From: Bacteroidota bacterium
GTDB lineage: Bacteria; Bacteroidota; Bacteroidia; UKL13-3
DNA length: 64,000 bases
Direction: 5' to 3'
NCBI GenBank assembly: GCA_947477885.1
Contig: CANJUD010000005.1
Span: 1-64,000 of the forward strand
Shown here: positions 1 to 64,000 of the stretch, piece after piece
How positions within the stretch are numbered: the first letter of the stretch is position 1
How the letters are laid out: every line of letters begins with the position of its first letter
Made by a program: the position numbers and the translations under genes
The notes under the pieces: model-generated
What the model was told of the DNA's origin: nothing
The model's database searches: none
Seen by the model: the letters and a program-made list of their open reading frames with translations, nothing else

Positions 1-2721
1 AATTACATATAATCGGTCTTTGGCTGTTTTAATATTGGCAAACAATTGTGGCAATATATCTATCTTCACGGTATTGCTCTGTGCCCCGCAACCGTAGGCA
101 TTTGTTGCACTCACATAATAACTGTTGCTACTATCTACTATAATACTTGGTGTATTAACTGGCCCTGTGTTCCATTTATATTTTACCAGTGGTGGGTAGT
201 TTATATCTTTTTGTTTTGCGGTAAGTATAAAACTATCTCCAAAGCACAAAGGGTTATGGCTTGGGCTATCTATATACACAACAGGTTGTGGAAGTATACG
301 GAACACATTAGTTTTAGTTAATGAATCCATACAACCTTGCCTTGTTAAATATACAAGTTTGGCATTGTAATAACCCGTATCCTGTACAATGAGTTTTAGT
401 TTGTTGCTACTAACTGTATCATATTGTTTGATGATATTGTTTGGATATTCTATCGTCCATCTGCGTTGTTGGATGATACTGTCCCTACCCCCGCTGCTGT
501 CTGTTAGGGTAATGGTGCTATTGCCGCAGCTGGTGAGGTAATCGGGTTTGAAAAGTGGTGAAACTATTTTTCCAACACTGATATATACCGAGTCCTTAAC
601 CGAACAATTATATACATTGGTTACCGTAACACTATAATAGTTTGAGGTTATTGGTTTCAAAAACACAGAAGCGGTCGTATCTCCTGTGCTCCATTTATAA
701 GCACTGCCCCCCGCTACGGTGAGCGTTGTAGAGTCCACACCGCACCAACTGGTTTTACCGCTGATTTTACTTACAGGTACCTGATTAATTTGTATATAAT
801 TAATCTTCTCCAACGAATCTATACAACCCTGCCTGCTTAGTACTATTAACTTCACCGAATAGACTCCCGTATCATTAAACAAAACCGATACATTAGTAGT
901 AGTTCCTGTTGTAATAGTGGTATCAAATCCACTGGGTTTATATGTATGCCAAGTACGGTTTACTATGATACTATCAAATTTTGAAGTATCAGTTAGTATA
1001 ATACTTTTAGCACCGCAGCTTGTTATATAATCTGCACTAAAACTTGCTTTTGGAAAGGTATCTATTATGATATTATATATAGTAGCCACACTATCATAGC
1101 AGCTGCTATTCCAGGCTTTGCAGCTTATGGCATAGTTGCCACTTTTAGTATATAGATGTTGCAACTGCACACTATCTACCAGGTTGGTATCTGTCACATA
1201 TAATAGTGTGTCTGTACCATCTCCCCATGCCAGTTGTACGGTATCGCTATATCTGTAATTAATTTGTGCAGTAATAGTTTGGTAACCGCAATATATCGTT
1301 TTGTTGGTGTTTAAAGAAACAGTAGGTTTAAACTTTATAGTAACACTATCTCCCACCCATTGCATATAACCGCAACTCCCCAGCACACAACCCAATTTTA
1401 CATAATAACTTCCAGGATTTTTGTATTGGTGTACCACACTTTTGCCCACCGCACTATCTCCATCTCCGAAATGCCAAGTATAACTTTTAAAGGCTGTATC
1501 TGTATCCGCCATAAATCTTAAGCTATCACCATCATGCACACACCCATTGGCTCCAGTGACTGCAAAGTGATTATTTATGCGTTTTATGGGGAAAAAGAAA
1601 TCAGGAAAAGATTCAAAAGATAAAGTATCATTTGGACTACAGAAACCATTATACCTAACATTACACCCCAGCCCTTTTATGTCGGGATGTTCTATATAGC
1701 TTAAGCAATGGCTGTTTGCATTTGAATCAGAGAGCCAGAAATACATTTTGTTATCAGGGGCCAATTGTATCCCTTGTGAATGATCATATTGAAATTGCGA
1801 ATTGGTCCCTTTTGGAGTCAAGGAAAATACACTTGCTTGAGAACTTACTATATTTGAATTGTAGGTTTCAAACTGGTTTATTGAATAAATATTATTCACG
1901 ACATTTTTGTCAAATTGACCCAAAAACTGGTATATGATACTGTCGTTTGGAGAAAAGCAATAATATCCTCCTGTTGTTTTTGTAGTATCTGAGAATAATA
2001 GCCTTTCATTGGAGCATTTTCCTGTTTTTGTGTTATAGTTATATATATAAGTTCTATCATCGTTTATCGGTGGCACTTGGCCATATGTCGAAGGTGCGAT
2101 AACATAATTCCCATTATTGGAAAAACGGAAATAAAAATTGGCATTGGTCCCAATCATTTTACTTGGTACCCGGCTAGTGCTGATGCCATTTTTGGTCACC
2201 AAAAACGCGTTTACGGTATAAATATTTGTTTTTATCAATAACCAATAATCAGTATCATTGGCATGTTTTACAAAACCCACGCATAAAATGCCAGAATCAA
2301 TAACCATGTGCACCGTGGTGTCCATATCGCCGCGACCACTATCGCCCCGCATATCTATTTCAAAATAATGGCCGTATTTATGGGTACCGTCATCGCCCCT
2401 AAAATAATAAAATGCTGAGTCGTCACCAGGTTTGGGGATCAACAAATTAAAGTAAGTGGTGCCACTCGGTAAGTGTTTTAACAATTGGTGGTTTGCATTG
2501 TATATATATTGGTTCTGGGTATAAAGTTGCAATTCTCCTTTGCAGTTTGATATTGTTTGGGCACATTCTCTATATGGCCTCGACTTTGGAAATATTGTAG
2601 GTGGGGAAGTATTAAAATTTAAGCCAACGGCCGCAGACGAGGATGTCCAGTTGTTCCCACGCTGAGAAAACAGATTACTATAATTATATATCAATAAAAA
2701 AATCAGCCCAAATATCCTCAT
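1..2721 (-). CDS. Large secreted PKD-repeat surface protein, C-terminus outside the window
   Basis: An uninterrupted minus-strand frame runs from an ATG at 2719-2721 to the left edge (907 codons, no stop), so the 3' end is missing. It begins with a signal peptide (MRIFGLIFLLIYNYSNLFSQ). The N-terminal 350 or so residues look like a repetitive beta-propeller-type region. Two PKD-like modules follow: WHFGDGDS near residue 414 and WGDGTDT near residue 499, each ending in an HxY..G.Y.V pattern. After these come Ig-like cell-adhesion repeats (for example YSVTVTNVYNCS and YYVSATNAYGCG). This is the architecture of large Bacteroidota gliding-associated or T9SS type B cargo proteins, but the sorting domain, if any, lies outside the window. 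It starts 5 nt downstream of the next minus-strand gene, so the two may be co-transcribed. The function is inferred to be cell-surface or adhesive; the substrate is unknown. Confidence 0.85.
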   Translation of the reverse strand, partial: MRIFGLIFLLIYNYSNLFSQRGNNWTSSSAAVGLNFNTSPPTIFPKSRPYRECAQTISNCKGELQLYTQNQYIYNANHQLLKHLPSGTTYFNLLIPKPGDDSAFYYFRGDDGTHKYGHYFEIDMRGDSGRGDMDTTVHMVIDSGILCVGFVKHANDTDYWLLIKTNIYTVNAFLVTKNGISTSRVPSKMIGTNANFYFRFSNNGNYVIAPSTYGQVPPINDDRTYIYNYNTKTGKCSNERLLFSDTTKTTGGYYCFSPNDSIIYQFLGQFDKNVVNNIYSINQFETYNSNIVSSQASVFSLTPKGTNSQFQYDHSQGIQLAPDNKMYFWLSDSNANSHCLSYIEHPDIKGLGCNVRYNGFCSPNDTLSFESFPDFFFPIKRINNHFAVTGANGCVHDGDSLRFMADTDTAFKSYTWHFGDGDSAVGKSVVHQYKNPGSYYVKLGCVLGSCGYMQWVGDSVTIKFKPTVSLNTNKTIYCGYQTITAQINYRYSDTVQLAWGDGTDTLLYVTDTNLVDSVQLQHLYTKSGNYAISCKAWNSSCYDSVATIYNIIIDTFPKASFSADYITSCGAKSIILTDTSKFDSIIVNRTWHTYKPSGFDTTITTGTTTNVSVLFNDTGVYSVKLIVLSRQGCIDSLEKINYIQINQVPVSKISGKTSWCGVDSTTLTVAGGSAYKWSTGDTTASVFLKPITSNYYSVTVTNVYNCSVKDSVYISVGKIVSPLFKPDYLTSCGNSTITLTDSSGGRDSIIQQRRWTIEYPNNIIKQYDTVSSNKLKLIVQDTGYYNAKLVYLTRQGCMDSLTKTNVFRILPQPVVYIDSPSHNPLCFGDSFILTAKQKDINYPPLVKYKWNTGPVNTPSIIVDSSNSYYVSATNAYGCGAQSNTVKIDILPQLFANIKTAKDRLYVI

Positions 2722-2726
2722 AGTGC

Positions 2727-4115
2727 TCAATGTATAATGCTAATTTTATAGACAACCTGTTTCCCCGATTTTAAATCAATTATCCTAAGGGTATATATTC
2801 CTTCAGCTAAGGAAGCAATATTAATAGTTGTTTGGACAGATTGACTCATTGATTTTAAAACAGGTCTACCAGTTTGATCAACAATTTGAATCTGCAAATT
2901 GCTATTAGTTAAATCTTCCATCTGTTCTATTACAAAATTCTCGGATGCAGGGTTGGGATAAATTCTTATATCATTCTTATTTACAGTTGTATTCTGTATA
3001 TTGGTCTCTTCTTTGTTTATATTATAAGTATTCCCACTGCAGTAATAATCTATCGATTGTCCCACACCAGGAGTTCCAAGATTGTATTGCAGAGCGTAAT
3101 TTCCCGAATGAACACGATTGCTGCTAATATATACATCAGTGGTCATTGACTTAAAACTTCTATTGCCACTACCAGCATCTGCATATATTTTAAAAAGAGA
3201 ACCGTTGCTTCCATTCCACCAAGCCACATCCGCATACGCACTGCTGCTGCCAGCATTGCAAGTGTGGCTAGAAAAGTTTGTACAAAATCTGTTTGACCAG
3301 TCCTGCAAATTACCGCCACCACCTGCACTAGTGCCTTGGTCTACTATTGGCCCAATGCCTATAATACCATAGTCGCAGTTTGTTATCTTGTTGCAGTACA
3401 TATCAAGCTGAATGGTATTTGCAGTTGTATTTGTAGTACAGGCCGGGCATGGAGAAGGTGTCCATTCTGCCAAATCAGATGCTATAGAAATACCATAGGT
3501 ACAGTCATCAATATCATTATTGAATATATGGCTCATGTTGCCAGCTCCTATGCTTGAATTATTATAAAACTCAATGCCGCTCACCACATTGCTTATGGAG
3601 CAGTCCTCAATATTAGTCTTTACCCCTTGTTTTACATATATCCCACCTCCGGTATTATTGGTTGAAGTATTGTGGATATATTGGTTTTGAATGTATTGGT
3701 TGGTGGCATTGCCATATATCAAATAAATAGCTTGGTTAAAATTACCTACAAATTCTGATAACCCAGTGCCATCTATATGTAAGTAATTCGGAGTCTCAAT
3801 ATGAACACAGTGGTCATAGTCACCCCAAAATTTACAATCTCTAATAACAAGACCCTCGTGAGCCGCAACGTAAGGGTTAAAATGTATCGGGTCAGCAAAT
3901 AAGCCATATTCTGTATGGCTACCATTTAAGCTATAATAACATTCAAAGCTATCATTTTCAAATGAAACCATTGAAACATACTGGCAATCTGCCTGAGCAA
4001 TAGGAGCTGGTGCATAAGCACCACACAGTGCCTGACCAAAGCTTAGATAAGAAAACTTAGAATTATTGACATAGCCATCCATTTCCCAGCATGATACCAT
4101 TTTGACATGTTTCAT
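2727..4115 (-). CDS. T9SS-sorted beta-helix surface protein, C-terminal fragment (frameshifted)
   Basis: This 462-residue frame has no signal peptide of its own. It opens in the middle of a right-handed parallel beta-helix: repeated rungs of the type GIYVKQGV, NIEDCSIS, GIEFYNNS, SHIFNNDI. It ends with a type A T9SS sorting domain of about 75 residues, containing IYPNPASENFVIEQ and the terminal GIYTLRIIDLKSGKQ. The natural upstream reading continues in this same frame before the ATG (DRCLFENNMKHVKM, a typical rung). That shows the ATG at 4113-4115 is an internal methionine and that the true N-terminal part is the gene at 4112-5566 in another frame. The break is at a TA tract (4140-4154). Read as one gene, the product would be a secreted adhesin-like or enzyme-like beta-helix protein of about 950 residues or slightly more. 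As written it is the 3' half of a disrupted or phase-variable gene. Confidence 0.8.
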   Translation of the reverse strand: MKHVKMVSCWEMDGYVNNSKFSYLSFGQALCGAYAPAPIAQADCQYVSMVSFENDSFECYYSLNGSHTEYGLFADPIHFNPYVAAHEGLVIRDCKFWGDYDHCVHIETPNYLHIDGTGLSEFVGNFNQAIYLIYGNATNQYIQNQYIHNTSTNNTGGGIYVKQGVKTNIEDCSISNVVSGIEFYNNSSIGAGNMSHIFNNDIDDCTYGISIASDLAEWTPSPCPACTTNTTANTIQLDMYCNKITNCDYGIIGIGPIVDQGTSAGGGGNLQDWSNRFCTNFSSHTCNAGSSSAYADVAWWNGSNGSLFKIYADAGSGNRSFKSMTTDVYISSNRVHSGNYALQYNLGTPGVGQSIDYYCSGNTYNINKEETNIQNTTVNKNDIRIYPNPASENFVIEQMEDLTNSNLQIQIVDQTGRPVLKSMSQSVQTTINIASLAEGIYTLRIIDLKSGKQVVYKISIIH

Positions 4116-5566
4116 ATTGTTTTCAAATAAACATCTATCAATATATATATATAACCGTAGTCATGCACATATATTCCAGTCATAGCATCATGCAAATCAG
4201 TATTATACATAATTAGCGAAGCTGAAGTTGCCTGATGGACTGTGGTCACCCATCCAACATTATCCCCAACAACCTCAATTCCTTGCCATGTGTCACATGA
4301 AGCTATGGTGCTATTTAGTATTGATAAATTCCCTCCATTTGTATTCCCTTTGTCGACCACTATTTTAGCACAGGCATCCATGTAGATTTTGCAATCGTCA
4401 AAAGTGACAGTAACATCTGCTGGTATGGTTAAGGTCCCAGAAATATAAATCTCATCGCTAGTGAATGTATAGGGACTAGAAGCAGTTGTAAAGGTGAAAT
4501 TTGTAAAATTTGTAGATGATACCGATTGGCACGCAAAACTTAACGTGTTTGATGAACTTGTGCCACAGATGGAAGTACAAGTTAAAAAGTAATCACCGGG
4601 CAAAGTAGCATAATAAGTATCGCTGTTGGCACCAGGAATAATATTATAGTTCCGGTACCACTGATAACTACTATATACAGGATTTCCCGAAGAAAAAGGT
4701 TGTGCCGATAAGGTTGCAGGCAGCACACTCATGGTATTTGAAACAATAGGTAAATCTGTTTCGAACACAACTGTTATTACAGCCGATGTGCAGGTTGAGG
4801 AGCTAAAAACATCGGTGCAAACATAATAGTAATAAAATGCTTGAGTAGTATTAGAAGTTGGCGATACAGTGACTGAATTAGATGGACTACCGCCATTAAG
4901 TGCAGTGCCGTTTGCTCCATAGGCATCGCATTGGTACCAAGTAACATTGTATCCCGCTGCAGGAGTGTGTGATAGGGTATAGGTAGATCCACAAGTTAAA
5001 TAGCCAGTGGGGTTTGTGCTGCATTGGTTATTGGGGGCTATATATGTAAAACTATTTGATGATGTCCTTGGCCCGCAAGAAGAAGATGCATCAAGTGTAT
5101 ATATCCCAGAAGTAGTAGGTGAAATGTAGTTATTTGTCGCACTTGCTATAGCTGAGCCGTTTAATTTCCATTGAAAATTACTATAACTAGGCAAAGTTGT
5201 AAATGTTTGCAGAGAATAGGTTGGCGGTGTTGAACCATTAGTTGCAATCTCCAAATCATAATCCCATTGTATGGTTATAACCGCAGAAGAGCAAGTAGCT
5301 AAGGTAGAATTGTTAACTTCGTAATATATATAATAAGTAGTTTGATTACCAGTACTTGAAGGTGGCGAGACATTTATGCCAGGTGTCGAAGCTCCACCAT
5401 TTAGCACGTTGGTGTTGCTTCCATAAGCATCGCACTCATACCACCAATAGTCGCAATTCGCATTTAATGGAGAGGCTAAGGTGTATGCTGTGCTGCATGT
5501 AGAATAAGTAACAATTGAGGAACTGCATTGCCCCTTAGTATTGTTAAACGGTATGATCATAAACAA
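4112..5566 (-). CDS. T9SS beta-helix surface protein, N-terminal fragment with Ig-like repeats
   Basis: This is the N-terminal part of the split gene. After a hydrophobic segment (VAFLLLFMIIPFNN) come two similar Ig-like modules of about 165 residues, recognisable by the repeated WWYECDAYGS/TWYQCDAYGA and CSSAVITI/CTSAVITV pairs. The beginning of the parallel beta-helix follows (TLTIPADVTVTFDDC, WQGIEVVGDN). The frame stops just after the TA tract. The only start in this frame at or before the hydrophobic stretch is a TTG at 5564-5566. That start sits inside the signal-peptide core and would leave no basic N-region. The open frame continues upstream as RSHSFYRLGRLLSVAFLLLF without ATG or GTG. 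A good ATG with a promoter-like upstream (5678-5680) is out of frame by one base across a G9 run, so the true start is probably 5680 with an 8-G tract. The 5' boundary is therefore uncertain. Confidence 0.75.
   Translation of the reverse strand: MFMIIPFNNTKGQCSSSIVTYSTCSTAYTLASPLNANCDYWWYECDAYGSNTNVLNGGASTPGINVSPPSSTGNQTTYYIYYEVNNSTLATCSSAVITIQWDYDLEIATNGSTPPTYSLQTFTTLPSYSNFQWKLNGSAIASATNNYISPTTSGIYTLDASSSCGPRTSSNSFTYIAPNNQCSTNPTGYLTCGSTYTLSHTPAAGYNVTWYQCDAYGANGTALNGGSPSNSVTVSPTSNTTQAFYYYYVCTDVFSSSTCTSAVITVVFETDLPIVSNTMSVLPATLSAQPFSSGNPVYSSYQWYRNYNIIPGANSDTYYATLPGDYFLTCTSICGTSSSNTLSFACQSVSSTNFTNFTFTTASSPYTFTSDEIYISGTLTIPADVTVTFDDCKIYMDACAKIVVDKGNTNGGNLSILNSTIASCDTWQGIEVVGDNVGWVTTVHQATSASLIMYNTDLHDAMTGIYVHDYGYIYILIDVYLKTI
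4140..4154. repeat. TA microsatellite causing the frameshift
   Basis: A run of alternating A and T (13-15 nt) lies exactly where the beta-helix reading frame breaks. Removing one TA unit joins HDYGYIYI directly to DRCLFENN and restores a continuous protein. Such tracts are prone to slippage, so it may be a biological on/off switch, a fixed mutation, or a sequencing indel. Confidence 0.85.
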
Positions 5567-5640
5567 TAGCAGAAAGGCAACAGATAATAACCTCCCAAGC
5601 CTATAAAAGGAATGAGAGCGAAAGGTTAAAGTTTGGGAAA

Positions 5641-5663
5641 CCCCTACTGATGTAGGGGGGGGG
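5641..5663. repeat. CCCCTAC/GTAGGGG hairpin merging into a G9 homopolymer
   Basis: CCCCTAC (5641-5647), a TGAT loop and GTAGGGG (5652-5658) form a perfect 7-bp stem. The G run extends to nine bases (5655-5663). It lies between a plausible ATG (5678-5680, minus strand) and the signal peptide of the beta-helix gene. With eight Gs that ATG would be in frame with the signal peptide. Confidence 0.7.
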
Positions 5664-5712
5664 TAGTACTTTGTGTTTCATAGGGTTGTATATTTAGGTT
5701 GTTTTAGGAAAG

Positions 5713-5740
5713 CAAATGTAACTTGTTGGTTAATACCAAA
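5713..5740 (-). promoter_or_regulatory. Predicted Bacteroidota-type promoter for the beta-helix gene
   Basis: On the minus strand TACATTTG (5713-5720) matches the -7 consensus TAnnTTTG, with TTTG (5737-5740) about 16 nt upstream as a -33 element. The predicted start of transcription is about 25-30 nt before the ATG at 5680. The region also overlaps an imperfect palindrome (5721-5745), so a structural role is possible. Confidence 0.4.
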
Positions 5741-5831
5741 CAAGTAAAATATTTGCTATACAGAGGTTTCCGATAGCTATATTTTTTTTACTATGAGAGG
5801 TATTGCAAATAGGGTATAATATTTCGTTAAC

Positions 5832-5853
5832 TTGTTGGTCAAAAGACCAACAA
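5832..5853 (-). terminator. Hairpin downstream of the dnaE-like gene
   Basis: Nine perfectly paired bases (TTGTTGGTC, AAAA loop, GACCAACAA) lie 20 nt after the dnaE-like stop codon. There is no long T tract, so factor-independent termination is only probable. A related loop sequence recurs at 31297-31328. Confidence 0.5.
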
Positions 5854-5872
5854 AAGGCAATCCAGTTCTATA

Positions 5873-8800
5873 TTATATATATTCCTCACCCCATTTAAAC
5901 CTAGGCAATCCAATTTCACTATCGGTGGGGTAAGGTGCACGGTGTGTGGTGCTAATATCTTGCTTTAAATTTTGTTGCGTTTTATATCGCATATCTTTAT
6001 CATCCTCATATCGGGGGTCGGGCACAAAGGGAAGTTTTGCCATCTTGTGTATTATAATAGAGGGAAATCCAAATTCAATTTCTACAATACCTTGTAGTAA
6101 GTAACAACCGCTGCCTGCAAAGGGATACAGGTGTAAACTTTTTGCAAAATGGGTGGTGTCGAAATAGCTGCCATCGGGGTCTATCCAAGTTCCAAAATTC
6201 ATCATTCCTTTTTTGGTGGGCACATGTTTTATACTGAGTAAATAGCCCACCATTCTCACAATTTGTTTAGGTTTAGAAGCAAGCTCTGTTGTTTTCACAT
6301 CACCTCGGTAGTTTGTTTTTAGTAAGTCGAATGGGGAACATGAAACGGGGAATTCCAATAATTCTATTTCGTCAAATGCATCTTCAAACGGCGATCGTTC
6401 CAGCTTGGGTAATATATATTCTTTGGTAGGTTCTTCCAGAAGCAGGGCTGTCTTATTAAGCGGGTTATAATTTGCCATTAGCATCCGTGCAATCAGTACC
6501 AATTCATTTTTCGATTTGCCTGTAAATCTAAATGCACCCACAAAAATTAAACTTTGCAAGGTTTCGATACCAACAGGTACGCGTCGAATAAAATTTTCGA
6601 GGGAGGTGTAAGCTCCATGCACTTCTCGCTCTCTTGGTATAGTTTCGCCCGTTGCAGCATCTAAACTTTTTAAGTGTACAAAACCCATATATATATCTTT
6701 TCCATATACATTGGTATAATAGTCGCTCTGGTTCACACAGGGTGTATATATCGTAGCACCTGCCATTTTAGCTTCATGGAAATAGACTTCGGTTCTGTAA
6801 AACCCGCCAAAATTATTGATAACGCCCACCATAAATTCAATGGGGTAATATGCCTTTAAATACAAGCTTTGATAACTCTCCACCGCATAGGAAGCAGAGT
6901 GTGCCTTACAAAACGAATAGCCTGCAAACGATTCAATCTGTCTATATACTTCTTTCGATAATTCTTCCGAGTAGCCCTTGGCTTTACAGTTGTCGAAAAA
7001 ACGATTTCGTACCCCTTCAAATTCTTTTTTCGAACGGGTTTTACCGCTCATGGCTCTTCGCAAGATATCCGCATCTGCCAAATCCAAATCGGCAAAATGG
7101 TGGGCAATTTTCATCACATCTTCTTGATATACCATTACCCCATAAGTTTCACCAAGTTGCTCTTTAAATACTGGATGAAAGTATTCAAACTTGTCGGGAT
7201 TATTATGTCTGAAAACATATTCACCCATCATACCACTTTGTGCAACACCGGGACGTATCACGGAAGAAGCAGCTACCAATGTTTTATAATTATTGCATTT
7301 TAACTTACGCAGCAGCCCACGCATGGCAGGGCTTTCCACATAGAAACAACCCAAGGTATTCCCATTTTGCAGATATTCATTAGCTCGTTTTTCATCTTTG
7401 CATAGAGTTACATTTCGTATATCTACTTTTATTCCTTGGTTTTGTTCTATCAGTTTTACACTATCACTTATATGCCCAATTCCACGCTGACTTAATATAT
7501 CAAATTTTTCAAAACCTATATCTTCTGCTATATGCATATCAAACTGTACAATGGGGAAACCCTTGCCCAAGGTTTCAAGTGCGGTATAGTTTGTAATAGG
7601 TTCTTCTGATATCAATACACCGCATGAGTGCATACTTCGTTGATTGGGAAACCGCTCAAGCATACTGCCATATTCATGTATTAAACTCACAACTGAATTT
7701 TTATCATGCATTTCCTGCGATGAGCGGGTAAGTATATCCATTTCTTCTTTAGGCAGGCCAAATACTTTCCCCATTTCGCGTATAGTAGAGCGGTGTTTAA
7801 ATTCGGCTATGGTGCCTGTAAATGCGACATGGTTATTGTCAAATCTGTTGAATATATAGTTCAATATTTCATCGCGTTCTTTCCAACTCCAATCAATATC
7901 AAAATCGGGCGGGCTGGTGCGACTGGGGTTGAGAAATCTTTCAAAATACAGGTTCAGTTCTATGGGACATATATCTGTAATGCCAAGACAATAGCTCACA
8001 ATGCTATTGGCTCCGCTACCACGACCTATATGTAAAAAATTTCTACTATTACTATATCTTACAATATCCCACGTAATCAAAAAATAGCCTGAAAACTGTA
8101 AATTGTCAATCACTTCAAGTTCTTTTTTGATGCGTTGCAGGGCTGCTTTGTTATTGTTGCCATATCGTCGCTGCATCCCTTCCATAGCCAAGCTTGTCAA
8201 TAGTTCTTTGTCGCTGTAGCGGCTGTTTGTATAATACTTTTTGTTTTTGGGTGTATTAAAATCAAATTCAAAATTGCAAGCATCTATTATATAGTCTGTG
8301 TTCTTGATGATGATAGGATAATCATGGTAATATTTTAACAGGGAGTCAATAGGAATCATCCTATCCGATAAACGGGCATGGTCGCTGGCGTTTAGTTTGG
8401 AGAGTATAATATTGTGCTCCATACTTCTCAATATCTTGTTGAGGTTAAACTCCTTTTTCGACCTCACGGTAACCGATTGTAGTATTGCCATCTTGTGTGT
8501 TTTTTCTCTCCATTCAGATTGGACTAGCTTGGTTAGTTGTTGAGGCCTTATGCCTATATATTCATGTTCTTTTAATTGTATTGGAACACTTTCAATGGGA
8601 TATATAATATATACATCATCAAAAGCGGGCGCAATAATAGGTAATGGTGTTTTGTCTGAATTGTGCTTGGTTAGAAAGCGGCACAGTTCGGCAAATCCAT
8701 TTTTGTTTTTTGCCAAACCTATATATAATAGTTCACCATCGTTTCTAAACTCAATTCCCACCAATGGTTTTATATTATTTTCGTTGCATAATTTTATAAA

Positions 8801-8938
8801 ATCATATACACCTGTGATGGTGTTAATATCTGTGAGTGCAAGGGCCTCCACTTGGTTTTCTGTGGCAAGCTGCACCAGCTCGTTCAGCGGGATGGTGCCG
8901 TAGCGTAAGCTATGATAGGAATGGCAATTGAGATACAT
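5873..8938 (-). CDS. dnaE: DNA polymerase III alpha subunit-like polymerase (error-prone DnaE type)
   Basis: A 1021-residue C-family DNA polymerase, shorter than replicative DnaE (about 1150-1450 residues) and close to the accessory DnaE2/ImuC size. An N-terminal PHP domain starts at once (HSYHSLRYG, ALALTDINT). The palm is marked by GRGSGANS near residue 305 and PDFDID near 345, which carry two catalytic aspartates; KFDILSQRG is the counterpart of the third-aspartate region. A helix-hairpin-helix region and a C-terminal OB-fold (about residues 880-980) follow. Once a small insertion is discounted, it is the second gene of a dinB-dnaE operon, which suggests translesion synthesis rather than bulk replication. 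No LexA site was recognised. The replicative alternative cannot be excluded without knowing whether another dnaE exists in the genome. Confidence 0.88.
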   Translation of the reverse strand: MYLNCHSYHSLRYGTIPLNELVQLATENQVEALALTDINTITGVYDFIKLCNENNIKPLVGIEFRNDGELLYIGLAKNKNGFAELCRFLTKHNSDKTPLPIIAPAFDDVYIIYPIESVPIQLKEHEYIGIRPQQLTKLVQSEWREKTHKMAILQSVTVRSKKEFNLNKILRSMEHNIILSKLNASDHARLSDRMIPIDSLLKYYHDYPIIIKNTDYIIDACNFEFDFNTPKNKKYYTNSRYSDKELLTSLAMEGMQRRYGNNNKAALQRIKKELEVIDNLQFSGYFLITWDIVRYSNSRNFLHIGRGSGANSIVSYCLGITDICPIELNLYFERFLNPSRTSPPDFDIDWSWKERDEILNYIFNRFDNNHVAFTGTIAEFKHRSTIREMGKVFGLPKEEMDILTRSSQEMHDKNSVVSLIHEYGSMLERFPNQRSMHSCGVLISEEPITNYTALETLGKGFPIVQFDMHIAEDIGFEKFDILSQRGIGHISDSVKLIEQNQGIKVDIRNVTLCKDEKRANEYLQNGNTLGCFYVESPAMRGLLRKLKCNNYKTLVAASSVIRPGVAQSGMMGEYVFRHNNPDKFEYFHPVFKEQLGETYGVMVYQEDVMKIAHHFADLDLADADILRRAMSGKTRSKKEFEGVRNRFFDNCKAKGYSEELSKEVYRQIESFAGYSFCKAHSASYAVESYQSLYLKAYYPIEFMVGVINNFGGFYRTEVYFHEAKMAGATIYTPCVNQSDYYTNVYGKDIYMGFVHLKSLDAATGETIPREREVHGAYTSLENFIRRVPVGIETLQSLIFVGAFRFTGKSKNELVLIARMLMANYNPLNKTALLLEEPTKEYILPKLERSPFEDAFDEIELLEFPVSCSPFDLLKTNYRGDVKTTELASKPKQIVRMVGYLLSIKHVPTKKGMMNFGTWIDPDGSYFDTTHFAKSLHLYPFAGSGCYLLQGIVEIEFGFPSIIIHKMAKLPFVPDPRYEDDKDMRYKTQQNLKQDISTTHRAPYPTDSEIGLPRFKWGEEYI

Positions 8939-8949
8939 ATATGATAGTG

Positions 8950-8971
8950 ATTATATATCCATTCCCACACA
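8950..8971. repeat. Left copy of a 22-bp direct repeat flanking the RAYT module
   Basis: These 22 bases are identical to 9702-9723. Read on the minus strand they encode the last residues of DinB (CVGMDI) and its stop. This copy is therefore a duplicated 3' end of dinB placed 12 nt before the dnaE start codon. Confidence 0.85.
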
Positions 8972-9701
8972 TATGATGTTGTCGCCGTTCTTCAAGAACG
9001 GTGACTTATAATAGAAGCAAGGGTCTGTGACCCGGATTTTCAAGCACACTTTATTCATTATTTTATTGTTTTTATTTTTAGTAATCCCTTTCCTCCAACA
9101 TAATCAATAGCACTGGAGAGTCTCTATTCGTTAGGTTCGTTCACCAGTCCTGCTCTCACAGGATTTAGATGTACATAGTTTAATTTTTGGTCATAGAATA
9201 AATTCGTTTCCAAAAGCTCGGCATGGTTTCCTTTCTGCCAAATTTGAAAGTCTTTATGCTCATTACTTTTTTTTGCAGCTTGTGTAAAAAGCCAGTTCAT
9301 CCACCCTTTTCTGCTCTCGGTATTTTGTTGCACCGATTTAAATAATTCTGCAGCAGTATGCTTTTTTAGGTCTCTAATAGCTCCTGATAAGTCATTTTTT
9401 TCTGCTCGTGCAATTAGGTGAATATGGTTGCTCATTATCACCCATGAATATATACATAGCCCTTTCTTCTCACTACAGTAATCCAAACTATTTAATATAA
9501 TATCTTGGTTTCGTTTGCGTGAAAAAACATCTGCCCACTGCACGATGGTCATGGTGAGAAAATATATTTGGTCTTCGTGGCGGATTGAACGGCGGAGGCT
9601 CATGGTTTTGTTTTTTTAGTTTTGTGTGTCGTTCACAGAACGACGTTTATAAATAGTCACCGTTCTTGGAGAACGGCGACAACGGACAACGCAAAAGATA
9701 T
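8972..9701 (-). mobile_element. REP/RAYT module inserted between dinB and dnaE
   Basis: A 730-bp segment sits between the two direct repeats. It holds one REP-associated transposase gene, with hairpins on both sides: gccgttcttcaagaacggtg on the left (8983-9002); GTCGTTC aca GAACGAC (9628-9644) and a CCGTTCT/AGAACGG stem (9660-9676) on the right. The outermost left and right hairpins are inverted copies of each other, including a GTTGTCGCCGTTCT segment. A further GGGTC tgt GACCC hairpin lies at 9021-9033. This is the layout of a REPtron: a Y1 transposase with inverted REP sequences. Confidence 0.75.
9124..9603 (-). CDS. REP-associated tyrosine transposase (RAYT, Y1/IS200-like)
   Basis: A 159-residue HUH-type single-strand DNA transposase. 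The metal-binding HxH motif is visible in MSNHIHLIARAE (near residue 60). The catalytic tyrosine is in the NYVHLNPVRAGLV block near the C-terminus, the RAYT signature. The length is normal for the family. Such proteins cut single-stranded REP hairpins and are thought to spread REP elements. The matching hairpins on both sides of this gene are the likely substrates. It has the same orientation as dinB and dnaE, so it may be read from the dinB promoter. The 22-bp direct repeats outside it are not expected for a Y1 transposase, which normally makes no target duplication. Confidence 0.9.
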   Translation of the reverse strand: MSLRRSIRHEDQIYFLTMTIVQWADVFSRKRNQDIILNSLDYCSEKKGLCIYSWVIMSNHIHLIARAEKNDLSGAIRDLKKHTAAELFKSVQQNTESRKGWMNWLFTQAAKKSNEHKDFQIWQKGNHAELLETNLFYDQKLNYVHLNPVRAGLVNEPNE

Positions 9702-9723
9702 ATTATATATCCATTCCCACACA
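9702..9723. repeat. Right copy of the 22-bp direct repeat (3' end of dinB)
   Basis: Identical to 8950-8971. This copy contains the functional dinB stop codon (9703-9705) and its last six or so codons. Confidence 0.85.
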
Positions 9724-10848
9724 GCGTTTCACAGAGTTGATACCATAACGTCTTTTAATTTTATCGAGGGCTTGATATAAATTAATCATCTCTTTGGTGT
9801 CATCGAACATATCAATTTGATAAGCCCCGTGTACCAAACCACGGAAACTGATTCCGATAAGCCGCAAACGCATTCGTCTTTCATATAAATTATCGAACAA
9901 TTCTAATACTCTTTTCAATAATATATGGTCGCAGGAGGTATATGGAATTTTGAATTGCTTGGTTTCCGTATCAAAATTATTATATTTAATTTTTACTGTT
10001 ACTATCGAGGCAAGCCATTCTTCGTTACGTAATTGAAAGCCCAATTTTTCAACCATGGCCGTGAGCATAGCTTTCATTCGGGGTATATCAATGGTGTCTT
10101 GGTCAAAGGTCTGCTCGGTTGAAACGGATTTTCTTTCGGTATAGGGTTCTACTGGATTTTCGTCAATGCCATTTGCTTTTTTCCATAGTTCTCTTCCATT
10201 TTTTCCGATTAGCTTTTGCAACATCTCAATAGGCATTTCTGATAGGGTATGTATTTTTCGTATACCCAATCTTGACAGCAATTGAAAGGTAACATCGCCC
10301 ACCATGGGTATTTTTTTTATGGATAACGGATTGAGGAAAGGTTTTACCATCTTTTCGGCAATTTCTATTCTCCCCATAGGCTTGCTCTCGCCTGTTGCTA
10401 TTTTCGATACGGTTTTATTAATGGACAGCCCAAAACTAATAGGCAATCCTGTTTCTTTAGTTACGGTTTGCGATAGTTCTTTGGTCCATTTAAAACAGCC
10501 AAAAAATTTATCCATTCCTGATACATCTATATAAAACTCATCAATACTAGCCTTTTCCACCACTGGTGCTTTGTCATTAATGATTTCGGTAACCGTATGC
10601 GAATATTTGGAATATAGTTCCATGTCGCCGCGTATCACTTTGGCTTGGGGGCAAAGACGCAAGGCCATCTTCATGGGCATAGCCGACCGCACCCCAAAGG
10701 TTCTTGCTTCATACGAACAGGAGGCTACTACGCCTCTATCGCTGCTGCCACCTATAATTAAAGGAATACCATTTAATTGTGAGTTTACCACCCGTTCGCA
10801 CGACACAAAAAAGGTGTCCAAATCCATATGTACAATTGAGCGACTCAT
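9703..10848 (-). CDS. dinB: DNA polymerase IV (Y-family translesion polymerase)
   Basis: A 381-residue DinB-type polymerase. The catalytic acidic residues are visible in MDLDTFFVSCE (residues 7-17) and SIDEFYIDVSG (about 101-111). The palm and fingers are followed by a helix-hairpin-helix (IPMVGDVTFQLLSRLGI) and a little-finger domain. An internal YQIDMF near the C-terminus resembles the beta-clamp-binding motif QLxLF. It would bypass damaged template bases. Originally it seems to have been followed directly by the dnaE-like gene: the duplicated dinB end at 8950-8971 lies 12 nt from that start. An imperfect palindrome upstream is a possible operator. The start ATG at 10846-10848 gives the canonical SIVHMDLD N-terminus. 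Confidence 0.95.
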   Translation of the reverse strand: MSRSIVHMDLDTFFVSCERVVNSQLNGIPLIIGGSSDRGVVASCSYEARTFGVRSAMPMKMALRLCPQAKVIRGDMELYSKYSHTVTEIINDKAPVVEKASIDEFYIDVSGMDKFFGCFKWTKELSQTVTKETGLPISFGLSINKTVSKIATGESKPMGRIEIAEKMVKPFLNPLSIKKIPMVGDVTFQLLSRLGIRKIHTLSEMPIEMLQKLIGKNGRELWKKANGIDENPVEPYTERKSVSTEQTFDQDTIDIPRMKAMLTAMVEKLGFQLRNEEWLASIVTVKIKYNNFDTETKQFKIPYTSCDHILLKRVLELFDNLYERRMRLRLIGISFRGLVHGAYQIDMFDDTKEMINLYQALDKIKRRYGINSVKRCVGMDI

Positions 10849-10933
10849 ATATATAATCCCGATGCTTTGAGAAGGGGGACAATATTATAATATAATATAA
10901 GAGAGCTTTCAACTTATTAAGAACATAGTTATG

Positions 10934-10951
10934 CACTTTGCGCAAAAAGTG
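10934..10951. promoter_or_regulatory. Palindrome upstream of dinB, possible operator
   Basis: CACTTTGCGCAAAAAGTG has perfect 6-bp arms and a TTGCGCAA centre, 86 nt before the dinB start. It would suit a dimeric repressor, but it matches no operator I know for this phylum. The remaining 239-nt gap between dinB and the next gene holds AT-rich sequence with no gene. Confidence 0.25.
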
Positions 10952-11087
10952 TATGTGGATTTGTGCAAAAGAATGTGTCTTTGCATGGTAATGGCGTAAT
11001 TAAAAAAATAAATGTTAGTAACCTGAATAGAACTGCATGGTTTTACAGATTTGCGGTGCAGTAGCTATTTGTAAAAGCTATATCCTT

Positions 11088-12971
11088 CTACCGCCACACC
11101 AATTTATTATCCAATATTCCCATATTATATTGTTGTATATAAGCTTGCATAAACTTCAGCATTTCGGCTTGGGTGTGGTTAATTAGGTCAGTGGTATCAT
11201 TATAATAGTTTAGTACAGTTTCACCATCACTTACCAATACACTATTGCCCATAATTAATTGATAAGAGCTACTCATATAGCTGATGGAAAAAGAATTGGG
11301 CTTATTATAATTACCCCACGTTAATATATTGTGATTGATGCCATACTGTTCGCATAAAAAGGGTAATATATCTGTTTGTTGTGTTAATGAATATATATCA
11401 TTCGCAACAGGGTTTTCAGGGTCGAATACAATACAGGGTATATGATATAATTCTTTGCGTCCTTTGTCGCCGCCCAGTTCGCCAATATGGTCGGCAACTA
11501 TTACAAATTTTGTGTTATGATACCAGTCGGTGGTTTTTATTTTATCGAAAAATAATTTTAGGGCATCATCGGTATAATGTATGGTATTTAAAAAAGGGTT
11601 TTCAATATCATTATATATATTCATTTCATCTTTGGGAATGGCATAAGGCGGATGCGATGAAAGTGTGAACACACTGCTCACAAAAGGCTTGGGCATTTTA
11701 TCTAAATTGTCGGCATAGTATTGTAGGAATGGTTTATCCCAAATACCCCAATGTCCGTCAAATTGGTTTTGGTCAGGGTAATCTTCTTTACCATAATAGT
11801 TTTCAAATCCAACACCTTTTGCATATTTATCAAAATTCATGGTACCTGTTTTTCCGCCATGGAAAAAAGAAGAATGATAACCTTGTGGTTTAAGTAATGA
11901 TGCAATACTTGTTAATTGATTGCTTGCATAGGTAGAGGTGAGATAAGGCTCGTCCATCAAGCCAGGGAAACCTGATAGGATAGCGGGTATGCCGTCAATA
12001 CTTTGTTTGCCATTGGCATACATTCTTTTAAATACCATACTATGTTTTGCCAGTGAATCTAAAAATTTGGCAGATTTTTTTTTGTTCCCTCCCATTTCCA
12101 GTGCCTCCCATGATAAACTTTCAACTATAATAATACATAGATTTTTCTTTTTAGTATTCTCATTTTGCCTAGGGGTAAAAGTATTATTAAATATTTTTTT
12201 TGCTTCGGCATCGGTCATATACTTTTTGTCTTTTACAGTAGGTAAAATCATTGCTTGTATGAAGCAGAATGGCGAGTTCATTACAAACTGTGCATTGTTG
12301 GGATTCCCGCCTTCAATCGCCGAAACAACTGAAATGGGCCTCAACTGAAAACCACCACGAATGCCTATTACCGTAAAAGCAGCTAATAATGCAACCATTA
12401 TAATCGAATAGATAATGGAAGGTCTTTTTGGGGTAAGTGTTTTGATATTATAAGAAGCAAATTTTTTGTTTACATACATCCAACCCCATATAAAAAGTCC
12501 AAACAAAATTAATCCCCACCAATACTGCACAATGCCTGACAATAATATATTGAAGGCCCCATCGCCCGTGCGAAAAAAGAACATAATATTAAAGCCAATG
12601 CGTTTGAGCATATACTTAAAATTATAGATATCTATGAAGTTAAGTATCAGTGCTGCTGAGTTGACTATATAGAAAAACAAAGTCTCAGTTTTTACTGTGA
12701 TTGCAATCATTTTTTCAAGGCGTGTAGGATATATCCAAAATGATACTTGGGCAATAAGTATCAGTAACAAACTAGGTAGGTTTATCGTTAACAATGCTGA
12801 CAAATCGAATCTTAAACCACTTGCAAAACACAAAAAGTTTTCAGATACATTGTTTGATCCAAAAAATGATGTATTTTCGCAAAAAAACAAAATCCTACTG
12901 ATGGAGAACAACAACATTAAAATGAGGAAGCGTTTTAAAAATACAAGAATAAATGTAGCTTTTTCTTTCAT
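11088..12971 (-). CDS. LTA synthase/sulfatase-family membrane phosphotransferase
   Basis: A 627-residue protein with about five N-terminal membrane helices (residues 5-190). An extracytoplasmic alkaline-phosphatase-fold domain follows. Family motifs are LCIIIVESLSWEALE (metal-binding Glu), NGKQSIDGIPAILSGF (nucleophile position, here Ser), FHGGKTGTMNFDKYAKGVGF and FVIVADHIGELGG (metal-binding Asp-His). In Bacteroidota, which lack classical teichoic acids, such proteins probably move phosphoglycerol or phosphoethanolamine groups onto envelope glycans or lipids. The start was placed at the ATG 12969-12971, because it gives MKEKATFILVFLKRFLIL with a TATCTTTG promoter box 13 nt upstream. A longer frame would overlap the divergent gene. 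Substrate is unknown. Confidence 0.88.
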   Translation of the reverse strand: MKEKATFILVFLKRFLILMLLFSISRILFFCENTSFFGSNNVSENFLCFASGLRFDLSALLTINLPSLLLILIAQVSFWIYPTRLEKMIAITVKTETLFFYIVNSAALILNFIDIYNFKYMLKRIGFNIMFFFRTGDGAFNILLSGIVQYWWGLILFGLFIWGWMYVNKKFASYNIKTLTPKRPSIIYSIIMVALLAAFTVIGIRGGFQLRPISVVSAIEGGNPNNAQFVMNSPFCFIQAMILPTVKDKKYMTDAEAKKIFNNTFTPRQNENTKKKNLCIIIVESLSWEALEMGGNKKKSAKFLDSLAKHSMVFKRMYANGKQSIDGIPAILSGFPGLMDEPYLTSTYASNQLTSIASLLKPQGYHSSFFHGGKTGTMNFDKYAKGVGFENYYGKEDYPDQNQFDGHWGIWDKPFLQYYADNLDKMPKPFVSSVFTLSSHPPYAIPKDEMNIYNDIENPFLNTIHYTDDALKLFFDKIKTTDWYHNTKFVIVADHIGELGGDKGRKELYHIPCIVFDPENPVANDIYSLTQQTDILPFLCEQYGINHNILTWGNYNKPNSFSISYMSSSYQLIMGNSVLVSDGETVLNYYNDTTDLINHTQAEMLKFMQAYIQQYNMGILDNKLVWR

Positions 12972-12984
12972 AAAATTAGGTGTA

Positions 12985-12992
12985 CAAAGATA
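12985..12992 (-). promoter_or_regulatory. -7 promoter box of the LTA-synthase-like gene
   Basis: TATCTTTG on the minus strand fits TAnnTTTG exactly and is 13 nt from the ATG. It lies within the 31-bp divergent gap, so the leader would be very short. Confidence 0.5.
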
Positions 12993-13002
12993 TGTTATAT
13001 TA

Positions 13003-13626
13003 ATGTTAAGTGTATTTTGCTTTTCAAACCTTGCCAATGCCCAAGTGCCCATCACCAATGTTGATTCTACCATCATCCAATTCTCGGGTTTGGTGCTTAC
13101 CAATGATAGTTTAATTCCGCTGCCTTATACCACCATCAGCAATTTGCATGGTAAAATGCTTGCACTTAGTGATCGTGAAGGTTTTTTTACTTTTGTTTCG
13201 AGGAAAGGTGATACGGTTGTGTTTAGAGAATATGGCTTTGTTCAAAAATCGTTTGTGATACCCAAAGATATCGAAGGGATGAAATATTCTATCGTCCAAC
13301 TCCTCGATTCAAAAGCTGACACATTTCAGCCCGTTTATATAAAGCCTTATCCCAGCAAGCAAGAATTTGACTACCGCATGGTGCACGATGAAGTTTCCGA
13401 TAACATGACCGACCAAGCAAAAGGCAGATTATCGCGAGACAAGCTAGATGAAGTTGCTAGGCAGATGCCGATGAATGGCAGTGAGAATTATCAAAATTAT
13501 ATGAAAAATTATAGCGATCGTATGTATTGGAATGGTCAAACACCACCAACTCGATTGTTGGATCCCTTGGCTTGGTCGCAGTTTTTTAGGGCATGGCAAG
13601 ATGGTCAGTTTAAGCGGAAGAAATAG
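13003..13626 (+). CDS. Secreted protein with carboxypeptidase-regulatory-like domain
   Basis: 207 residues with a signal peptide (MLSVFCFSNLANAQ). A beta-sandwich domain of the CarboxypepD_reg type follows (FSGLVLTND, PLPYTTISNLHGKMLALSDR, EGFFTFVSRKGDTVVFREYG). The C-terminal half is charged and of unknown function. In Bacteroidota this domain often sits in periplasmic or outer-membrane proteins. The chosen ATG gives a clean signal peptide; an upstream ATG at 12901 would add 34 residues and overlap the divergent gene. The two genes are only 31 bp apart, so they may share regulation. The exact role is not recognised. Confidence 0.75.
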   Translation: MLSVFCFSNLANAQVPITNVDSTIIQFSGLVLTNDSLIPLPYTTISNLHGKMLALSDREGFFTFVSRKGDTVVFREYGFVQKSFVIPKDIEGMKYSIVQLLDSKADTFQPVYIKPYPSKQEFDYRMVHDEVSDNMTDQAKGRLSRDKLDEVARQMPMNGSENYQNYMKNYSDRMYWNGQTPPTRLLDPLAWSQFFRAWQDGQFKRKK

Positions 13627-13730
13627 TTTGTAATAAAATGCCATTGACTTTATAGTAAAATAGCTTTTTTAAAATATTATGAAGTATAAATATCTAGCTA
13701 AAATATAAAGTTATACATAATACAATTCAT

Positions 13731-14441
13731 CTATTTACTTCCATCCATAAACTTATAACCTACGCCTCGCAGTGAGTGGAAGTATACAGGGTTCTTTTGG
13801 TCTTTCTCAAAGTATTTGCGAAACGACAATACAAAATTATCGATAGTGCGTGTTGATGGAAAAACAGAATAACCCCATACAGTTTGCAAAATTTTCTCAC
13901 GGCTCACTACTTCACCTTTGTGGTCAATCATCAACTTTAGTAATAAGGCTTCTTTTTTCGTCATCTTAAATTCGCCTTGCTGACCGGTGGCTATATAGGT
14001 TTCAAAGTTCACATAATTATCGCCAAAACTATATTCATTGAAGCTGGGTTTCTTGGGCATATTCTCAGCACGGGCAATTAGTTTGCTTACGCGAAGCAGC
14101 AGTTCTTCTAAATGGAAAGGTTTGCTCAAATAATCATCGGCACCTAGCTTTAGACCTTTTACACGATCCTCTCCAGCATCGCGGGCTGAAAGTATAAGTA
14201 TGGGGATTTTATTGTCTTGCAGCCTAATATTTTCACATGCAGTCAAGCCATCCATTTCGGGCATCATTATATCTAAAATAATCAGGTCGAATTTCTCTTC
14301 TTTAAATCGGTGGATTGCTTTCAATCCATTATCAACTGCCGCTACATAATAACCTTCTTCTTCCAGGTTTATCTTCACCAATTGGCGGATGGTTTCTTCA
14401 TCGTCGGCAAACAGGATGCGTTTTTTAGTGGGGGCGTTCAT
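13731..14441 (-). CDS. OmpR/PhoB-family response regulator
   Basis: 236 residues. The N-terminal receiver domain shows the acidic pocket (LFADDEE), the phospho-acceptor aspartate in LIILDIMMPEMDG, the SAR switch (ILSARDAG) and the lysine in YLSKPF. The C-terminal winged helix ends with RTIDNFVLSFRKYF and RGVGYKF, typical of OmpR/PhoB DNA binding. The ATG at 14439-14441 (MNAPTKKRILF) is preferred over one nine codons upstream because it starts right at the receiver fold. It lies 119 nt downstream of the histidine kinase and in the same direction, so they form a two-component system. The target genes are unknown. Confidence 0.93.
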   Translation of the reverse strand: MNAPTKKRILFADDEETIRQLVKINLEEEGYYVAAVDNGLKAIHRFKEEKFDLIILDIMMPEMDGLTACENIRLQDNKIPILILSARDAGEDRVKGLKLGADDYLSKPFHLEELLLRVSKLIARAENMPKKPSFNEYSFGDNYVNFETYIATGQQGEFKMTKKEALLLKLMIDHKGEVVSREKILQTVWGYSVFPSTRTIDNFVLSFRKYFEKDQKNPVYFHSLRGVGYKFMDGSK

Positions 14442-14560
14442 ATAATGACTGATTGGTTCAAGGTACAAATCAAAACAATTTTTTTGGCTTTTTTCTCAAA
14501 TGACATAAATATGATAAATGAAATTAGTACAGAAAAGGGGCAAATGTCAGTATTTGCAGG

Positions 14561-15706
14561 TTATTCTTTAGGGAAATGTATGGCAAAAATATTTCCACCC
14601 CCATCACGTTTTAAAATAGAAATAGTAGCATGGTGCGATGAAATAATTTGTTTTACAATATATAAACCTAAACCAGTTCCTTTATTTGTGCGAGTTTCCT
14701 CGTTTCCAATTCGATAAAATTTCTCAAAAATTTTTGTTTTTTCTTCCGGGTCAATCTGTTGCCCACGGTCATATATATTTAGTTCAATATAATCATCTTG
14801 TTCTTTCAGTTCCACTTTCAAGTCGGCACCTTCGGGAGAATATTTTATGGCATTGGATAACAAGTTACTTAATGCAATAACCAGTGCAAGCCTATCGGCA
14901 TTGATAAAGGGTTCGTCATTATATAATGCTTCCACACTTTGTTCTTTCTCTGTTCCCTTCGCAAATTTTGAAACAGTATCTTCCACCACTCCCGCCAAAT
15001 TTGTTTCCTCAAAATGATAGTTGTGGTGGCCACCTTCAATACGTGTTGCCATTAAAATATTTTCAACCAATTTCCCCAATCGCTCGGTATCGTTCAATGT
15101 GTCGGCCAATAAGTCATGTCGTTGTTGGTCGGGGAGCTGCCGTTTTTGTAGTGTTTCTAGCATTAGTTTAATTGAAGCGACTGGAGTTTTTAGTTCATGG
15201 GTAATAGCTAACAAAAAATTATTTTGTTGCCGATTTACATCAATTCTTCGGGTAACAACTTTATATATATAATAGATGCCCCAAAACATTAAACCAACAA
15301 ATACCAATCCTTCCATTATAAACTGCGTAAGTTTACGCTGGTATTGCTGTTCTATTTTTTCAAATACATACGCTTTTGATTTTACTTCTATTTTTGCCAG
15401 TAGCTCATTTTCTTTATCTGAATTTTTTGGAGGCTTCAAAAATCTTAAAGTAAAATCTGGGAAATAAGTTATTATATAATGTTGCAAAGAATCCATATTT
15501 AATCTCTCGCCTCCATCATACATTTCTTGGCAGAAATCATTAATTTCTAATTTGGCATTCAGTGCATCATTCTTTACCTTTAACAATGCATTGTCACGCT
15601 GCTCCACACTGTTTTGTGTCAATATATAAAACCACCATCCAAACGCAGCCAGCGCGTATCCGCTTATTAAGAAGAATAGTATTTTGGTTTTGCGGGGCTG
15701 ATTCAT
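14561..15706 (-). CDS. Membrane sensor histidine kinase
   Basis: 381 residues. Two membrane helices (about residues 6-30 and 128-150) enclose a periplasmic sensor segment of roughly 100 residues with no recognised fold. There is no clear HAMP domain. The phospho-acceptor is in LAITHELKTPVASIKLML (HisKA). The ATPase domain shows the N box (LSNLLSNAIKYSPEG), the G1 region (YDRGQQIDPEEKTKIFEKFYR in part) and the G2 box (GTGLGLYIVKQI). It is the likely partner of the response regulator immediately downstream. The stimulus cannot be read from the sequence. Confidence 0.93.
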   Translation of the reverse strand: MNQPRKTKILFFLISGYALAAFGWWFYILTQNSVEQRDNALLKVKNDALNAKLEINDFCQEMYDGGERLNMDSLQHYIITYFPDFTLRFLKPPKNSDKENELLAKIEVKSKAYVFEKIEQQYQRKLTQFIMEGLVFVGLMFWGIYYIYKVVTRRIDVNRQQNNFLLAITHELKTPVASIKLMLETLQKRQLPDQQRHDLLADTLNDTERLGKLVENILMATRIEGGHHNYHFEETNLAGVVEDTVSKFAKGTEKEQSVEALYNDEPFINADRLALVIALSNLLSNAIKYSPEGADLKVELKEQDDYIELNIYDRGQQIDPEEKTKIFEKFYRIGNEETRTNKGTGLGLYIVKQIISSHHATISILKRDGGGNIFAIHFPKE

Positions 15707-15713
15707 GAAAAAG

Positions 15714-15746
15714 AAATTACGAATTTTAAATTACGAATTACGATTC
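15714..15746. repeat. Short heptad repeat of the AATTACG type
   Basis: AATTACG units recur with a 7-nt step immediately upstream of the histidine-kinase start. Related inverted copies lie at 50216-50288 and 53432-53511. Confidence 0.5.
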
Positions 15747-15815
15747 TTTTGATACTGTATATATAACTGTTATATCGGCTATATACTTGATACCATCTTT
15801 ATACTTTCGTCTATT

Positions 15816-16532
15816 TTAGAAATTCGGCGACGGACTATATTTGCTATAGAAATCGGTAATTACTTTTATGGCCTCATCAGCAGTATCTACCAGTTTAAAT
15901 AATTCCATGTCTATTGCGTTTACATTATGCTCTTGCAATAACATAATTTCATTTACCCAAGCGATAAAACCTTTCCAATAACTTGTGCCTACTAACACAA
16001 TAGGGAACTTTGCAATTTTTTCTGTTTGTATCAGTGTGAGTGCTTCAAACAATTCATCCATCGTCCCAAAGCCACCGGGCAATACAATAAATCCCTGGGC
16101 ATATTTCATAAACATTACTTTGCGTACAAAGAAATAATCGAAATCTATATTTTTGTCGGGGTCTATATAGGGATTGCTGAACTGCTCGAAAGGCAAATCT
16201 ATATTAAGGCCTACTGATTTTCCATTGCCGCGTTTGGCCCCTTTGTTGCCAGCTTCCATAATGCCTGGACCACCGCCAGTAATTACACCAAATCCTTCCT
16301 TGGTGAGTTTATAGCCAATCTCTTCGGCCAATATATAATAAGGGCTATCAGCCTTGGTTCGTGCTGAACCAAATATAGAAACACAAGGTCCAATGCGGCT
16401 TAGGCGCTCAAATCCTTGTACAAATTCTGCCACAATTTTAAATACCATCCAGCTGTCTGATATTTTTATCTCGGGCCATTCTTTGCTTTGAAATGCTTCT
16501 TTAATCTTGTCTTCGTGTTCGTAGTCGGTCAT
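15816..16532 (-). CDS. LOG-family (TIGR00730) Rossmann-fold protein
   Basis: 238 residues. It carries the family signature LPGGFGTMDELFEALT (PGGxGTxxE) and a nucleotide-binding GGGPGIMEAGNKGA. Family members hydrolyse nucleoside 5'-monophosphates at the ribosyl bond (cytokinin-activating LONELY GUY type, or AMP/GMP nucleosidases). The substrate in this organism is unknown. The ATG at 16530-16532 follows a TACATTTG promoter box by 20 nt. It lies between a two-component system and a repeat-rich gap, with no obvious operon partner. Confidence 0.9.
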   Translation of the reverse strand: MTDYEHEDKIKEAFQSKEWPEIKISDSWMVFKIVAEFVQGFERLSRIGPCVSIFGSARTKADSPYYILAEEIGYKLTKEGFGVITGGGPGIMEAGNKGAKRGNGKSVGLNIDLPFEQFSNPYIDPDKNIDFDYFFVRKVMFMKYAQGFIVLPGGFGTMDELFEALTLIQTEKIAKFPIVLVGTSYWKGFIAWVNEIMLLQEHNVNAIDMELFKLVDTADEAIKVITDFYSKYSPSPNF

Positions 16533-16552
16533 ATTTTTTATGGTTTAATTTG

Positions 16553-16560
16553 CAAATGTA
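16553..16560 (-). promoter_or_regulatory. -7 promoter box of the LOG-family gene
   Basis: TACATTTG on the minus strand matches TAnnTTTG, 20 nt before the ATG. No convincing -33 TTG element is seen. Confidence 0.4.
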
Positions 16561-16648
16561 ATAGTTGGATGTTAAAAATCCATTGTCTTTTAACCTTCCC
16601 TCAACTCCACCTTTCTATTATGTAATCTTTAAACATTGGGGTTTGGCA

Positions 16649-16728
16649 ATGTTCGACCCCGACGGGGTCGTAGGTTTATAACTCAAATGTTGGTCTATAA
16701 ACCAGCGACTCCGAAGGAGTCGAACATT
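16649..16728. repeat. Cruciform-like repeat with two REP hairpins
   Basis: Outer arms AATGTTCGAC and GTCGAACATT pair across 80 nt. Inside are GACCCCGACGGGGTC (16655-16669) and GACTCCGAAGGAGTC (16707-16721). A central GGTTTATA/TATAAACC pair lies between them. The result is a three-branched structure in the gap between convergent-type repeats; there is no coding content. Confidence 0.8.
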
Positions 16729-16793
16729 AGCGTTGGATGGGGAAGTTAGGAAAGTTTAATAACATCGATGGATAAATAATAATAAACTAAACG

Positions 16794-18329
16794 CTACTCA
16801 GATATTAAAAACTTAGTAGTGGCAATGCCTGTTTCATTATATACATTCACCATATATAATCCCGCTGCATATGCATTCAAATCAATATGTGCTTGATTTG
16901 TAAAAGATGTATATAATATAGTTCTTCCCATCATATCCAATATTTGCAAATTGGATTTTGTGGAATTTGGTAAACTTATATTTAATATATTGTTTGTAGG
17001 ATTTGGCCATATTTCGACTCCACTCAATATTATATCTTTTTGTATATTATTATTCGTTGCACATTGCATCGCATTTACTGCATTAATTCTTCCAGCACCT
17101 AATTTGTTTGTATATTTTAAATTGTTTTTACTATCAATATTATCGGCTGTAGCTTTCAAACAAATTTCTATTTGGTCGGGAGTTAAGGTTGGTTTTATAG
17201 AAAGTATCAACCCGCAGAGTCCTGCTAGCAGCGGGCAACTCATGCTCGTACCACTTAATGTTCCATAATACGGACTATATACAACTGTGCTATATATGGT
17301 ATCACCTGGAGCCATCACGTCTATATAGTTTCCATAGTTTGAGTTTTTAGAAACTATATCATTCACACCCATGCTTCCAACTGCTATCACATGCTCAAAA
17401 CCTGCGGGATAATTTACCGAATCTTCTCCATCATTTCCTGCTGCTGCAACTAATATAATATTCTTTTTATAAGCAGCATCAATTAAAGTATGCAAAGTTT
17501 TATATGATGAAGTATCCTTCCCTCCCCACGACATGGATATAATATTTGCTCCTGAATTTATGGCATAATCAAGCCCATCCTCAGCATTACTGAGATAATT
17601 GATTGTGTTTGTACATTTCACGGCTATTATAGAAACTGTATTATAACTAACCGAAGCCACACCCAAATTATTATTTGTTTTTGCTCCTGCAATTCCTGAA
17701 GTATGTGTTCCATGTGTCCAAAATTGGGAGACGGGTGGGGTAGGGTCATTGTCATTATCGGCCACGTCATAGCCGTGTATATCATCTACAAAACCATTGT
17801 GGTCGTCATCAATTTTGTTCGAATCAATTTCATTTGGGTTGGTCCATATATTCAAGTCGGGATGGTCAATTTTTACACCATCATCTACAATTGCAATCGT
17901 GCTTTTGTTATTGCCAGCAAGCCCCCAGGCATTGTCCATACTAATGGTTTGGAATACCCAACTTTGGCGGGATTGTATATCATTGGGCACAGAAAATTTT
18001 TGATATACTGGACAAGGGTGTGCATATTCTATATAGTTTTCATTTTGCAAACGATTTACAAAACTATATATACTATCATAATTTTCAAATGAGACTCTAT
18101 ATATTTTTTGTACTTCCGCATCATCTGTCTTAAATGCTTTTTCTATTTGTATAATATGATAGTCTTTGATTGCTTGTTGCCAGAAGGTATTATATATATT
18201 GTCGTTAGTTTTGGAATTAAATAATGGGATTTCTTTTTCGAAATTTGGTTTTATTTTGAAGAATAGTTTTCCTTGGAGGTGTTGGGCATGGGTTGCTTGG
18301 GAGAGGAACATTAATAACATCATCGTCAT
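16794..18329 (-). CDS. Subtilisin-like (S8) serine protease with T9SS sorting domain
   Basis: About 511 residues from the ATG at 18327-18329. The catalytic triad is visible: Asp in IAIVDDGVKIDHPDL, His in THGTHTSGIAG, Ser in LSGTSMSCPLLAG; the oxyanion Asn is in AAAGNDGEDS. An N-terminal inhibitor-like propeptide of about 100 residues comes first. A type A T9SS sorting domain (EIWPNPTNNILNISLP, AAGLYMVNVYNETG) ends the protein, so it is exported to or beyond the cell surface. The signal peptide MTMMLLMFLSQATHAQ lacks a basic N-region. The upstream in-frame codons up to 18446 are made of an interspersed repeat, which suggests the original N-terminus was altered by repeat insertion. The start is therefore uncertain. 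Confidence 0.88.
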   Translation of the reverse strand: MTMMLLMFLSQATHAQHLQGKLFFKIKPNFEKEIPLFNSKTNDNIYNTFWQQAIKDYHIIQIEKAFKTDDAEVQKIYRVSFENYDSIYSFVNRLQNENYIEYAHPCPVYQKFSVPNDIQSRQSWVFQTISMDNAWGLAGNNKSTIAIVDDGVKIDHPDLNIWTNPNEIDSNKIDDDHNGFVDDIHGYDVADNDNDPTPPVSQFWTHGTHTSGIAGAKTNNNLGVASVSYNTVSIIAVKCTNTINYLSNAEDGLDYAINSGANIISMSWGGKDTSSYKTLHTLIDAAYKKNIILVAAAGNDGEDSVNYPAGFEHVIAVGSMGVNDIVSKNSNYGNYIDVMAPGDTIYSTVVYSPYYGTLSGTSMSCPLLAGLCGLILSIKPTLTPDQIEICLKATADNIDSKNNLKYTNKLGAGRINAVNAMQCATNNNIQKDIILSGVEIWPNPTNNILNISLPNSTKSNLQILDMMGRTILYTSFTNQAHIDLNAYAAGLYMVNVYNETGIATTKFLISE

Positions 18330-18417
18330 TGCGAGGAACGAAACTGCCCTTCGCTCAGATTCGACGACTCTGCTTATGCACAGGCTTGGCTGAGTCGTCG
18401 AATCGCCGGCCCGCAAT
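18324..18417. repeat. Composite repeat at the 5' end of the S8 protease gene
   Basis: An outer ATTGCG/CGCAAT pair encloses CGTCATTGCGAGGAACGAA and a perfect 13-bp inverted repeat, GATTCGACGACTC (18358-18370) and GAGTCGTCGAATC (18392-18404). The inner inverted repeat recurs at 21627-21672 and 22352-22398. The outer sequence recurs at 38450-38490. Confidence 0.85.
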
Positions 18418-18450
18418 AAAATTATATAATTTAAAATGGTAACCACACCA

Positions 18451-19371
18451 CTAATTATTAGCCAGCAAATACATCACTGCCATTCTAATGGCGACTCCGT
18501 TTTCTACTTGGTCAAGTATAATGGAATGCTCGCTGTCGGCTACATCGCTGGTAATTTCTACACCTCTGTTAATTGGGCCTGGGTGCATGATGGTGATTTT
18601 TTTGTCGAGTCTGTTGAGCAAGTTTAAATCTAATCCATACAACATCGAGTACTCACGAAGTGATGGAAAATATTTGATGTCCTGTCTTTCTAATTGGATG
18701 CGGAGCATATTCGCTACATCGCACCAGTTAAGGGCTTTCAGCAAGTTGGTTTCTACTTTCACACCTAGTGATTCTATATGTTTGGGTATTAAAGTAGCAG
18801 GGCCGCAAACCATTACTTCTGCTCCTGTTTTTTGCAGGGCGAATATATTTGATAGAGCCACTCTGCTGTGCATAATGTCTCCCACAATCACCACTTTCTT
18901 TCCTTCCAAACCTCCCAGTTTTTCTCTGATAGAATAGGCATCCAGCAAACCTTGTGTGGGGTGTTCATGTGTGCCATCGCCTGCATTGATGATTTGTGCA
19001 TCGATATGCTTGGCCAAAAATATATGAGCTCCTGGCACAGGGTGACGCATCACCACCATATCCACTTTCATGGCAAGGATATTTCTCACCGTGTCAATTA
19101 AAGTCTCACCTTTGGAAACCGATGAGCCTGATGCGGAGAAATTGACCACGTCGGCACTCAGCCTTTTTTGGGCAAGCTCGAAGGAAATACGGGTACGGGT
19201 GGAGTTCTCGAAGAAAATATTGGCAACGGTAATATCTCTAAGCGAAGGAACTTTCTTGATGGGGCGGTTGATAACGGTCTTAAACTCATCGGCTGTTTCA
19301 AATATCAGCCCGATGTCATCGCTATTAATGTTCTTAATTCCCAGTAAGTGCCTGGTTGTTAGTTGGCCCAT
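18451..19371 (-). CDS. pyrB: Aspartate carbamoyltransferase, catalytic subunit
   Basis: 306 residues, full length for PyrB. It catalyses carbamoyl phosphate plus L-aspartate to N-carbamoyl-aspartate, the committed step of pyrimidine synthesis, in the cytoplasm. The carbamoyl-phosphate loop FENSTRTRISFELA (about residues 52-65) and the HPGPINRGVEI motif near the C-terminus are both intact; GDGTHEHPTQGLLDA is the central signature. No regulatory subunit gene (pyrI) is adjacent. A good promoter lies 39-69 nt upstream. Only 34 nt separate its stop from the repeat block before the S8 protease. Confidence 0.97.
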   Translation of the reverse strand: MGQLTTRHLLGIKNINSDDIGLIFETADEFKTVINRPIKKVPSLRDITVANIFFENSTRTRISFELAQKRLSADVVNFSASGSSVSKGETLIDTVRNILAMKVDMVVMRHPVPGAHIFLAKHIDAQIINAGDGTHEHPTQGLLDAYSIREKLGGLEGKKVVIVGDIMHSRVALSNIFALQKTGAEVMVCGPATLIPKHIESLGVKVETNLLKALNWCDVANMLRIQLERQDIKYFPSLREYSMLYGLDLNLLNRLDKKITIMHPGPINRGVEITSDVADSEHSIILDQVENGVAIRMAVMYLLANN

Positions 19372-19409
19372 GTATCACTTCCGTGTTTTAGGTAGGCGGA
19401 ATTAAGATA

Positions 19410-19440
19410 CAAATTTATGGGATTTGAGGGAAAGTGCAAA
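19410..19440 (-). promoter_or_regulatory. Predicted pyrB promoter
   Basis: TAAATTTG (19410-19417, minus strand) matches the -7 consensus. TTTG (19437-19440) lies 19 nt upstream as the -33 element, an ideal spacing for the Bacteroidota primary sigma factor. Confidence 0.55.
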
Positions 19441-19493
19441 ATGAAATGCAACCATTATGTGACTTTCTAGTATCTTGCAATAAATTCGTTATC

Positions 19494-21122
19494 ATGAAAG
19501 CTTTTATACTCACTCTATTTTTAGTTCTAGGTTCATTATACAATTATGCACAAACTCCATGGCAGGTAAATGTTGATTCGCTTCGCATGTTTCCATCAGG
19601 AGGTTTTATTGAAAATTATGATTATGGTTTGACACTAACAGCATACGATTGGAATTTCTCAGGAGTCAAAAGATATTTAATTAAAACGGATTCGAGAGGA
19701 AAAGAAATGTATAAGCGTTTTTTTAAATATGAATATCCTGTCGGAAATAAGAATGGAATTGCAAGTGTAGGTAATTTGATTGCAACAAAAGATGGTGGAA
19801 TATTAGCATGTGGTAATCTATCTGATGACGGAGATACGTCAGCTAGTGCCTTTGTTTCTAAGCTTAACCCTTGCGGGGAAGTTGCATGGAGTTACGTTTT
19901 CGACGATAAGACTTTTGGTGGTCCGAATAAATGGGATTTTATTATATCAGCAGCCGAACTATCTAATGGAAATTTATTATTACTGGGGCAGTTCTCAGAT
20001 AATTTTATCGCATTAACTATTAGCCAAACTGGTACAATATTGAATCAGTTTACCATTGAAAAATCAAGCGATAGTTGGAATGCGAATATCTATAGAACTG
20101 CAAATGGAGAATATTTGATTGCGGGGAGTAAAGACACTCATCCAAAAAATGATAGTACAGCATATACTGTTAGAAGTCTCTTATTGAGGATAGATAGTTT
20201 GGGCGATTTGATATGCTATAATACTTATGGGCATGCTGAAGATTATGCTTCAGTGGCGTTTTCACTGGCGAGCTATGAGGAATCAACCAATAATATATAC
20301 ATGTATGGAATAGGAAATAAAGCTAGTTCTTTTGGGAGTATATATTTAAAAAAATGTGACCAAGTAGGCAATGAACTTTGGCACAAGAATTTGGCACAAA
20401 AACCACAAGGGAAAGTTCAATATTTTGAAGAACCTAACGAAATTTTTAAATTAAAAGATAAAAATATGCTACTGTTAGAAGATGCTACTTTTGCAAAGTA
20501 CTATGCATTAAGTTTTGCTAGAATGATAAAAGTAGATACCAATGGAAATGTAATAGATAGCGTAACTTTGGGTGACAGTGCCAACTTTTATAAAATTACC
20601 AATGGTATTCAAACTCATGATAGCAATATAGTAGTTTTGTATTGTTATTATAATACAAGTTATACTAAAGGATATATACACCTAAGAAAGTTTGATTACA
20701 ATTTGAAACAACTACAAATGGATACAATAAACTATATATATGATAGCCTTTGTCCACATGCTGTAAGAACGGACGACATAGATTTGAGCAATTCAAAATG
20801 GATTACTTTTATTCAGGACTCAAATAAAATATACAAAACTCCCAATTACTGTAATGCTATTACTGCCATATCGGCTATAGTAGACAGACCTCAAATACAA
20901 ATATGGCCAAACCCATTTGGTAATTGGATAAAAGTTAATGTAATACAAAACAAAGATATAAATACCGCAGAGTTATATGATATAGCAGGTAAACTTATGT
21001 GGAGTGGGAGGATGAGTGCAAATGGACTTATAGAAACAGGTCAATTAACATCAGGCATATATATATTATCATTATATAATAGCAATGGAGATAAATGGAA
21101 TGCGAAGGTGGTGAAGGAGTAA
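19494..21122 (+). CDS. Secreted repeat protein with type A T9SS sorting domain
   Basis: 542 residues. A signal peptide (MKAFILTLFLVLGSLYNYAQ) precedes repeats in which a statement-like beta-blade (YLIKTDSRGKEMYKRFF, VSKLNPCGEVAWSYVF, LLRIDSLGDLICYNTYG, MIKVDTNGNVIDSV) recurs every 50-70 residues. This pattern is typical of beta-propeller (delta-60/SBBP-like) surface proteins. The C-terminus is a type A T9SS sorting domain (IQIWPNPFGNWIKVNV, LTSGIYILSLYNSNGD). The start at 19494 is chosen for the signal peptide; 20 upstream codons are open but unlikely. The binding target or function is unknown. Confidence 0.85.
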   Translation: MKAFILTLFLVLGSLYNYAQTPWQVNVDSLRMFPSGGFIENYDYGLTLTAYDWNFSGVKRYLIKTDSRGKEMYKRFFKYEYPVGNKNGIASVGNLIATKDGGILACGNLSDDGDTSASAFVSKLNPCGEVAWSYVFDDKTFGGPNKWDFIISAAELSNGNLLLLGQFSDNFIALTISQTGTILNQFTIEKSSDSWNANIYRTANGEYLIAGSKDTHPKNDSTAYTVRSLLLRIDSLGDLICYNTYGHAEDYASVAFSLASYEESTNNIYMYGIGNKASSFGSIYLKKCDQVGNELWHKNLAQKPQGKVQYFEEPNEIFKLKDKNMLLLEDATFAKYYALSFARMIKVDTNGNVIDSVTLGDSANFYKITNGIQTHDSNIVVLYCYYNTSYTKGYIHLRKFDYNLKQLQMDTINYIYDSLCPHAVRTDDIDLSNSKWITFIQDSNKIYKTPNYCNAITAISAIVDRPQIQIWPNPFGNWIKVNVIQNKDINTAELYDIAGKLMWSGRMSANGLIETGQLTSGIYILSLYNSNGDKWNAKVVKE

Positions 21123-21140
21123 ACTATATTATATAATTCC

Positions 21141-21605
21141 CTACCTCTTCAACCTCACCTCCCCATTCTCCAAAGCAATCCCAATTTCAATCCAGGCAAC
21201 CTGCAATTTTTCTTTGTTAATCCAGGCTATAATAATCAATCTATCCTCACCCGTTTTTTTGTCTTTGGCTTTTATGGAGGTGGCTACTATCATGGGTTCG
21301 CCTTGGTAGAAGGCAGGTAAGCGTTTGCCATCCATGTCGCCATTTTCAAAAAAGTATTTGTAGAATCCTGTTCCTGTAATACTATCATAAGTGAGATTGG
21401 TATCAGGGATGCGGGTTTTTGTTATCATATCTATATATTCGAAATGATCCACTTCTTTGGGTTTGCCCACCCATATTGTATCCCCAATATTCATTTCTAT
21501 TTTCATAGTTTGGGCTGGGGCGGTTTTTTTTGTCTGTGCGTTTGCTGAAGATATATATATAATACCTACGAGTATAATTAGGAAATGTTTTATATAATGT
21601 TTCAT
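21141..21605 (-). CDS. Small secreted protein of unknown function
   Basis: 154 residues with a signal peptide (MKHYIKHFLIILVGIIYISS, cleaved after ANAQ). The mature part has motifs such as MNIGDTIWVGKPKEVDHFEY and EGPMI-like turns, but matches no family I recognise. It is convergent with the T9SS cargo gene at 19494-21122: the two stops are 18 nt apart. It lies downstream of the lolD-like gene with an inverted repeat in the 76-nt gap. The start is placed at 21605 because upstream in-frame codons fall within that repeat. Confidence 0.7.
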   Translation of the reverse strand: MKHYIKHFLIILVGIIYISSANAQTKKTAPAQTMKIEMNIGDTIWVGKPKEVDHFEYIDMITKTRIPDTNLTYDSITGTGFYKYFFENGDMDGKRLPAFYQGEPMIVATSIKAKDKKTGEDRLIIIAWINKEKLQVAWIEIGIALENGEVRLKR

Positions 21606-21626
21606 ATTTGTACACGGTGTGCGTAT

Positions 21627-21672
21627 ATTCGACGACTCAGCCACGCCTGTGCGTTCGCAGAGTCGTCGAATC
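21627..21672. repeat. ATTCGACGACTC inverted repeat, copy 2
   Basis: Arms ATTCGACGACTC (21627-21638) and GAGTCGTCGAAT (21660-21671) enclose a CG-rich loop. The family also has copies at 18358-18404 and 22352-22398. It separates the lolD-like gene from the small secreted protein. Confidence 0.85.
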
Positions 21673-21681
21673 AGCCCTGCG

Positions 21682-22335
21682 TTACCCAACAATCATTCCA
21701 TCTTTAATATGCAATGTCCTATCAGTCTTACTCGCTAGGCTTTCATTATGGGTTACAATCAGGAATGTTTGTCCGGTTTTGTCACGCAAATCTAGAAACA
21801 AATCGTGAAGTTCGGTAGCATTTTTGGTGTCGAGGTTGCCGGTGGGTTCGTCGGCAAATACTACGGCGGGATCGTTTATTAAGGCACGAGCTACTGCTAC
21901 ACGCTGTTGTTCGCCGCCTGATAGTTCACTGGGTTTGTGTTGTAACCTATGTCCGAGTGAAAGTTGTTCTAATATTTTTCCTGCTTTTGCAAGTGCTTCT
22001 TTTTTGCTAAGTCCGGCAAGCATGGCTGGGATGGCAGCATTTTCAGCAGCAGTAAATTCGGGCATCAGTTGGTGAAACTGAAACACAAAACCAATTTTAC
22101 TGTTTCTAAATTTATCTAATTTTCTTCCTTTTAATATATGTGCATCCACACCATCAATACTAAAACTTCCACCATCGGTAGGCATCAGTGTTCCCAATAT
22201 ATGTAATAGGGTAGATTTGCCCGCACCCGATGCACCTATGATAGATACCATCTCGCTCTTACGTACATGCACATCCACGCCACGCAGCACTTCTATCTGC
22301 CCGAATTTTTTGGTAATGTTGGTTGCTTTTATCAT
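21682..22335 (-). CDS. lolD: LolD-like ABC transporter ATP-binding protein
   Basis: 217 residues. It shows a Walker A (GASGAGKSTLL), Q-loop (FVFQFHQLMPEFTAAEN), signature (LSGGEQQRVAVARAL), Walker B (AVVFADEPTGNLD) and H-loop (LIVTHN). The FQFHQLMPEFTAAEN segment and overall length fit the LolD/MacB branch, which powers lipoprotein release to the outer membrane or related mechanotransmission exporters. No permease gene is next to it. In Bacteroidota lolD is often separate from lolCE. Hence the LolD assignment is by similarity, and another MacB-like role is possible. Confidence 0.85.
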   Translation of the reverse strand: MIKATNITKKFGQIEVLRGVDVHVRKSEMVSIIGASGAGKSTLLHILGTLMPTDGGSFSIDGVDAHILKGRKLDKFRNSKIGFVFQFHQLMPEFTAAENAAIPAMLAGLSKKEALAKAGKILEQLSLGHRLQHKPSELSGGEQQRVAVARALINDPAVVFADEPTGNLDTKNATELHDLFLDLRDKTGQTFLIVTHNESLASKTDRTLHIKDGMIVG

Positions 22336-22351
22336 GTGTTGTATATAAAAA

Positions 22352-22398
22352 GATTCGACGACTCCGCCTACGCAAAGGCGTGGCGGAGTCGTCGAATC
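22352..22398. repeat. GATTCGACGACTC inverted repeat, copy 3 (17-bp perfect stem)
   Basis: GATTCGACGACTCCGCC (22352-22368) pairs perfectly with GGCGGAGTCGTCGAATC (22382-22398) around a 13-nt loop. It lies in the short gap between clpP and the lolD-like gene on the same strand, where it could attenuate or stabilise the transcript. Confidence 0.9.
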
Positions 22399-22416
22399 AA
22401 GGTGTTATAATATATA

Positions 22417-23091
22417 TTATTTATTTTTAACCAATAACTCGTCGATCATGCCATATTCTTTGGCTTCTTCGGCGGTCATCCAATAATCACGATCACTGTC
22501 GGCTTCTACTTTTTCGTAGGGTTGGCCTGAGTGGGTAGCGATAATTTCGTATAACTCTCTTTTCAATTTCTTGATTTCACGAGCGGTGATTTCTATATCA
22601 CTTTCTTGTCCTTGTGCTCCACCCATTGGTTGGTGAATCATGATACGACTATGTTTTAATGCGGCACGTTTTCCTTTGTCGCCAGCACACATTAGTACCG
22701 CTCCCATGCTTGCTGCCATGCCTGTGCATATAGTAGCTACGCTGGGTGTTATATATTGCATCGTATCATATATTCCCAAGCCAGCATATACTGATCCGCC
22801 TGGACTATTTATATATACTTGTATATCGCGTTTCGCATCGATAGATTGTAAAAATAATAATTGTGCTTGTATAATATTGGCAAAATAATCATCTACCTGA
22901 GTACCTAAGAAAATAATGCGGTCAACCATCAAACGCGAGAATACATCAATCTCACGAAAGTTAACGGGACGCTCTTCGATTACTGTGCGGGTCATATCTC
23001 TAACCTCGCTAGTAATATAAGTTTCTGTTTTCAAACTGCTAATGCCATGGTGTTTGGTGGCATACTTGTGAAATTCTTTTCCGTAATTCAT
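22417..23091 (-). CDS. clpP: ATP-dependent Clp protease proteolytic subunit
   Basis: 224 residues. The catalytic serine is in [16 protein letters not shown], the histidine in [13 protein letters not shown] and the aspartate in the [17 protein letters not shown] region, so the triad is complete. It assembles into the tetradecameric barrel fed by ClpX/ClpA ATPases. It lies 84 nt downstream of tig in the same direction. The tig-clpP pairing is widely conserved, and a chaperone followed by a protease makes functional sense. clpX is not next in line here. Confidence 0.97.
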
Positions 23092-23175
23092 ATTTGTTTA
23101 GTTATAAGTGATAAGTTAAAAGTGAACAGTTTTTTTAAAATGAAAAATAATAATTATAAAATATAAAATGTTCTT

Positions 23176-24561
23176 TTAATGTTTGTGGTGTTCTTCGTTG
23201 TGTTGTTTTATTGTAGCAAAGAACGTGTCAGGGGGCAAAATTGTTTCAATTGTTGTTACAAGTTCGCCTAATTTACGAGTTACTTTATCGCCCATTACTT
23301 TTTGGTGAGCACTATAATACTTGTCCTGTTCTGTCATCGATTTTTCAACGGCTTGCTGTATATAGCCTTCAAACATTTCTATGTTTCCCATGCCTGAGCG
23401 AACCAAACTCATCCGCATTTCATTCATCATATAATTTTTTACTTCTTCTGGTTCCACTTTTATATCATGATCTTTTTGAATCTTTTCTTTGATGAGCTGC
23501 CAACGCAATCCCACTTTTTCATTTTCAAATTTCCCATCGATAGTGTCACTATTATATTCATCAGGGAACTCACGTTGCATCCAGCGTTTCAAAAATGTTT
23601 CGGGCAAAGGAAGTTGATTTGTTTCAATTACTTTGTCAACCAAGGCATGCTCAAACAAATGGCGACCTTGCGAATTATAATAACCTTCTAAATCTAGTTT
23701 TAATTTTTCGTAGAAACTTTCTGCACTGTCGCAACTTCCTGGCCCAAATACTTTATCCCAAAGTTCTTGGTCGAAAGCGGCTAGTTCCATATGATATATT
23801 TGAGAGATATTGGCTTTGAAATTTTTATTCAAATCATTTACAGCAGCTTCTGGAATATCTAGTGCGTGGTGCATTTCAGCAATATCATCATTAAATAAAT
23901 TGAAAATAGTTACCACAAAATCTTCGCCCACTTTGGCTTCCAATAATTGTTGTTTGGTAGGTTCGTGTTTCACAAATTCAAGACCGATGCTGGTTGCTTT
24001 AGTTACGCCACCTTCAAGCACTTCACCATTTTCGTCAAGTTCAGTAAGGGTAACATATACCAAATCATTATCGGCAGCTTTTTCTACTTGGTCGTTTTTT
24101 CCAAAGCGGCGTTGCAATTGTTTGGTTTCATCGTCCAACATTTTTTGGTCGATATCAATTTTGATTACTTCCATGCCACCCAGACTTGCCAAGTCAACTT
24201 CAAATTTTGGTGAAAGACCAAGGTCGATCATGAAATTATATTCAATGTCTTTGGCGAATGATTGAAACTTGGGAGCATTTTCATTTTCGAGCGGTTTGCC
24301 CAAAATGTCCAGTTCTTTCTCTTTCAATTCACCTGTTACAGCTTTGTCCAACAGCACATTTAAAGTATCGGAAAGCATACTGTCGCCAAATCGTTTTTCC
24401 ACCATCGATTTAGGTGCTTGCCCAGGCCTGAAGCCAGGTACATTCATTTTTTTGGCGTAATCTTTAATAGTTTTTTCGTACTCGGGCATATAGTCGGCCG
24501 GTGCGATAGATACCTTGATGGTAGCGTTTAAGTCGTCGTGTTGGATGAGTTCTACGTTCAC
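23176..24561 (-). CDS. tig: Trigger factor (ribosome-associated chaperone)
   Basis: 461 residues. The N-terminal ribosome-binding domain carries the signature region NVPGFRPGQAPKSMVEKRFG (residues 39-58). The middle section (about 150-250) is where FKBP-type PPIase lies in proteobacteria, but here it is poorly conserved, as usual in Bacteroidota. The long helical C-terminal arms form the substrate cradle. It binds nascent chains at the exit tunnel. It is followed by clpP and preceded by a tRNA-Leu gene 95 nt upstream whose promoter may also serve tig. Confidence 0.95.
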   Translation of the reverse strand: MNVELIQHDDLNATIKVSIAPADYMPEYEKTIKDYAKKMNVPGFRPGQAPKSMVEKRFGDSMLSDTLNVLLDKAVTGELKEKELDILGKPLENENAPKFQSFAKDIEYNFMIDLGLSPKFEVDLASLGGMEVIKIDIDQKMLDDETKQLQRRFGKNDQVEKAADNDLVYVTLTELDENGEVLEGGVTKATSIGLEFVKHEPTKQQLLEAKVGEDFVVTIFNLFNDDIAEMHHALDIPEAAVNDLNKNFKANISQIYHMELAAFDQELWDKVFGPGSCDSAESFYEKLKLDLEGYYNSQGRHLFEHALVDKVIETNQLPLPETFLKRWMQREFPDEYNSDTIDGKFENEKVGLRWQLIKEKIQKDHDIKVEPEEVKNYMMNEMRMSLVRSGMGNIEMFEGYIQQAVEKSMTEQDKYYSAHQKVMGDKVTRKLGELVTTIETILPPDTFFATIKQHNEEHHKH

Positions 24562-24656
24562 GTTATATTATTAATTTTTGTTGAGATTTCAAATATTGTT
24601 CCCTTGGGATTGGTCGAGCAATATTGTCACACATTGCAAGGAATGCTGAAAAAAAG

Positions 24657-24738
24657 TGCGGATGAAGGGACTCGAACCCCCACGCCTTTCGGCACCAGAT
24701 CCTAAGTCTGGCACGGCTACCAATTACGCCACATCCGC
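24657..24738 (-). tRNA. tRNA-Leu (anticodon UAG)
   Basis: An 82-nt cloverleaf. The acceptor stem GCGGATG pairs with CATCCGC. The anticodon stem CCAGA/TCTGG encloses loop CTTAGGA with anticodon TAG. A class II variable arm (TGCCGAAAGGCGT) and the T-arm GGGGGTTCGAGTCCC are clear. The discriminator is A; CCA is not encoded. A TATCTTTG promoter box lies 25 nt upstream. Confidence 0.95.
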
Positions 24739-24763
24739 AAAATGTTTCGTTAGTTAACGGGTG

Positions 24764-24793
24764 CAAAGATAAGATTGGCGGGCAAATATCAAA
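24764..24793 (-). promoter_or_regulatory. Predicted promoter of tRNA-Leu (possibly tig-clpP)
   Basis: TATCTTTG (24764-24771, minus strand) is a perfect -7 box. TTTG at 24790-24793 gives an 18-nt spacer. Confidence 0.55.
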
Positions 24794-24838
24794 ACCATTT
24801 TTTCAGTATTGTCTCACTTTTTGAAAAAAACTAGAGTG

Positions 24839-24864
24839 CTACCCTTAGCGTAGTCGAAGGGTAG
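24839..24864. repeat. CTACCCTT/AAGGGTAG hairpin repeat
   Basis: An 8-bp stem with a 10-nt loop, followed by a second half-site (TCTTCGACTATGCTCAGA). It resembles dispersed gamma-like Bacteroidota repeats containing AGCGTAGTCGAAG. It lies between the tRNA promoter and the FAD oxidoreductase. Confidence 0.6.
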
Positions 24865-24906
24865 TCTTCGACTATGCTCAGACTTGCAGTGCTGATTATT
24901 ATACAA

Positions 24907-24914
24907 TACTTTTG
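24907..24914 (+). promoter_or_regulatory. -7 promoter box of the FAD oxidoreductase operon
   Basis: TACTTTTG matches TAnnTTTG, 32 nt before the ATG. A TTG about 20 nt upstream could be the -33 element. Confidence 0.45.
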
Positions 24915-24946
24915 TGGCATGATGAAAACAAATCATTATAAATTAA

Positions 24947-25987
24947 ATGCACCACGTTGACACTATTATAATAGGGATGGGACTTGCGGGATGCACTATG
25001 TATTGGAGCCTGAAGCAAGCAGGAATTAAATGTTTGTGTATTGACCCAAACATTGCAAATACATCGAGCAAAGTGGCAGCTGGAATGTTCAATCCGATAG
25101 TGGGGAAGCGTTTTACGACTGCACCAAATGCCTCGGAATTATTTGTAGGAGCCAAGAAGTATTACAAGGGTATTGAGGCGATGATTTCAGAAAAAATATA
25201 TTTTGAGATGCCGTTATATATGCCCTTTCAAAATATAGCCCACCAAAATGATTGGAGCTTGAAAATGCCGAAACTGAAAGAATGGATTCATGATTATTCA
25301 GAGTTAGAAAAAACGCTCTTGGCAAAGTATGACAGTGAGTTTGGTGGTTTTTTTGTAAATAAAACAGGATATGTGGACAGCAATTTATATGTGAAATCAA
25401 CATTTGATTATTGTAGAAAGAATAATGAACTTTTGATTGAAAATATAGATTATAATAAACTAAATATTGAGACCAAAACATATAATAATTACCAAGCAAA
25501 AAATATTATATTTTGCGAAGGAGCAGCAGTTGTAAATAATTCTTTTATCAAACAAAAATTTCTAAACCTAGCAAAAGGCCAATTGCTTTGTGGGAAAAGT
25601 TCTTCAGTATTGCCAAAGATTATATATAATGGTAAAATATATATTATACCAACTACTGAAAATGAATTCATTTGTGGAGCAACATACGAATGGGATTATA
25701 TAAACAATGAACCTGATGAATTTGGCAAAAATTATTTGATAGAAGAGTTGAATAAAGTTGTGAGATTTGAATATACAATATCCGACCACAAAGCAGCCAT
25801 TAGGCCCACTGTAATTGATAGAAAACCTGTTGTAGGAAACATTGCCGACAATATATATATATTAAATGGATTGGGAACCAAAGGTGTGGTTTTAGCTCCT
25901 TATCTGGCAAATTTAATTACAGAAAACATCACAAATAGTTCAGAAATTTCCAAAGAGTTTTCGATAGATAGATTTAACAACAAATGA
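24947..25987 (+). CDS. FAD-dependent oxidoreductase of the D-amino-acid oxidase fold
   Basis: 346 residues. The dinucleotide-binding start TIIIGMGLAGCTMYWSLKQAG (GxGxxG) is followed by the acidic ribose-binding residue in LCIDPN. The C-terminal FAD contact is in YILNGLGTKGVVLAPYLA, and AAIRPTVIDRKPVVG is typical of the DAO/glycine-oxidase superfamily. The substrate is unknown: amino acid, sarcosine-like amine or related. It overlaps the following transporter gene by 4 nt (ATGA), so the two are translationally coupled and may act on the same compound. Confidence 0.85.
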   Translation: MHHVDTIIIGMGLAGCTMYWSLKQAGIKCLCIDPNIANTSSKVAAGMFNPIVGKRFTTAPNASELFVGAKKYYKGIEAMISEKIYFEMPLYMPFQNIAHQNDWSLKMPKLKEWIHDYSELEKTLLAKYDSEFGGFFVNKTGYVDSNLYVKSTFDYCRKNNELLIENIDYNKLNIETKTYNNYQAKNIIFCEGAAVVNNSFIKQKFLNLAKGQLLCGKSSSVLPKIIYNGKIYIIPTTENEFICGATYEWDYINNEPDEFGKNYLIEELNKVVRFEYTISDHKAAIRPTVIDRKPVVGNIADNIYILNGLGTKGVVLAPYLANLITENITNSSEISKEFSIDRFNNK

Positions 25988-26871
25988 AATTAGTAAAGCC
26001 CAGCATTCATATTCTGCATTTGCACTTTATTGTGTTTTTATGGGGTTTTACGGGCGTCTTAGGTAAGCTGCTCGACAGTTTGAATACCATCCAATTAGTT
26101 TGGTACAGGGTTGTTATAGCTTGCGCAGTTTTGGCCGGAATTATTATATATAGAAAAATACATTTTGATATTAGCAAGAAAATGTTTCTCAAAGTTTTCT
26201 TAACGGGCTTCATTGTTTTTTTGCATTGGTTATGTTTTTATGGAGCCGTGAAGGTATCTAATGTTTCTGTGGCTTTGGCTAGCTTCTCATGCACTGCTTT
26301 GTTCACAGGTATTTTCGAACCTATGATATTAAAACGCAAACTGGATCCCAAAGAAATTATCCTTGGTGCTACTATCATCGCCATCATGACTTTTATATTT
26401 AATGCCGAAACGAGTTATTGGCAAGGTATGTTATTAGGCATTGGTGCTGCAGCTACCGCGTCGTTAATGACTGTTATTAATTCTACATTTTCAACTAAAG
26501 TAAATGCGTATTATATAAGTTTTATCGAATTGTTTTCGGTATTTATTTTTGCTACCCTCTTCCTTTTATTCTTCGATTTTGATCATTTTCCCAACTTTCA
26601 ATTGCAAGCTTATGATTATATATGGATTCTGATATTGGGCGTACTTTGCACGGTATATACTTTTGTGTCCAGCATTAAGTTAATGCAATATGTCTCGCCA
26701 TTTACACTCAGTCTCACCGTAAATTTAGAACCCGTTTATGCGATACTTTTTGCATTTGTCTTGTTCAAAGAATATGAATTATTGTCAGCAAGTTTTTTTA
26801 TAGGAACAGCGTTGTTGATTGCCGTGGTATTGATGTATCCGATTTTGAAGAAAGTAAACAGTGGTCAGTAG
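25984..26871 (+). CDS. EamA/DMT-family metabolite transporter
   Basis: 295 residues forming about ten membrane helices as two EamA repeats (roughly 5-140 and 150-290). The second repeat contains the characteristic FTLSLTVNLEPVYAILFAF segment. Members export or import amino acids and other small metabolites. Coupling to the FAD oxidoreductase suggests a shared substrate, but this is inference. The last residues (VNSGQ) and the stop codon are encoded by the first heptamers of the adjacent repeat array, so the original C-terminus may have been different. Confidence 0.9.
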   Translation: MKLVKPSIHILHLHFIVFLWGFTGVLGKLLDSLNTIQLVWYRVVIACAVLAGIIIYRKIHFDISKKMFLKVFLTGFIVFLHWLCFYGAVKVSNVSVALASFSCTALFTGIFEPMILKRKLDPKEIILGATIIAIMTFIFNAETSYWQGMLLGIGAAATASLMTVINSTFSTKVNAYYISFIELFSVFIFATLFLLFFDFDHFPNFQLQAYDYIWILILGVLCTVYTFVSSIKLMQYVSPFTLSLTVNLEPVYAILFAFVLFKEYELLSASFFIGTALLIAVVLMYPILKKVNSGQ

Positions 26872-27435
26872 TCAGTAATCAGTGGCTGACGCCTGATTAT
26901 TCTATTATACATTTCCGTCTGGCTCCAATCGAGGGGGTTTTTCTGCCGAATGGCACTGACTACTGACTACTGACTACTGACTACTGACTACTGACCACTG
27001 ACAACTGTCTACTGACCACTGACCACTGACTACTGACTACTGACTACTGACTACTGACCACTGTCTACTGACCACTGACCACTGACCACTGACTACTGAC
27101 TACTGACCACTGTCTGCTGACTACTGACTACTGTCTACTGACTACTGACCACTGTCTACTGAATACTGTTTACTGACTACTGTCTACTGTCTACTGACTA
27201 CTGTCTACTGACTACTGTCTACTGACCACTGTCTACTGACTACTGACTACTGACCACTGACTACTGACCACTGACCACTGACTACTGACTACTGTCTACT
27301 GACTACTGACCACTGTCTACTGACTACTGACTACTGACTACTGACTACTGACCACTGTCTACTGAATACTGTTTACTGACTACTGTCTACTGACTACTGA
27401 CTACTGTCTACTGACTACTGTTTACTGACCACTGA
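26857..27435. repeat. Heptanucleotide repeat element with a 0.5-kb array (copy 1)
   Basis: A left arm of AGTCAGT-type heptamers (26857-26883) is followed by the core GCTGACGCC, split by a 51-nt insertion (26894-26944), then GCCGAATGGCAC. A right array of about 70 heptamers (CTGACTA, CTGACCA, CTGTCTA, CTGTTTA variants) then runs to about 27435. The right array is the reverse complement of the left arm. It fills the space between two convergent genes and supplies the 3' ends of both. Confidence 0.95.
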
Positions 27436-28218
27436 TAGCCTCATCCAAAGCCTTTCCGGTTGGATATCTGGCCAATCACTCATCCATTCCAGGCTGCGTA
27501 CTTCAAATAATTCAAGTATATTATTCTTCCATCTAAAACTATAATACTTTCCGCCAGGTTCATTTTTTACGGGACTAAAATATACCAAATCCATTTCGTC
27601 GCAAAACCTCCTGCAATTGCCGGCTAGGCATATATCAAAATGTTGGTAGGGACTGAGATTTTCTATGGCTCCTTCTTTGGTGAATATTATATCTTTTTTA
27701 TAATTAATGCCTGAATGGTTTTCTATAATATGATATTTGCCGGCCAATAGTATATCATTTGCAATTTTGCGGGTAGCTGTTTGATAGCCCGTTGTCGTGG
27801 GTTTTTCCATATAACTTGTATCGCAGCGGGCAAATAGGATTTGTTTTTCGGAGCCGTGATAATATAAAAATTCAACATTGTTTTTCAATTGAATATTTGA
27901 ATCTCGTTTTGCCGAGAATGATAAATTTATTGTCGGATGGTCATAATACCAAGAAGCCAAAATAGGATCAGCTTCGCCTTCGAATGACCAAGCTTTATGT
28001 AGTGAATCGGAAATAAATAGTTCGAGACAGCCATTGGTTTTAATAAATTTTGCCGTTCGATAAAGCTTTAAACTATCCACCCAGTCTTGGTTTACCCATA
28101 ATCCACTGAAACTATATTTGGGTAATTTGTTTGCTGGTTTCACTTGCGGGCTATTGCCACACATTACCACAAAGAGTAAAAGCGGTAAACAAATCGTAAA
28201 TTTAGTATGATATTTCAT
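27415..28218 (-). CDS. Predicted lipoprotein of unknown function
   Basis: 267 residues. The N-terminus (MKYHTKFTICLPLLLFVVMC) ends in a lipobox-like VVMC, so it is probably a lipoprotein. The body contains beta-rich stretches such as FSGLWVNQDWVDSL, resembling small extracellular domains, but no family is recognised. The final residues LSVVSKQ are encoded by the heptamer array that begins at the 3' end, so the C-terminus has been replaced or extended by repeat sequence. Upstream it is divergent from the EEP-family gene. Confidence 0.65.
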   Translation of the reverse strand: MKYHTKFTICLPLLLFVVMCGNSPQVKPANKLPKYSFSGLWVNQDWVDSLKLYRTAKFIKTNGCLELFISDSLHKAWSFEGEADPILASWYYDHPTINLSFSAKRDSNIQLKNNVEFLYYHGSEKQILFARCDTSYMEKPTTTGYQTATRKIANDILLAGKYHIIENHSGINYKKDIIFTKEGAIENLSPYQHFDICLAGNCRRFCDEMDLVYFSPVKNEPGGKYYSFRWKNNILELFEVRSLEWMSDWPDIQPERLWMRLSVVSKQ

Positions 28219-28298
28219 TAAGTTTGCAAACCAAGTCTATAGTTTTCACAAATCAAATATAGTGGGTGTTTTGTGGATATTATAGCCCAAACTGGAAT

Positions 28299-28306
28299 TA
28301 ACTTTG
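28299..28306 (+). promoter_or_regulatory. -7 promoter box of the EEP-family gene
   Basis: TAACTTTG, a TAnnTTTG match, lies 16 nt before the ATG at 28323. Confidence 0.5.
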
Positions 28307-28322
28307 CCCATTATTCAAATTT

Positions 28323-29339
28323 ATGAAATTCAAAATATTTTTAATTCTATCATTTGTTGTAATTACAGCAAATACCGCATTCTCCCAAAAGCAATACACT
28401 ATAGGTTTTTACAATGTCGAGAATCTTTTTGACACTATCCACGATAAGAAGAAAACTGATCAAGAGTTTTTACCTACAGGAAAAAACCAATGGAACAGCG
28501 AAAAGTACTTCAATAAGCTGCAACATCTTTCCAAAGTAATTAGTGAGCTGGGCAGTGATGATGGCCCTGATGTGCTAGGCTTATGCGAAATTGAAAACCG
28601 CAGGGTATTGAAAGATCTGATAAAAACTCCCTTGCTACAAAAGAAAGGTTATGAGATTGTTCATTACGAATCGCCCGATGTGCGCGGTATTGATGTGGCT
28701 TTGTTCTACAAAAAAAGTATTTTCACTTTTGTAGATGCAAAAAAATACAAGGTAAAATTACCTGATAAAAAACGAAGTGCTACCCGTGATATTTTGCTGG
28801 TGCAATTGGCAAATAATAAGAATGATACTTTTGTATTTTTGGTAAACCATTTTCCCAGCAGACTTGGCGGGATAGAAAAAAGTAATCCCAATCGCCGCGC
28901 AGCCGCCACCATTTTAAAATCGGTTTTCGATTCTATCATTACCGCGAATTATCTGAGCAATATAGTGATGATGGGCGATTTCAATGATGAGCCAGAAGAT
29001 TCTTCCATAAAATTTGTGCTCAAATGTAACTCTACTATGGGTGAAAGTAGTTATAATGAAATATACAATCCCATGCTCGATTTAAAAAAGAAGGGCGAAG
29101 GAACCATCGTGTATAAAAAGCAATATGAACTGATAGATCAATTTATGATGAGCAACCATTTATTATTTCAAAATAATAAAGTGCATTATGTGCCAAACTC
29201 AGTTACTATTTTCAAACCTGAATATATACAAGAACAGAATCCAAAGTATAAGGGAGAGCCATTTAGAACTATGGCAGGGCAAAAATATCTGAACGGGTAT
29301 TCTGACCATTTCCCCATTTATATGAAAATTGCTTATTAG
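28323..29339 (+). CDS. Secreted endonuclease/exonuclease/phosphatase-family protein
   Basis: 338 residues with a signal peptide ending NTAFSQ. The DNase I-like fold is marked by GFYNVENLFDT (Asn), LGLCEIENRRVL (metal Glu), VNHFPSRLGG (His), MMGDFNDEPEDSS (Asp/Asn) and YSDHFPIYMKI (Asp-His). All the catalytic positions of the family are present. It could be an extracellular nuclease or a phosphodiesterase; the substrate is not readable. A TAACTTTG promoter box precedes it. It is followed at 38 nt by the first MuiA-like gene. Confidence 0.88.
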   Translation: MKFKIFLILSFVVITANTAFSQKQYTIGFYNVENLFDTIHDKKKTDQEFLPTGKNQWNSEKYFNKLQHLSKVISELGSDDGPDVLGLCEIENRRVLKDLIKTPLLQKKGYEIVHYESPDVRGIDVALFYKKSIFTFVDAKKYKVKLPDKKRSATRDILLVQLANNKNDTFVFLVNHFPSRLGGIEKSNPNRRAAATILKSVFDSIITANYLSNIVMMGDFNDEPEDSSIKFVLKCNSTMGESSYNEIYNPMLDLKKKGEGTIVYKKQYELIDQFMMSNHLLFQNNKVHYVPNSVTIFKPEYIQEQNPKYKGEPFRTMAGQKYLNGYSDHFPIYMKIAY

Positions 29340-29377
29340 CATTTACCTTTACAAAACTAAAAATATAAAACCTCCTT

Positions 29378-31276
29378 ATGGCAAAATATATTATATACAT
29401 TTTTATCCTGATGCAACTCAATTCATTTGCACAGGAAGCAAAAAAAACAATTATAACAAGTAATATTACCAAGGTTTCACTGTTTGTGCAAGGAGCACAA
29501 GTAACCCGTGAAGCTGATATAACTGTGGAACCCGGAACATGGCAATATATGTTTGAAAAACTATCCCCATATATTGATGATAATAGCGTGCAGATTGTCG
29601 GTACACAGGGCGTGACACTGCTCAATGTATTTAAACAAATGAATTATTTGAACACCGCTACTGAGAAAAAAGAAAGTCATGTACAGGATTCCATTGATAA
29701 AATAATATATGAGATTGCCGTGTGTAAAAATAAAATATATGCAAGTGAACAGGAAATAAAATTGATTACCAAAAATAATAAAGTAATACAAGATAAATCC
29801 AATGACGGTGTTTCGCAATTGGAGGAATTAGAAGATTATTATAATAAGAAATTACCGCCACTGTATGAAGATATTTTAAGGCAGACCTTGGTGATAAAAA
29901 GTTTGAATTTACGCATTGAAAAATTCAACAAACAACGCAGCACCGAGAGCAATGGTAGTGCTTACGGTAGCAAACAAATTATTGCCGTGATAAAATCGGA
30001 TACCAGAAAAAAAATAAAAATATCGGTTACCTATTATGTAAGACAATGTGGTTGGACTCCCATATATGATGTCGTTTTTGAAGAAGTAAACAAACCTTTA
30101 AAATTAGTATATAAAGCAAGTGCCTGGCAAAGTACTTTAGAAGATTGGACCAACGTACCACTTAAAATTACCACAGGAAACCCGAACATGAGCGGCGTGA
30201 AACCTGTATTATATAAAAACCAAGCGGGGATAGTTGGGGCTATGAGTATGAATGAAGTGTCACAACCTATGGCAAGTTATTCTTATGCGGATGCAGCGGG
30301 CTCAGCTGCACCTACTGCTACATATGAGCAAAGGGTGGATATGAAAACCATAGAGCTGAGTGAAGCAAAGGAACAGGCAGTAGGAAGGATAAGAAAAGCA
30401 GAAGACAAAAAAGCAGAGCAGTATGATTCTGATGGAGAAGGTGAAAGTGACGAAAGGGGTTCCAATGGCAAGAATAGAAGAAAAGTTGAAGCTGCTTATT
30501 CAGATCCAGGAACTACAGCATATAATGATGCGACAATTTCAAATAATCATACATATAATACTGCACCACAACAAAGCTATAGTTGGAATTTTAGTAGCGG
30601 CAGCAGCTCTGCACTTGCAACCACACAAGGTTTCGCAGGAACATATGCTGTTTCCAATCTCAACGCATCTTCAAATTCAAATCCTTTACGCATAGAATTC
30701 ACCACCGATAAAAACTATACATTTATAACTGGTGAACCCGCACAATTAATTGCTTTGCGTAATTATGAAATTACTCCAGAATATAAATTAATCACAGTTC
30801 CCAAATTAGAGAAAGCGGTTTTCCTTACTGCAGTATTCGAACCCAAAGAAGAGATTGCTCAACTCACTGCTTCGGCCAATATATATACTGCTGGCGATTT
30901 TGTAGGAACATCGTATTTGCAGGTGAATGAATATGATACTTTGGAAGTGTCATTAGGTCGTGATAAAAGTATGATAGTGGATAGAAAAAAACTAAAAGAT
31001 TTTAGCAAACGATCTTTTAGTGGTAATACAAAAATTGATGAATCTATATATGAAATTTCAATTCGTAATATAAAAAGCACAGATGTGAAAGTAACGGTGG
31101 AAGACCAAATTCCCCTAAGCAATACCAGTGATATAAAAGTAGAACTAACCGACCAAGGCAATGCAGTATATGATGAAACTACTGGAAAACTTTCTTGGAA
31201 AATTGACCTAAAAGCTGGTGAAAGTATTAAACTGAAATTTGCTTATAAAATCTCTTATCCCAAGAAACAAAAGTAA
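29378..31276 (+). CDS. MuiA-family (DUF4139/DUF4140) secreted protein, first of two
   Basis: 632 residues with a short signal peptide ending in NSFAQ. The N-terminal DUF4140 domain (VSLFVQGAQVTREADI) is followed by a coiled coil (about residues 95-200) and DUF4139 (YYVRQCGWTPIYDVVF, EDWTNVPLKITTGNP, and the terminal GKLSWKIDLKAGESIKLKF). A low-complexity charged and Ser/Asn-rich insert (about residues 320-430) separates the two halves of DUF4139. It belongs to the mucoidy inhibitor A family, whose role is poorly known. A paralogue lies directly downstream. Confidence 0.88.
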   Translation: MAKYIIYIFILMQLNSFAQEAKKTIITSNITKVSLFVQGAQVTREADITVEPGTWQYMFEKLSPYIDDNSVQIVGTQGVTLLNVFKQMNYLNTATEKKESHVQDSIDKIIYEIAVCKNKIYASEQEIKLITKNNKVIQDKSNDGVSQLEELEDYYNKKLPPLYEDILRQTLVIKSLNLRIEKFNKQRSTESNGSAYGSKQIIAVIKSDTRKKIKISVTYYVRQCGWTPIYDVVFEEVNKPLKLVYKASAWQSTLEDWTNVPLKITTGNPNMSGVKPVLYKNQAGIVGAMSMNEVSQPMASYSYADAAGSAAPTATYEQRVDMKTIELSEAKEQAVGRIRKAEDKKAEQYDSDGEGESDERGSNGKNRRKVEAAYSDPGTTAYNDATISNNHTYNTAPQQSYSWNFSSGSSSALATTQGFAGTYAVSNLNASSNSNPLRIEFTTDKNYTFITGEPAQLIALRNYEITPEYKLITVPKLEKAVFLTAVFEPKEEIAQLTASANIYTAGDFVGTSYLQVNEYDTLEVSLGRDKSMIVDRKKLKDFSKRSFSGNTKIDESIYEISIRNIKSTDVKVTVEDQIPLSNTSDIKVELTDQGNAVYDETTGKLSWKIDLKAGESIKLKFAYKISYPKKQK

Positions 31277-31280
31277 AATC

Positions 31281-31348
31281 AATTACGACTGCTAATCCTT
31301 GTGGTTGGTCAAAAGACACAACCACAGGCATGTTTCTCAGTCGTAATT
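31281..31348. repeat. Nested stem-loop between the two MuiA-like genes
   Basis: The outer perfect stem AATTACGACTG/CAGTCGTAATT encloses an inner stem CCTTGTGGTTG/CAACCACAGG with loop GTCAAAAGACA. The inner hairpin resembles the one after the dnaE-like gene (5832-5853). It lies in the 91-nt intergenic gap of an operon-like pair and may modulate read-through. Confidence 0.8.
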
Positions 31349-31367
31349 AAAATAAAATATTAACAAT

Positions 31368-32975
31368 ATGAACAATACAAATATATATATAATACTTCTT
31401 TTGATTCTGGGTTCTTCTCAACTAAAAGCTGATGAAGGGATTCATATGAAATCAAAAATTACATATGCTACAGTTTATATTAGTGGTGCATTGGTAACCA
31501 GAGAATGTGAATTGAATTTAGAGAAAGGTGAAAACTATTATATTATAGAAAATTTGCCTATCAGCATGAATGATGGTAGTTTGCAGTTAAAAGGTTTGGG
31601 GACTATACAGGTATTGTCGATGGCTGTGAAACAGAATTATCTAAACAGTGGCGAAGACAAACCCAAACGCCTAAATGAAATGGCTGATTCGATTGATTAT
31701 TTCCAACTATTAATTGACCAATTAGACAATCAGAAAAAGGTATTGAAGGAAGATTTGAACTTATTGTTGAATAACAAAGTAATCAACGAAAAAGGTTCAG
31801 ATGTGGCAACATTGGAAGAACTGAATGCATTATATAAAAAACGTATCTTTACCATCAAAGATGATTTGTTGAAAATTGATATGCAGAAGAAAAAGTTTCA
31901 AGAAAAGCAGAAAGTCATCCAACACCAAGCTGATAATATGATAAATGATTATGGAACCGCACAAAAAGAAGTACATATAAAACTGCATAGTGATGCCAAG
32001 AAAACATTGAAATTAAATTTGGGATATTTGGTATATGATGTGAGTTGGTATGCAAGTTATGATGTGCGGGTAAAAGATTTGAAAGGCCCGATGCAGTTGA
32101 CTTATAAAGCAAATATAACGCAGACCACTGGCGAAGATTGGAATAATGTAATATTGAAAATATCGAACGGAAATCCTACTTTGGGTAATTCACGGCCTGT
32201 ATTAATTCCTGTGTATGCAGCATATGGATACCGCAAAGATTATGGGAATAGTGCAGGAGAGGAATTAGAAAAAGACAATAACTATTTATCAACTTCAAAT
32301 TCAATTCAAACAAAAAAAGGTGCATTCAAATCTCCTGTAGAAGGAATGGTGATGAGCAATAATGCATTCAATGTAGAATTTAATATAGCAATCCCTTATA
32401 CTATAATGGCCGATGGAAAAGTGAACACGGTTGATGCACAAGTATTCGAAATGCCTGCGGTATATGAACTATCCGCCGTTCCCAAGCTTGACCAACAAAC
32501 ATATTTAATTGGGCGTATTAGCGGCTCTGATGAGCTGGGTCAATTGAATGGCCGAGCAAATGTATATTTTGATGGCACTTTTGTTGGGCAAAGTGATGTG
32601 AGCAGTGATGAAAATGATACATTAGATATATCATTGGGTGTAGATAAAAGTATGCTGGTAGAAAGAAAAAAAATTCGTGAAAGTTGTAAGAAAGCTTTTT
32701 TAGGTTCTACCAAAAAGGAAACCAATAGTTTTGAGATTAGTGTACGTAATACCAAAAATGTAGCACAAGATATTATTATAGAAGACAATATTCCAGTATC
32801 TACCGATAAGCAAGTTGAGATTGAACTAGAAGAAGGTAGCGGAGCCACAATAAATTCAGACGAAGGCAAGCTCACTTGGCACCTCACCTTGCAACCTGGA
32901 GAAATAAAAAAACTAAAAGTGAGTTATACAGTGAAGTCGCCTAAAAGTAAACAGATATATTATAATAAAGACTAG
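31368..32975 (+). CDS. MuiA-family (DUF4139/DUF4140) secreted protein, second of two
   Basis: 535 residues, a paralogue of the preceding gene. It shares the DUF4140 start (ATVYISGALVTRECELNL), the coiled coil and the DUF4139 block (LVYDVSWYASYDVRV, EDWNNVILKISNGNP), and ends GKLTWHLTLQPGEIKKLKV. It lacks the long charged insert of the first copy. The signal peptide is MNNTNIYIILLLILGSSQ, cleaved near LKAD. The stop codon (TAG) coincides with the first bases of a heptamer repeat element. Function is unknown; the pair may form hetero-oligomers, which is speculative. Confidence 0.87.
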   Translation: MNNTNIYIILLLILGSSQLKADEGIHMKSKITYATVYISGALVTRECELNLEKGENYYIIENLPISMNDGSLQLKGLGTIQVLSMAVKQNYLNSGEDKPKRLNEMADSIDYFQLLIDQLDNQKKVLKEDLNLLLNNKVINEKGSDVATLEELNALYKKRIFTIKDDLLKIDMQKKKFQEKQKVIQHQADNMINDYGTAQKEVHIKLHSDAKKTLKLNLGYLVYDVSWYASYDVRVKDLKGPMQLTYKANITQTTGEDWNNVILKISNGNPTLGNSRPVLIPVYAAYGYRKDYGNSAGEELEKDNNYLSTSNSIQTKKGAFKSPVEGMVMSNNAFNVEFNIAIPYTIMADGKVNTVDAQVFEMPAVYELSAVPKLDQQTYLIGRISGSDELGQLNGRANVYFDGTFVGQSDVSSDENDTLDISLGVDKSMLVERKKIRESCKKAFLGSTKKETNSFEISVRNTKNVAQDIIIEDNIPVSTDKQVEIELEEGSGATINSDEGKLTWHLTLQPGEIKKLKVSYTVKSPKSKQIYYNKD

Positions 32976-33054
32976 TAGTCAGTGGTCAGTAAACAGTAGT
33001 CAGTGCCATTCGGCGTGAGCTAACTGACTACTGACTACTGTTTACTGACCACTG
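32974..33054. repeat. Heptanucleotide repeat element, copy 2
   Basis: A left arm (AGTAGTCAGTGGTCAGT onward), core TGCCATTCGGCGTGAGC and a right arm that reverse-complements the left form a long hairpin. It fills the gap between the second MuiA-like gene and hemW. Confidence 0.9.
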
Positions 33055-33056
33055 AA

Positions 33057-34178
33057 ATGCAAAGCATTTACCTCCATATCCCCTTCTGCCGGCAGCGATG
33101 CCATTATTGCGATTTTTATTTTGTGACGAATAATAAATTGCAGGAGGAATTTACGAAAAGTATTATAGTAGAATTAGAAAACAGGAAAGCGGAATTAGAT
33201 ATTTCTAAAACGCTACATTCTATATATTTTGGTGGTGGAACTCCATCTTTATTGGAGACAAAATATTTGCAACAAATTTTTGAAAAAATATATAGTATAT
33301 ATAAAGTTTCATCAAATGCAGAGATTACTTTAGAGGCAAATCCCGATGATATAGATTTACAAAAACTAAAAGAGCTGAAAGCTTTACCCATCAATAGGTT
33401 GAGCGTGGGTATACAGTCGTTTTTTGAAGAAGATTTAATATGGATGAACCGTGCACATAACAAACAACAAGCAACTGAATGTTTAGATAATATTGCACTA
33501 GCAGGATTTGAAAATATATCAGCAGATTTAATATATGGTTTTGATATTTTGACCAATGAAAAATGGATACAAAATTTAGAAAAAATATTGCAATATCCTC
33601 ATATCAAACATTTATCATGTTATCAATTAACGGTGGAGCCAAAAACACCTTTGGAGAAATTAATCAAACAAGGAATATATAATAATAGTCCCGATGAAAA
33701 GTTTGTGGAGCAGTTTGAAATTTTGATGGACTGGACTGTTCAACATAATTTCTCGCAATACGAAATTTCGAATTTTAGTAAACCCGGATATGCAGCAGTA
33801 CATAATTCAAATTATTGGAAAGGGTTAAGCTACTTGGGGTTGGGGCCATCTGCCCATAGTTATGATGGTATCAGTACCCGCAAAAAAAACTCGGCACATT
33901 TGGGAGACTATATCATCAATCCACTACAGTTTGAAACTGAAAATCTATCGCAAGATAATTTATATAATGAATATATCATGACGAGGTTAAGAACTTCATC
34001 AGGAATCAATCTGCAAGAAGTAAAATTAGTTTTTGGAGAATTATATTACAATCACTTAAATAATATGTTGAAGGAAGAAGATGTATCAAAGTATCTAATT
34101 TTGGAGAACGATATAGTTAAATTAAATAAGCCAGGAAAATTACTTGCTGATGGAATTGCAGCGAGTTTATTTGTATGA
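33057..34178 (+). CDS. hemW: Radical SAM heme chaperone HemW
   Basis: 373 residues. The radical SAM cluster motif is CRQRCHYCDF (CxxxCxxC) near residue 11. YFGGGTPSLL and NRLSVGIQSF are HemW hallmarks. Downstream is a HemN_C-like wing (LRTSSGINLQEV). The cysteine order fits HemW, which inserts heme into respiratory proteins, rather than oxygen-independent coproporphyrinogen III oxidase HemN, which has an extra N-terminal extension. Its ATG comes 3 nt after the right arm of the repeat element, so the 5' untranslated region consists of repeat hairpin. Confidence 0.93.
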   Translation: MQSIYLHIPFCRQRCHYCDFYFVTNNKLQEEFTKSIIVELENRKAELDISKTLHSIYFGGGTPSLLETKYLQQIFEKIYSIYKVSSNAEITLEANPDDIDLQKLKELKALPINRLSVGIQSFFEEDLIWMNRAHNKQQATECLDNIALAGFENISADLIYGFDILTNEKWIQNLEKILQYPHIKHLSCYQLTVEPKTPLEKLIKQGIYNNSPDEKFVEQFEILMDWTVQHNFSQYEISNFSKPGYAAVHNSNYWKGLSYLGLGPSAHSYDGISTRKKNSAHLGDYIINPLQFETENLSQDNLYNEYIMTRLRTSSGINLQEVKLVFGELYYNHLNNMLKEEDVSKYLILENDIVKLNKPGKLLADGIAASLFV

Positions 34179-34222
34179 TAAAGATCTATTGTCATGCTCT
34201 TCAGAGCGGGGGGAGCAAAATC

Positions 34223-34681
34223 TTATTTAAAATAATCATATAAATAACTTACCATTAAAGCCCACAAAATAGTGGTGCTAAACATCCAAATTGCAACTTT
34301 AGCTTTATTCTTAAAAAATTTAAGAGCCAAAAAACATCCCAATGGAATGGACAATATTGTAGGGGTAAGAATTGCTAAACCCGGCAGTCCAAATTTACTT
34401 TTTATTTTGATAAACCGTCGATTTTTCGGCGTAAATATTTTCTTTGGTTTCTGTCTTTTAAAAGTTTTCTTGGCATACTTATTTATCAGGTTCCATATTT
34501 TAGAACTTAGCACAATAAATACAGTACAGCCTGTTAGGCCGCCCAGTGAACAAATGATGAACGTGGTATGAGAATCGAATTTGAAAGTGAAAGCGGTAAG
34601 TAAACCCACTAACATTTTAACAGCTGATAATAAAAAGACAAGAATAATTTCGGGCCAAACAATGGCTGTAAGATAGGTCAA
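34223..34681 (-). CDS. Small integral membrane protein
   Basis: 152 residues with about four membrane segments: two near the N-terminus, then a basic cytoplasmic loop (YAKKTFKRQKPKKIF), and two more in the C-terminal half including FGLPGLAILTPTILSIPLGC. The latter segment is reminiscent of small multidrug-export/DedA-like proteins, but the similarity is weak. It lies 22 nt downstream of the START-like gene in the same direction. No function is assigned. Confidence 0.75.
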   Translation of the reverse strand: MTYLTAIVWPEIILVFLLSAVKMLVGLLTAFTFKFDSHTTFIICSLGGLTGCTVFIVLSSKIWNLINKYAKKTFKRQKPKKIFTPKNRRFIKIKSKFGLPGLAILTPTILSIPLGCFLALKFFKNKAKVAIWMFSTTILWALMVSYLYDYFK

Positions 34682-34703
34682 TGCGAAGGTAGTTTATACT
34701 TAT

Positions 34704-35081
34704 TTAGGCCCCAATACAACTTTTCAAATCGTGTACCTGGCTGTCCCAAAGCATTCGTGATTCTTTCTCTTCGGCTTCTTCGGTAAAATCCGTAACTATC
34801 AAAGCAAGACCATCTGTAATTGCATCTCTTTCCAGTTCAAATTCGAAATATTCATCTTGAGCCGAGCCGTCCCATTGAAATTTGATACTCTTATTCAAGA
34901 CCTTCTTTAGCACTTTTGCTTTCTGTGAATCCGTTTCCCATTTAAAAGTAAAGTAATCCAGACGAGTGTCTACGTCGCTACAAAACCACTGGCTTAATCC
35001 TCCCGCTGAGCTAAGGTAAGGGTACACCAAGTTGGTCGAGGCGTGCAGTACAAATTCCATTCTTATTTTCTTACGTGCCAT
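34704..35081 (-). CDS. START-like (SRPBCC) domain protein
   Basis: 125 residues. The sequence MEFVLHASTNLVYPYLSSAGGLSQWFCSDV is characteristic of a Bacteroidota-specific START-like family, of which this is a full-length member. These single-domain proteins have a helix-grip fold with a hydrophobic cavity, suggesting binding of a lipid or other hydrophobic ligand in the cytoplasm; a ligand is not known. It is divergent from mutY, with a large hairpin between them. Confidence 0.85.
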   Translation of the reverse strand: MARKKIRMEFVLHASTNLVYPYLSSAGGLSQWFCSDVDTRLDYFTFKWETDSQKAKVLKKVLNKSIKFQWDGSAQDEYFEFELERDAITDGLALIVTDFTEEAEEKESRMLWDSQVHDLKSCIGA

Positions 35082-35271
35082 AAAATCAATGTTTTACGAT
35101 ATTCTATCGAGGGCAGCAAATGTCGACAATTTTTTCTTAAATGCCAAACCTTCATCAAAGTTTTTTTCGACCTATCTGAAATGTTCTCAATTAATTAGCA
35201 ATTGAATCTTTCATAATTCAAAAGAGCTGATGCTAGGCTTACAGAAATTTTGTACCGATTTTTCCACAACG

Positions 35272-35327
35272 TCATGCTGAATTTATTTCAGCATCTGTGA
35301 GCGGATGCTGAAATAAATTCAGCATGA
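35272..35327. repeat. Perfect 24-bp inverted repeat
   Basis: Arms at 35272-35295 and 35304-35327 are exact reverse complements (TCATGCTGAATTTATTTCAG and its continuation) around an 8-nt loop. The motif belongs to the widespread GTCATGCTGAA..TTCAGCATC dispersed repeat type. It sits in the divergent gap between the START-like gene and mutY. Confidence 0.92.
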
Positions 35328-35395
35328 AGACTGGTGCTAAAAGGTCAATTATTAAAAGGTCTAATATATTATAGTATTGCTATTGCTCACATCGC

Positions 35396-35403
35396 TAACT
35401 TTG
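35396..35403 (+). promoter_or_regulatory. -7 promoter box of mutY
   Basis: TAACTTTG lies 11 nt before the chosen mutY ATG at 35415. This supports that start over an upstream in-frame ATG at 35334, which would place the box inside the coding region. Confidence 0.5.
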
Positions 35404-35414
35404 CAAACTTCTTA

Positions 35415-36473
35415 ATGAATTCCGTAACACATAAATTGGCCAAATGGTATAAAGTCCATCAAAGAAATTTACCTTGGCGTGATACAAAAGATCCCTATAA
35501 AATTTGGCTATCAGAAATTATTCTTCAGCAAACTCGCGTGGAACAGGGCACGCCGTATTATTATAAGTTTGTGGAGCAATATCCTACAGTTAGGGATTTG
35601 GAGGTGGCTCCCATTGATGAAGTTCTGAAACTGTGGCAAGGATTGGGCTATTATAGTCGTGCACGGAATATGCATTCTGCTGCATTAGAAGTTGTAAAAA
35701 AATACAATGGCAAATTCCCGAAAGATTATAATAGTATCCGCAGCCTTAAAGGCGTAGGAGATTATACTGCCGCTGCTATTGCCTCGCTGGCTTTCGATTT
35801 GCCCCATGCGGTTGTAGACGGGAATGTATATCGTGTGCTTTCCAGATTATATAATATTGATACACCTATTAATAGCTCCAAAGGAAAAAATCAATTTGCC
35901 CAATTGGCTGAGGAACTCCTCGATAAAAAAAAACCGGGTAATCACAATCAAGCTGTGATGGAACTTGGGGCAATATGCTGCAAACCTTCTAATCCTACTT
36001 GTAATATATGTCCGATTGCCGAACATTGTTTGGCTTTAGCTAAAGGGACAATTGCAAATTTGCCAGTAAAGATTAAAAATAAACCCGTCCAAAATCGGTA
36101 TCTCAATTATTTATTTTTGGTGAATGAAGAAACTTTCTGTTTGTTGCAGCGTGGACCTGACGATATCTGGCAGGGATTATATGATTTGCCCATAGTTGAA
36201 CGTGATAAATTATTAGAGCCCGATGAATTGATGGAAGAAAGTTTTTTCAAACAATTAAAAGGGCGTCAAACATTACTATACAAAGGCAACTCCGACTATT
36301 TGCACAAGCTCACACACCGCAATCTGCATGCACGCTTTCATATATTTTTTTATAAAAGCCTTGCAAGCTTGAACAAATTTGGTATTTTTGAAACCACTTT
36401 CAAAAATATGCAGAGCCATGCTATACCGAGATTGCTTGATAAGTTTTTGAACGAATATTATAGTATTAAGTAG
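35415..36473 (+). CDS. mutY: A/G-specific adenine DNA glycosylase
   Basis: 352 residues. The catalytic and helix-hairpin-helix region (LSEIILQQTRVEQG, LKGVGDYTAAAIASLAF, VDGNVYRVLSRL with the catalytic Asp) is intact. The iron-sulfur cluster ligands are C-x6-C-x2-C-x5-C in CCKPSNPTCNICPIAEHC. A C-terminal NUDIX-like domain recognises 8-oxoG. It removes adenine opposite 8-oxoguanine. It begins the mutY-ssb-gldE-gldD block conserved in gliding Bacteroidota. The start follows a TAACTTTG box by 11 nt. Confidence 0.95.
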   Translation: MNSVTHKLAKWYKVHQRNLPWRDTKDPYKIWLSEIILQQTRVEQGTPYYYKFVEQYPTVRDLEVAPIDEVLKLWQGLGYYSRARNMHSAALEVVKKYNGKFPKDYNSIRSLKGVGDYTAAAIASLAFDLPHAVVDGNVYRVLSRLYNIDTPINSSKGKNQFAQLAEELLDKKKPGNHNQAVMELGAICCKPSNPTCNICPIAEHCLALAKGTIANLPVKIKNKPVQNRYLNYLFLVNEETFCLLQRGPDDIWQGLYDLPIVERDKLLEPDELMEESFFKQLKGRQTLLYKGNSDYLHKLTHRNLHARFHIFFYKSLASLNKFGIFETTFKNMQSHAIPRLLDKFLNEYYSIK

Positions 36474-36559
36474 CTAGTATCAAGTGCGAAAACAATACAT
36501 AAAAAAAAAAAGATGATAGACAAACTGCTTCGGTTCATGAATGCCATTGAAAATAAATA

Positions 36560-36638
36560 ATAAATGAATAAAAGACAAAAGACGGAAATGTACAACGGCA
36601 TCAGGTATCATCCGTCAGCCACTAACCACTAACTAGTA
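36560..36638. repeat. Heptad-armed repeat element, divergent copy
   Basis: The left arm AAAGACAAAAGACGG, core GGCATCAGG..CCGTCAGCC and right arm ACTAACCACTAACTAG follow the same plan as other elements, but with a degenerate core. It lies in the 170-nt gap between mutY and ssb, which otherwise holds an A11 run (36501-36511). Confidence 0.55.
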
Positions 36639-36643
36639 AAAAG

Positions 36644-37072
36644 ATGAACAAAGTATTTCTGATAGGAAATTTGGGCAAGGACCCAGAGTTCAGGGCATTT
36701 GAGAACGGCGGGCGAGTTACCCGTTTTCCTTTAGCTACCAACGAAAGTTATACCAACAAGCAAGGCGAACGCGTGAACCTTACCGAATGGCATGATATAG
36801 AAGTGTGGGAACGCCAAGCTGAAATTGCCGATAAATATTTACGCAAAGGATCGAAGGTGATGATAGAAGGCAGAATACGCACAGAAAACTGGACTGATAA
36901 AAACACCAATGAACCCCGACAAAGAAAAACGATACGCTGCACCAGTTTCGAAATATTGAGTGGGCATGCCGATAACCAAGTAAACAGTGAAGGGCATGTG
37001 CATAATGACTCGAGCTCGCCTGCGCCACAATCTCCCAATCCCACAGACCCAACAGGCGATTTGCCTTTTTAA
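36644..37072 (+). CDS. ssb: Single-stranded DNA-binding protein
   Basis: 142 residues. The OB-fold begins MNKVFLIGNLGKDPEFRAFE and includes TEWHDIEVWERQAEIADKYL and EGRIRTENW. A disordered linker leads to the acidic tip GDLPF, which recruits partner proteins. Length and tip are typical. It protects single-stranded DNA in replication and repair. It lies between mutY and gldE, in the conserved order. Confidence 0.96.
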   Translation: MNKVFLIGNLGKDPEFRAFENGGRVTRFPLATNESYTNKQGERVNLTEWHDIEVWERQAEIADKYLRKGSKVMIEGRIRTENWTDKNTNEPRQRKTIRCTSFEILSGHADNQVNSEGHVHNDSSSPAPQSPNPTDPTGDLPF

Positions 37073-37096
37073 TTCTCCCACCCTAAAAAACCTATT

Positions 37097-38431
37097 TTGG
37101 AAAACCCCTTACCCGAACGAACTTATCAATTGCTTCAAATATTTAATGAAGTTACACCTGGTGAAATTGCATCTACTGTAGTTGCAATTATTATAATACT
37201 TATTTTACTTTTTTGTTCAGCTTTGGTAGCTGGAAGCGAGAATGCATTTTTTAGTATCCCCAAACAAAAATTGGATGATATGAAAGAGGAAGACTCCCCT
37301 GTAGCAAAGTCTCTGTTGTTTTTATTGGGCAAACCAAAAACATTATTGGCCACTATTCTCATCACCAATAATTTTATCAATATCGCATTTGTATTAGTGT
37401 CAAATACCTTGTTCGATTTGTTAATCAATCCCGAAATACAAAAGACCACTACATTCTTTGTATGTCAAGTAACTTTCATCACCTTTATTATAGTGTTCTT
37501 AGCAGAGATTACACCCAAAATTTATGCAACCCAACATTATATGAGTTTCTCTAGATTAATGGCCTTGCCAATATATTATTTGAGTAAATTTTGGTCGCCC
37601 TTTGTTTGGATTTTGGTAAAAAGTACTTCTATTATAGATAAAAGAATTACTAAGAAAGGTCATATGGTAACGGTGGATGATTTGGAACATGCAATAGAAA
37701 TTACTAGCCATGCAAACCAACCGCGGCAGGAAAAAGAAATATTAAAAGGGATTGTAAATTTTGGCAATATCGATGTGAAACAAATTAGCAGACCGCGAAT
37801 GGATGTGAAGAGTGTGGATGTGAATTGGGACTTCACCCAGGTGATGGCATACTTTAATGAATGGGGCTATTCGCGCATGCCTGCATGCGATGGCTCGTTT
37901 GATAAAGTGAAAGGGATTCTCACGATGAAAGATTTGTTGCCACATATAGATAAGCCCTCAAACTATCAATGGCAAGAATTAATTCGTGAAGCATTTTTTG
38001 TTCCCGAAAGTAAAATGATTGATGATTTATTAAAAGAATTTCAAGCACAAAGAAAACATATAGCTATAGTTTTTGATGAGTTTGGCGGCAACTTGGGAAT
38101 AGTTACAATGGAGGATATTTTGGAAGAAATATTTGGAGAAATACATGACGAGTTTGATGAAGATGAAAGATTATATTCGCAGCTGGATGCTAACACTTTT
38201 ATATTTGAAGGAAAGACATTAATTAATGATGTTTGCAAACTGATGAAAGTAGATCCCGATAGTTTTGAAAAAGCCAAAGGAGAAGCCGAAACCCTTGCTG
38301 GGTTGTTGCTTGAGCTAAACAGCAAACTCCCATTTCGCGGACAAAAAATAGATTTTACTATATTTAATTTTACTATAGAAGCAGTAGATAAAAGAAGGAT
38401 TAGCAGAATAAAAGTAGTGGTGAAAAGATGA
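37097..38431 (+). CDS. gldE: Gliding motility-associated protein GldE (CNNM/CBS/CorC family)
   Basis: 444 residues. An N-terminal DUF21 (CNNM) membrane domain has three or four helices (about 25-170). A CBS pair follows (about 215-345; VKGILTMKDLLPHI, GGNLGIVTMEDILEEIFGEI), then a CorC/HlyC-like C-terminal domain. The position after ssb and before gldD fits GldE, which in Flavobacterium assists GldD in gliding and T9SS function. The start is a TTG at 37097, because no in-frame ATG precedes the first helix. Its stop overlaps the gldD start by 4 nt. Confidence 0.9.
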   Translation: MENPLPERTYQLLQIFNEVTPGEIASTVVAIIIILILLFCSALVAGSENAFFSIPKQKLDDMKEEDSPVAKSLLFLLGKPKTLLATILITNNFINIAFVLVSNTLFDLLINPEIQKTTTFFVCQVTFITFIIVFLAEITPKIYATQHYMSFSRLMALPIYYLSKFWSPFVWILVKSTSIIDKRITKKGHMVTVDDLEHAIEITSHANQPRQEKEILKGIVNFGNIDVKQISRPRMDVKSVDVNWDFTQVMAYFNEWGYSRMPACDGSFDKVKGILTMKDLLPHIDKPSNYQWQELIREAFFVPESKMIDDLLKEFQAQRKHIAIVFDEFGGNLGIVTMEDILEEIFGEIHDEFDEDERLYSQLDANTFIFEGKTLINDVCKLMKVDPDSFEKAKGEAETLAGLLLELNSKLPFRGQKIDFTIFNFTIEAVDKRRISRIKVVVKR

Positions 38432-39078
38432 GAAGTATTATAGCAAAAACGTCATTGCGAGGAGGCCACCGACGAAGCAATCTCTGGAAGGGCATTCTTT
38501 CAAAGAGTATAATACTTTTTAGCATTATATATATAATAGTAATCACATCGTGTCATAATGATTATGTGCCGAAAAAGCGTGAATTTGAGCAGATTGATTT
38601 ACCTAAAAAAAGCTATCATATATATAATAAAGAATTACCCTATAGTTTTGATATTCCCGATTATGCAGTAGTGGAAGAAGATCACAGTAAAGGAGCAGAG
38701 CCGTATTGGATTAATATACATTATCCTGAAATGAGAGCCTCGTTGCACTTAAGTTATAAGACTATCGACAAAAAAAATACGCTGCAAAATTTGGTATACG
38801 ATACCCGTATGCTTACCTACAAACATGATATGGTAGCTACTGGAATAGAAGAATATGATATACAAGCTGCCGATAGCAATACCAAAGGCCTGCGTTACGA
38901 AGTGAGCGGTAAAGCAGCCACCGCATTTCAGTTTTTTTTAACCGATAGCAAAAAACATTTTCTGCGTGGAGCCTTATATTTTGAAGCCCATACCGGACCT
39001 GACAGTGTGGCTCCTGTTTTTAATTTTTTGCATGAAGATGCGATGCGTTTGATTGGGAGTTTGAGGTGGAGGGAATAG
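38428..39078 (+). CDS. gldD: Gliding motility lipoprotein GldD
   Basis: 216 residues. The lipobox is VITSC (about residue 42), and the mature part has the GldD features LPKKSYHIYNKELPYSFDIP and EPYWINIHYPEMRASLHLSY. GldD is required for gliding and type IX secretion in Flavobacterium johnsoniae. ATG overlaps the gldE stop by 4 nt (ATGA), so the genes are coupled. The signal peptide has an unusually long N-region, because an interspersed repeat (38450-38490) is read in frame as TSLRGGHRRSNLW. The protein should still be exported since the hydrophobic core is intact. Confidence 0.9.
   Translation: MRSIIAKTSLRGGHRRSNLWKGILSKSIILFSIIYIIVITSCHNDYVPKKREFEQIDLPKKSYHIYNKELPYSFDIPDYAVVEEDHSKGAEPYWINIHYPEMRASLHLSYKTIDKKNTLQNLVYDTRMLTYKHDMVATGIEEYDIQAADSNTKGLRYEVSGKAATAFQFFLTDSKKHFLRGALYFEAHTGPDSVAPVFNFLHEDAMRLIGSLRWRE
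38450..38490. repeat. GTCATTGCGAGG interspersed repeat inside the gldD signal sequence
   Basis: GTCATTGCGAGGAGG..GACGAAGCAATCTCTGG is the common dispersed ATTGCGAGG/GAAGCAAT repeat, also present in part at 18324-18342. Here it is in frame, with no stop, near the start of gldD. Confidence 0.85.
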
Positions 39079-39127
39079 CTGTGTGAGTGTAGGTGTGAGT
39101 TTAGAGTAATATTTTTTAAGTTGAACT

Positions 39128-39262
39128 AAAAGCCCGCCCTCGCCAATTTGCAATTGGTGTGTCTTCTGCTTCGTGATTTGTAGTCACATAAAATAAAATA
39201 TATACAATACTGCGATTACAAATCCCAAAACCAGTTTTACGCCAATTAAATTCGGCGTAGGT
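39128..39262. repeat. Interspersed structured repeat, copy A
   Basis: It contains GCCCTCGC, CCAATTTGCAATTGG, a GATTTGTA/TTACAAATC pair and the palindrome TACGCCAATTAAATTCGGCG. The reverse complement of its right half resembles 56387-56450. It fills most of the 204-nt gap between gldD and the DUF5916 gene. Confidence 0.75.
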
Positions 39263-39266
39263 AACT

Positions 39267-39274
39267 TAACTTTG
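39267..39274 (+). promoter_or_regulatory. -7 promoter box of the DUF5916 gene
   Basis: TAACTTTG (TAnnTTTG) is 8 nt before the ATG at 39283, directly after the repeat, so the transcript would be nearly leaderless. Confidence 0.5.
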
Positions 39275-39282
39275 CCGCCGCT

Positions 39283-41514
39283 ATGCTCCAGAAAATTATT
39301 GTATTTCTTTTTTGTATATATATATCAACACAATATATATATGCCCAAGAGCTGCATATAAAAAAGACAGCACATCCTGTAAAAATTGATGCGATTTTGG
39401 ATGAGCACTGTTGGCAGAACGCGAAGCGAGCCAAGGACTTTGAGCAGGTATTTCCTTTTGATAGCAGTAAGGCAAAAACAAAAACCGAAGCTATGGTTTC
39501 GTTCGATGATAATTTTTTTTATGTGGCTGCAATTTGTTATGATAGTTTGCCCGGGGATTATGTAGTGCAATCTTTAAAACGCGATTTCAGTTATCCTATC
39601 AGTGATGCATTTACTATCATACTCGAACCGTTTAGCGATAAAACAAATGGTTTTGCATTTGGCGTAAACCCAGTGGGGGCACAACGTGAGGGACTTATAT
39701 CAAATGGTGGAAACTTTGGGGTTACTACCGATTGGGACAATGTGTGGTATAGTAGTGTGAAAAGATATAGTTATGGTTGGGTGGTGGAGATGGCAGTGCC
39801 CTTAAAAACACTGCGCTATAAAGCCAACTTAAAAACATGGGGACTAAACTTTGGCCGCAACGATTTGAAACGAAATGAGAGCAGCACATGGACTAGAGTT
39901 CCCAGGATATTTAATATAGCAAGTTTGGCTTTTACAGGAACTTTGGTTTGGGATGAACAACCACCGCATCCGGGAATGAATGTATCTTTAATTCCTTATG
40001 CAATTGCAGGTAGTAATGTTGATTCGGCAAGTCAGCCAAGGCCTGGTAATACAGCCAATGCGGGACTTGATGCAAAAGTTGCAGTAACACCCTCATTAAA
40101 TTTGGATCTGACTATCAATCCTAATTTTTCGCAGGTAGAAGTAGATAGGCAACAAATAAATTTAACACGATTTAATTTGGCATATCCCGAAAAACGTTTG
40201 TTTTTTTTAGAGAATTCCGACTTGTTTAGCCAGTTTGGTTTTAGACAAATACGTCCTTTCTTCTCACGACAAATTGGACTTTATCAAAGTCCTGTTGATT
40301 TGCAATTAAAAAATATCCCGATAATAGCAGGGGCGAGGCTTAGTGGAAAAATAAATCACAAATGGAGAATGGGGATTATGGATGTGCAAACCGCATCTGA
40401 CAAGGCTTTACAGATTAATGGGCAAAATTATTTTGTTGCTGCATTTCAGCGGCAGTTAGCATTTGTGAAGGGCAGAAAACAATCGCACAATTTGGCATTT
40501 ATAGTAGTGAACCGACAAAAAACAGGAAAGGTAAACGATGCAGAATCATCATATAACAGAGTGGTGGGAATGGACCTTAATATATTATCGCCCGATAACA
40601 AATGGGTGGGTAAAGTTTTCGTGCACCAGAGTTTTAGTCCGGGCTATAAAACCAATATATCCACGCAATCAAATGCATCTTTTGTGGCTTATCAAACAAA
40701 TACCTTTTATTTTACCTGGAATCACGAATATGTAGGTAAATATTATTTGGCAAATGTGGGTTTTGTGCCCCGGCCAGAATTATATAATGCAGCTACCAAT
40801 AAAGTGACCCGCATGAGCTATGGCAGGCTGGAGCCTGAAATCGGATATCGTTTTTACCCCAAAGGGAAATTGAAAAAACATATAAACTATTATAAAGTAG
40901 AAATATATAATGATACGTATTTCGATTCTACTTTGCACAGACTTACCGATTTTCAAATCAATCCCAATCTAGAGGTTAAATTTCAAAACTCGGGGGGATT
41001 TCTTTTTGAATTTGTGAATCAATATGCAAAGCTTTTATATCCTGCAAATATTACTGCAATACAATTACCCGCAGGCGATTATTTTTATCGTTACATCAAT
41101 ACCCGTTTTCAAAGTAATACCCGTAAGAAGTTTAATTACGCAATAGGCACTACCTATGGTGGATTTTATAAGGGGCAGCGTTTCTCGAAGTATTTAGATT
41201 TGAGTTATAGATTACAACCTTATGGTGTTTTTAGTTTAAATGTGTCACACGATTTGATTGTTTACCCCACTAAAACGGCCAATATTATATACATCAGTCC
41301 AAAAGCGGAGATGGCTTTTGCCAAGAATTTTTTCTTCACCACCTTTGTTCAGTATAATGCCCAAACCAAAAACACCAATATCAATTGCAGGCTACAATGG
41401 CGATTCCGCCCCATGAGCGACTTCTATGTGGTTTACTCCGATAACTATGACCAGTATTTAAATATGAAAAACAGGGCAATTGTATTGAAATTTATTTATT
41501 GGTTAAATGTTTGA
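39283..41514 (+). CDS. DUF5916 outer-membrane protein with CBM9-like domain
   Basis: 743 residues. A signal peptide ends near IYAQ. A carbohydrate-binding family 9-like domain spans about residues 25-205 (VKIDAILDEHCWQNAKRAKDF, AFTIILEPFSDKTNGFAFGV). DUF5916 follows (FSQVEVDRQQINLTRFNLAYPEKRLFFLEN), made of alternating amphipathic strands that end in IVLKFIYWLNV, as expected for an outer-membrane beta-barrel with a terminal aromatic signature. Its role in the outer membrane is not established. It has its own promoter box and no operon partner except possibly the Omp28-like gene 54 nt downstream. Confidence 0.88.
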   Translation: MLQKIIVFLFCIYISTQYIYAQELHIKKTAHPVKIDAILDEHCWQNAKRAKDFEQVFPFDSSKAKTKTEAMVSFDDNFFYVAAICYDSLPGDYVVQSLKRDFSYPISDAFTIILEPFSDKTNGFAFGVNPVGAQREGLISNGGNFGVTTDWDNVWYSSVKRYSYGWVVEMAVPLKTLRYKANLKTWGLNFGRNDLKRNESSTWTRVPRIFNIASLAFTGTLVWDEQPPHPGMNVSLIPYAIAGSNVDSASQPRPGNTANAGLDAKVAVTPSLNLDLTINPNFSQVEVDRQQINLTRFNLAYPEKRLFFLENSDLFSQFGFRQIRPFFSRQIGLYQSPVDLQLKNIPIIAGARLSGKINHKWRMGIMDVQTASDKALQINGQNYFVAAFQRQLAFVKGRKQSHNLAFIVVNRQKTGKVNDAESSYNRVVGMDLNILSPDNKWVGKVFVHQSFSPGYKTNISTQSNASFVAYQTNTFYFTWNHEYVGKYYLANVGFVPRPELYNAATNKVTRMSYGRLEPEIGYRFYPKGKLKKHINYYKVEIYNDTYFDSTLHRLTDFQINPNLEVKFQNSGGFLFEFVNQYAKLLYPANITAIQLPAGDYFYRYINTRFQSNTRKKFNYAIGTTYGGFYKGQRFSKYLDLSYRLQPYGVFSLNVSHDLIVYPTKTANIIYISPKAEMAFAKNFFFTTFVQYNAQTKNTNINCRLQWRFRPMSDFYVVYSDNYDQYLNMKNRAIVLKFIYWLNV

Positions 41515-41568
41515 TAATTTAAAAAATGGTTGTAAATTGCGCCTCAAATCCAAATATAAAAAAACAAA

Positions 41569-42441
41569 ATGAAAAAAATTACCCTAATTTTATCAGCTGC
41601 AGCAATTGTCTGCACTATGGGCTTAACTTCTTGTAAGAAGAAGACCACTACTGAAATCTCTGGTTGTACAGATCCTAACGCATTCAATTACAATAAAGAT
41701 GCTAAGACTAATGACGGTTCTTGTCAATTCGCACAAACAGACGTGAAAGTAGCTATCTATGACGTAACTGGCCTGTGGTGCCACGTATGCGGAGAATTGG
41801 GAATTCCAGTTTTCGACCAAGTTAATGAAGACATGAAAGGCACAGTAGTTCCTTTTAGCGTTCACTCAGGTGATGCATTTTCTTCTGCTGGTGGTGATGC
41901 TTTACTTGCTGCTTATTTAAAAACTACAAGCGTTCCTTCATTTGGTGTTGGTTCTTGCTCTGCTGGTTTAATTCCCTGTTACACACCAAAATCTTCTGGT
42001 GTTAGCCAATTGAAAGCCAAAATCAATCCAGTCCTAGGAAAAGATTGTATCGTTGGTGCCAGTATGCAAAAAGTATTGAATGGCAATACTTTGACCGTTA
42101 CCACAAATACTAAATTCATGATTCCTCAAACAGGAACTGAGTACTATATGGCAACCTACATTTTGGAGAGTGGCTTAGTAGCTGACCAAATAACAGACCA
42201 TGGTACTATTTCAATGACACATAATCATGTAATCCGTCATTGCTTTAACACTACTAGCGTGTATGGCGATTTAATCGGTGGTGCTGCTGGTGCAGCAACG
42301 CCAACTGGTGCTATTACCAAAACTTGGACAAAAACAATTCCTGCTACTTGGAAAGCTGCAAACCTTTCAATTGCTACCATTATCTTCTACAAAGATGCTC
42401 AGGGCAAAATGCAATTTGAGAATGCCAACATTCTTGAATAG
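41569..42441 (+). CDS. Omp28-like lipoprotein with thioredoxin-like CxxC
   Basis: 290 residues. A lipobox signal peptide (GLTSC) is followed by the motif GCTDPNAFNYNKDAKTNDGS, a small disulfide or calcium-type repeat common in Bacteroidota surface proteins. An Omp28-type thioredoxin-fold domain comes next, with WCHVCG (CxxC) near residue 66, and a C-terminal beta-sandwich with an N/H-rich turn (MTHNHVIRH). It is probably exposed at the outer membrane. The redox pair could be active, but family members are not known enzymes. A strong terminator follows its stop codon. Confidence 0.82.
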   Translation: MKKITLILSAAAIVCTMGLTSCKKKTTTEISGCTDPNAFNYNKDAKTNDGSCQFAQTDVKVAIYDVTGLWCHVCGELGIPVFDQVNEDMKGTVVPFSVHSGDAFSSAGGDALLAAYLKTTSVPSFGVGSCSAGLIPCYTPKSSGVSQLKAKINPVLGKDCIVGASMQKVLNGNTLTVTTNTKFMIPQTGTEYYMATYILESGLVADQITDHGTISMTHNHVIRHCFNTTSVYGDLIGGAAGAATPTGAITKTWTKTIPATWKAANLSIATIIFYKDAQGKMQFENANILE

Positions 42442-42464
42442 TTAGTTTCAAATAAAATTATTTG

Positions 42465-42496
42465 AAAGCCCTCGTACTAACGAGGGCTTTTTTTTT
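42465..42496 (+). terminator. Rho-independent terminator after the Omp28-like gene
   Basis: AAAGCCCTCG, TACTAA loop, CGAGGGCTTT forms a 10-bp stem followed by nine or more Ts. This is the most convincing intrinsic terminator in the window. Confidence 0.93.
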
Positions 42497-42568
42497 ATGC
42501 AAATTTTTCAAAATGCAATTCTTTTTATTGATGTTATTTGCAGTCAGAAAAAAATTAAAAAATATACC

Positions 42569-43348
42569 ATGGAATTTGAAACTTTAATATATGAAGTAAA
42601 TGAGGGCATATGCCGCCTCACCTTCAACCGCCCCGATTCATTCAATGCCTTCAACGACCAGCAAAGTTTTGAAGTGCAGGACGCACTTAAAGCTATTGAA
42701 AAAGACAAATCTATAAGAGTTGTTGTGCTTACTGGTGCTGGCAAAGCTTTTTGTTCGGGTCAGGATTTGAAAGCTATAGCGGGACAAAAACGATCGCTCA
42801 GCGAATCCTTATATAAAAGGTATAATCCAATTATTAGAGCCATGCGTAATTTGCCCATACCAATAATTTGTCGATTGAATGGTGTTGCTGCTGGAGCAGG
42901 CTGTTCCATTGCACTTGCATGTGATATTATAGTGGCGAGCGAAGCGGCATCGATGATAGAAGTTTTTATTAACGTAGGTTTGGTTCTCGATTCGGGTTCG
43001 AGTTATTTTTTACCTAAAGTGGTAGGCAGCAACAAAGCTTTTGAATTGGCTACCATGGGTTCTAAGGTTACGGCCACCGAAGCCTATAATTTGGGTATGG
43101 TAAATAGGGTGGTAGCTGCAGATTTACTGGACGAAGAAGTAAATAAGTTTGTAGATTATTATAAAACTGCCCCAACAAAAGCAATAGGATTAATGAAAAA
43201 AATGCTTAACAAGGCAGGCAATTCCAGTTTGGACGAGATGTTAGAATATGAAGCTTATTGCCAAGAAATTGCAGGTAATAGTAATGACTATCAAGAAGGC
43301 GTGCAATCGTTTGTAGAGAAACGTAAAGCGGTATTTAAAGGGAATTAG
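42569..43348 (+). CDS. Enoyl-CoA hydratase/isomerase, PaaG-like
   Basis: 259 residues of the crotonase fold. The oxyanion-hole motifs FCSGQDLKAIAG and LNGVAAGAGCSIALACD are present, and FINVGLVLDSGSSYFLPKVVG resembles the PaaG (epoxy-phenylacetyl-CoA isomerase) branch. A ring-isomerase role in aromatic degradation or a general beta-oxidation hydratase are both possible, and no other paa gene is nearby. The start at 42569 (MEFETLIYEV) is preferred. An ATG 24 codons upstream lies at the end of the terminator T tract. Confidence 0.9.
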   Translation: MEFETLIYEVNEGICRLTFNRPDSFNAFNDQQSFEVQDALKAIEKDKSIRVVVLTGAGKAFCSGQDLKAIAGQKRSLSESLYKRYNPIIRAMRNLPIPIICRLNGVAAGAGCSIALACDIIVASEAASMIEVFINVGLVLDSGSSYFLPKVVGSNKAFELATMGSKVTATEAYNLGMVNRVVAADLLDEEVNKFVDYYKTAPTKAIGLMKKMLNKAGNSSLDEMLEYEAYCQEIAGNSNDYQEGVQSFVEKRKAVFKGN

Positions 43349-43353
43349 TTGAT

Positions 43354-43464
43354 AGAAGCCCGAAGACGGAAGTCCAAAAACGGAAGACCGAAGTTGCCAT
43401 ATGGCCGCGACGACAGCAACCCGCCGCGGCGGGTCCGGCTTGCAACTTCCATCTTCGGACTTCC
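43354..43464. repeat. Heptad-armed repeat element, copy with ACGGAAG heptamers
   Basis: The left arm GAAGACGGAAGTCCAAAAAC and on, a core starting TGCCATATGGCCGCGACG with CGGCGGG palindromes, and a right arm CTTCCATCTTCGGACTTCC that reverse-complements the left. It fills the convergent gap between the hydratase and the next minus-strand gene. Confidence 0.8.
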
Positions 43465-43992
43465 TCACGGTGGCAAGGGTCCACTATATTGCATGCATGG
43501 ATAATTCCAACTACAATGCTCCCTCAGGTCGAAATTGATTTGTATAGTATTGTTTCTTACAACTGTAGGATTATGGTTTGTTCGAAAATTGTATACCCCA
43601 TTTTGCCAATTTTTCATGATGCACACCGAGTCCCATCGAGCATATTTGTCATCAATTGGTATGATAGGTTTTTTAAGTTGTTCAGCAACTAATATAATAT
43701 AGTTTCCCTCGATAGCTCGGAATTTAAAATTACCCAAAGAATCGGTTACGATGCTATCATAAATTCTTGTCTTGGTACTATTTATGGTTCCTCGTTTTAT
43801 ATATAGTTTTAATCCCATATAAGGTGGTGGGTTTCGCTGCCCGTCACTGTATTCTGGTCCTGGGGCAACACCGCTGCACCAGTCATTTGAGTGCGTTACG
43901 TGGCCTTCTATTATATAGTATTTGGGTTTACAAAAGCCTGAAAGAAATAATGCCCCAATTATCAATATAACAATATATGAAGCTGTTCTCAT
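43465..43992 (-). CDS. Predicted lipoprotein of unknown function
   Basis: 175 residues. The signal sequence ends LSGFC, a lipobox-like site. The mature part has a beta-sandwich feel: IYDSIVTDSLGNFKFRAIEG is typical of CarboxypepD_reg-like or Ig-like domains. It contains several cysteines. The ATG overlaps the stop of the VOC gene upstream by 4 nt (ATGA), so the two are translationally coupled. The function is not recognised. Its stop is immediately at the edge of a heptad element. Confidence 0.7.
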   Translation of the reverse strand: MRTASYIVILIIGALFLSGFCKPKYYIIEGHVTHSNDWCSGVAPGPEYSDGQRNPPPYMGLKLYIKRGTINSTKTRIYDSIVTDSLGNFKFRAIEGNYIILVAEQLKKPIIPIDDKYARWDSVCIMKNWQNGVYNFRTNHNPTVVRNNTIQINFDLREHCSWNYPCMQYSGPLPP

Positions 43993-45041
43993 TTCACTTT
44001 GCTCATGCCCAACAATCTTACCATCCAATCAGCAAGCGGCTTGTGCTGCTTATTTTTGAGGTTTAAAAATAAACCAAATTTTTTCAGAATTGGAACCTTG
44101 TGCGTCTCTACAAATTCAATTAAGGTTCCATCGGGGTCTTCGGTATAAGTAAATCGGCCTCCACTATCGCCCATGTCAAAAGTTTCGCCGCTGTCTACCG
44201 TAAATGGAGAGTTATGCAAATTGCAATGTGCTTGCAAACCTTTCATATCAACCACATCAAAACATATATGGATATAACCCGTATCGCCCCAATCACGCCC
44301 CTCAAATATTTTCACACCAGTATAATCTGTTGCCTGCACCAATTCTATTTCAGTATCACCAAGCAATCGACTAAACGCACCCACATTGGGTTTTGATTTT
44401 TTGAGTAGCACCCTGCTTAAATTTTCGACTTCTAATTGCTCTTGGGGCAAATCTGTGTAGTTGCCTGAAGTATTATATAAGACCTCATTAAATCCCAAAA
44501 CCTGCGTATAATATTCAATAGATTTTTTAATGTCGGATACTCCAATAACGGCCCCACAAATTCCACCAATGGGATGTTTTGGTTTTTGAAACCACTCATC
44601 TGAGCTTACCAAATGGAAAGGATTGTTATATAAATCCCATGCCCAAAAAGTTGGTTCTCCACTAGGGCTTTTAGCTGGTGCAGTTACTATCACATTATTG
44701 CTTTTCAAAAAATCATAAGCTTTTTGTATATCGGGGCATTTGAGTTTGGGAGCATATATTCCAAAGTCGCCCAACCTTATTGGTTTTGTTGGCTCCACAG
44801 GAACACGACTGGTGTATTGCCAAATCTCGAAACCACCACCGCCGGCCATATTAAGAGATAAAATTGCCCGACGCGAACGCACTTCATTTTTTGTATAAGG
44901 CAGCATCAAGGCAGCCTCTCCAGCGTCATCAAAAACCTGTGCTGTAAAACCGAAATGGTCACGGTACCACCTCGATGCTTCTTCTACATTTTTAATACCG
45001 ATACCTATTTGTTGAATACCTGTCCAGTAATTTGTTTGCAT
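43989..45041 (-). CDS. Two-domain VOC (glyoxalase/bleomycin-resistance) family protein
   Basis: 350 residues comprising two vicinal-oxygen-chelate modules (about 5-135 and 155-325). The first begins GIQQIGIGIKNVEEASRWYR, the second GAVIGVSDIKKSIEYYTQVL. Metal ligands of His/Glu type are plausible in GYIHICFDV and EDPDGTLIEFVE. Such proteins act as lyases, isomerases or dioxygenases; the substrate is unknown. The start at 45041 is chosen to begin just before the fold; an upstream ATG at 45095 would add 18 hydrophobic residues. It overlaps the lipoprotein gene by 4 nt. Confidence 0.86.
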   Translation of the reverse strand: MQTNYWTGIQQIGIGIKNVEEASRWYRDHFGFTAQVFDDAGEAALMLPYTKNEVRSRRAILSLNMAGGGGFEIWQYTSRVPVEPTKPIRLGDFGIYAPKLKCPDIQKAYDFLKSNNVIVTAPAKSPSGEPTFWAWDLYNNPFHLVSSDEWFQKPKHPIGGICGAVIGVSDIKKSIEYYTQVLGFNEVLYNTSGNYTDLPQEQLEVENLSRVLLKKSKPNVGAFSRLLGDTEIELVQATDYTGVKIFEGRDWGDTGYIHICFDVVDMKGLQAHCNLHNSPFTVDSGETFDMGDSGGRFTYTEDPDGTLIEFVETHKVPILKKFGLFLNLKNKQHKPLADWMVRLLGMSKVK

Positions 45042-45193
45042 ATTATATATATTAGAATAAAGGTGCAAAACAAAGAACAAATGACTTAAAACCATTCAAT
45101 AATTTAACAGATGGTGGGAAATTTTTACATTTTGTGCATCGCAGTCCCGAAAAATATGGTGAATATTGCAGCGTCTTTTTTTAACTAACTAGA

Positions 45194-46180
45194 ATGGGAA
45201 TTACAGCAGCAATTACAGCGGTGCATGGTTATGTGCCTGATTATATACTCACCAACCAAGAGTTGGAACGTATGGTGGATACCACAGACGAGTGGATTAT
45301 GACACGAACCGGCATTAAAGAAAGACATATATTGAAAGAACCCGGCAAAGCAACTAGTGATATGGCCGTGGAAGCAATCAATGGCTTGTTAAAGAAACGT
45401 GGCATTAGTGCCGAAGAAATTGATTTACTGATTTGTTGCACCATTACGGGCGACCTTATATTCCCCTCAACAGCATGTATTATATGTGATAAGATTGGAG
45501 CAAAAAATGCATGGGGCTATGATTTAGGAGCAGCCTGTTCTGGATTTTTGTTCGGTTTGGAAACCGGAAACAATATGATATTGAGTGGTAAGTACAAAAA
45601 GGTAATTGTAGTAGGCGGCGATAAAATGTCGTCCATTATAGATTATACTGATAGAAATACCTGTATCATATTTGGCGATGGCATGGGCGCAGTATTGCTT
45701 GAGCCCAATTATGAAGAACTTGGAATTATGGACAGCATATTACATGTAGACGGAAGTGGGCGTGAGTTTCTACACCAAAAAGCAGGAGGTTCGCTAAAGC
45801 CACCAACTCATGAAACCATTGATGCAGGAGAGCATTATGTATATCAAGAAGGTAAAACAGTTTACAAATTTGCTGTTACCAATATGGCCGAAGTGAGCAG
45901 AGAGATTATGGATCGGAACAATTTGGTAGCAGATGATATAGCTTGGTTGGTGCCGCACCAAGCCAATAAACGAATAATAGATGCCACAGCCGAACGCATG
46001 GGAATTGATAGCAGCAAAGTGATGTTGAACATTCAACATTTTGGCAATACTACCAATGGTACCTTGCCATTGTGCTTATGGGAATGGGAAAGCCAATTGA
46101 AGAAAGGCGATAATATTGTATTATCGGCTTTTGGTGGTGGTTTTACCTGGGGAGCAATTTGGATTAAGTGGGCCTATTAA
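45194..46180 (+). CDS. fabH: 3-oxoacyl-ACP synthase III (beta-ketoacyl-ACP synthase III)
   Basis: 328 residues. The catalytic triad is Cys in DLGAACSGFLFGL, His in WLVPHQANKRI and Asn in FGNTTNGTLPL. The N-terminal ELERMVDTTDEWIMTRTGI signature is typical. It starts fatty acid synthesis by condensing acetyl-CoA with malonyl-ACP. The NTTNGT active-site stretch departs from the usual NTSAAS, with the Asn kept. No other fab genes are adjacent, and many Bacteroidota carry more than one fabH. It could also be a specialised ketosynthase III. Confidence 0.93.
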   Translation: MGITAAITAVHGYVPDYILTNQELERMVDTTDEWIMTRTGIKERHILKEPGKATSDMAVEAINGLLKKRGISAEEIDLLICCTITGDLIFPSTACIICDKIGAKNAWGYDLGAACSGFLFGLETGNNMILSGKYKKVIVVGGDKMSSIIDYTDRNTCIIFGDGMGAVLLEPNYEELGIMDSILHVDGSGREFLHQKAGGSLKPPTHETIDAGEHYVYQEGKTVYKFAVTNMAEVSREIMDRNNLVADDIAWLVPHQANKRIIDATAERMGIDSSKVMLNIQHFGNTTNGTLPLCLWEWESQLKKGDNIVLSAFGGGFTWGAIWIKWAY

Positions 46181-46198
46181 TATTTAATGCTTGCATGA

Positions 46199-46231
46199 TT
46201 TTGAAATATAGAAGTCAATAGAATATCTTTG
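46199..46231 (+). promoter_or_regulatory. Predicted promoter of the first DUF1573 gene
   Basis: TTTTG (46199-46203) and TATCTTTG (46224-46231) are separated by 20 nt, a good -33/-7 pair. It lies 80 nt before the ATG. Confidence 0.5.
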
Positions 46232-46311
46232 TAATCACTTTTGCTGAAAAATCACGTTAAGAAACTTTTGGCATAGTGATTGGTTTAAGGAAAAAATAAA
46301 AAATACATATC

Positions 46312-46803
46312 ATGAAAAAACTCATCTACACATTGGCATTTTTGATGGCTATAGGCATCAGCAACCAATCATTTGCCCAAGAACCTGTTACACCAACATC
46401 AAAAAAGAAAACAACTAAAACTCCCAAAGTATCCAAAAAGAAAAAGGAAGCAGCTGTTAAAACACCACCTGCACCTCCAGCCGATCCTTTTGCAGAATTT
46501 TCTTTCGAATCAGAAAGTCATGATTTTGGAAGTGTACCCAATGGTCCAGATGTAGTATATGAATTTAGATTTAAAAATATTGGGAACTCACCTTTAATTA
46601 TTTCGGATGCTACTGCACCTTGTGGATGTACAAAACCTGAATGGCCTAAAGACCCGATTGCTCCTGGAGCTTCAGCCTCTATTAAAGTGACTTATCATAC
46701 TTCGGGCAGGGTGGGTGCTATCTCAAAAGCTGTTACCATTCTTTCAAATTCTAAATCGCAACCTACCAAATTAATTTATATAACTGGTGCGGTTAATCCA
46801 TAA
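46312..46803 (+). CDS. Secreted DUF1573 protein, first of three
   Basis: 163 residues. A signal peptide ends NQSFAQ. A Lys/Pro-rich linker (about residues 25-60) precedes a DUF1573 immunoglobulin-like domain with the core SHDFGSVPNGPDVVYEFRFK and the conserved CGCTKPEWPKDPIAPG. DUF1573 is a beta-sandwich related to HYDIN/ASH-type domains in Bacteroidota envelope proteins. Its role is unknown. It is followed by a hairpin terminator and two paralogues, each with its own promoter box. Confidence 0.88.
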   Translation: MKKLIYTLAFLMAIGISNQSFAQEPVTPTSKKKTTKTPKVSKKKKEAAVKTPPAPPADPFAEFSFESESHDFGSVPNGPDVVYEFRFKNIGNSPLIISDATAPCGCTKPEWPKDPIAPGASASIKVTYHTSGRVGAISKAVTILSNSKSQPTKLIYITGAVNP

Positions 46804-46828
46804 AAAATATTATATAGTACTTTATGAA

Positions 46829-46858
46829 AAAGACTTTGTTAATTCAAGGTCTTTTTTT
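46829..46858 (+). terminator. Terminator after the first DUF1573 gene
   Basis: A stem AAGACTTTG/CAAGGTCTT (one G-T wobble) with loop TTAATT, followed by a T run. Confidence 0.8.
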
Positions 46859-46938
46859 ATGGTATAATAGTTCGGGTATAAAAAAACTTATATATCATAC
46901 TTTTTCTTAAAAAAGTTGCACTTGATTAAATTATGTAT

Positions 46939-46946
46939 TACATTTG
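46939..46946 (+). promoter_or_regulatory. -7 promoter box of the second DUF1573 gene
   Basis: TACATTTG lies 34 nt before the ATG, with TTG elements about 18-24 nt upstream. Confidence 0.5.
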
Positions 46947-46980
46947 TTCCGAATAGTCGAACCCACTTTAAAATTAACCA

Positions 46981-47469
46981 ATGATGAAAAGAATTATATA
47001 TATCACTTTAGGTTGTACATTATTTAGTATAATGTATGCCCAACAAACTCCTGTTAAGCCAAAATCAAAATCTAAAGTTTCCCAAAAAGCACCTGCCAAC
47101 GAGGGAAAAAGCAGACAAGCTCCTTCTGTAGCAAAGCGAGATTCTTTAGTGCCTGTGCCACAAGTTGCCAGAATTGTATTTGAAGAAGAGACACATTCTT
47201 TTGGGGATATCAATAAGGGGCTTGAAGTTGTTTATGGGTTTAAGTTTACTAATGCAGGTGCCGGCCCGCTTGTTATACTCGATGTTCAAGGTGCCAGAGC
47301 TGATTTCTCCAGAGACTCAATTCCAGCTGGGGGATGGGGAGTTGTAAATATAATTTGCAGTACGGGTAGTTATGATATTGGGGCATTTCGTAAAGAGGTA
47401 ATGGTAACTACTAATTCTGTTGGCCAGCCTATTAAGACAATTACACTCTTGGGTGTTGTTACCCAGTAA
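46981..47469 (+). CDS. Secreted DUF1573-like protein, second of three, motif-degenerate
   Basis: 162 residues. The signal peptide ends MYAQQ and a basic Lys/Ser linker follows. The DUF1573 core is recognisable (THSFGDINKGLEVVYGFKF, ending TLLGVVT). However, the CGCTxPxWPK loop present in both neighbours is replaced by GARADFSRDSIPAGG, losing both cysteines. It is therefore a diverged paralogue, either with a changed role or decaying. It keeps a good promoter box, so it is probably expressed. Confidence 0.82.
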   Translation: MMKRIIYITLGCTLFSIMYAQQTPVKPKSKSKVSQKAPANEGKSRQAPSVAKRDSLVPVPQVARIVFEEETHSFGDINKGLEVVYGFKFTNAGAGPLVILDVQGARADFSRDSIPAGGWGVVNIICSTGSYDIGAFRKEVMVTTNSVGQPIKTITLLGVVTQ

Positions 47470-47494
47470 ATCAAATTTTTTTACAAACTATTTT

Positions 47495-47521
47495 TTTGGT
47501 ACAATAATTGGATTAAATTTG
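47495..47521 (+). promoter_or_regulatory. Predicted promoter of the third DUF1573 gene
   Basis: TTTG (47495-47498) and TAAATTTG (47514-47521) are spaced 15 nt apart, and the -7 box ends 25 nt before the ATG. Confidence 0.5.
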
Positions 47522-47546
47522 TCGCATTAAAAATTAAATAAACAAA

Positions 47547-48014
47547 ATGAAAAAAATTATTCTATCAGCATCTTTTGCTTTCGCCATGATAATAGGCGTT
47601 AACGCACAACAAACTCCTGCTCCAGTTCCTGCAGCTAATCCTAACCAAGCCGACATCCAGTTTGAAGAGACCCTTCACGATTTTGGCAACATTAAAGAAG
47701 GTACCCTTGCTACTTATGAATTCAAATTTAAAAACACAGGCAAAGAGCCTTTGATTCTTTCAAATGTGCAAGCTTCATGTGGTTGCACCACACCTACTTG
47801 GCCTAAAGAAGCAATTGCTCCTGGCAAAACTGCTGTTATTACTGCTACTTTCAACTCACAAGGTCGTCCAGGTGTGTTCAATAAAGTAGTTACAGTTACT
47901 TCTAATGCTAAAACATCATCAGTAGCTCTTACTTTAAAAGGTTTTGTTGAAACAGCTCCACAGCAACCTCAATCACCCGTTATTCAACCAACACCGCAAC
48001 AACCTAAACCGTAA
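47547..48014 (+). CDS. Secreted DUF1573 protein, third of three
   Basis: 155 residues. The signal peptide ends VNAQQ and a short Pro/Ala linker follows. A complete DUF1573 domain is present with LHDFGNIKEGTLATYEFKFK and CGCTTPTWPKEAIAPGK, and a Pro/Gln-rich tail. It is closest in sequence to the first of the trio. GC content and codon use look more regular than in the neighbours (fewer ATA and TAT codons), which may reflect high expression. A strong terminator follows. Confidence 0.9.
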   Translation: MKKIILSASFAFAMIIGVNAQQTPAPVPAANPNQADIQFEETLHDFGNIKEGTLATYEFKFKNTGKEPLILSNVQASCGCTTPTWPKEAIAPGKTAVITATFNSQGRPGVFNKVVTVTSNAKTSSVALTLKGFVETAPQQPQSPVIQPTPQQPKP

Positions 48015-48038
48015 TTGGTTTTTATGAAATATTTAGAG

Positions 48039-48067
48039 AGCCAACTTGAAAAAGTTGGCTTTTTTTT
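48039..48067 (+). terminator. Terminator after the third DUF1573 gene
   Basis: AGCCAACTT, GAAA loop, AAGTTGGCT, then seven Ts. Confidence 0.92.
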
Positions 48068-48257
48068 ATCCAATTTTCTATCTAGAGCTGCTGAATAAAC
48101 GAATGTCTATCTTCGATATCTACAATTATATTTTATTTAACCTAAGTTTGCAACCTTTTTAAATAAATAGTGGTCATGTATAATGGTTGCTTGCTAAAGG
48201 TTATAAAGTATTATAATACCACAAACAAAAAACACTCAACCATCAATTCGAAATAAT

Positions 48258-50216
48258 TTGAAGCTATCGGTTATCATAGTTAACTACAACGTAAAGTATT
48301 TTTTAGAACAATGTCTATTGTCGGTGAGGCATGCATCTAAGGGTTTACAGGTTGAAGTATTTGTGGTTGACAATAATTCGGTAGATGGGTCTGTTGAGAT
48401 GGTGGGTGAAAAATTTCCAGAGTACGCAGTTATTGCAAACAAAGAAAATGTCGGGTTTTCCAAGGGAAATAATCAGGCTATTGAAATTGCAAACGGTGAT
48501 TATATTTTATTATTAAATCCTGATACTGTTGTGCAAGATGATACTTTTACAAAAACCCTTGCATTTATGGATTCGCATGCAGATGCAGGTGGGTTGGGTG
48601 TGATGATGGTAGACGGTGCTGGGAAATATTTGCCAGAGAGTAAACGTGGTTTGCCATCGCCTAGCGTGGCATTATATAAAATGTTCGGCCTCTCCAAATT
48701 ATTTCCAAAATCAAAAGTGTTCGGTGCTTATCATCTGGGTTATTTGGCCAAGAACGAAACGCATGAAATTGATGTTTTGTCAGGAGCGTTTATGATGTTG
48801 AGAAAATCGTTGTTGGATAAAATTGGAGCATTGGACGAAACATTTTTCATGTATGGTGAAGATGTAGATTTGAGTTATCGCATTACACAAGCTGGGTACA
48901 AAAACTATTATTATCCAGGCACCACTATTATACATTATAAGGGGGAGAGCACAAAAAAAAGTTCGGTAAATTATGTGCTGGTATTTTACAAAGCGATGGC
49001 CATATTTGCGGTAAAACATTTTCAACGAAACAAAGCTGGTCTTTTCGGATTGCTGATTAATATGGCGATATATTTAAGAGCAGGGTTGGCCATCGTTCAG
49101 CGATTTATATATATGTTATGGCGGCCTGCCTTGGAAGGGTTACTGTGTTTTACATCCTTATATATATTGATACAGTTTTGGGAAACCCAACGATACCCGA
49201 ATGGAGGATATTATCCGGCAGAATTTTTCGAAGTGAATGCACCAATATATAGTGTATTGTGGGTGCTGGGAATATACCTGAATGGAGGTTATCGCAGCAA
49301 TGCTGGGTTTATGAGTCTCGGTAGGGGTATTATAACCGGAACCTTGGCAGTAGCAGTTTTTTATGCATTTGCCCCATTAGAGATTAGATTTAGTAGAGCA
49401 TTGATTTTGCTCGGAGGATTGGGGGCATTTATTATATGTATTATCGAAAGATTATTAATCAATGGTCTTATATATAAAAGTTTGATACCACGCTGGGGCA
49501 AAGAAAAAAATGCTTTGATTGTAGGCGATATTGATGAAGCGATTAGAGTCAAAAATTTATTGGAAAAACTTGCCGCACCAGTAAAAACTTTGGGAATTGT
49601 AACCCCTGAAAAAGCTGCAAAAGAAGATGATCGGATTATAGGCTACATGGCCCAACTGCCCCAATTAATAGAGGTATTTAGCATAGGTGAAGTTATATTC
49701 TGTTCAAAGGATATAAAGGCCAAAGATATCATATCATTTATGGGGAACAGCACAGCCCGACAAGTTGATTATAAAATAGTGCCTGAAGAAAGTTTGTTTG
49801 TAATAGGAAGCAATTCTAAAAATTCACGTGGCGATTTTTATACTATTGATATACATTTAGAATTGTCGCAGCCTGGCAATAAAAGATTGAAAAGAGCCTT
49901 TGATATATTGGCAGCTATTATAGTAATATTTTTATCACCAATCATTATATTAGTAAATGGTTTCAAATTCCAAATTTTAGATAATGCATGGAAGGTATTT
50001 ATCAATCAAAAAACTTGGGTGGGATATGCAGGTGTGGGCAAAGATGATGGGCTGCCATTGCTGAAACAAGGAATTTTTTCACCAGCCGATGTAGTAGGAG
50101 CACTGCCTGAAAACGGGAAGACTTTTGAAAAGATAAATCTATTATATGCGAAAAATTATTCGGTGGATAAAGACCTTGGTATTATAGTGCACATGATATT
50201 TAAGAGGAAGAAATAA
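48258..50216 (+). CDS. GT2 glycosyltransferase fused to a degenerate phosphoglycosyl transferase
   Basis: 652 residues. Residues 1-245 are a GT-A glycosyltransferase family 2 of rhamnosyltransferase type: MKLSVIIVNYNVKYFLEQCL, the DxD-like LLLNPDTVV and MYGEDVDLSYRI. About 280-400 are membrane helices. A Rossmann-like CoA_binding_3-type module follows (NALIVGDIDEA, IGEVIFCSKD). About 535-650 resembles a bacterial sugar transferase (KRAFDILAAIIVIFLSPIII; VGYAG..LPLLKQGIFSPADV; LLYAKNYSVDKDLGIIV). That last domain lacks the segment with the KFRSM motif and the DE catalytic dyad. The start is TTG 48258 because no ATG fits. It probably acts in surface polysaccharide assembly at the inner membrane. 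Confidence 0.82.
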   Translation: MKLSVIIVNYNVKYFLEQCLLSVRHASKGLQVEVFVVDNNSVDGSVEMVGEKFPEYAVIANKENVGFSKGNNQAIEIANGDYILLLNPDTVVQDDTFTKTLAFMDSHADAGGLGVMMVDGAGKYLPESKRGLPSPSVALYKMFGLSKLFPKSKVFGAYHLGYLAKNETHEIDVLSGAFMMLRKSLLDKIGALDETFFMYGEDVDLSYRITQAGYKNYYYPGTTIIHYKGESTKKSSVNYVLVFYKAMAIFAVKHFQRNKAGLFGLLINMAIYLRAGLAIVQRFIYMLWRPALEGLLCFTSLYILIQFWETQRYPNGGYYPAEFFEVNAPIYSVLWVLGIYLNGGYRSNAGFMSLGRGIITGTLAVAVFYAFAPLEIRFSRALILLGGLGAFIICIIERLLINGLIYKSLIPRWGKEKNALIVGDIDEAIRVKNLLEKLAAPVKTLGIVTPEKAAKEDDRIIGYMAQLPQLIEVFSIGEVIFCSKDIKAKDIISFMGNSTARQVDYKIVPEESLFVIGSNSKNSRGDFYTIDIHLELSQPGNKRLKRAFDILAAIIVIFLSPIIILVNGFKFQILDNAWKVFINQKTWVGYAGVGKDDGLPLLKQGIFSPADVVGALPENGKTFEKINLLYAKNYSVDKDLGIIVHMIFKRKK

Positions 50217-50288
50217 TTACGAATTTCAAATTGCGAATTGCGATTTTTTGTAATCAGATTCAAAACGTAATTCGCAATTTGAAATTGG
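50216..50288. repeat. AATTGCG/AATTACG inverted heptad repeat
   Basis: The left arm (50221-50248) and right arm (50259-50287) are near-perfect reverse complements made of AATTGCG and AATTACG heptamers. The hairpin separates the convergent GT2 and smpB genes and could serve as a bidirectional terminator. Confidence 0.85.
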
Positions 50289-50296
50289 TAGTTAAA

Positions 50297-50728
50297 TTAA
50301 GCCAATTCCCGCTGAGTGCTGCGTTCAATATCCTTCTGCTTCAGATCGTCTCTTTTATCATAGGTTTTCTTGCCACGGGCCAGTGCAATTTCTATTTTAG
50401 CATATCCTGTTTCAGAAAAAAATATCTCGATAGGTACAATTGTATATCCTTTTTCTTTTGATTTGGAAAGCATTTTTTTCAGTTCAGGTTTTTTTAATAA
50501 CAATACCCTTTCACGCATCGGTTCGTGGTTATTATAGCTACCTTGTTTATATACTCCAATATGCAAATTGCGTAGTACCAAATTTCCTTTTATAAAAGTA
50601 CAAAAAGCATCGCCCATATTTACATTGCCTGCACGAATAGATTTAATCTCAGTGCCCGTTAAAGCCATGCCGGCCTTGTAGCGGTCAATAAACTCATAGT
50701 CGAATTTTGCTTTGCGGTTTATTATCAT
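50297..50728 (-). CDS. smpB: SsrA-binding protein SmpB
   Basis: 143 residues, a little shorter than the E. coli protein. Conserved blocks are NRKAKFDYEFIDRYKAGMAL, TGTEIKSIRAGNVNMGDAF, PMRERVLLLKKPELKKM and the basic tail GKKTYDKRDDLKQKDIERS. It delivers tmRNA to stalled ribosomes in trans-translation. The upstream gap holds a heptad element that separates it from pyk, which lies upstream on the same strand. Confidence 0.97.
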   Translation of the reverse strand: MIINRKAKFDYEFIDRYKAGMALTGTEIKSIRAGNVNMGDAFCTFIKGNLVLRNLHIGVYKQGSYNNHEPMRERVLLLKKPELKKMLSKSKEKGYTIVPIEIFFSETGYAKIEIALARGKKTYDKRDDLKQKDIERSTQRELA

Positions 50729-50734
50729 TTTTTT

Positions 50735-50800
50735 AGTGGTCAGTAATCAGTGGTCAGTAATCAGTAGCTGTCGCCGTATGGCACTGACTACTGGTTACTA
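50735..50800. repeat. Heptanucleotide repeat element, copy 3
   Basis: AGTGGTCAGTAATC-type left arm, core GCTGTCGCCGTATGGCAC, and a short right arm CTGACTACTGGTTACTA. It occupies almost the whole gap between pyk and smpB, and its right arm abuts the pyk stop codon. Confidence 0.9.
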
Positions 50801-52228
50801 TACTGTGCTTACTTTAATAGCATTGGTTCTTTGTTTTTCGTGGATGGGCATACTGGCGGTATGTATTACAATATCGCCGGGGTCTACAAATCCTTTTGTT
50901 TTCAGTATATCAATTAGGTCGCTAAAAGTTTGGTCGGTACTTTCGTATTTATTATAATATAATCCGCGAACACCCCATACTAAACTAAGTGTATTTAGCA
51001 AAGGAATATTACTGGTGAAAATAAAAATACTTGCTTTGGGCCGAAAGCTAGAGATTTTATAGCCTGTATATCCTGAATAAGTCATGCCCACAATAGCTTT
51101 TGCTCCTAGGTGGTCGCTCATTCTACATGCGGTAAAACATATTTCATCGCTCAAGAAAAGCGGAGAATCGGAACTTGGTTTTTTGCCTTTGAAATATACA
51201 CCGCTTTCTTTTTCTACTTGTGTAATAATCTCACTCATTTTTTGAACTGCTTCAAATGGATAAGCACCCACCGATGTTTCTGCACTCAGCATTACTGCAT
51301 CTGCACCATCAAAAACTGAGTTGGCTATATCATTCACTTCGGCACGCGTTGGGGTAGGACTCTTTATCATACTTTCCATCATTTGCGTGGCAACTATTAC
51401 AGGTTTTCCCGCCAAGATGCAACTGTTTATAATACGTTTTTGTATAACAGGAACTTCTTCCATCTTCATCTCAACGCCTAGATCGCCGCGGGCTACCATA
51501 ATGCCATCGGCCACTTCTAATATTTCATCAAAGTTTTGTACACCTTCTGGTTTTTCTATTTTGGCTATCACTCGAGTATTTTTGCCTTTGCTTTCAATAA
51601 TCTGTTTTAGTTCTAATATATCAGAAGCTTTGCGAACGAATGAAAGTCCAATCCATTCCACATTGTGTTGTAATCCGAAATCTAAATCTGCCAAATCTTT
51701 TTCGGTAAGACAAGGTAGCGATGTATTGGTATGCGGTAAGTTGAATCCTTTTTTAGAAGTGAGCAACCCGCCATATATAACTTTGGTTTCTATATTACTT
51801 TTTCCATCAGATGATATAACTTGTAAATGTATTTTTCCATCATCCAATAATATATGTTCTCCAGGTTTTACTTCTGAAGGAAGATTGGTATGATTTACAT
51901 ATATTTTTTGCGGAGTGCCAACGATGGGTTCATTGGTAACTGTTAAATTAGAGCCATCTACCAAGTCCACACCATCTGGTCCCATATCGCCCACCCGCAG
52001 CTTGGGCCCCTGCAGGTCGAGTAATATACATATATTGTTCTGGGTAGCATGATTGTAGTCACGAACATTTTGTATCACAAGTTTATGGTCATCGTAACTA
52101 CCATGTGAAAAATTGAGGCGGCACACATTGGCACCTGCTTCGATAAGTTTGGTTAGGTTTGCGTAACTGCTGGTCGCTGGGCCTATCGTGGCTACAATTT
52201 TGGTGCGATTGAAATTGATATTGGACAT
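50798..52228 (-). CDS. pyk: Pyruvate kinase
   Basis: 476 residues. It catalyses phosphoenolpyruvate plus ADP to pyruvate plus ATP in glycolysis. Signatures include RTKIVATIGPATSSYANL, LNFSHGSYDDH, the active-site Lys region VIAKIEKPEGVQNFDEIL, MVARGDLGVEM and VIVATQMMESMIKSPTPTRA. The C-terminal domain is complete. The start at 52228 (MSNINFNRTK) is preferred; an ATG six codons upstream is possible. Confidence 0.97.
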   Translation of the reverse strand: MSNINFNRTKIVATIGPATSSYANLTKLIEAGANVCRLNFSHGSYDDHKLVIQNVRDYNHATQNNICILLDLQGPKLRVGDMGPDGVDLVDGSNLTVTNEPIVGTPQKIYVNHTNLPSEVKPGEHILLDDGKIHLQVISSDGKSNIETKVIYGGLLTSKKGFNLPHTNTSLPCLTEKDLADLDFGLQHNVEWIGLSFVRKASDILELKQIIESKGKNTRVIAKIEKPEGVQNFDEILEVADGIMVARGDLGVEMKMEEVPVIQKRIINSCILAGKPVIVATQMMESMIKSPTPTRAEVNDIANSVFDGADAVMLSAETSVGAYPFEAVQKMSEIITQVEKESGVYFKGKKPSSDSPLFLSDEICFTACRMSDHLGAKAIVGMTYSGYTGYKISSFRPKASIFIFTSNIPLLNTLSLVWGVRGLYYNKYESTDQTFSDLIDILKTKGFVDPGDIVIHTASMPIHEKQRTNAIKVSTV

Positions 52229-52257
52229 AATTATATAGTACTGCAAATATAGTACCT

Positions 52258-52366
52258 GTAGTTAGTATAAAGTAAAAAGTATATAGTATAAGATGGAGTA
52301 AGGGATAAGGAGTAAAGTCCTCCCGAATGGTTGGGACGGCGTCAGCTCCTTACTCCTAATACTCTT
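52258..52366. repeat. Heptad-armed repeat element with AGTAAGG-type heptamers
   Basis: The left arm runs in AGTATAA/AGTAAGG-like units, the core reads CCCGAATGG..GACGGCGTCAGCTCC, and the right arm is CTTACTCCTAATACTC. It fills the gap between pyk and the permease gene. Confidence 0.75.
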
Positions 52367-53407
52367 TTATCTTAACCTCGGGTCTAATCTCGCATATAAT
52401 ACATCGACTAATAAATTGATAATGACAAACAGAAATGCTACAGTTACTACTGCACCCATTACTACAGGCAAATCATTTTTTTCTAAAGCATCTACAGTTA
52501 CCATTCCAAGTCCGCGATAATTGAATACATATTCTACAAAAAATGCTCCTGCCATTAAGCTAGCAAACCAACCTGATACAGCAGTTAAAACAGGGTTGAG
52601 TGCATTACGCAATGCATGATATACAAGTACACGGTACTCGCTCAATCCCTTGGCACGTGCGGTGCGTACATAATCCATACTCATTACATCCAACATGCTG
52701 TTACGCGTAAGTTGTGTAATAACGGATAGCGGGCGAATACCCAAAGTGATGGCAGGTAATATTAAATTTGCCCATACTATATGGCGTCCGGTTTCGAAAT
52801 CATAATCATATAGACTTCCTGTCATACTCAATCCTGTGTAGCTCGACCAAAAATATCCAAACAACCACGCTATAAGAACTGCGGCAAAAAATGAAGGAAT
52901 AGAAACACCCAAATTTGTAATAGTCAATAATAATTTATCGACCCAAGTATTTTGTTTTAGTGCACATATAATTCCCAAATATATACCGCCGAATATAGCC
53001 AACAATATAGCAGCCGACGCCAGTATTGCGGTGCATTTGATGGCGGGTAATAATATTTCGCCTACCGGTTTTTTGCTTGCGAATGAGCGGCGTAAATAAG
53101 GAAATTTTAATACAATAGCATTACCGCCAATACCAAACATTTTTGCCCAATTGTATTTTTCAGAATTTATTTTATCATCATCATGAATTGAGATTGGGCT
53201 CAGGTCATTTATATAAGTGGTGAGTCTTTCCGAAAAAGGTTGGTTAAGTCCAAATTCAATTTCAAGTGCTTGTTGGCTTGCTTTATCGCTTCGCTGCCCA
53301 AGTGCGTCCATTGCTGCTCCACCGGCGGAGGCATTAAATAATGAAAAAACGAGTATGATAACACCCAGCATTACAAAAAGACTATATGCGATTTTTTTTA
53401 GTAGCAA
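52367..53407 (-). CDS. ABC transporter permease of the peptide/nickel (DppB) type
   Basis: 346 residues and about six membrane helices. The binding-protein-dependent transport signature (EAA loop) is TARAKGLSEYRVLVYHALRN. An N-terminal helix and a long periplasmic loop follow the DppB/OppB plan. The TTG start at 53405-53407 is used because no ATG is available. It normally works with a second permease, two ATPases and a solute-binding protein; none is next to it here, so it is an orphan or its partners lie elsewhere. The usual role is uptake of oligopeptides or metals. Confidence 0.87.
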   Translation of the reverse strand: MLLKKIAYSLFVMLGVIILVFSLFNASAGGAAMDALGQRSDKASQQALEIEFGLNQPFSERLTTYINDLSPISIHDDDKINSEKYNWAKMFGIGGNAIVLKFPYLRRSFASKKPVGEILLPAIKCTAILASAAILLAIFGGIYLGIICALKQNTWVDKLLLTITNLGVSIPSFFAAVLIAWLFGYFWSSYTGLSMTGSLYDYDFETGRHIVWANLILPAITLGIRPLSVITQLTRNSMLDVMSMDYVRTARAKGLSEYRVLVYHALRNALNPVLTAVSGWFASLMAGAFFVEYVFNYRGLGMVTVDALEKNDLPVVMGAVVTVAFLFVIINLLVDVLYARLDPRLR

Positions 53408-53431
53408 AGTATTATATATAATTATTTTTTC

Positions 53432-53511
53432 AATTACGAATTACGATTGGTGACTGTGCCTGTGGTGGCGTCTTGTGAACAACAACTGTGAATTACACAT
53501 TCGTAATTTTT
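53432..53511. repeat. AATTACG heptad repeat with a GGCGTC core
   Basis: AATTACGAATTACGATT on the left pairs with AATTACACATTCGTAATT on the right. The middle contains TGGCGTC, reminiscent of the core of the other heptad elements. It sits between two minus-strand genes. Confidence 0.7.
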
Positions 53512-54789
53512 TTAAAAGCTACCTCTCAAATCTGGCAATTTTGGTTCGGCATCTTTTACAATACCTTTGCAAAATATTTGCATCATAGGTCCAGCAAGAA
53601 GGCTGGTAACAATGGCCATGATAACGAGTGCAACAAAAATAGTTTCATTAATTAGTTTCGCTTCGAAAGCTAAATTTGCTAAGATAATTTCCATTGCTCC
53701 GCGGGCATTCATTCCAAAACCAACTGCCAATGATTGTTTCAAATTAAGTCCACCTATATAAGAACCTAAAGTAGCACCAGCAAGTTTTGTTACTATTGCA
53801 GCAATCAATATGAGCACCGTAATATGCCAATCGAAATGGGCTATAAAATCCAATCGCAAACCAATAGAAACGAAAAACAACGGAGCAAAAATATTTGTTA
53901 CAAATTGATTGATAATATTTCGTGCCTCGTAGGTGAGATGTTTGCTGTCGCCAAATGCAATACCGAAAATAAATGCACCGAACACTGCATGAATTCCTAT
54001 ATATTCAGTAAATGCCGCACCCAAAAAACACAATCCAAAAGCTACACTTAATACGCCGCCTGGCCATGCAAATTTTTTCTGAAACCAAGGCAGCGATTTA
54101 TCAATTAACCATTTTGCTCCAGTTAAAATTAATATAGCATAACCAAAAGTTAAAGCGATAGTTTGCCATAATGCAAAAGTTGCTTCTTTATGTGTTTGTA
54201 TTAAACTAAGGACAATACTAAATATAAGCCATCCCATTAAATCATCTATCATAGCAGCAGCTATTACTATAGCTCCAATATTTGTTTTATACAATCCCAA
54301 ATCGAGCAGGGTACGCGCTATTACAGGCAGTGCAGTTATACTTAATGCAGTTCCCAAAAACAAGGCAAAAACTTTTCTGGACGTTTGTTCTATATGAAAA
54401 TAATCAGTAAAAAAATATCCCAATAAAATTCCAACTACCATCGGAAAAATGAAACCACCCATACTAGCTAGTAATGCTTTTTTTCCATTTTTTCGAAGTA
54501 TATGTAATTCCACCTCCATCCCGGCTACAAACAAAAGCATGATAACCGAAAGCGAAGTAATTCCATTTAATGCAAGTGGCACATTGCCTACATTTGGGAA
54601 TAAATGATCACCCCATGCAGGCTTGAAATGCCCCAAAACAGTTTTGCCTAAAATGATCCCAGTAATAATTTCACCTACAACCAATGGGAATTTGAATTTG
54701 CGAAAAAACTCTCCAACAAACCTAGATAGAATCAACATCACTCCTAGTGATAGGATGAGTGTGACAATATCACTATGGCTCAGTTTCAT
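53512..54789 (-). CDS. Cation:proton antiporter (CPA2/Kef-type)
   Basis: 425 residues and about 12 membrane helices. Family hallmarks include FPLVVGEIITGIILGKTVLG and the conserved acidic residues in the TM5-6 region (AAAMIDDLMGWLIF). There is no C-terminal TrkA-N domain, unlike KefB/KefC. It probably exchanges Na+ or K+ for protons at the inner membrane. It is transcribed toward the permease gene, with a heptad repeat between them. Confidence 0.9.
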   Translation of the reverse strand: MKLSHSDIVTLILSLGVMLILSRFVGEFFRKFKFPLVVGEIITGIILGKTVLGHFKPAWGDHLFPNVGNVPLALNGITSLSVIMLLFVAGMEVELHILRKNGKKALLASMGGFIFPMVVGILLGYFFTDYFHIEQTSRKVFALFLGTALSITALPVIARTLLDLGLYKTNIGAIVIAAAMIDDLMGWLIFSIVLSLIQTHKEATFALWQTIALTFGYAILILTGAKWLIDKSLPWFQKKFAWPGGVLSVAFGLCFLGAAFTEYIGIHAVFGAFIFGIAFGDSKHLTYEARNIINQFVTNIFAPLFFVSIGLRLDFIAHFDWHITVLILIAAIVTKLAGATLGSYIGGLNLKQSLAVGFGMNARGAMEIILANLAFEAKLINETIFVALVIMAIVTSLLAGPMMQIFCKGIVKDAEPKLPDLRGSF

Positions 54790-54978
54790 GCTTCGGGCTA
54801 AGTTTTTTTCTATTATATTATAGTGAAATGTACCAGCCGGACTATATTTATTTTAAAGCTAAAAGCCCATGCCGTATTTCTGCAACAATATTAATTGAAG
54901 AACGGCAACTAAAATGATGGAAGTTATTTGCATTTTATTCACTTACTTCGCCCGCACTAATCCACTCCTAAAAATTAT

Positions 54979-56241
54979 ATGCAAAACCGTAGAGACTTTA
55001 TCCGTAAAACAGCACTGGGCACAATGGCCCTTGCATTTGCAAATAGCGCAGATGCTGCTATCCCCATGCCTTCAGCTTCATTATTAGAAAATGATGAAGA
55101 CAAGTTTTGGAAACTTATCCGTAACCAATTTCCATTGAGCAAAGAAAAAATTTATTTGAACAATGGAACCATGGGGCCTTCTCCTTTCCCCGTTATCAAT
55201 GCTGTTCATGAGGCCATGCGTGATAATGATATAAATGGAAACTACGGAGGTTGGGAAAGTACCGCCGAAAAACTTGCAACATTTGTGGGAGCAACTGCCG
55301 ATGAGATTGCACTTACCCATAATGTAACTGATGGAATTAATATAGTATGTTGGGGAGTGCCACTAAAAAAAGGCGATGAAGTAATTCTTACAACACACGA
55401 GCATGTGGGCAATGCCTCGCCTTGGCTTAACAGAGCCAAACTTCATGGCATTGTAATAAAAACTTTTACGCCCGCAAAAACTGCTGCCGAAACTTTGCAG
55501 CGCATCAATGATGTAATCACAAAAAAAACCAAAGTGATTGCAGTGCCCCATATTCCATGTACTATCGGACAAATATTGCCTGCCAAAGAAATTTGCAAAA
55601 TGGCCAAAGAGAAAAATATATATTCATTTATTGATGGAGCTCATGGACCCGGAATGTTGAAATTGGATTTGCATGATATGGGTTGCGATTTTTATGCAAC
55701 TTGCACCCACAAGTGGTTGCTCGGCCCCAAGGGAACCGGATTTTTATATGTGAGAAAAGACATGCTTGATACACTACAAACTTATTTTGTAGGAGGGGGA
55801 AGTGATACCGGTTGGGATATGACCAAAACGCCACCAACATATAGTAATTATGTAACCACTGCACACCGTTATTATTTTGGGACGCAGAATGTAGCACTAT
55901 ATAGAGGTGTGGATGCCGCAATCGATTTTATGAACTATATAGGAATGGATCGTGTAGAAAAACGCTGCCGCGGAATGGCTACCGAAATGCAAAATAAATT
56001 GTTGGCGATGGGCGATAAAATAGATATGCTAACCCCCACAGAAGCTGAAAGCCGCGGAGCTGTAGTTGGTTTCCGCATCAAAGGAGTATTATATACTGAC
56101 TTCTATAATACAGCTGCCAAAAATAATATTCGCATACGTAGCGTTGCCGAAAACGGACTCAACTCACTTCGCGTTTCCACACATATATATAATAATATGG
56201 ATGAGGTGGATAAGCTGATGGAGTTGGTGAAGGGGGCGTAA
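54979..56241 (+). CDS. Tat-exported class V aminotransferase-fold PLP enzyme
   Basis: 420 residues. The N-terminus NRRDFIRKTALGTMALAFA carries the twin-arginine motif, so it is probably exported folded to the periplasm with its cofactor. The aminotransferase class V fold is marked by SFIDGAHGPGMLKLDLHDMG and CTHKWLLGPKGTGFL (PLP Schiff-base Lys). The nearest functional group is isopenicillin-N-epimerase-like/cysteine-desulfurase-like. Substrate is unknown. No obvious operon partner is nearby. Confidence 0.88.
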   Translation: MQNRRDFIRKTALGTMALAFANSADAAIPMPSASLLENDEDKFWKLIRNQFPLSKEKIYLNNGTMGPSPFPVINAVHEAMRDNDINGNYGGWESTAEKLATFVGATADEIALTHNVTDGINIVCWGVPLKKGDEVILTTHEHVGNASPWLNRAKLHGIVIKTFTPAKTAAETLQRINDVITKKTKVIAVPHIPCTIGQILPAKEICKMAKEKNIYSFIDGAHGPGMLKLDLHDMGCDFYATCTHKWLLGPKGTGFLYVRKDMLDTLQTYFVGGGSDTGWDMTKTPPTYSNYVTTAHRYYFGTQNVALYRGVDAAIDFMNYIGMDRVEKRCRGMATEMQNKLLAMGDKIDMLTPTEAESRGAVVGFRIKGVLYTDFYNTAAKNNIRIRSVAENGLNSLRVSTHIYNNMDEVDKLMELVKGA

Positions 56242-56386
56242 GATATTTTTTATTTTAAATCATTCAACATATAATATGGATGGATTAAAAAAAATTAATT
56301 TTACTACGCGGTTAACATTGCTAACCATTGATCTTGCAGCACTTCAAAGCTATTTGGATCATATTGGGATGTCATGCTTTGCCCAC

Positions 56387-56577
56387 CCACGCCAATATAT
56401 AATCGGCGTGATTAAGGTTTTGCGATTTGCAATCGCCATAATATACCGCCCTCGCAAGACTCTGTCTTTTGAGCACATACTGCAAGTCTCAGGCTGGCAT
56501 TGCTTTCATTCGTTTCGTCAGTCTGGAGACTGACGATATGGGACTCACAAGTTACGCTTTGCTAAACTTGCGAGGGC
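56387..56577. repeat. Interspersed structured repeat, copy B, in a 417-nt non-coding gap
   Basis: It has a CACGCC/GGCGTG palindrome (56387-56409), GCGATTTGCAATCGC, an 11-bp perfect outer pair GCCCTCGCAAG (56448-56458) and CTTGCGAGGGC (56567-56577), and a central 10-bp stem TCGTCAGTCT/AGACTGACGA. The first part matches the reverse complement of the repeat at 39180-39262. The rest of 56242-56658 shows no gene that I trust. Confidence 0.8.
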
Positions 56578-56658
56578 TTAAATGCACAGTTTTTTTTCAA
56601 TGTATTATAATCTTGAAAATCCTTTAATCCCTATAAACGTGTTTCAAACAGTGTGGGA

Positions 56659-57465
56659 TTACTTCTTACCCTCCACCTCATTCTTATACTCCACAAATGC
56701 TTTGAAAATCACCATGGCGGTGCTGTCTTGTCCGCTGGCGGAGGTGAGGTATTTGCGTTCGATATTGTTGCTGAGGTAGCCGGTTTCTACTAGTACACTA
56801 GGCATGGCAGTTTTCCATAGTACAAGGAAGCCTGCTTGTTTTACACCGCGGCTGTAGCGGTTCATCTGTTTAAAATTTTTCTCAACATGGGCAGCCATAT
56901 CCAAGCTTTGCTTGAGGAACTGATTTTGGAATAAGCTGAATATAATATGTCCCTCAGCACTGCTGGGGTCGAAGCCATCGTACTTTGTTTGGTAATCGTT
57001 TTCTAAAAGTATGGAAGCATTTTCGCGTTTGGCAACTAATAAGTTACCCACAGTTTTGTGCAAGCCCATTGCGTAAGTCTCGGTTCCGTAGGCGCTTGGG
57101 CTGGTGCTTGCATTTACGTGAACAGATAAAAAGAAATCGGCATTATTTTTATTGGCTATTTCTGCACGCTCATGCAGCTCTACGAAGCTATCCGATTGTC
57201 TTATATAGATTACCTTGATGTTTTTAAAACTGTCGCTAATTAATTTGCCTAACTTATTGCTGATGGAAAGCGTAATGTCTTTTTCATTTGCGCCGCCATA
57301 CATACATCCATGGTCGTAACCCCCGTGCCCCGCGTCAATCACCAAAGTTTTTATTTCTGTTCCGGGCTTGCGTGCAGGCACTTTAAAAGCGGCCCAAGCA
57401 CACCCAATAAAAAGAATAAGGGCAGCATGACCAAGGTATATGTATTTTTGCAACTTCATTTTCAT
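56659..57465 (-). CDS. N-acetylmuramoyl-L-alanine amidase (Amidase_3)
   Basis: 268 residues with an N-terminal membrane anchor or signal (LGHAALILFIGCAWA). The zinc ligands are visible: His in DAGHGGYDHG, Glu in NEKDITLSISNKLG, His in FLSVHVNAS; the catalytic Glu is in VLVETGYLSN. It cleaves the amide between MurNAc and the peptide stem during cell separation or remodelling in the periplasm. It is divergent from lptD with 75 nt between starts, so the pair may be co-regulated. Confidence 0.92.
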   Translation of the reverse strand: MKMKLQKYIYLGHAALILFIGCAWAAFKVPARKPGTEIKTLVIDAGHGGYDHGCMYGGANEKDITLSISNKLGKLISDSFKNIKVIYIRQSDSFVELHERAEIANKNNADFFLSVHVNASTSPSAYGTETYAMGLHKTVGNLLVAKRENASILLENDYQTKYDGFDPSSAEGHIIFSLFQNQFLKQSLDMAAHVEKNFKQMNRYSRGVKQAGFLVLWKTAMPSVLVETGYLSNNIERKYLTSASGQDSTAMVIFKAFVEYKNEVEGKK

Positions 57466-57540
57466 TTGGACAAGTTCAATTTATATACCATTAATTTGCA
57501 GAAGCGGATAAGTTCTATTTTTTTCACTCGCCGCAAAACT

Positions 57541-60195
57541 ATGCCCAATAAAGGTTTTAGCCATTTAGTGTTTTTCACCAAATATGCTTTGTTGTGTATT
57601 AGCTGTATATTATTCTGTTCACTTAACAGTTTCGGGCAAAGCAAATTAGACACAGCCAAGAAGTCTGATACCACCATTCATATCAATTCTATCATTGGGA
57701 ACGATACTTCAAAAAATGCTACTGATACTTTGAATTTGCTTGATACACTGGGCCTGCCGGCTAGTAAAGATGCCATTAAAGCGGCTGTGAATTATACCTT
57801 CAACGATTCAAGTTATTTTGATGTGGAACGTAAAGAATTTCATTTATGGGGCAAGGCACATGTAGATTATGAAAAAATAAAACTGGACGCAGGTTATATA
57901 AAAATAAATTTTGGGAACAATACCGTAGCTGCCGAGCCAAGTCTTGACAGTTTAGGAAGCCCATATGATAAACCTTTATTTAATGATGGTGACCGAAACT
58001 ATGCATGCGATAAAATGAGTTATAATATACAAACCAAAAAAGGGAAAATATATGGGTTGGTAACAACCGAAGGCGATGGTATTATTCATGGCGACCAAGT
58101 GAAAAAAGATTCGGCTGATAATTTATATGTGCAGAATGCACGCTACTCAACTTGCACTGATACGCTGCATCCACACTTTTATATATTAGCCAAAGAACTA
58201 ATGATTATTCCGGGTAAGCAAATAGTTAGTGGCCCCGCAAAATTGGTAGTGGCCGATGTGCCAACACCTATTATACTGCCTTTTGGTTTTTTCCCAATTA
58301 AAAAAGGACAACGACGTGGTATATTGCCTCCTGGTTTTGCTAATAGTATGGTGCAAGGCTATTATCTAAAAGGATTGGGATATTATATACCCATCAATGA
58401 TTATGTGGATTTAGCCGTGAAAGCAGATATATATTTTAATGGGAGTTGGCAAGGCTACGTGGCACAGCAATATAGAAAGAATTACTGCTTTTCAGGAAAA
58501 TATTCTATATCATATGGCAACTTAATTTTTGGGGATAGAAAAGCCGATGATTTTAGTAGAACAAGGAATTTTAATTTCGGTTGGCAACATTCTATCGATC
58601 CCAAAAAAATTCCGGGTTATACATTTAATTTGGATATCAATTTATCCTCATCCAATTTTTATAAAACGTCCTCATCATATAGTTATGCTGATCTCACCAA
58701 AAACATTATACGATCATCGGTAAACACAGGTAAGAGCGACCGTAAGAATAGATACAATATAACTGTTGCATTAAACCACGACCAAAATCTACAGACACAT
58801 GATATCAATTTCACCCTGCCCGAAATAAATTTTACCTATAATAGTTTTGCCCCTTTTGTAAATAAAAATAGAATAGGAGTGCCTAAGGCGTATGAGAATA
58901 TTAGGATAGGTTATACACTCAATTTTAAAAACCAAATTAGTACCAAAGATACTATATTAACACAACATCCTGATACTATATCTTCCCTATTGAGAAGTGG
59001 AATGGTGCACAGGATTCCGCTCAACTTACCCACCTTTAAGATACTGAAATATTTTAATATAGCACCTACCGCAGAATATCAGGAATATTGGTATTATAAA
59101 ACCGTAGAAAAAGGCTGGAATTCTATCAATCAAAAACTAGATACGGTTTACAATTATGGATTTAAACGTGCTTATACTTATACTGGACAAGTTCAACTAA
59201 CTACCGCCATATATGGTATTCTTAATGTAAATCGTTTTGGATTGGTAGCAGTAAGCCATGTTATTCGCCCATCGATTTCTATAGGATATAGACCCGATTT
59301 TTCAGATTCCAAATTTGGATTCTATAAATATAATAGACGTGATTCACTGAGCTTTTATCCGCAGAAATATTCTATTTTCGAACAAGGAATTTATGGAGGC
59401 CCAGGCATAGGACAGCAGGGGCTAATAAATTTCAGTATCAACAATAATTTAGAAGCAAAATACAAACAAAAAACAGATACCGGAATGGTGGTGAAGAAAG
59501 CGTCATTGATTGATAATTTAACTATAAGTTCGTCATATAATTTCTTGGCCGACTCATTTAGAATGTATCCAGTAAATTTGAGCGGTTCTACCAGATTATT
59601 TAAACGTCTGTCTATTACTTTTGGCGGGCAACTCGACCCTTATAAATATAACAGTAACCGGCGTATAAATGAATATGATATAGATTTGAAAAAAATTAGA
59701 TTCGGACAAATTGTGAATGCGAGGTTTGCCTTGTCAGCCGGCTTAAGTGCCGACGATTTTAAACCCAAACCCCAAACAAATACTACAGCTAAAAAAGATA
59801 CCAGTGCCGAGCAAAATTATATAACAGCCAATCCTGATATATTTGTTGATTTTAATATACCCTGGACTTTAAATTTATCATATACATTTAATTATTATCA
59901 TTACCCACTTGCTATCGGTGATCAGCAAACAAAAATACAACCTACTTTAATGTTGAATGGTGATATAAAACTTACTCCAAAATGGAAAATAACTTTCGGA
60001 ACAGGATACGATTTCAGTGTGAAACAAATTACCTTTACCAATATAACTTTATCCCGCGATCTCCACTGCTGGGATATGAGCTTCGATTGGGTTCCTACAG
60101 GGCAATATAAACGCTACGTGTTCACGCTCAAAGCGAAATCGGCACTATTACAAGATTTGAAATTGAATAAGCGGAGAGAGTGGTTTGATAAATAG
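57541..60195 (+). CDS. lptD: LPS-assembly protein LptD-like outer-membrane translocon
   Basis: 884 residues. A signal peptide ends NSFGQ. An OstA/LptA-like beta-jellyroll domain (about residues 70-210; YTFNDSSYFDVERKEFHLWGKA, YIKINFGNNTV) is followed by a long beta-barrel (LPFGFFPIKKGQRRGILPPGF is a typical LptD junction). It would insert lipopolysaccharide or lipooligosaccharide into the outer leaflet with LptE. The C-terminal strand regions are Bacteroidota-like. An upstream in-frame start at 57310 would overlap the amidase gene; the 57541 ATG fits the signal peptide. LptE is not next to it. Confidence 0.9.
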   Translation: MPNKGFSHLVFFTKYALLCISCILFCSLNSFGQSKLDTAKKSDTTIHINSIIGNDTSKNATDTLNLLDTLGLPASKDAIKAAVNYTFNDSSYFDVERKEFHLWGKAHVDYEKIKLDAGYIKINFGNNTVAAEPSLDSLGSPYDKPLFNDGDRNYACDKMSYNIQTKKGKIYGLVTTEGDGIIHGDQVKKDSADNLYVQNARYSTCTDTLHPHFYILAKELMIIPGKQIVSGPAKLVVADVPTPIILPFGFFPIKKGQRRGILPPGFANSMVQGYYLKGLGYYIPINDYVDLAVKADIYFNGSWQGYVAQQYRKNYCFSGKYSISYGNLIFGDRKADDFSRTRNFNFGWQHSIDPKKIPGYTFNLDINLSSSNFYKTSSSYSYADLTKNIIRSSVNTGKSDRKNRYNITVALNHDQNLQTHDINFTLPEINFTYNSFAPFVNKNRIGVPKAYENIRIGYTLNFKNQISTKDTILTQHPDTISSLLRSGMVHRIPLNLPTFKILKYFNIAPTAEYQEYWYYKTVEKGWNSINQKLDTVYNYGFKRAYTYTGQVQLTTAIYGILNVNRFGLVAVSHVIRPSISIGYRPDFSDSKFGFYKYNRRDSLSFYPQKYSIFEQGIYGGPGIGQQGLINFSINNNLEAKYKQKTDTGMVVKKASLIDNLTISSSYNFLADSFRMYPVNLSGSTRLFKRLSITFGGQLDPYKYNSNRRINEYDIDLKKIRFGQIVNARFALSAGLSADDFKPKPQTNTTAKKDTSAEQNYITANPDIFVDFNIPWTLNLSYTFNYYHYPLAIGDQQTKIQPTLMLNGDIKLTPKWKITFGTGYDFSVKQITFTNITLSRDLHCWDMSFDWVPTGQYKRYVFTLKAKSALLQDLKLNKRREWFDK

Positions 60196-60283
60196 TCGTT
60201 AGTATTAAGGAATAAAGGGTTAGGGCCATTAGGAGACAATAAGGCGTCAGCCACTGACTACTGATTACTGACCACTGTGTACT
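60196..60283. repeat. Heptad-armed repeat element, copy 4
   Basis: The left arm TTAGTATTAAGGAATAAAGG, core GGCGTCAGCC and right arm ACTGACTACTGATTACTGAC. It lies between the convergent lptD and cytochrome genes. Confidence 0.8.
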
Positions 60284-60615
60284 CCTTTAACATCTACCAA
60301 ATATTTTACAATCACCTTCAACGATGAATCAGGAATAGGTGCTCCAAAATTCTTCACCATTTTATCTACTATCTTTTGCCAAGTTTTTTCCGGAAAGTTC
60401 GGTTGCATTTCTATATATCTTGAAGAGTGACAAGTGAGGCAATGTCGCTGAAAAGTTTTTTGTCCAACTGCTGAAGGTAAATAAGGTTCTAGTGATGATA
60501 ATTCTTTAGCCGGCTCTTCTTTTTTGGGTGTTTCTATAATAGGTTTTTTCTCTTCAGTACATGAAAAGATATATAATACAAACATCAATATATATAATCG
60601 TTTTATATAATACAT
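60265..60615 (-). CDS. Lipoprotein c-type cytochrome, partner of the sulfite-oxidase-like enzyme
   Basis: 116 residues. The lipobox LYIFSC directs membrane anchoring. The single heme site is CLTCH (CxxCH) near residue 60, and a Met ligand is possible in the following segment. Small monoheme cytochromes of this type accept electrons from molybdenum sulfite dehydrogenases (SorB role). It shares a nucleotide with the stop of the upstream oxidoreductase, so the two are co-translated. Its 3' end overlaps the right arm of the repeat element. Confidence 0.86.
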   Translation of the reverse strand: MYYIKRLYILMFVLYIFSCTEEKKPIIETPKKEEPAKELSSLEPYLPSAVGQKTFQRHCLTCHSSRYIEMQPNFPEKTWQKIVDKMVKNFGAPIPDSSLKVIVKYLVDVKGVHSGQ

Positions 60616-61805
60616 TATTCCACTATTATAGTTAATGTTTCAATTTCGTTTCGCATATATCCACTACGGTTCCATTGGTGTGGTGGTTGCGTTTCTCCCT
60701 TGGTGTTCGTGGCTTTCACCTTTAACGTATAGGTACCTGCTGCACTAGGTTTCCAATTGCACTTCCACCTTCGCCAGGCATATTTTCCAAGTTCGGGATT
60801 CAGATTTGTCGCTTGCCAAGTCTTACCATCATTTAATGATATTTCCACTTTCGATATTCCATCACCACCATCAAAAGCAAGCCCTTCCAGTTCGCATTTT
60901 TCGTTTGCTTTGAGTATACTATTTGGTTCCGGACTTACAAATATCGAACGCACATCCATCTTACTTATTGGCACCAAATCTTTGGCAAGTTTATCATGTT
61001 TCTCATCACCATTTATTATGCCTTTTGGCACCAGGTAGGCTTTCTTCATCCAGTATCCTTTAAAAGTATCATTATATACTTTTATTTCGTTTAACATACC
61101 AACCCAATAAGTTGCATACCAGCCCGGAACAACCAACTTCAGCGGATATCCATTTAATAATGGCAACGGTTTGTCATTCATTTCATATGCCACCATCACT
61201 TCGCCATCCATCGCATGATCTATTTTTAGCGACTTCACAAAATCAGGAACCGATTCTAATGGCGGCTCATCCATCCCATTAAATGCAACTTCAAATGCAC
61301 CATTTTTCACACCCGCCATCATTAATATATCTTTTAGTTTTACACCTGTCCATTTTGCATTTCCCATTGCTCCGTTTTTCCATTGTCCACCTGGCACTTG
61401 TGGATCGAAATGGCTGCGGGCATTGCCAGCACAGGCTGCTAGGGCTGTTATATGATATTGTTTAAATTTTGTTTTCAGGTCGGTTAATGACAATGATATT
61501 GTGCGATTTACGTGCCCATTCACTTTCAATCTATATTCATTGCTATCTATTTGCGATGGCATATTTGCCAAGTGCCAACGTACAAAAAATACATCATTCG
61601 GCGTATAATCATATCTAAAATACCAAAGCGGTGTTTCTAAATTTGCTGGGCGGTCCGTTAGCAATATCATATCACCTTTGCCATCTGCTTTTACCATTAT
61701 ATCTTTTTTCAAGGGTTTAGTTTCTTCACCAGTTTTTTGTTCGCCATTACCACATGCAGTAATGCATAACAAGTATATGATATAATATAATGGTATTTTT
61801 TTCAT
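60615..61805 (-). CDS. Sulfite-oxidase-family molybdopterin oxidoreductase
   Basis: 396 residues. A lipobox (LLCITAC) anchors it. The sulfite-oxidase molybdopterin-binding domain (about 70-280) holds the Mo-ligating Cys in LAACAGNARS. The Mo-co dimerisation domain follows (KVEISLNDGKTW, QPPHQWNRSGYM). This architecture fits SorA/SoxC-type sulfite dehydrogenases. With the downstream cytochrome it forms a SorAB-like pair that would oxidise sulfite to sulfate in the periplasm. Other substrates (such as sulfoxides) cannot be excluded. It is the first gene of its operon; upstream is a 363-nt repeat-rich gap. Confidence 0.9.
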   Translation of the reverse strand: MKKIPLYYIIYLLCITACGNGEQKTGEETKPLKKDIMVKADGKGDMILLTDRPANLETPLWYFRYDYTPNDVFFVRWHLANMPSQIDSNEYRLKVNGHVNRTISLSLTDLKTKFKQYHITALAACAGNARSHFDPQVPGGQWKNGAMGNAKWTGVKLKDILMMAGVKNGAFEVAFNGMDEPPLESVPDFVKSLKIDHAMDGEVMVAYEMNDKPLPLLNGYPLKLVVPGWYATYWVGMLNEIKVYNDTFKGYWMKKAYLVPKGIINGDEKHDKLAKDLVPISKMDVRSIFVSPEPNSILKANEKCELEGLAFDGGDGISKVEISLNDGKTWQATNLNPELGKYAWRRWKCNWKPSAAGTYTLKVKATNTKGETQPPHQWNRSGYMRNEIETLTIIVE

Positions 61806-61865
61806 CCTAAACTTGGTGCAAGTAAAGTAATCTATAATATATAGGCAAGAATTATTTTATATTTT

Positions 61866-61963
61866 ATTTGGGCGTGCCCACCGAAGCGGCGGTCGGGCTA
61901 TCCGCTCCAAGTCCTCGTGCCGGAAGCCTCCACTGTGGGCTTTCCGTTTCTATCCCTCACGCA
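61866..61963. repeat. GC-rich Bacteroidota interspersed repeat
   Basis: A GC-rich block (GGGCGTGCCC, CGAAGCGGCGGTCGGGC, CAAGTCCTCGTGCCGG) unlike the AT-rich surroundings. It resembles the common GGGCGTGCCC..CGGGC dispersed repeat of this phylum. It occupies the gap 61806-62168 together with a heptad element at 62088; no gene is seen there. Confidence 0.75.
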
Positions 61964-62087
61964 AAACATTTTGTATTTTGTATTTAACATTTTTCATTTT
62001 TTTTCCTACCAAAATCATAAATTATATGCTTCGTCTTGAACTTACGATGTCTCGGCCTGGGAACACCCAGCATTGCAAAAAAAAATA

Positions 62088-62142
62088 GGCGTCAGCTACA
62101 TCGCATGTCGTACATCTTATGTCGTACATATCGCCTAATATT
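62088..62142. repeat. Heptad-armed repeat element with TCGTACA heptamers
   Basis: The core GGCGTCAGCT is followed by TCGCATG, TCGTACA, TCTTATG, TCGTACA units with a strict 7-nt step. The left arm is short or missing. Confidence 0.7.
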
Positions 62143-62168
62143 GTTCTCTCATTTTAAAATTCACATTC

Positions 62169-63038
62169 ATGAAATCACTCAAATATTTTTCAGTTTTCAC
62201 AGCTTCAACTTTATTGCTTTTTGCCGCATGTAAAAGTGATACCGTTAAAGAAATAAGCCAAGAAACAAAAGTAACTAAGGAGCCTGAAAAGGAAATTGCA
62301 AAATCAACTATTATAGAAGAAAACATTACTTATACTGCTGATAATACTCCCCTCGATGGATTTGTAGCTTATGATAGTTCTATTAAAACCAAACGCCCCG
62401 TGGTGCTAGTAATACACGAATGGTGGGGCTTGAACGAGTATCCAAAAATCCGTGCAAGGCAATTAGCAGCATTAGGATATCTAGCTATTGCTGTCGATTT
62501 ATATGGTAATCATAAAGTAGCTGAAGATCCTGCGGATGCTGGCAAGCTCGCCAAACCAATTTATGCAAATCCTAAAATGGCCAAGAAAAGATTTGACGCA
62601 GCAATGGCCAAAATTAAAACATATCCTGTTGCCGATATCACGCAAATGGCAGCGATAGGTTATTGTTTTGGCGGCGCCATGGCACTAAACTTTGCCCGTT
62701 TGGGTGAGAGTGAACTTAAAGGTATTGTTAGTTTTCATGGTAATCTTTCAGGTGTTCCCATCACCAAAAGTATACTCAAAACTAAAGTTCTGGTTTGTAA
62801 TGGCGAAGCTGATATATATGTTAACCCCGATGAAATTAGTAACTTCAAAAAGCAAATGGATTCCATTAAGGCAGATTACACATTTAAGTCGTATCCCAAT
62901 GCAACGCACGCTTTCACCAACCCCGCCTCAACCGAAGTAGGTAAAAAGTATGATATACATATTGAGTACAATGAGCCCGCTGATAAAGCATCGTGGAATG
63001 ATATGAAAACTTTTTTTGCAACAATATTTAAGAAATAG
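62169..63038 (+). CDS. Dienelactone hydrolase-family lipoprotein
   Basis: 289 residues. A lipobox-like LLLFAAC indicates membrane anchoring. The alpha/beta-hydrolase domain shows VLVIHEWWGLNEYPKIRA, the nucleophile Cys in AIGYCFGGAMALNFA (as in dienelactone hydrolases), an acid in NGEADIYVNP and His in YPNATHAFTNP. The true substrate is unknown: family members hydrolyse dienelactones or other lactones and esters. It stands alone, between two heptad elements. Confidence 0.9.
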   Translation: MKSLKYFSVFTASTLLLFAACKSDTVKEISQETKVTKEPEKEIAKSTIIEENITYTADNTPLDGFVAYDSSIKTKRPVVLVIHEWWGLNEYPKIRARQLAALGYLAIAVDLYGNHKVAEDPADAGKLAKPIYANPKMAKKRFDAAMAKIKTYPVADITQMAAIGYCFGGAMALNFARLGESELKGIVSFHGNLSGVPITKSILKTKVLVCNGEADIYVNPDEISNFKKQMDSIKADYTFKSYPNATHAFTNPASTEVGKKYDIHIEYNEPADKASWNDMKTFFATIFKK

Positions 63039-63118
63039 TAAACAGTAGTCAGTAATCAGTAGTCAGTAATCAGTTGCTGACGCCGAATGGCACTGATTAC
63101 TGACTACTGATCACTAAT
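63037..63118. repeat. Heptanucleotide repeat element, copy 5
   Basis: AGTAGTCAGTAATCAGT-type left arm, core GCTGACGCCGAATGGCAC and a right arm ACTGATTACTGACTACTGAT form a long hairpin between two plus-strand genes. Confidence 0.92.
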
Positions 63119-63122
63119 AAAA

Positions 63123-63638
63123 ATGAAACCATATATATATATCTTAGCCTTCTTCTTTTCTCAGACTTGCTTCGCACAAAAAAATGTGCAAGTAACCGAC
63201 TCATTTAAGATTGTAACATCAAGCGATAGTAATATTGTAACAGTTGACGCAATAAAAAAAGTACCTTCACAAAAATTACCTGATTTAAGATTAATAAATC
63301 ACCATGGTGAGTTTAAAAAACTGTTGACGAAACTAGAAGGAATTCCTATAAAAATTTTCCTTGAAAAAATACAACCTGTTACTGCAAAACCAAAAGAGCT
63401 GAGCGAGTACTATTATATATTTCGTGCTGGCGATGATTACATGAATGTATATTCGTGGAACGAAATTTTTAATACAGCAGTGGGTGATTCAATATATATA
63501 ATAACCGGCTACGATGGATTTACTTTTGACACTATGCCCGATAAAATTATGGTCGTTTCCCTCAGCGATAATACTACCGCACGCCGCATGCTAAAAGGGC
63601 TGAGGAGGGTAGAGGTCTGTAGAGTTAGTAAACAGTAG
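63123..63638 (+). CDS. Small secreted protein of unknown function
   Basis: 171 residues with a signal peptide (MKPYIYILAFFFSQTCFAQ). The mature part is a predicted beta-rich domain with no recognised family. Its last residues (RVSKQ) and the stop are supplied by the next heptad element, so the original end may have been lost. It starts 4 nt after the repeat element upstream. Confidence 0.65.
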   Translation: MKPYIYILAFFFSQTCFAQKNVQVTDSFKIVTSSDSNIVTVDAIKKVPSQKLPDLRLINHHGEFKKLLTKLEGIPIKIFLEKIQPVTAKPKELSEYYYIFRAGDDYMNVYSWNEIFNTAVGDSIYIITGYDGFTFDTMPDKIMVVSLSDNTTARRMLKGLRRVEVCRVSKQ

Positions 63639-63786
63639 TCAGTAGTCAGTAATCAGTGCCATGCGGCGTCAGCCACTAACTACTAACTACTGTTTACTGA
63701 CCACTAACTAATGTATACTGACTACTGTTTACTGACTACTGACTACTGACTACTGTTTACTGACTACTGTTTACTGACTACTAATT
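63627..63786. repeat. Heptanucleotide repeat element, copy 6, with long right array
   Basis: AGTAGTCAGTAGTCAGTAAT-type left arm, core TGCCATGCGGCGTCAGCC, and a right array of about 15 heptamers (CTAACTA, CTGTTTA, CTGACTA). It lies between two convergent genes and contributes the 3' end of the left one. Confidence 0.92.
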
Positions 63787-64000
63787 ATAATATCGCCTGA
63801 TACCGCTGCAATTTAGCAGGTAGTCCTTTGCCCATATTTAAAGTATACTTTACACCTCTTCCTTCTCCTGTTACTTTTATGAGGCCGCGTTCAGCTAGTT
63901 CTATAAAATCGCGTTGCAGGGTTTTGCGGTTTACATCAAAGGTGTCGAATAGTTCTTTGGTCTGTATTACTCCCTGTCTATATAATACTTGCATTAGTTG
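63785..64000 (-). CDS. Winged-helix DNA-binding domain, C-terminal fragment (runs off the right edge)
   Basis: 72 codons open to the right edge, so the N-terminus is outside. The helix-turn-helix wing is clear: LYRQGVIQTKELFDTFDVN, KTLQRDFIELAERGLIKVTG and GRGVKYTLN. DeoR-like regulators and several Fic and AAA_4 ATP-binding proteins end in such a domain. The identity cannot be fixed from this fragment. Confidence 0.6.
   Translation of the reverse strand, partial: QLMQVLYRQGVIQTKELFDTFDVNRKTLQRDFIELAERGLIKVTGEGRGVKYTLNMGKGLPAKLQRYQAIL

Follow-up and report, generated by a model that had tools for sequence, protein, structure and literature searches.

A run of nine cytosines close to the start codon puts a large T9SS cargo gene of the window (the whole 64,000-nt stretch of Bacteroidota DNA analysed here) out of frame, and a start-proximal C-run is found at the same site in seven genes, this one and six relatives, in three species of the genus. 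We tentatively propose that the 5' poly-C run may be a reversible contingency locus that controls a T9SS cargo, and that a further break of the window gene at a TA tract is a second hit; we favour this reading while regarding it as somewhat short of probable. Irreversible decay is nearly as likely as a poly-C switch, and the C-run looks like either an on/off switch or a gene-loss hot spot.

The window gene is read from the minus strand and falls into two frames. Frame A (4115..5677, minus strand; 521 codons), which contains Ig-like/cysteine-containing repeats but in which a Pfam search found zero families above the cut-off, ends at a TGA stop at 4114-4112, and frame B (2730..4160, minus strand; 477 codons), the downstream half of the cargo, ends at a stop at 2729-2727. 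Provided that both frames are coding, a break outside their 46-nt overlap is excluded. The overlap encloses an alternating TA tract (ATATATATATATA; 4141..4153, minus strand; 13 nt), which is the point where the two frames part and accounts for 13 of the 46 possible break positions; by hand calculation, the chance of a TA run of at least 13 nt in a given 46-nt overlap is about 5e-4. Removal of one TA unit gives the junction DAMTGIYVHDYGYIYI-DRCLFENNMKHV, which spans 28 residues, and the residues between the two conserved flanking marks number exactly 28 in nine homologs and 29 in one (homologs from the window genome and three other genomes). The first-pass annotation had placed the break of this gene at the TA tract and had stated that one TA fewer joins the frames; the short overlap, the tract inside it and the agreement of the restored spacing with that of the homologs confirm both statements, while the tract limits given there, 4140-4154, are corrected to 4141-4153.

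Frame B carries the sorting domain that had been ascribed to it, a T9SS type A C-terminal sorting domain at 2769..2963 (minus strand; PF18962, 5e-13; TIGR04183, 2.8e-10), and the gene for SprA of the T9SS is present in the genome at full length (2461 bits). In having a sorting domain above the cut-off and a SprA gene in the genome, the protein is like known T9SS type A cargo (Por_Secre_tail, TIGR04183), but its body family differs in having no Pfam or NCBIfam name. The beta-helix that had been assigned to the body found no support: the beta-helix Pfam families matched neither the window halves nor the intact homologs, the single-sequence structure model of the body had a pLDDT of 38, and PDB profile matches were essentially limited to sorting domains. 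A scan of the genome contigs for named relatives returned only a distant Flavobacteriaceae MAG with 25% identity, and a plasmid match for the locus was not found.

Upstream of 5566 the coding frame stays open, with no start codon, until a stop just above 5677, and at its upstream limit ATGAAACACAAAGTACTA is followed by the C9 run (5681-5655). The proposed start ATG is at 5679..5681 (minus strand; MKHKVLPPP..., MKNNKLAPP or MKNNMLPPP in homologs), and the poly-C run, at 5655..5663 (minus strand; codons 7-9), takes it out of the coding frame. The gene extent proposed earlier, 2727-5566, is thus right at the stop end and too short at the 5' end, as the gene reaches upstream to the ATG at 5681. 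The frame of the ATG ends after 26 codons, giving a product of 26 aa, and the body frame is offset from it by one base; the copy is OFF as assembled with C9, and C8 would be in frame. A putative signal-peptide-like segment (FYRLGRLLSVAFLLLFMIIPFNNTKGQ; 5528..5608, minus strand), judged by alignment and by eye, lies in frame A. Its hydrophobic core is conserved across homologs and would be separated from the ATG by the frameshift, and between the C-run and this core there is zero in-frame ATG, GTG or TTG. Since the start is off-frame at the C9 run, TA slippage alone cannot turn the window gene on, and the TA tract was rejected as the sole switch. What stands of the earlier suggestion that TA slippage switches secretion is the break at the tract and the location of the sorting domain in the lost frame; the sufficiency of the TA step does not stand.

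The seven genes share one layout, in which ATGAAAAACAACAAGTTAG is followed by the C-run and a conserved putative signal peptide (SKFLLKTK...YRFGRLL). In addition to C9 in the window gene, the run is C8 in L043, C5 in L044 and C5TC4 in L046, three paralogs of the window genome, C5AC3 in L132 and C8 in L133 of a second species, and C11 in L134 of a third, all lengths being read from assembled sequence with one assembly per species. L046 is the only gene in frame; the other six (five of the six besides the window gene) are OFF, and the ATG-to-body offsets, 0 in one gene, +1 in four and +2 in two, cover all three phases. No in-frame ATG, GTG or TTG occurs from the run to the signal core in five of the six OFF genes, and the bodies of L132 and L133, although OFF, contain no other interruption over 889 and 905 codons, respectively. 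The members that are without the cassette (L042, L130, L131 and L135) have an ordinary ATG start and are intact. As expected of contingency genes, a repeat tract lies inside or near the reading frame, gain or loss of a unit shifts the frame, and length and phase differ between homologs. A separate observation concerns L045 (contig C15:442-2790), which has ATA at the start position where its paralog L042 has ATG, the rest of the gene being intact.

Based on these features, we propose that the genes encode a small family of surface proteins secreted by the T9SS, each with a 5' cassette that would comprise a promoter region, the ATG, the C-run (codons 6-10) and the signal peptide. Strand slippage would add or remove C and thereby set whether the start codon shares a frame with the signal peptide and body; every copy would be ON in one of the three phases and OFF in the others. 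Changes in C-run length would be frequent and reversible, and cells may differ as to which cargo copy gets secreted. The body of an OFF copy would be free of selection and gather second hits, and the TA break at 4141-4153 would be such a second slippage event rather than the main switch.

A second break in the body is found in four of the six OFF genes: at the TA tract in the window gene, as an approximately 470-nt deletion in L043, at G6 in L044 and at G4 in L134. None of the six other genes has one, which gives p of about 0.03 in a Fisher test by hand on small numbers of related genes. The confinement of body breaks to OFF copies fits the idea that the start C-run determines which copies selection acts on. 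A frame-break scan over 304 kb of other loci overlooked the known L043 and L044 breaks and was not used as a number.

The same second breaks also speak for irreversible decay, a serious possibility in which an expendable, expanded cargo family loses copies and the breaks at the C-run and the TA tract are mutations of pseudogenes, located in the fastest-mutating simple repeats. That only one of seven C-run genes is ON, with four of the six OFF genes carrying a further body break, also fits simple decay, as does a TA tract that is unique to the window gene and missing at that site in the homologs. The runs of L044 (C5) and L132 (C5AC3), short and interrupted, respectively, would be poor slippage substrates and yet both genes are OFF, which counts against a switch and, together with the frequent second breaks, favours decay. 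Likewise, length variation within a species was not observed in the single assembly of each, and the ATG of the window gene is without the A at -3 that is favoured in Bacteroidetes (PMC6847099); these points and the lack of poly-C/G enrichment count against a switch. Decay alone, however, does not predict a C-run kept in place with differing lengths in three species and in front of different bodies, nor is it easily reconciled with OFF bodies that are open for hundreds of codons save for single breaks; silencing that is recent or reversible is favoured by the mixture of phases and by the long bodies that stay open behind off-frame starts.

The partner of the window gene is a PKD-type T9SS cargo gene (MRIFGLIFLL..QRGNNW..; 1..2721, minus strand), which starts 5 nt past the stop of the cargo gene and is truncated where the contig ends, and this pairing with a PKD-type partner recurs behind every paralog in the window genome. 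L034/L190 (contig C9, about 129811), a member of the PKD-type T9SS cargo family that follows each paralog, is itself split exactly at a 13-nt TA run, with a downstream frame of 1009 codons. Its break reads QYIYIMPKTNY* versus QYIYNAQNQLL, the homologs beside the window gene and in L043 reading QYIYN and NYIYN, and the homologs have one TA unit fewer at the break. Comparison with homologs thus suggests that two cargo-type genes of the genome were broken by slippage of one TA unit. In L191 (contig C12, about 19941-21813), an unrelated, possibly transposase-like N-terminus (MKKDILDFKSMNYLEFTDRF...) continues in frame into the tail of a PKD-type cargo.

Sequencing or assembly error in the repeats, or collapsed strain variants, could also give such breaks, given that homopolymers are a classic site of error and that the window begins at a contig end within the partner gene. 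We consider this explanation improbable. The runs of at least eight C/G within long genes, including mutS, are in frame, as are the TA runs of at least 13 nt within long genes except those of the window gene and the related L034/L190; these in-frame control tracts weaken the case for general assembly noise, and random assembly error would have had to pick both of the cargo-type genes broken at TA. The 64-kb window has no further clear frame break, and off-frame C-runs are present in three separate assemblies.

TA runs of at least 13 nt, of which there are 26 in the 3.1-Mb genome, are about 20 times commoner than under a first-order Markov model of the window (1.25 expected). A genome-wide enrichment of poly-C, sought as support for contingency loci, was not found, with 24 C/G runs of at least eight observed versus 26 expected; because of this, the case for the C-run lies in its occurrence at one site, with differing lengths, in seven genes rather than in how long it is. 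Several other repeats were observed. The in-frame run in mutS (L125; C10:103066) consists of eight G/C at about codon 443 of the open frame, where slippage could yield a mutator. In L017, L019, L036, L038 and L039, TA runs of at least 13 nt are near the gene starts and in frame, encode YIYI-type residues in signal-peptide-like segments and could slip. Three TA runs of exactly 29 nt are outside long genes (L023, C2:7045; L025, C2:297344; L035, C10:84443), and similar CTCCCACAAGG- or CTGCCACAAGG-like sequence flanks some of these and also the 17-nt run of L020, as though they belonged to a repeated element. The heptamer ACTGACT and its variants form arrays of up to 69 copies in the window (26955-27435, 33023-33055, 60253-60277, 63037-63110 and 63675-63782), reminiscent of the TAACTGA heptamer repeats of Beggiatoaceae, Cyanobacteria and some Bacteroidetes (PMC4679880).

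C tracts are prone to slippage, and some full-length protein might arise at the C-run (and the TA tract) by ribosomal frameshifting or by slippage during transcription, or re-initiation at the ATG at 4115 might make the downstream half. All four genes with two breaks have the start ATG in the frame of the C-terminal half and the middle shifted, an arrangement with a chance of 1 in 16, and the ATG of the downstream frame at 4115 overlaps the TGA of frame A (ATGA, 4112-4115), making re-initiation formally possible. Such recoding is nevertheless very unlikely. The Met at 4115 is unconserved among homologs and a re-initiated product would be without the signal peptide, the run is too short in two genes, and the shift required varies, being +1 in four genes and +2 in two. 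A programmed frameshift gene would show the same direction of shift at a conserved site; the seven genes have offsets of 0, +1 and +2. GeneTack sorts frame transitions into phase variation, recoding, coupling and pseudogenes (PMC3711429).

The upstream non-coding and 5' coding DNA of L043, L044 and L046 is 78-85% identical. The bodies of L046 and L135 share 73% identity over 775 residues, and the cassette is present in L046 only; L132 and L133 are 76% identical over their first 41 residues, with bodies no nearer to each other than to other members, and the 66% identity between L044 and L133 is limited to 47 residues. Judged by these identities, the C-run is part of a promoter-plus-signal-peptide cassette that is swapped among divergent bodies. 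A more doubtful idea is that this cassette (promoter, start codon, hypermutable C-run and signal peptide) is mobile, being handed from one divergent T9SS cargo body to another and conferring phase variation on each. The start pattern was absent from all others of the 64 family genomes searched. When ATG followed by C7 within 5-30 nt was counted against a reversed-pattern control, genome G002 had 11 versus 1, while G000 (7 versus 8) and G001 (6 versus 7) were near the control.

Homopolymer tracts at the 5' ends of genes, mainly poly-A and poly-T, have been described as on/off devices across prokaryotes, including those of inlA, swrA and flhA (PMC2831843). The proposed switch is like these in that the tract is near the coding start and a frameshift ends translation early in a potentially reversible way, but it differs in being poly-C, whereas the enriched tracts there are poly-A/poly-T, and in belonging to an exchangeable secretion cassette of T9SS cargo known from assembled sequence. 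The oipA gene of Helicobacter pylori is switched by a 5' CT repeat (PMC10564699); there, too, a repeat in the first codons sets the frame of the signal peptide and of a surface protein, but the protein is an outer-membrane barrel not homologous to the T9SS cargo behind the mononucleotide C-run. The phase-variable genes of Campylobacter jejuni have G/C runs of at least seven inside reading frames (PMC4965091), as here; unlike here, where assembled sequences are compared, reversible switching was measured in these contingency loci. No published case of a slippage switch of T9SS cargo was found by full-text literature searches of incomplete coverage.

If the family is decaying, simple repeats are where the first breaks of an expanded cargo family occur, and long open reading frames that have no start would still merit a check for an upstream C-run. 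If the poly-C run is a switch, it would account for the truncated or broken models that gene callers give for these large secreted proteins. In Bacteroidota, DNA inversion is the usual explanation of surface switching, and C-run slippage controlling T9SS cargo would be a second route to it; a mobile C-run cassette, if real, would amount to a combinatorial surface-switching system in a Bacteroidota-type lineage.
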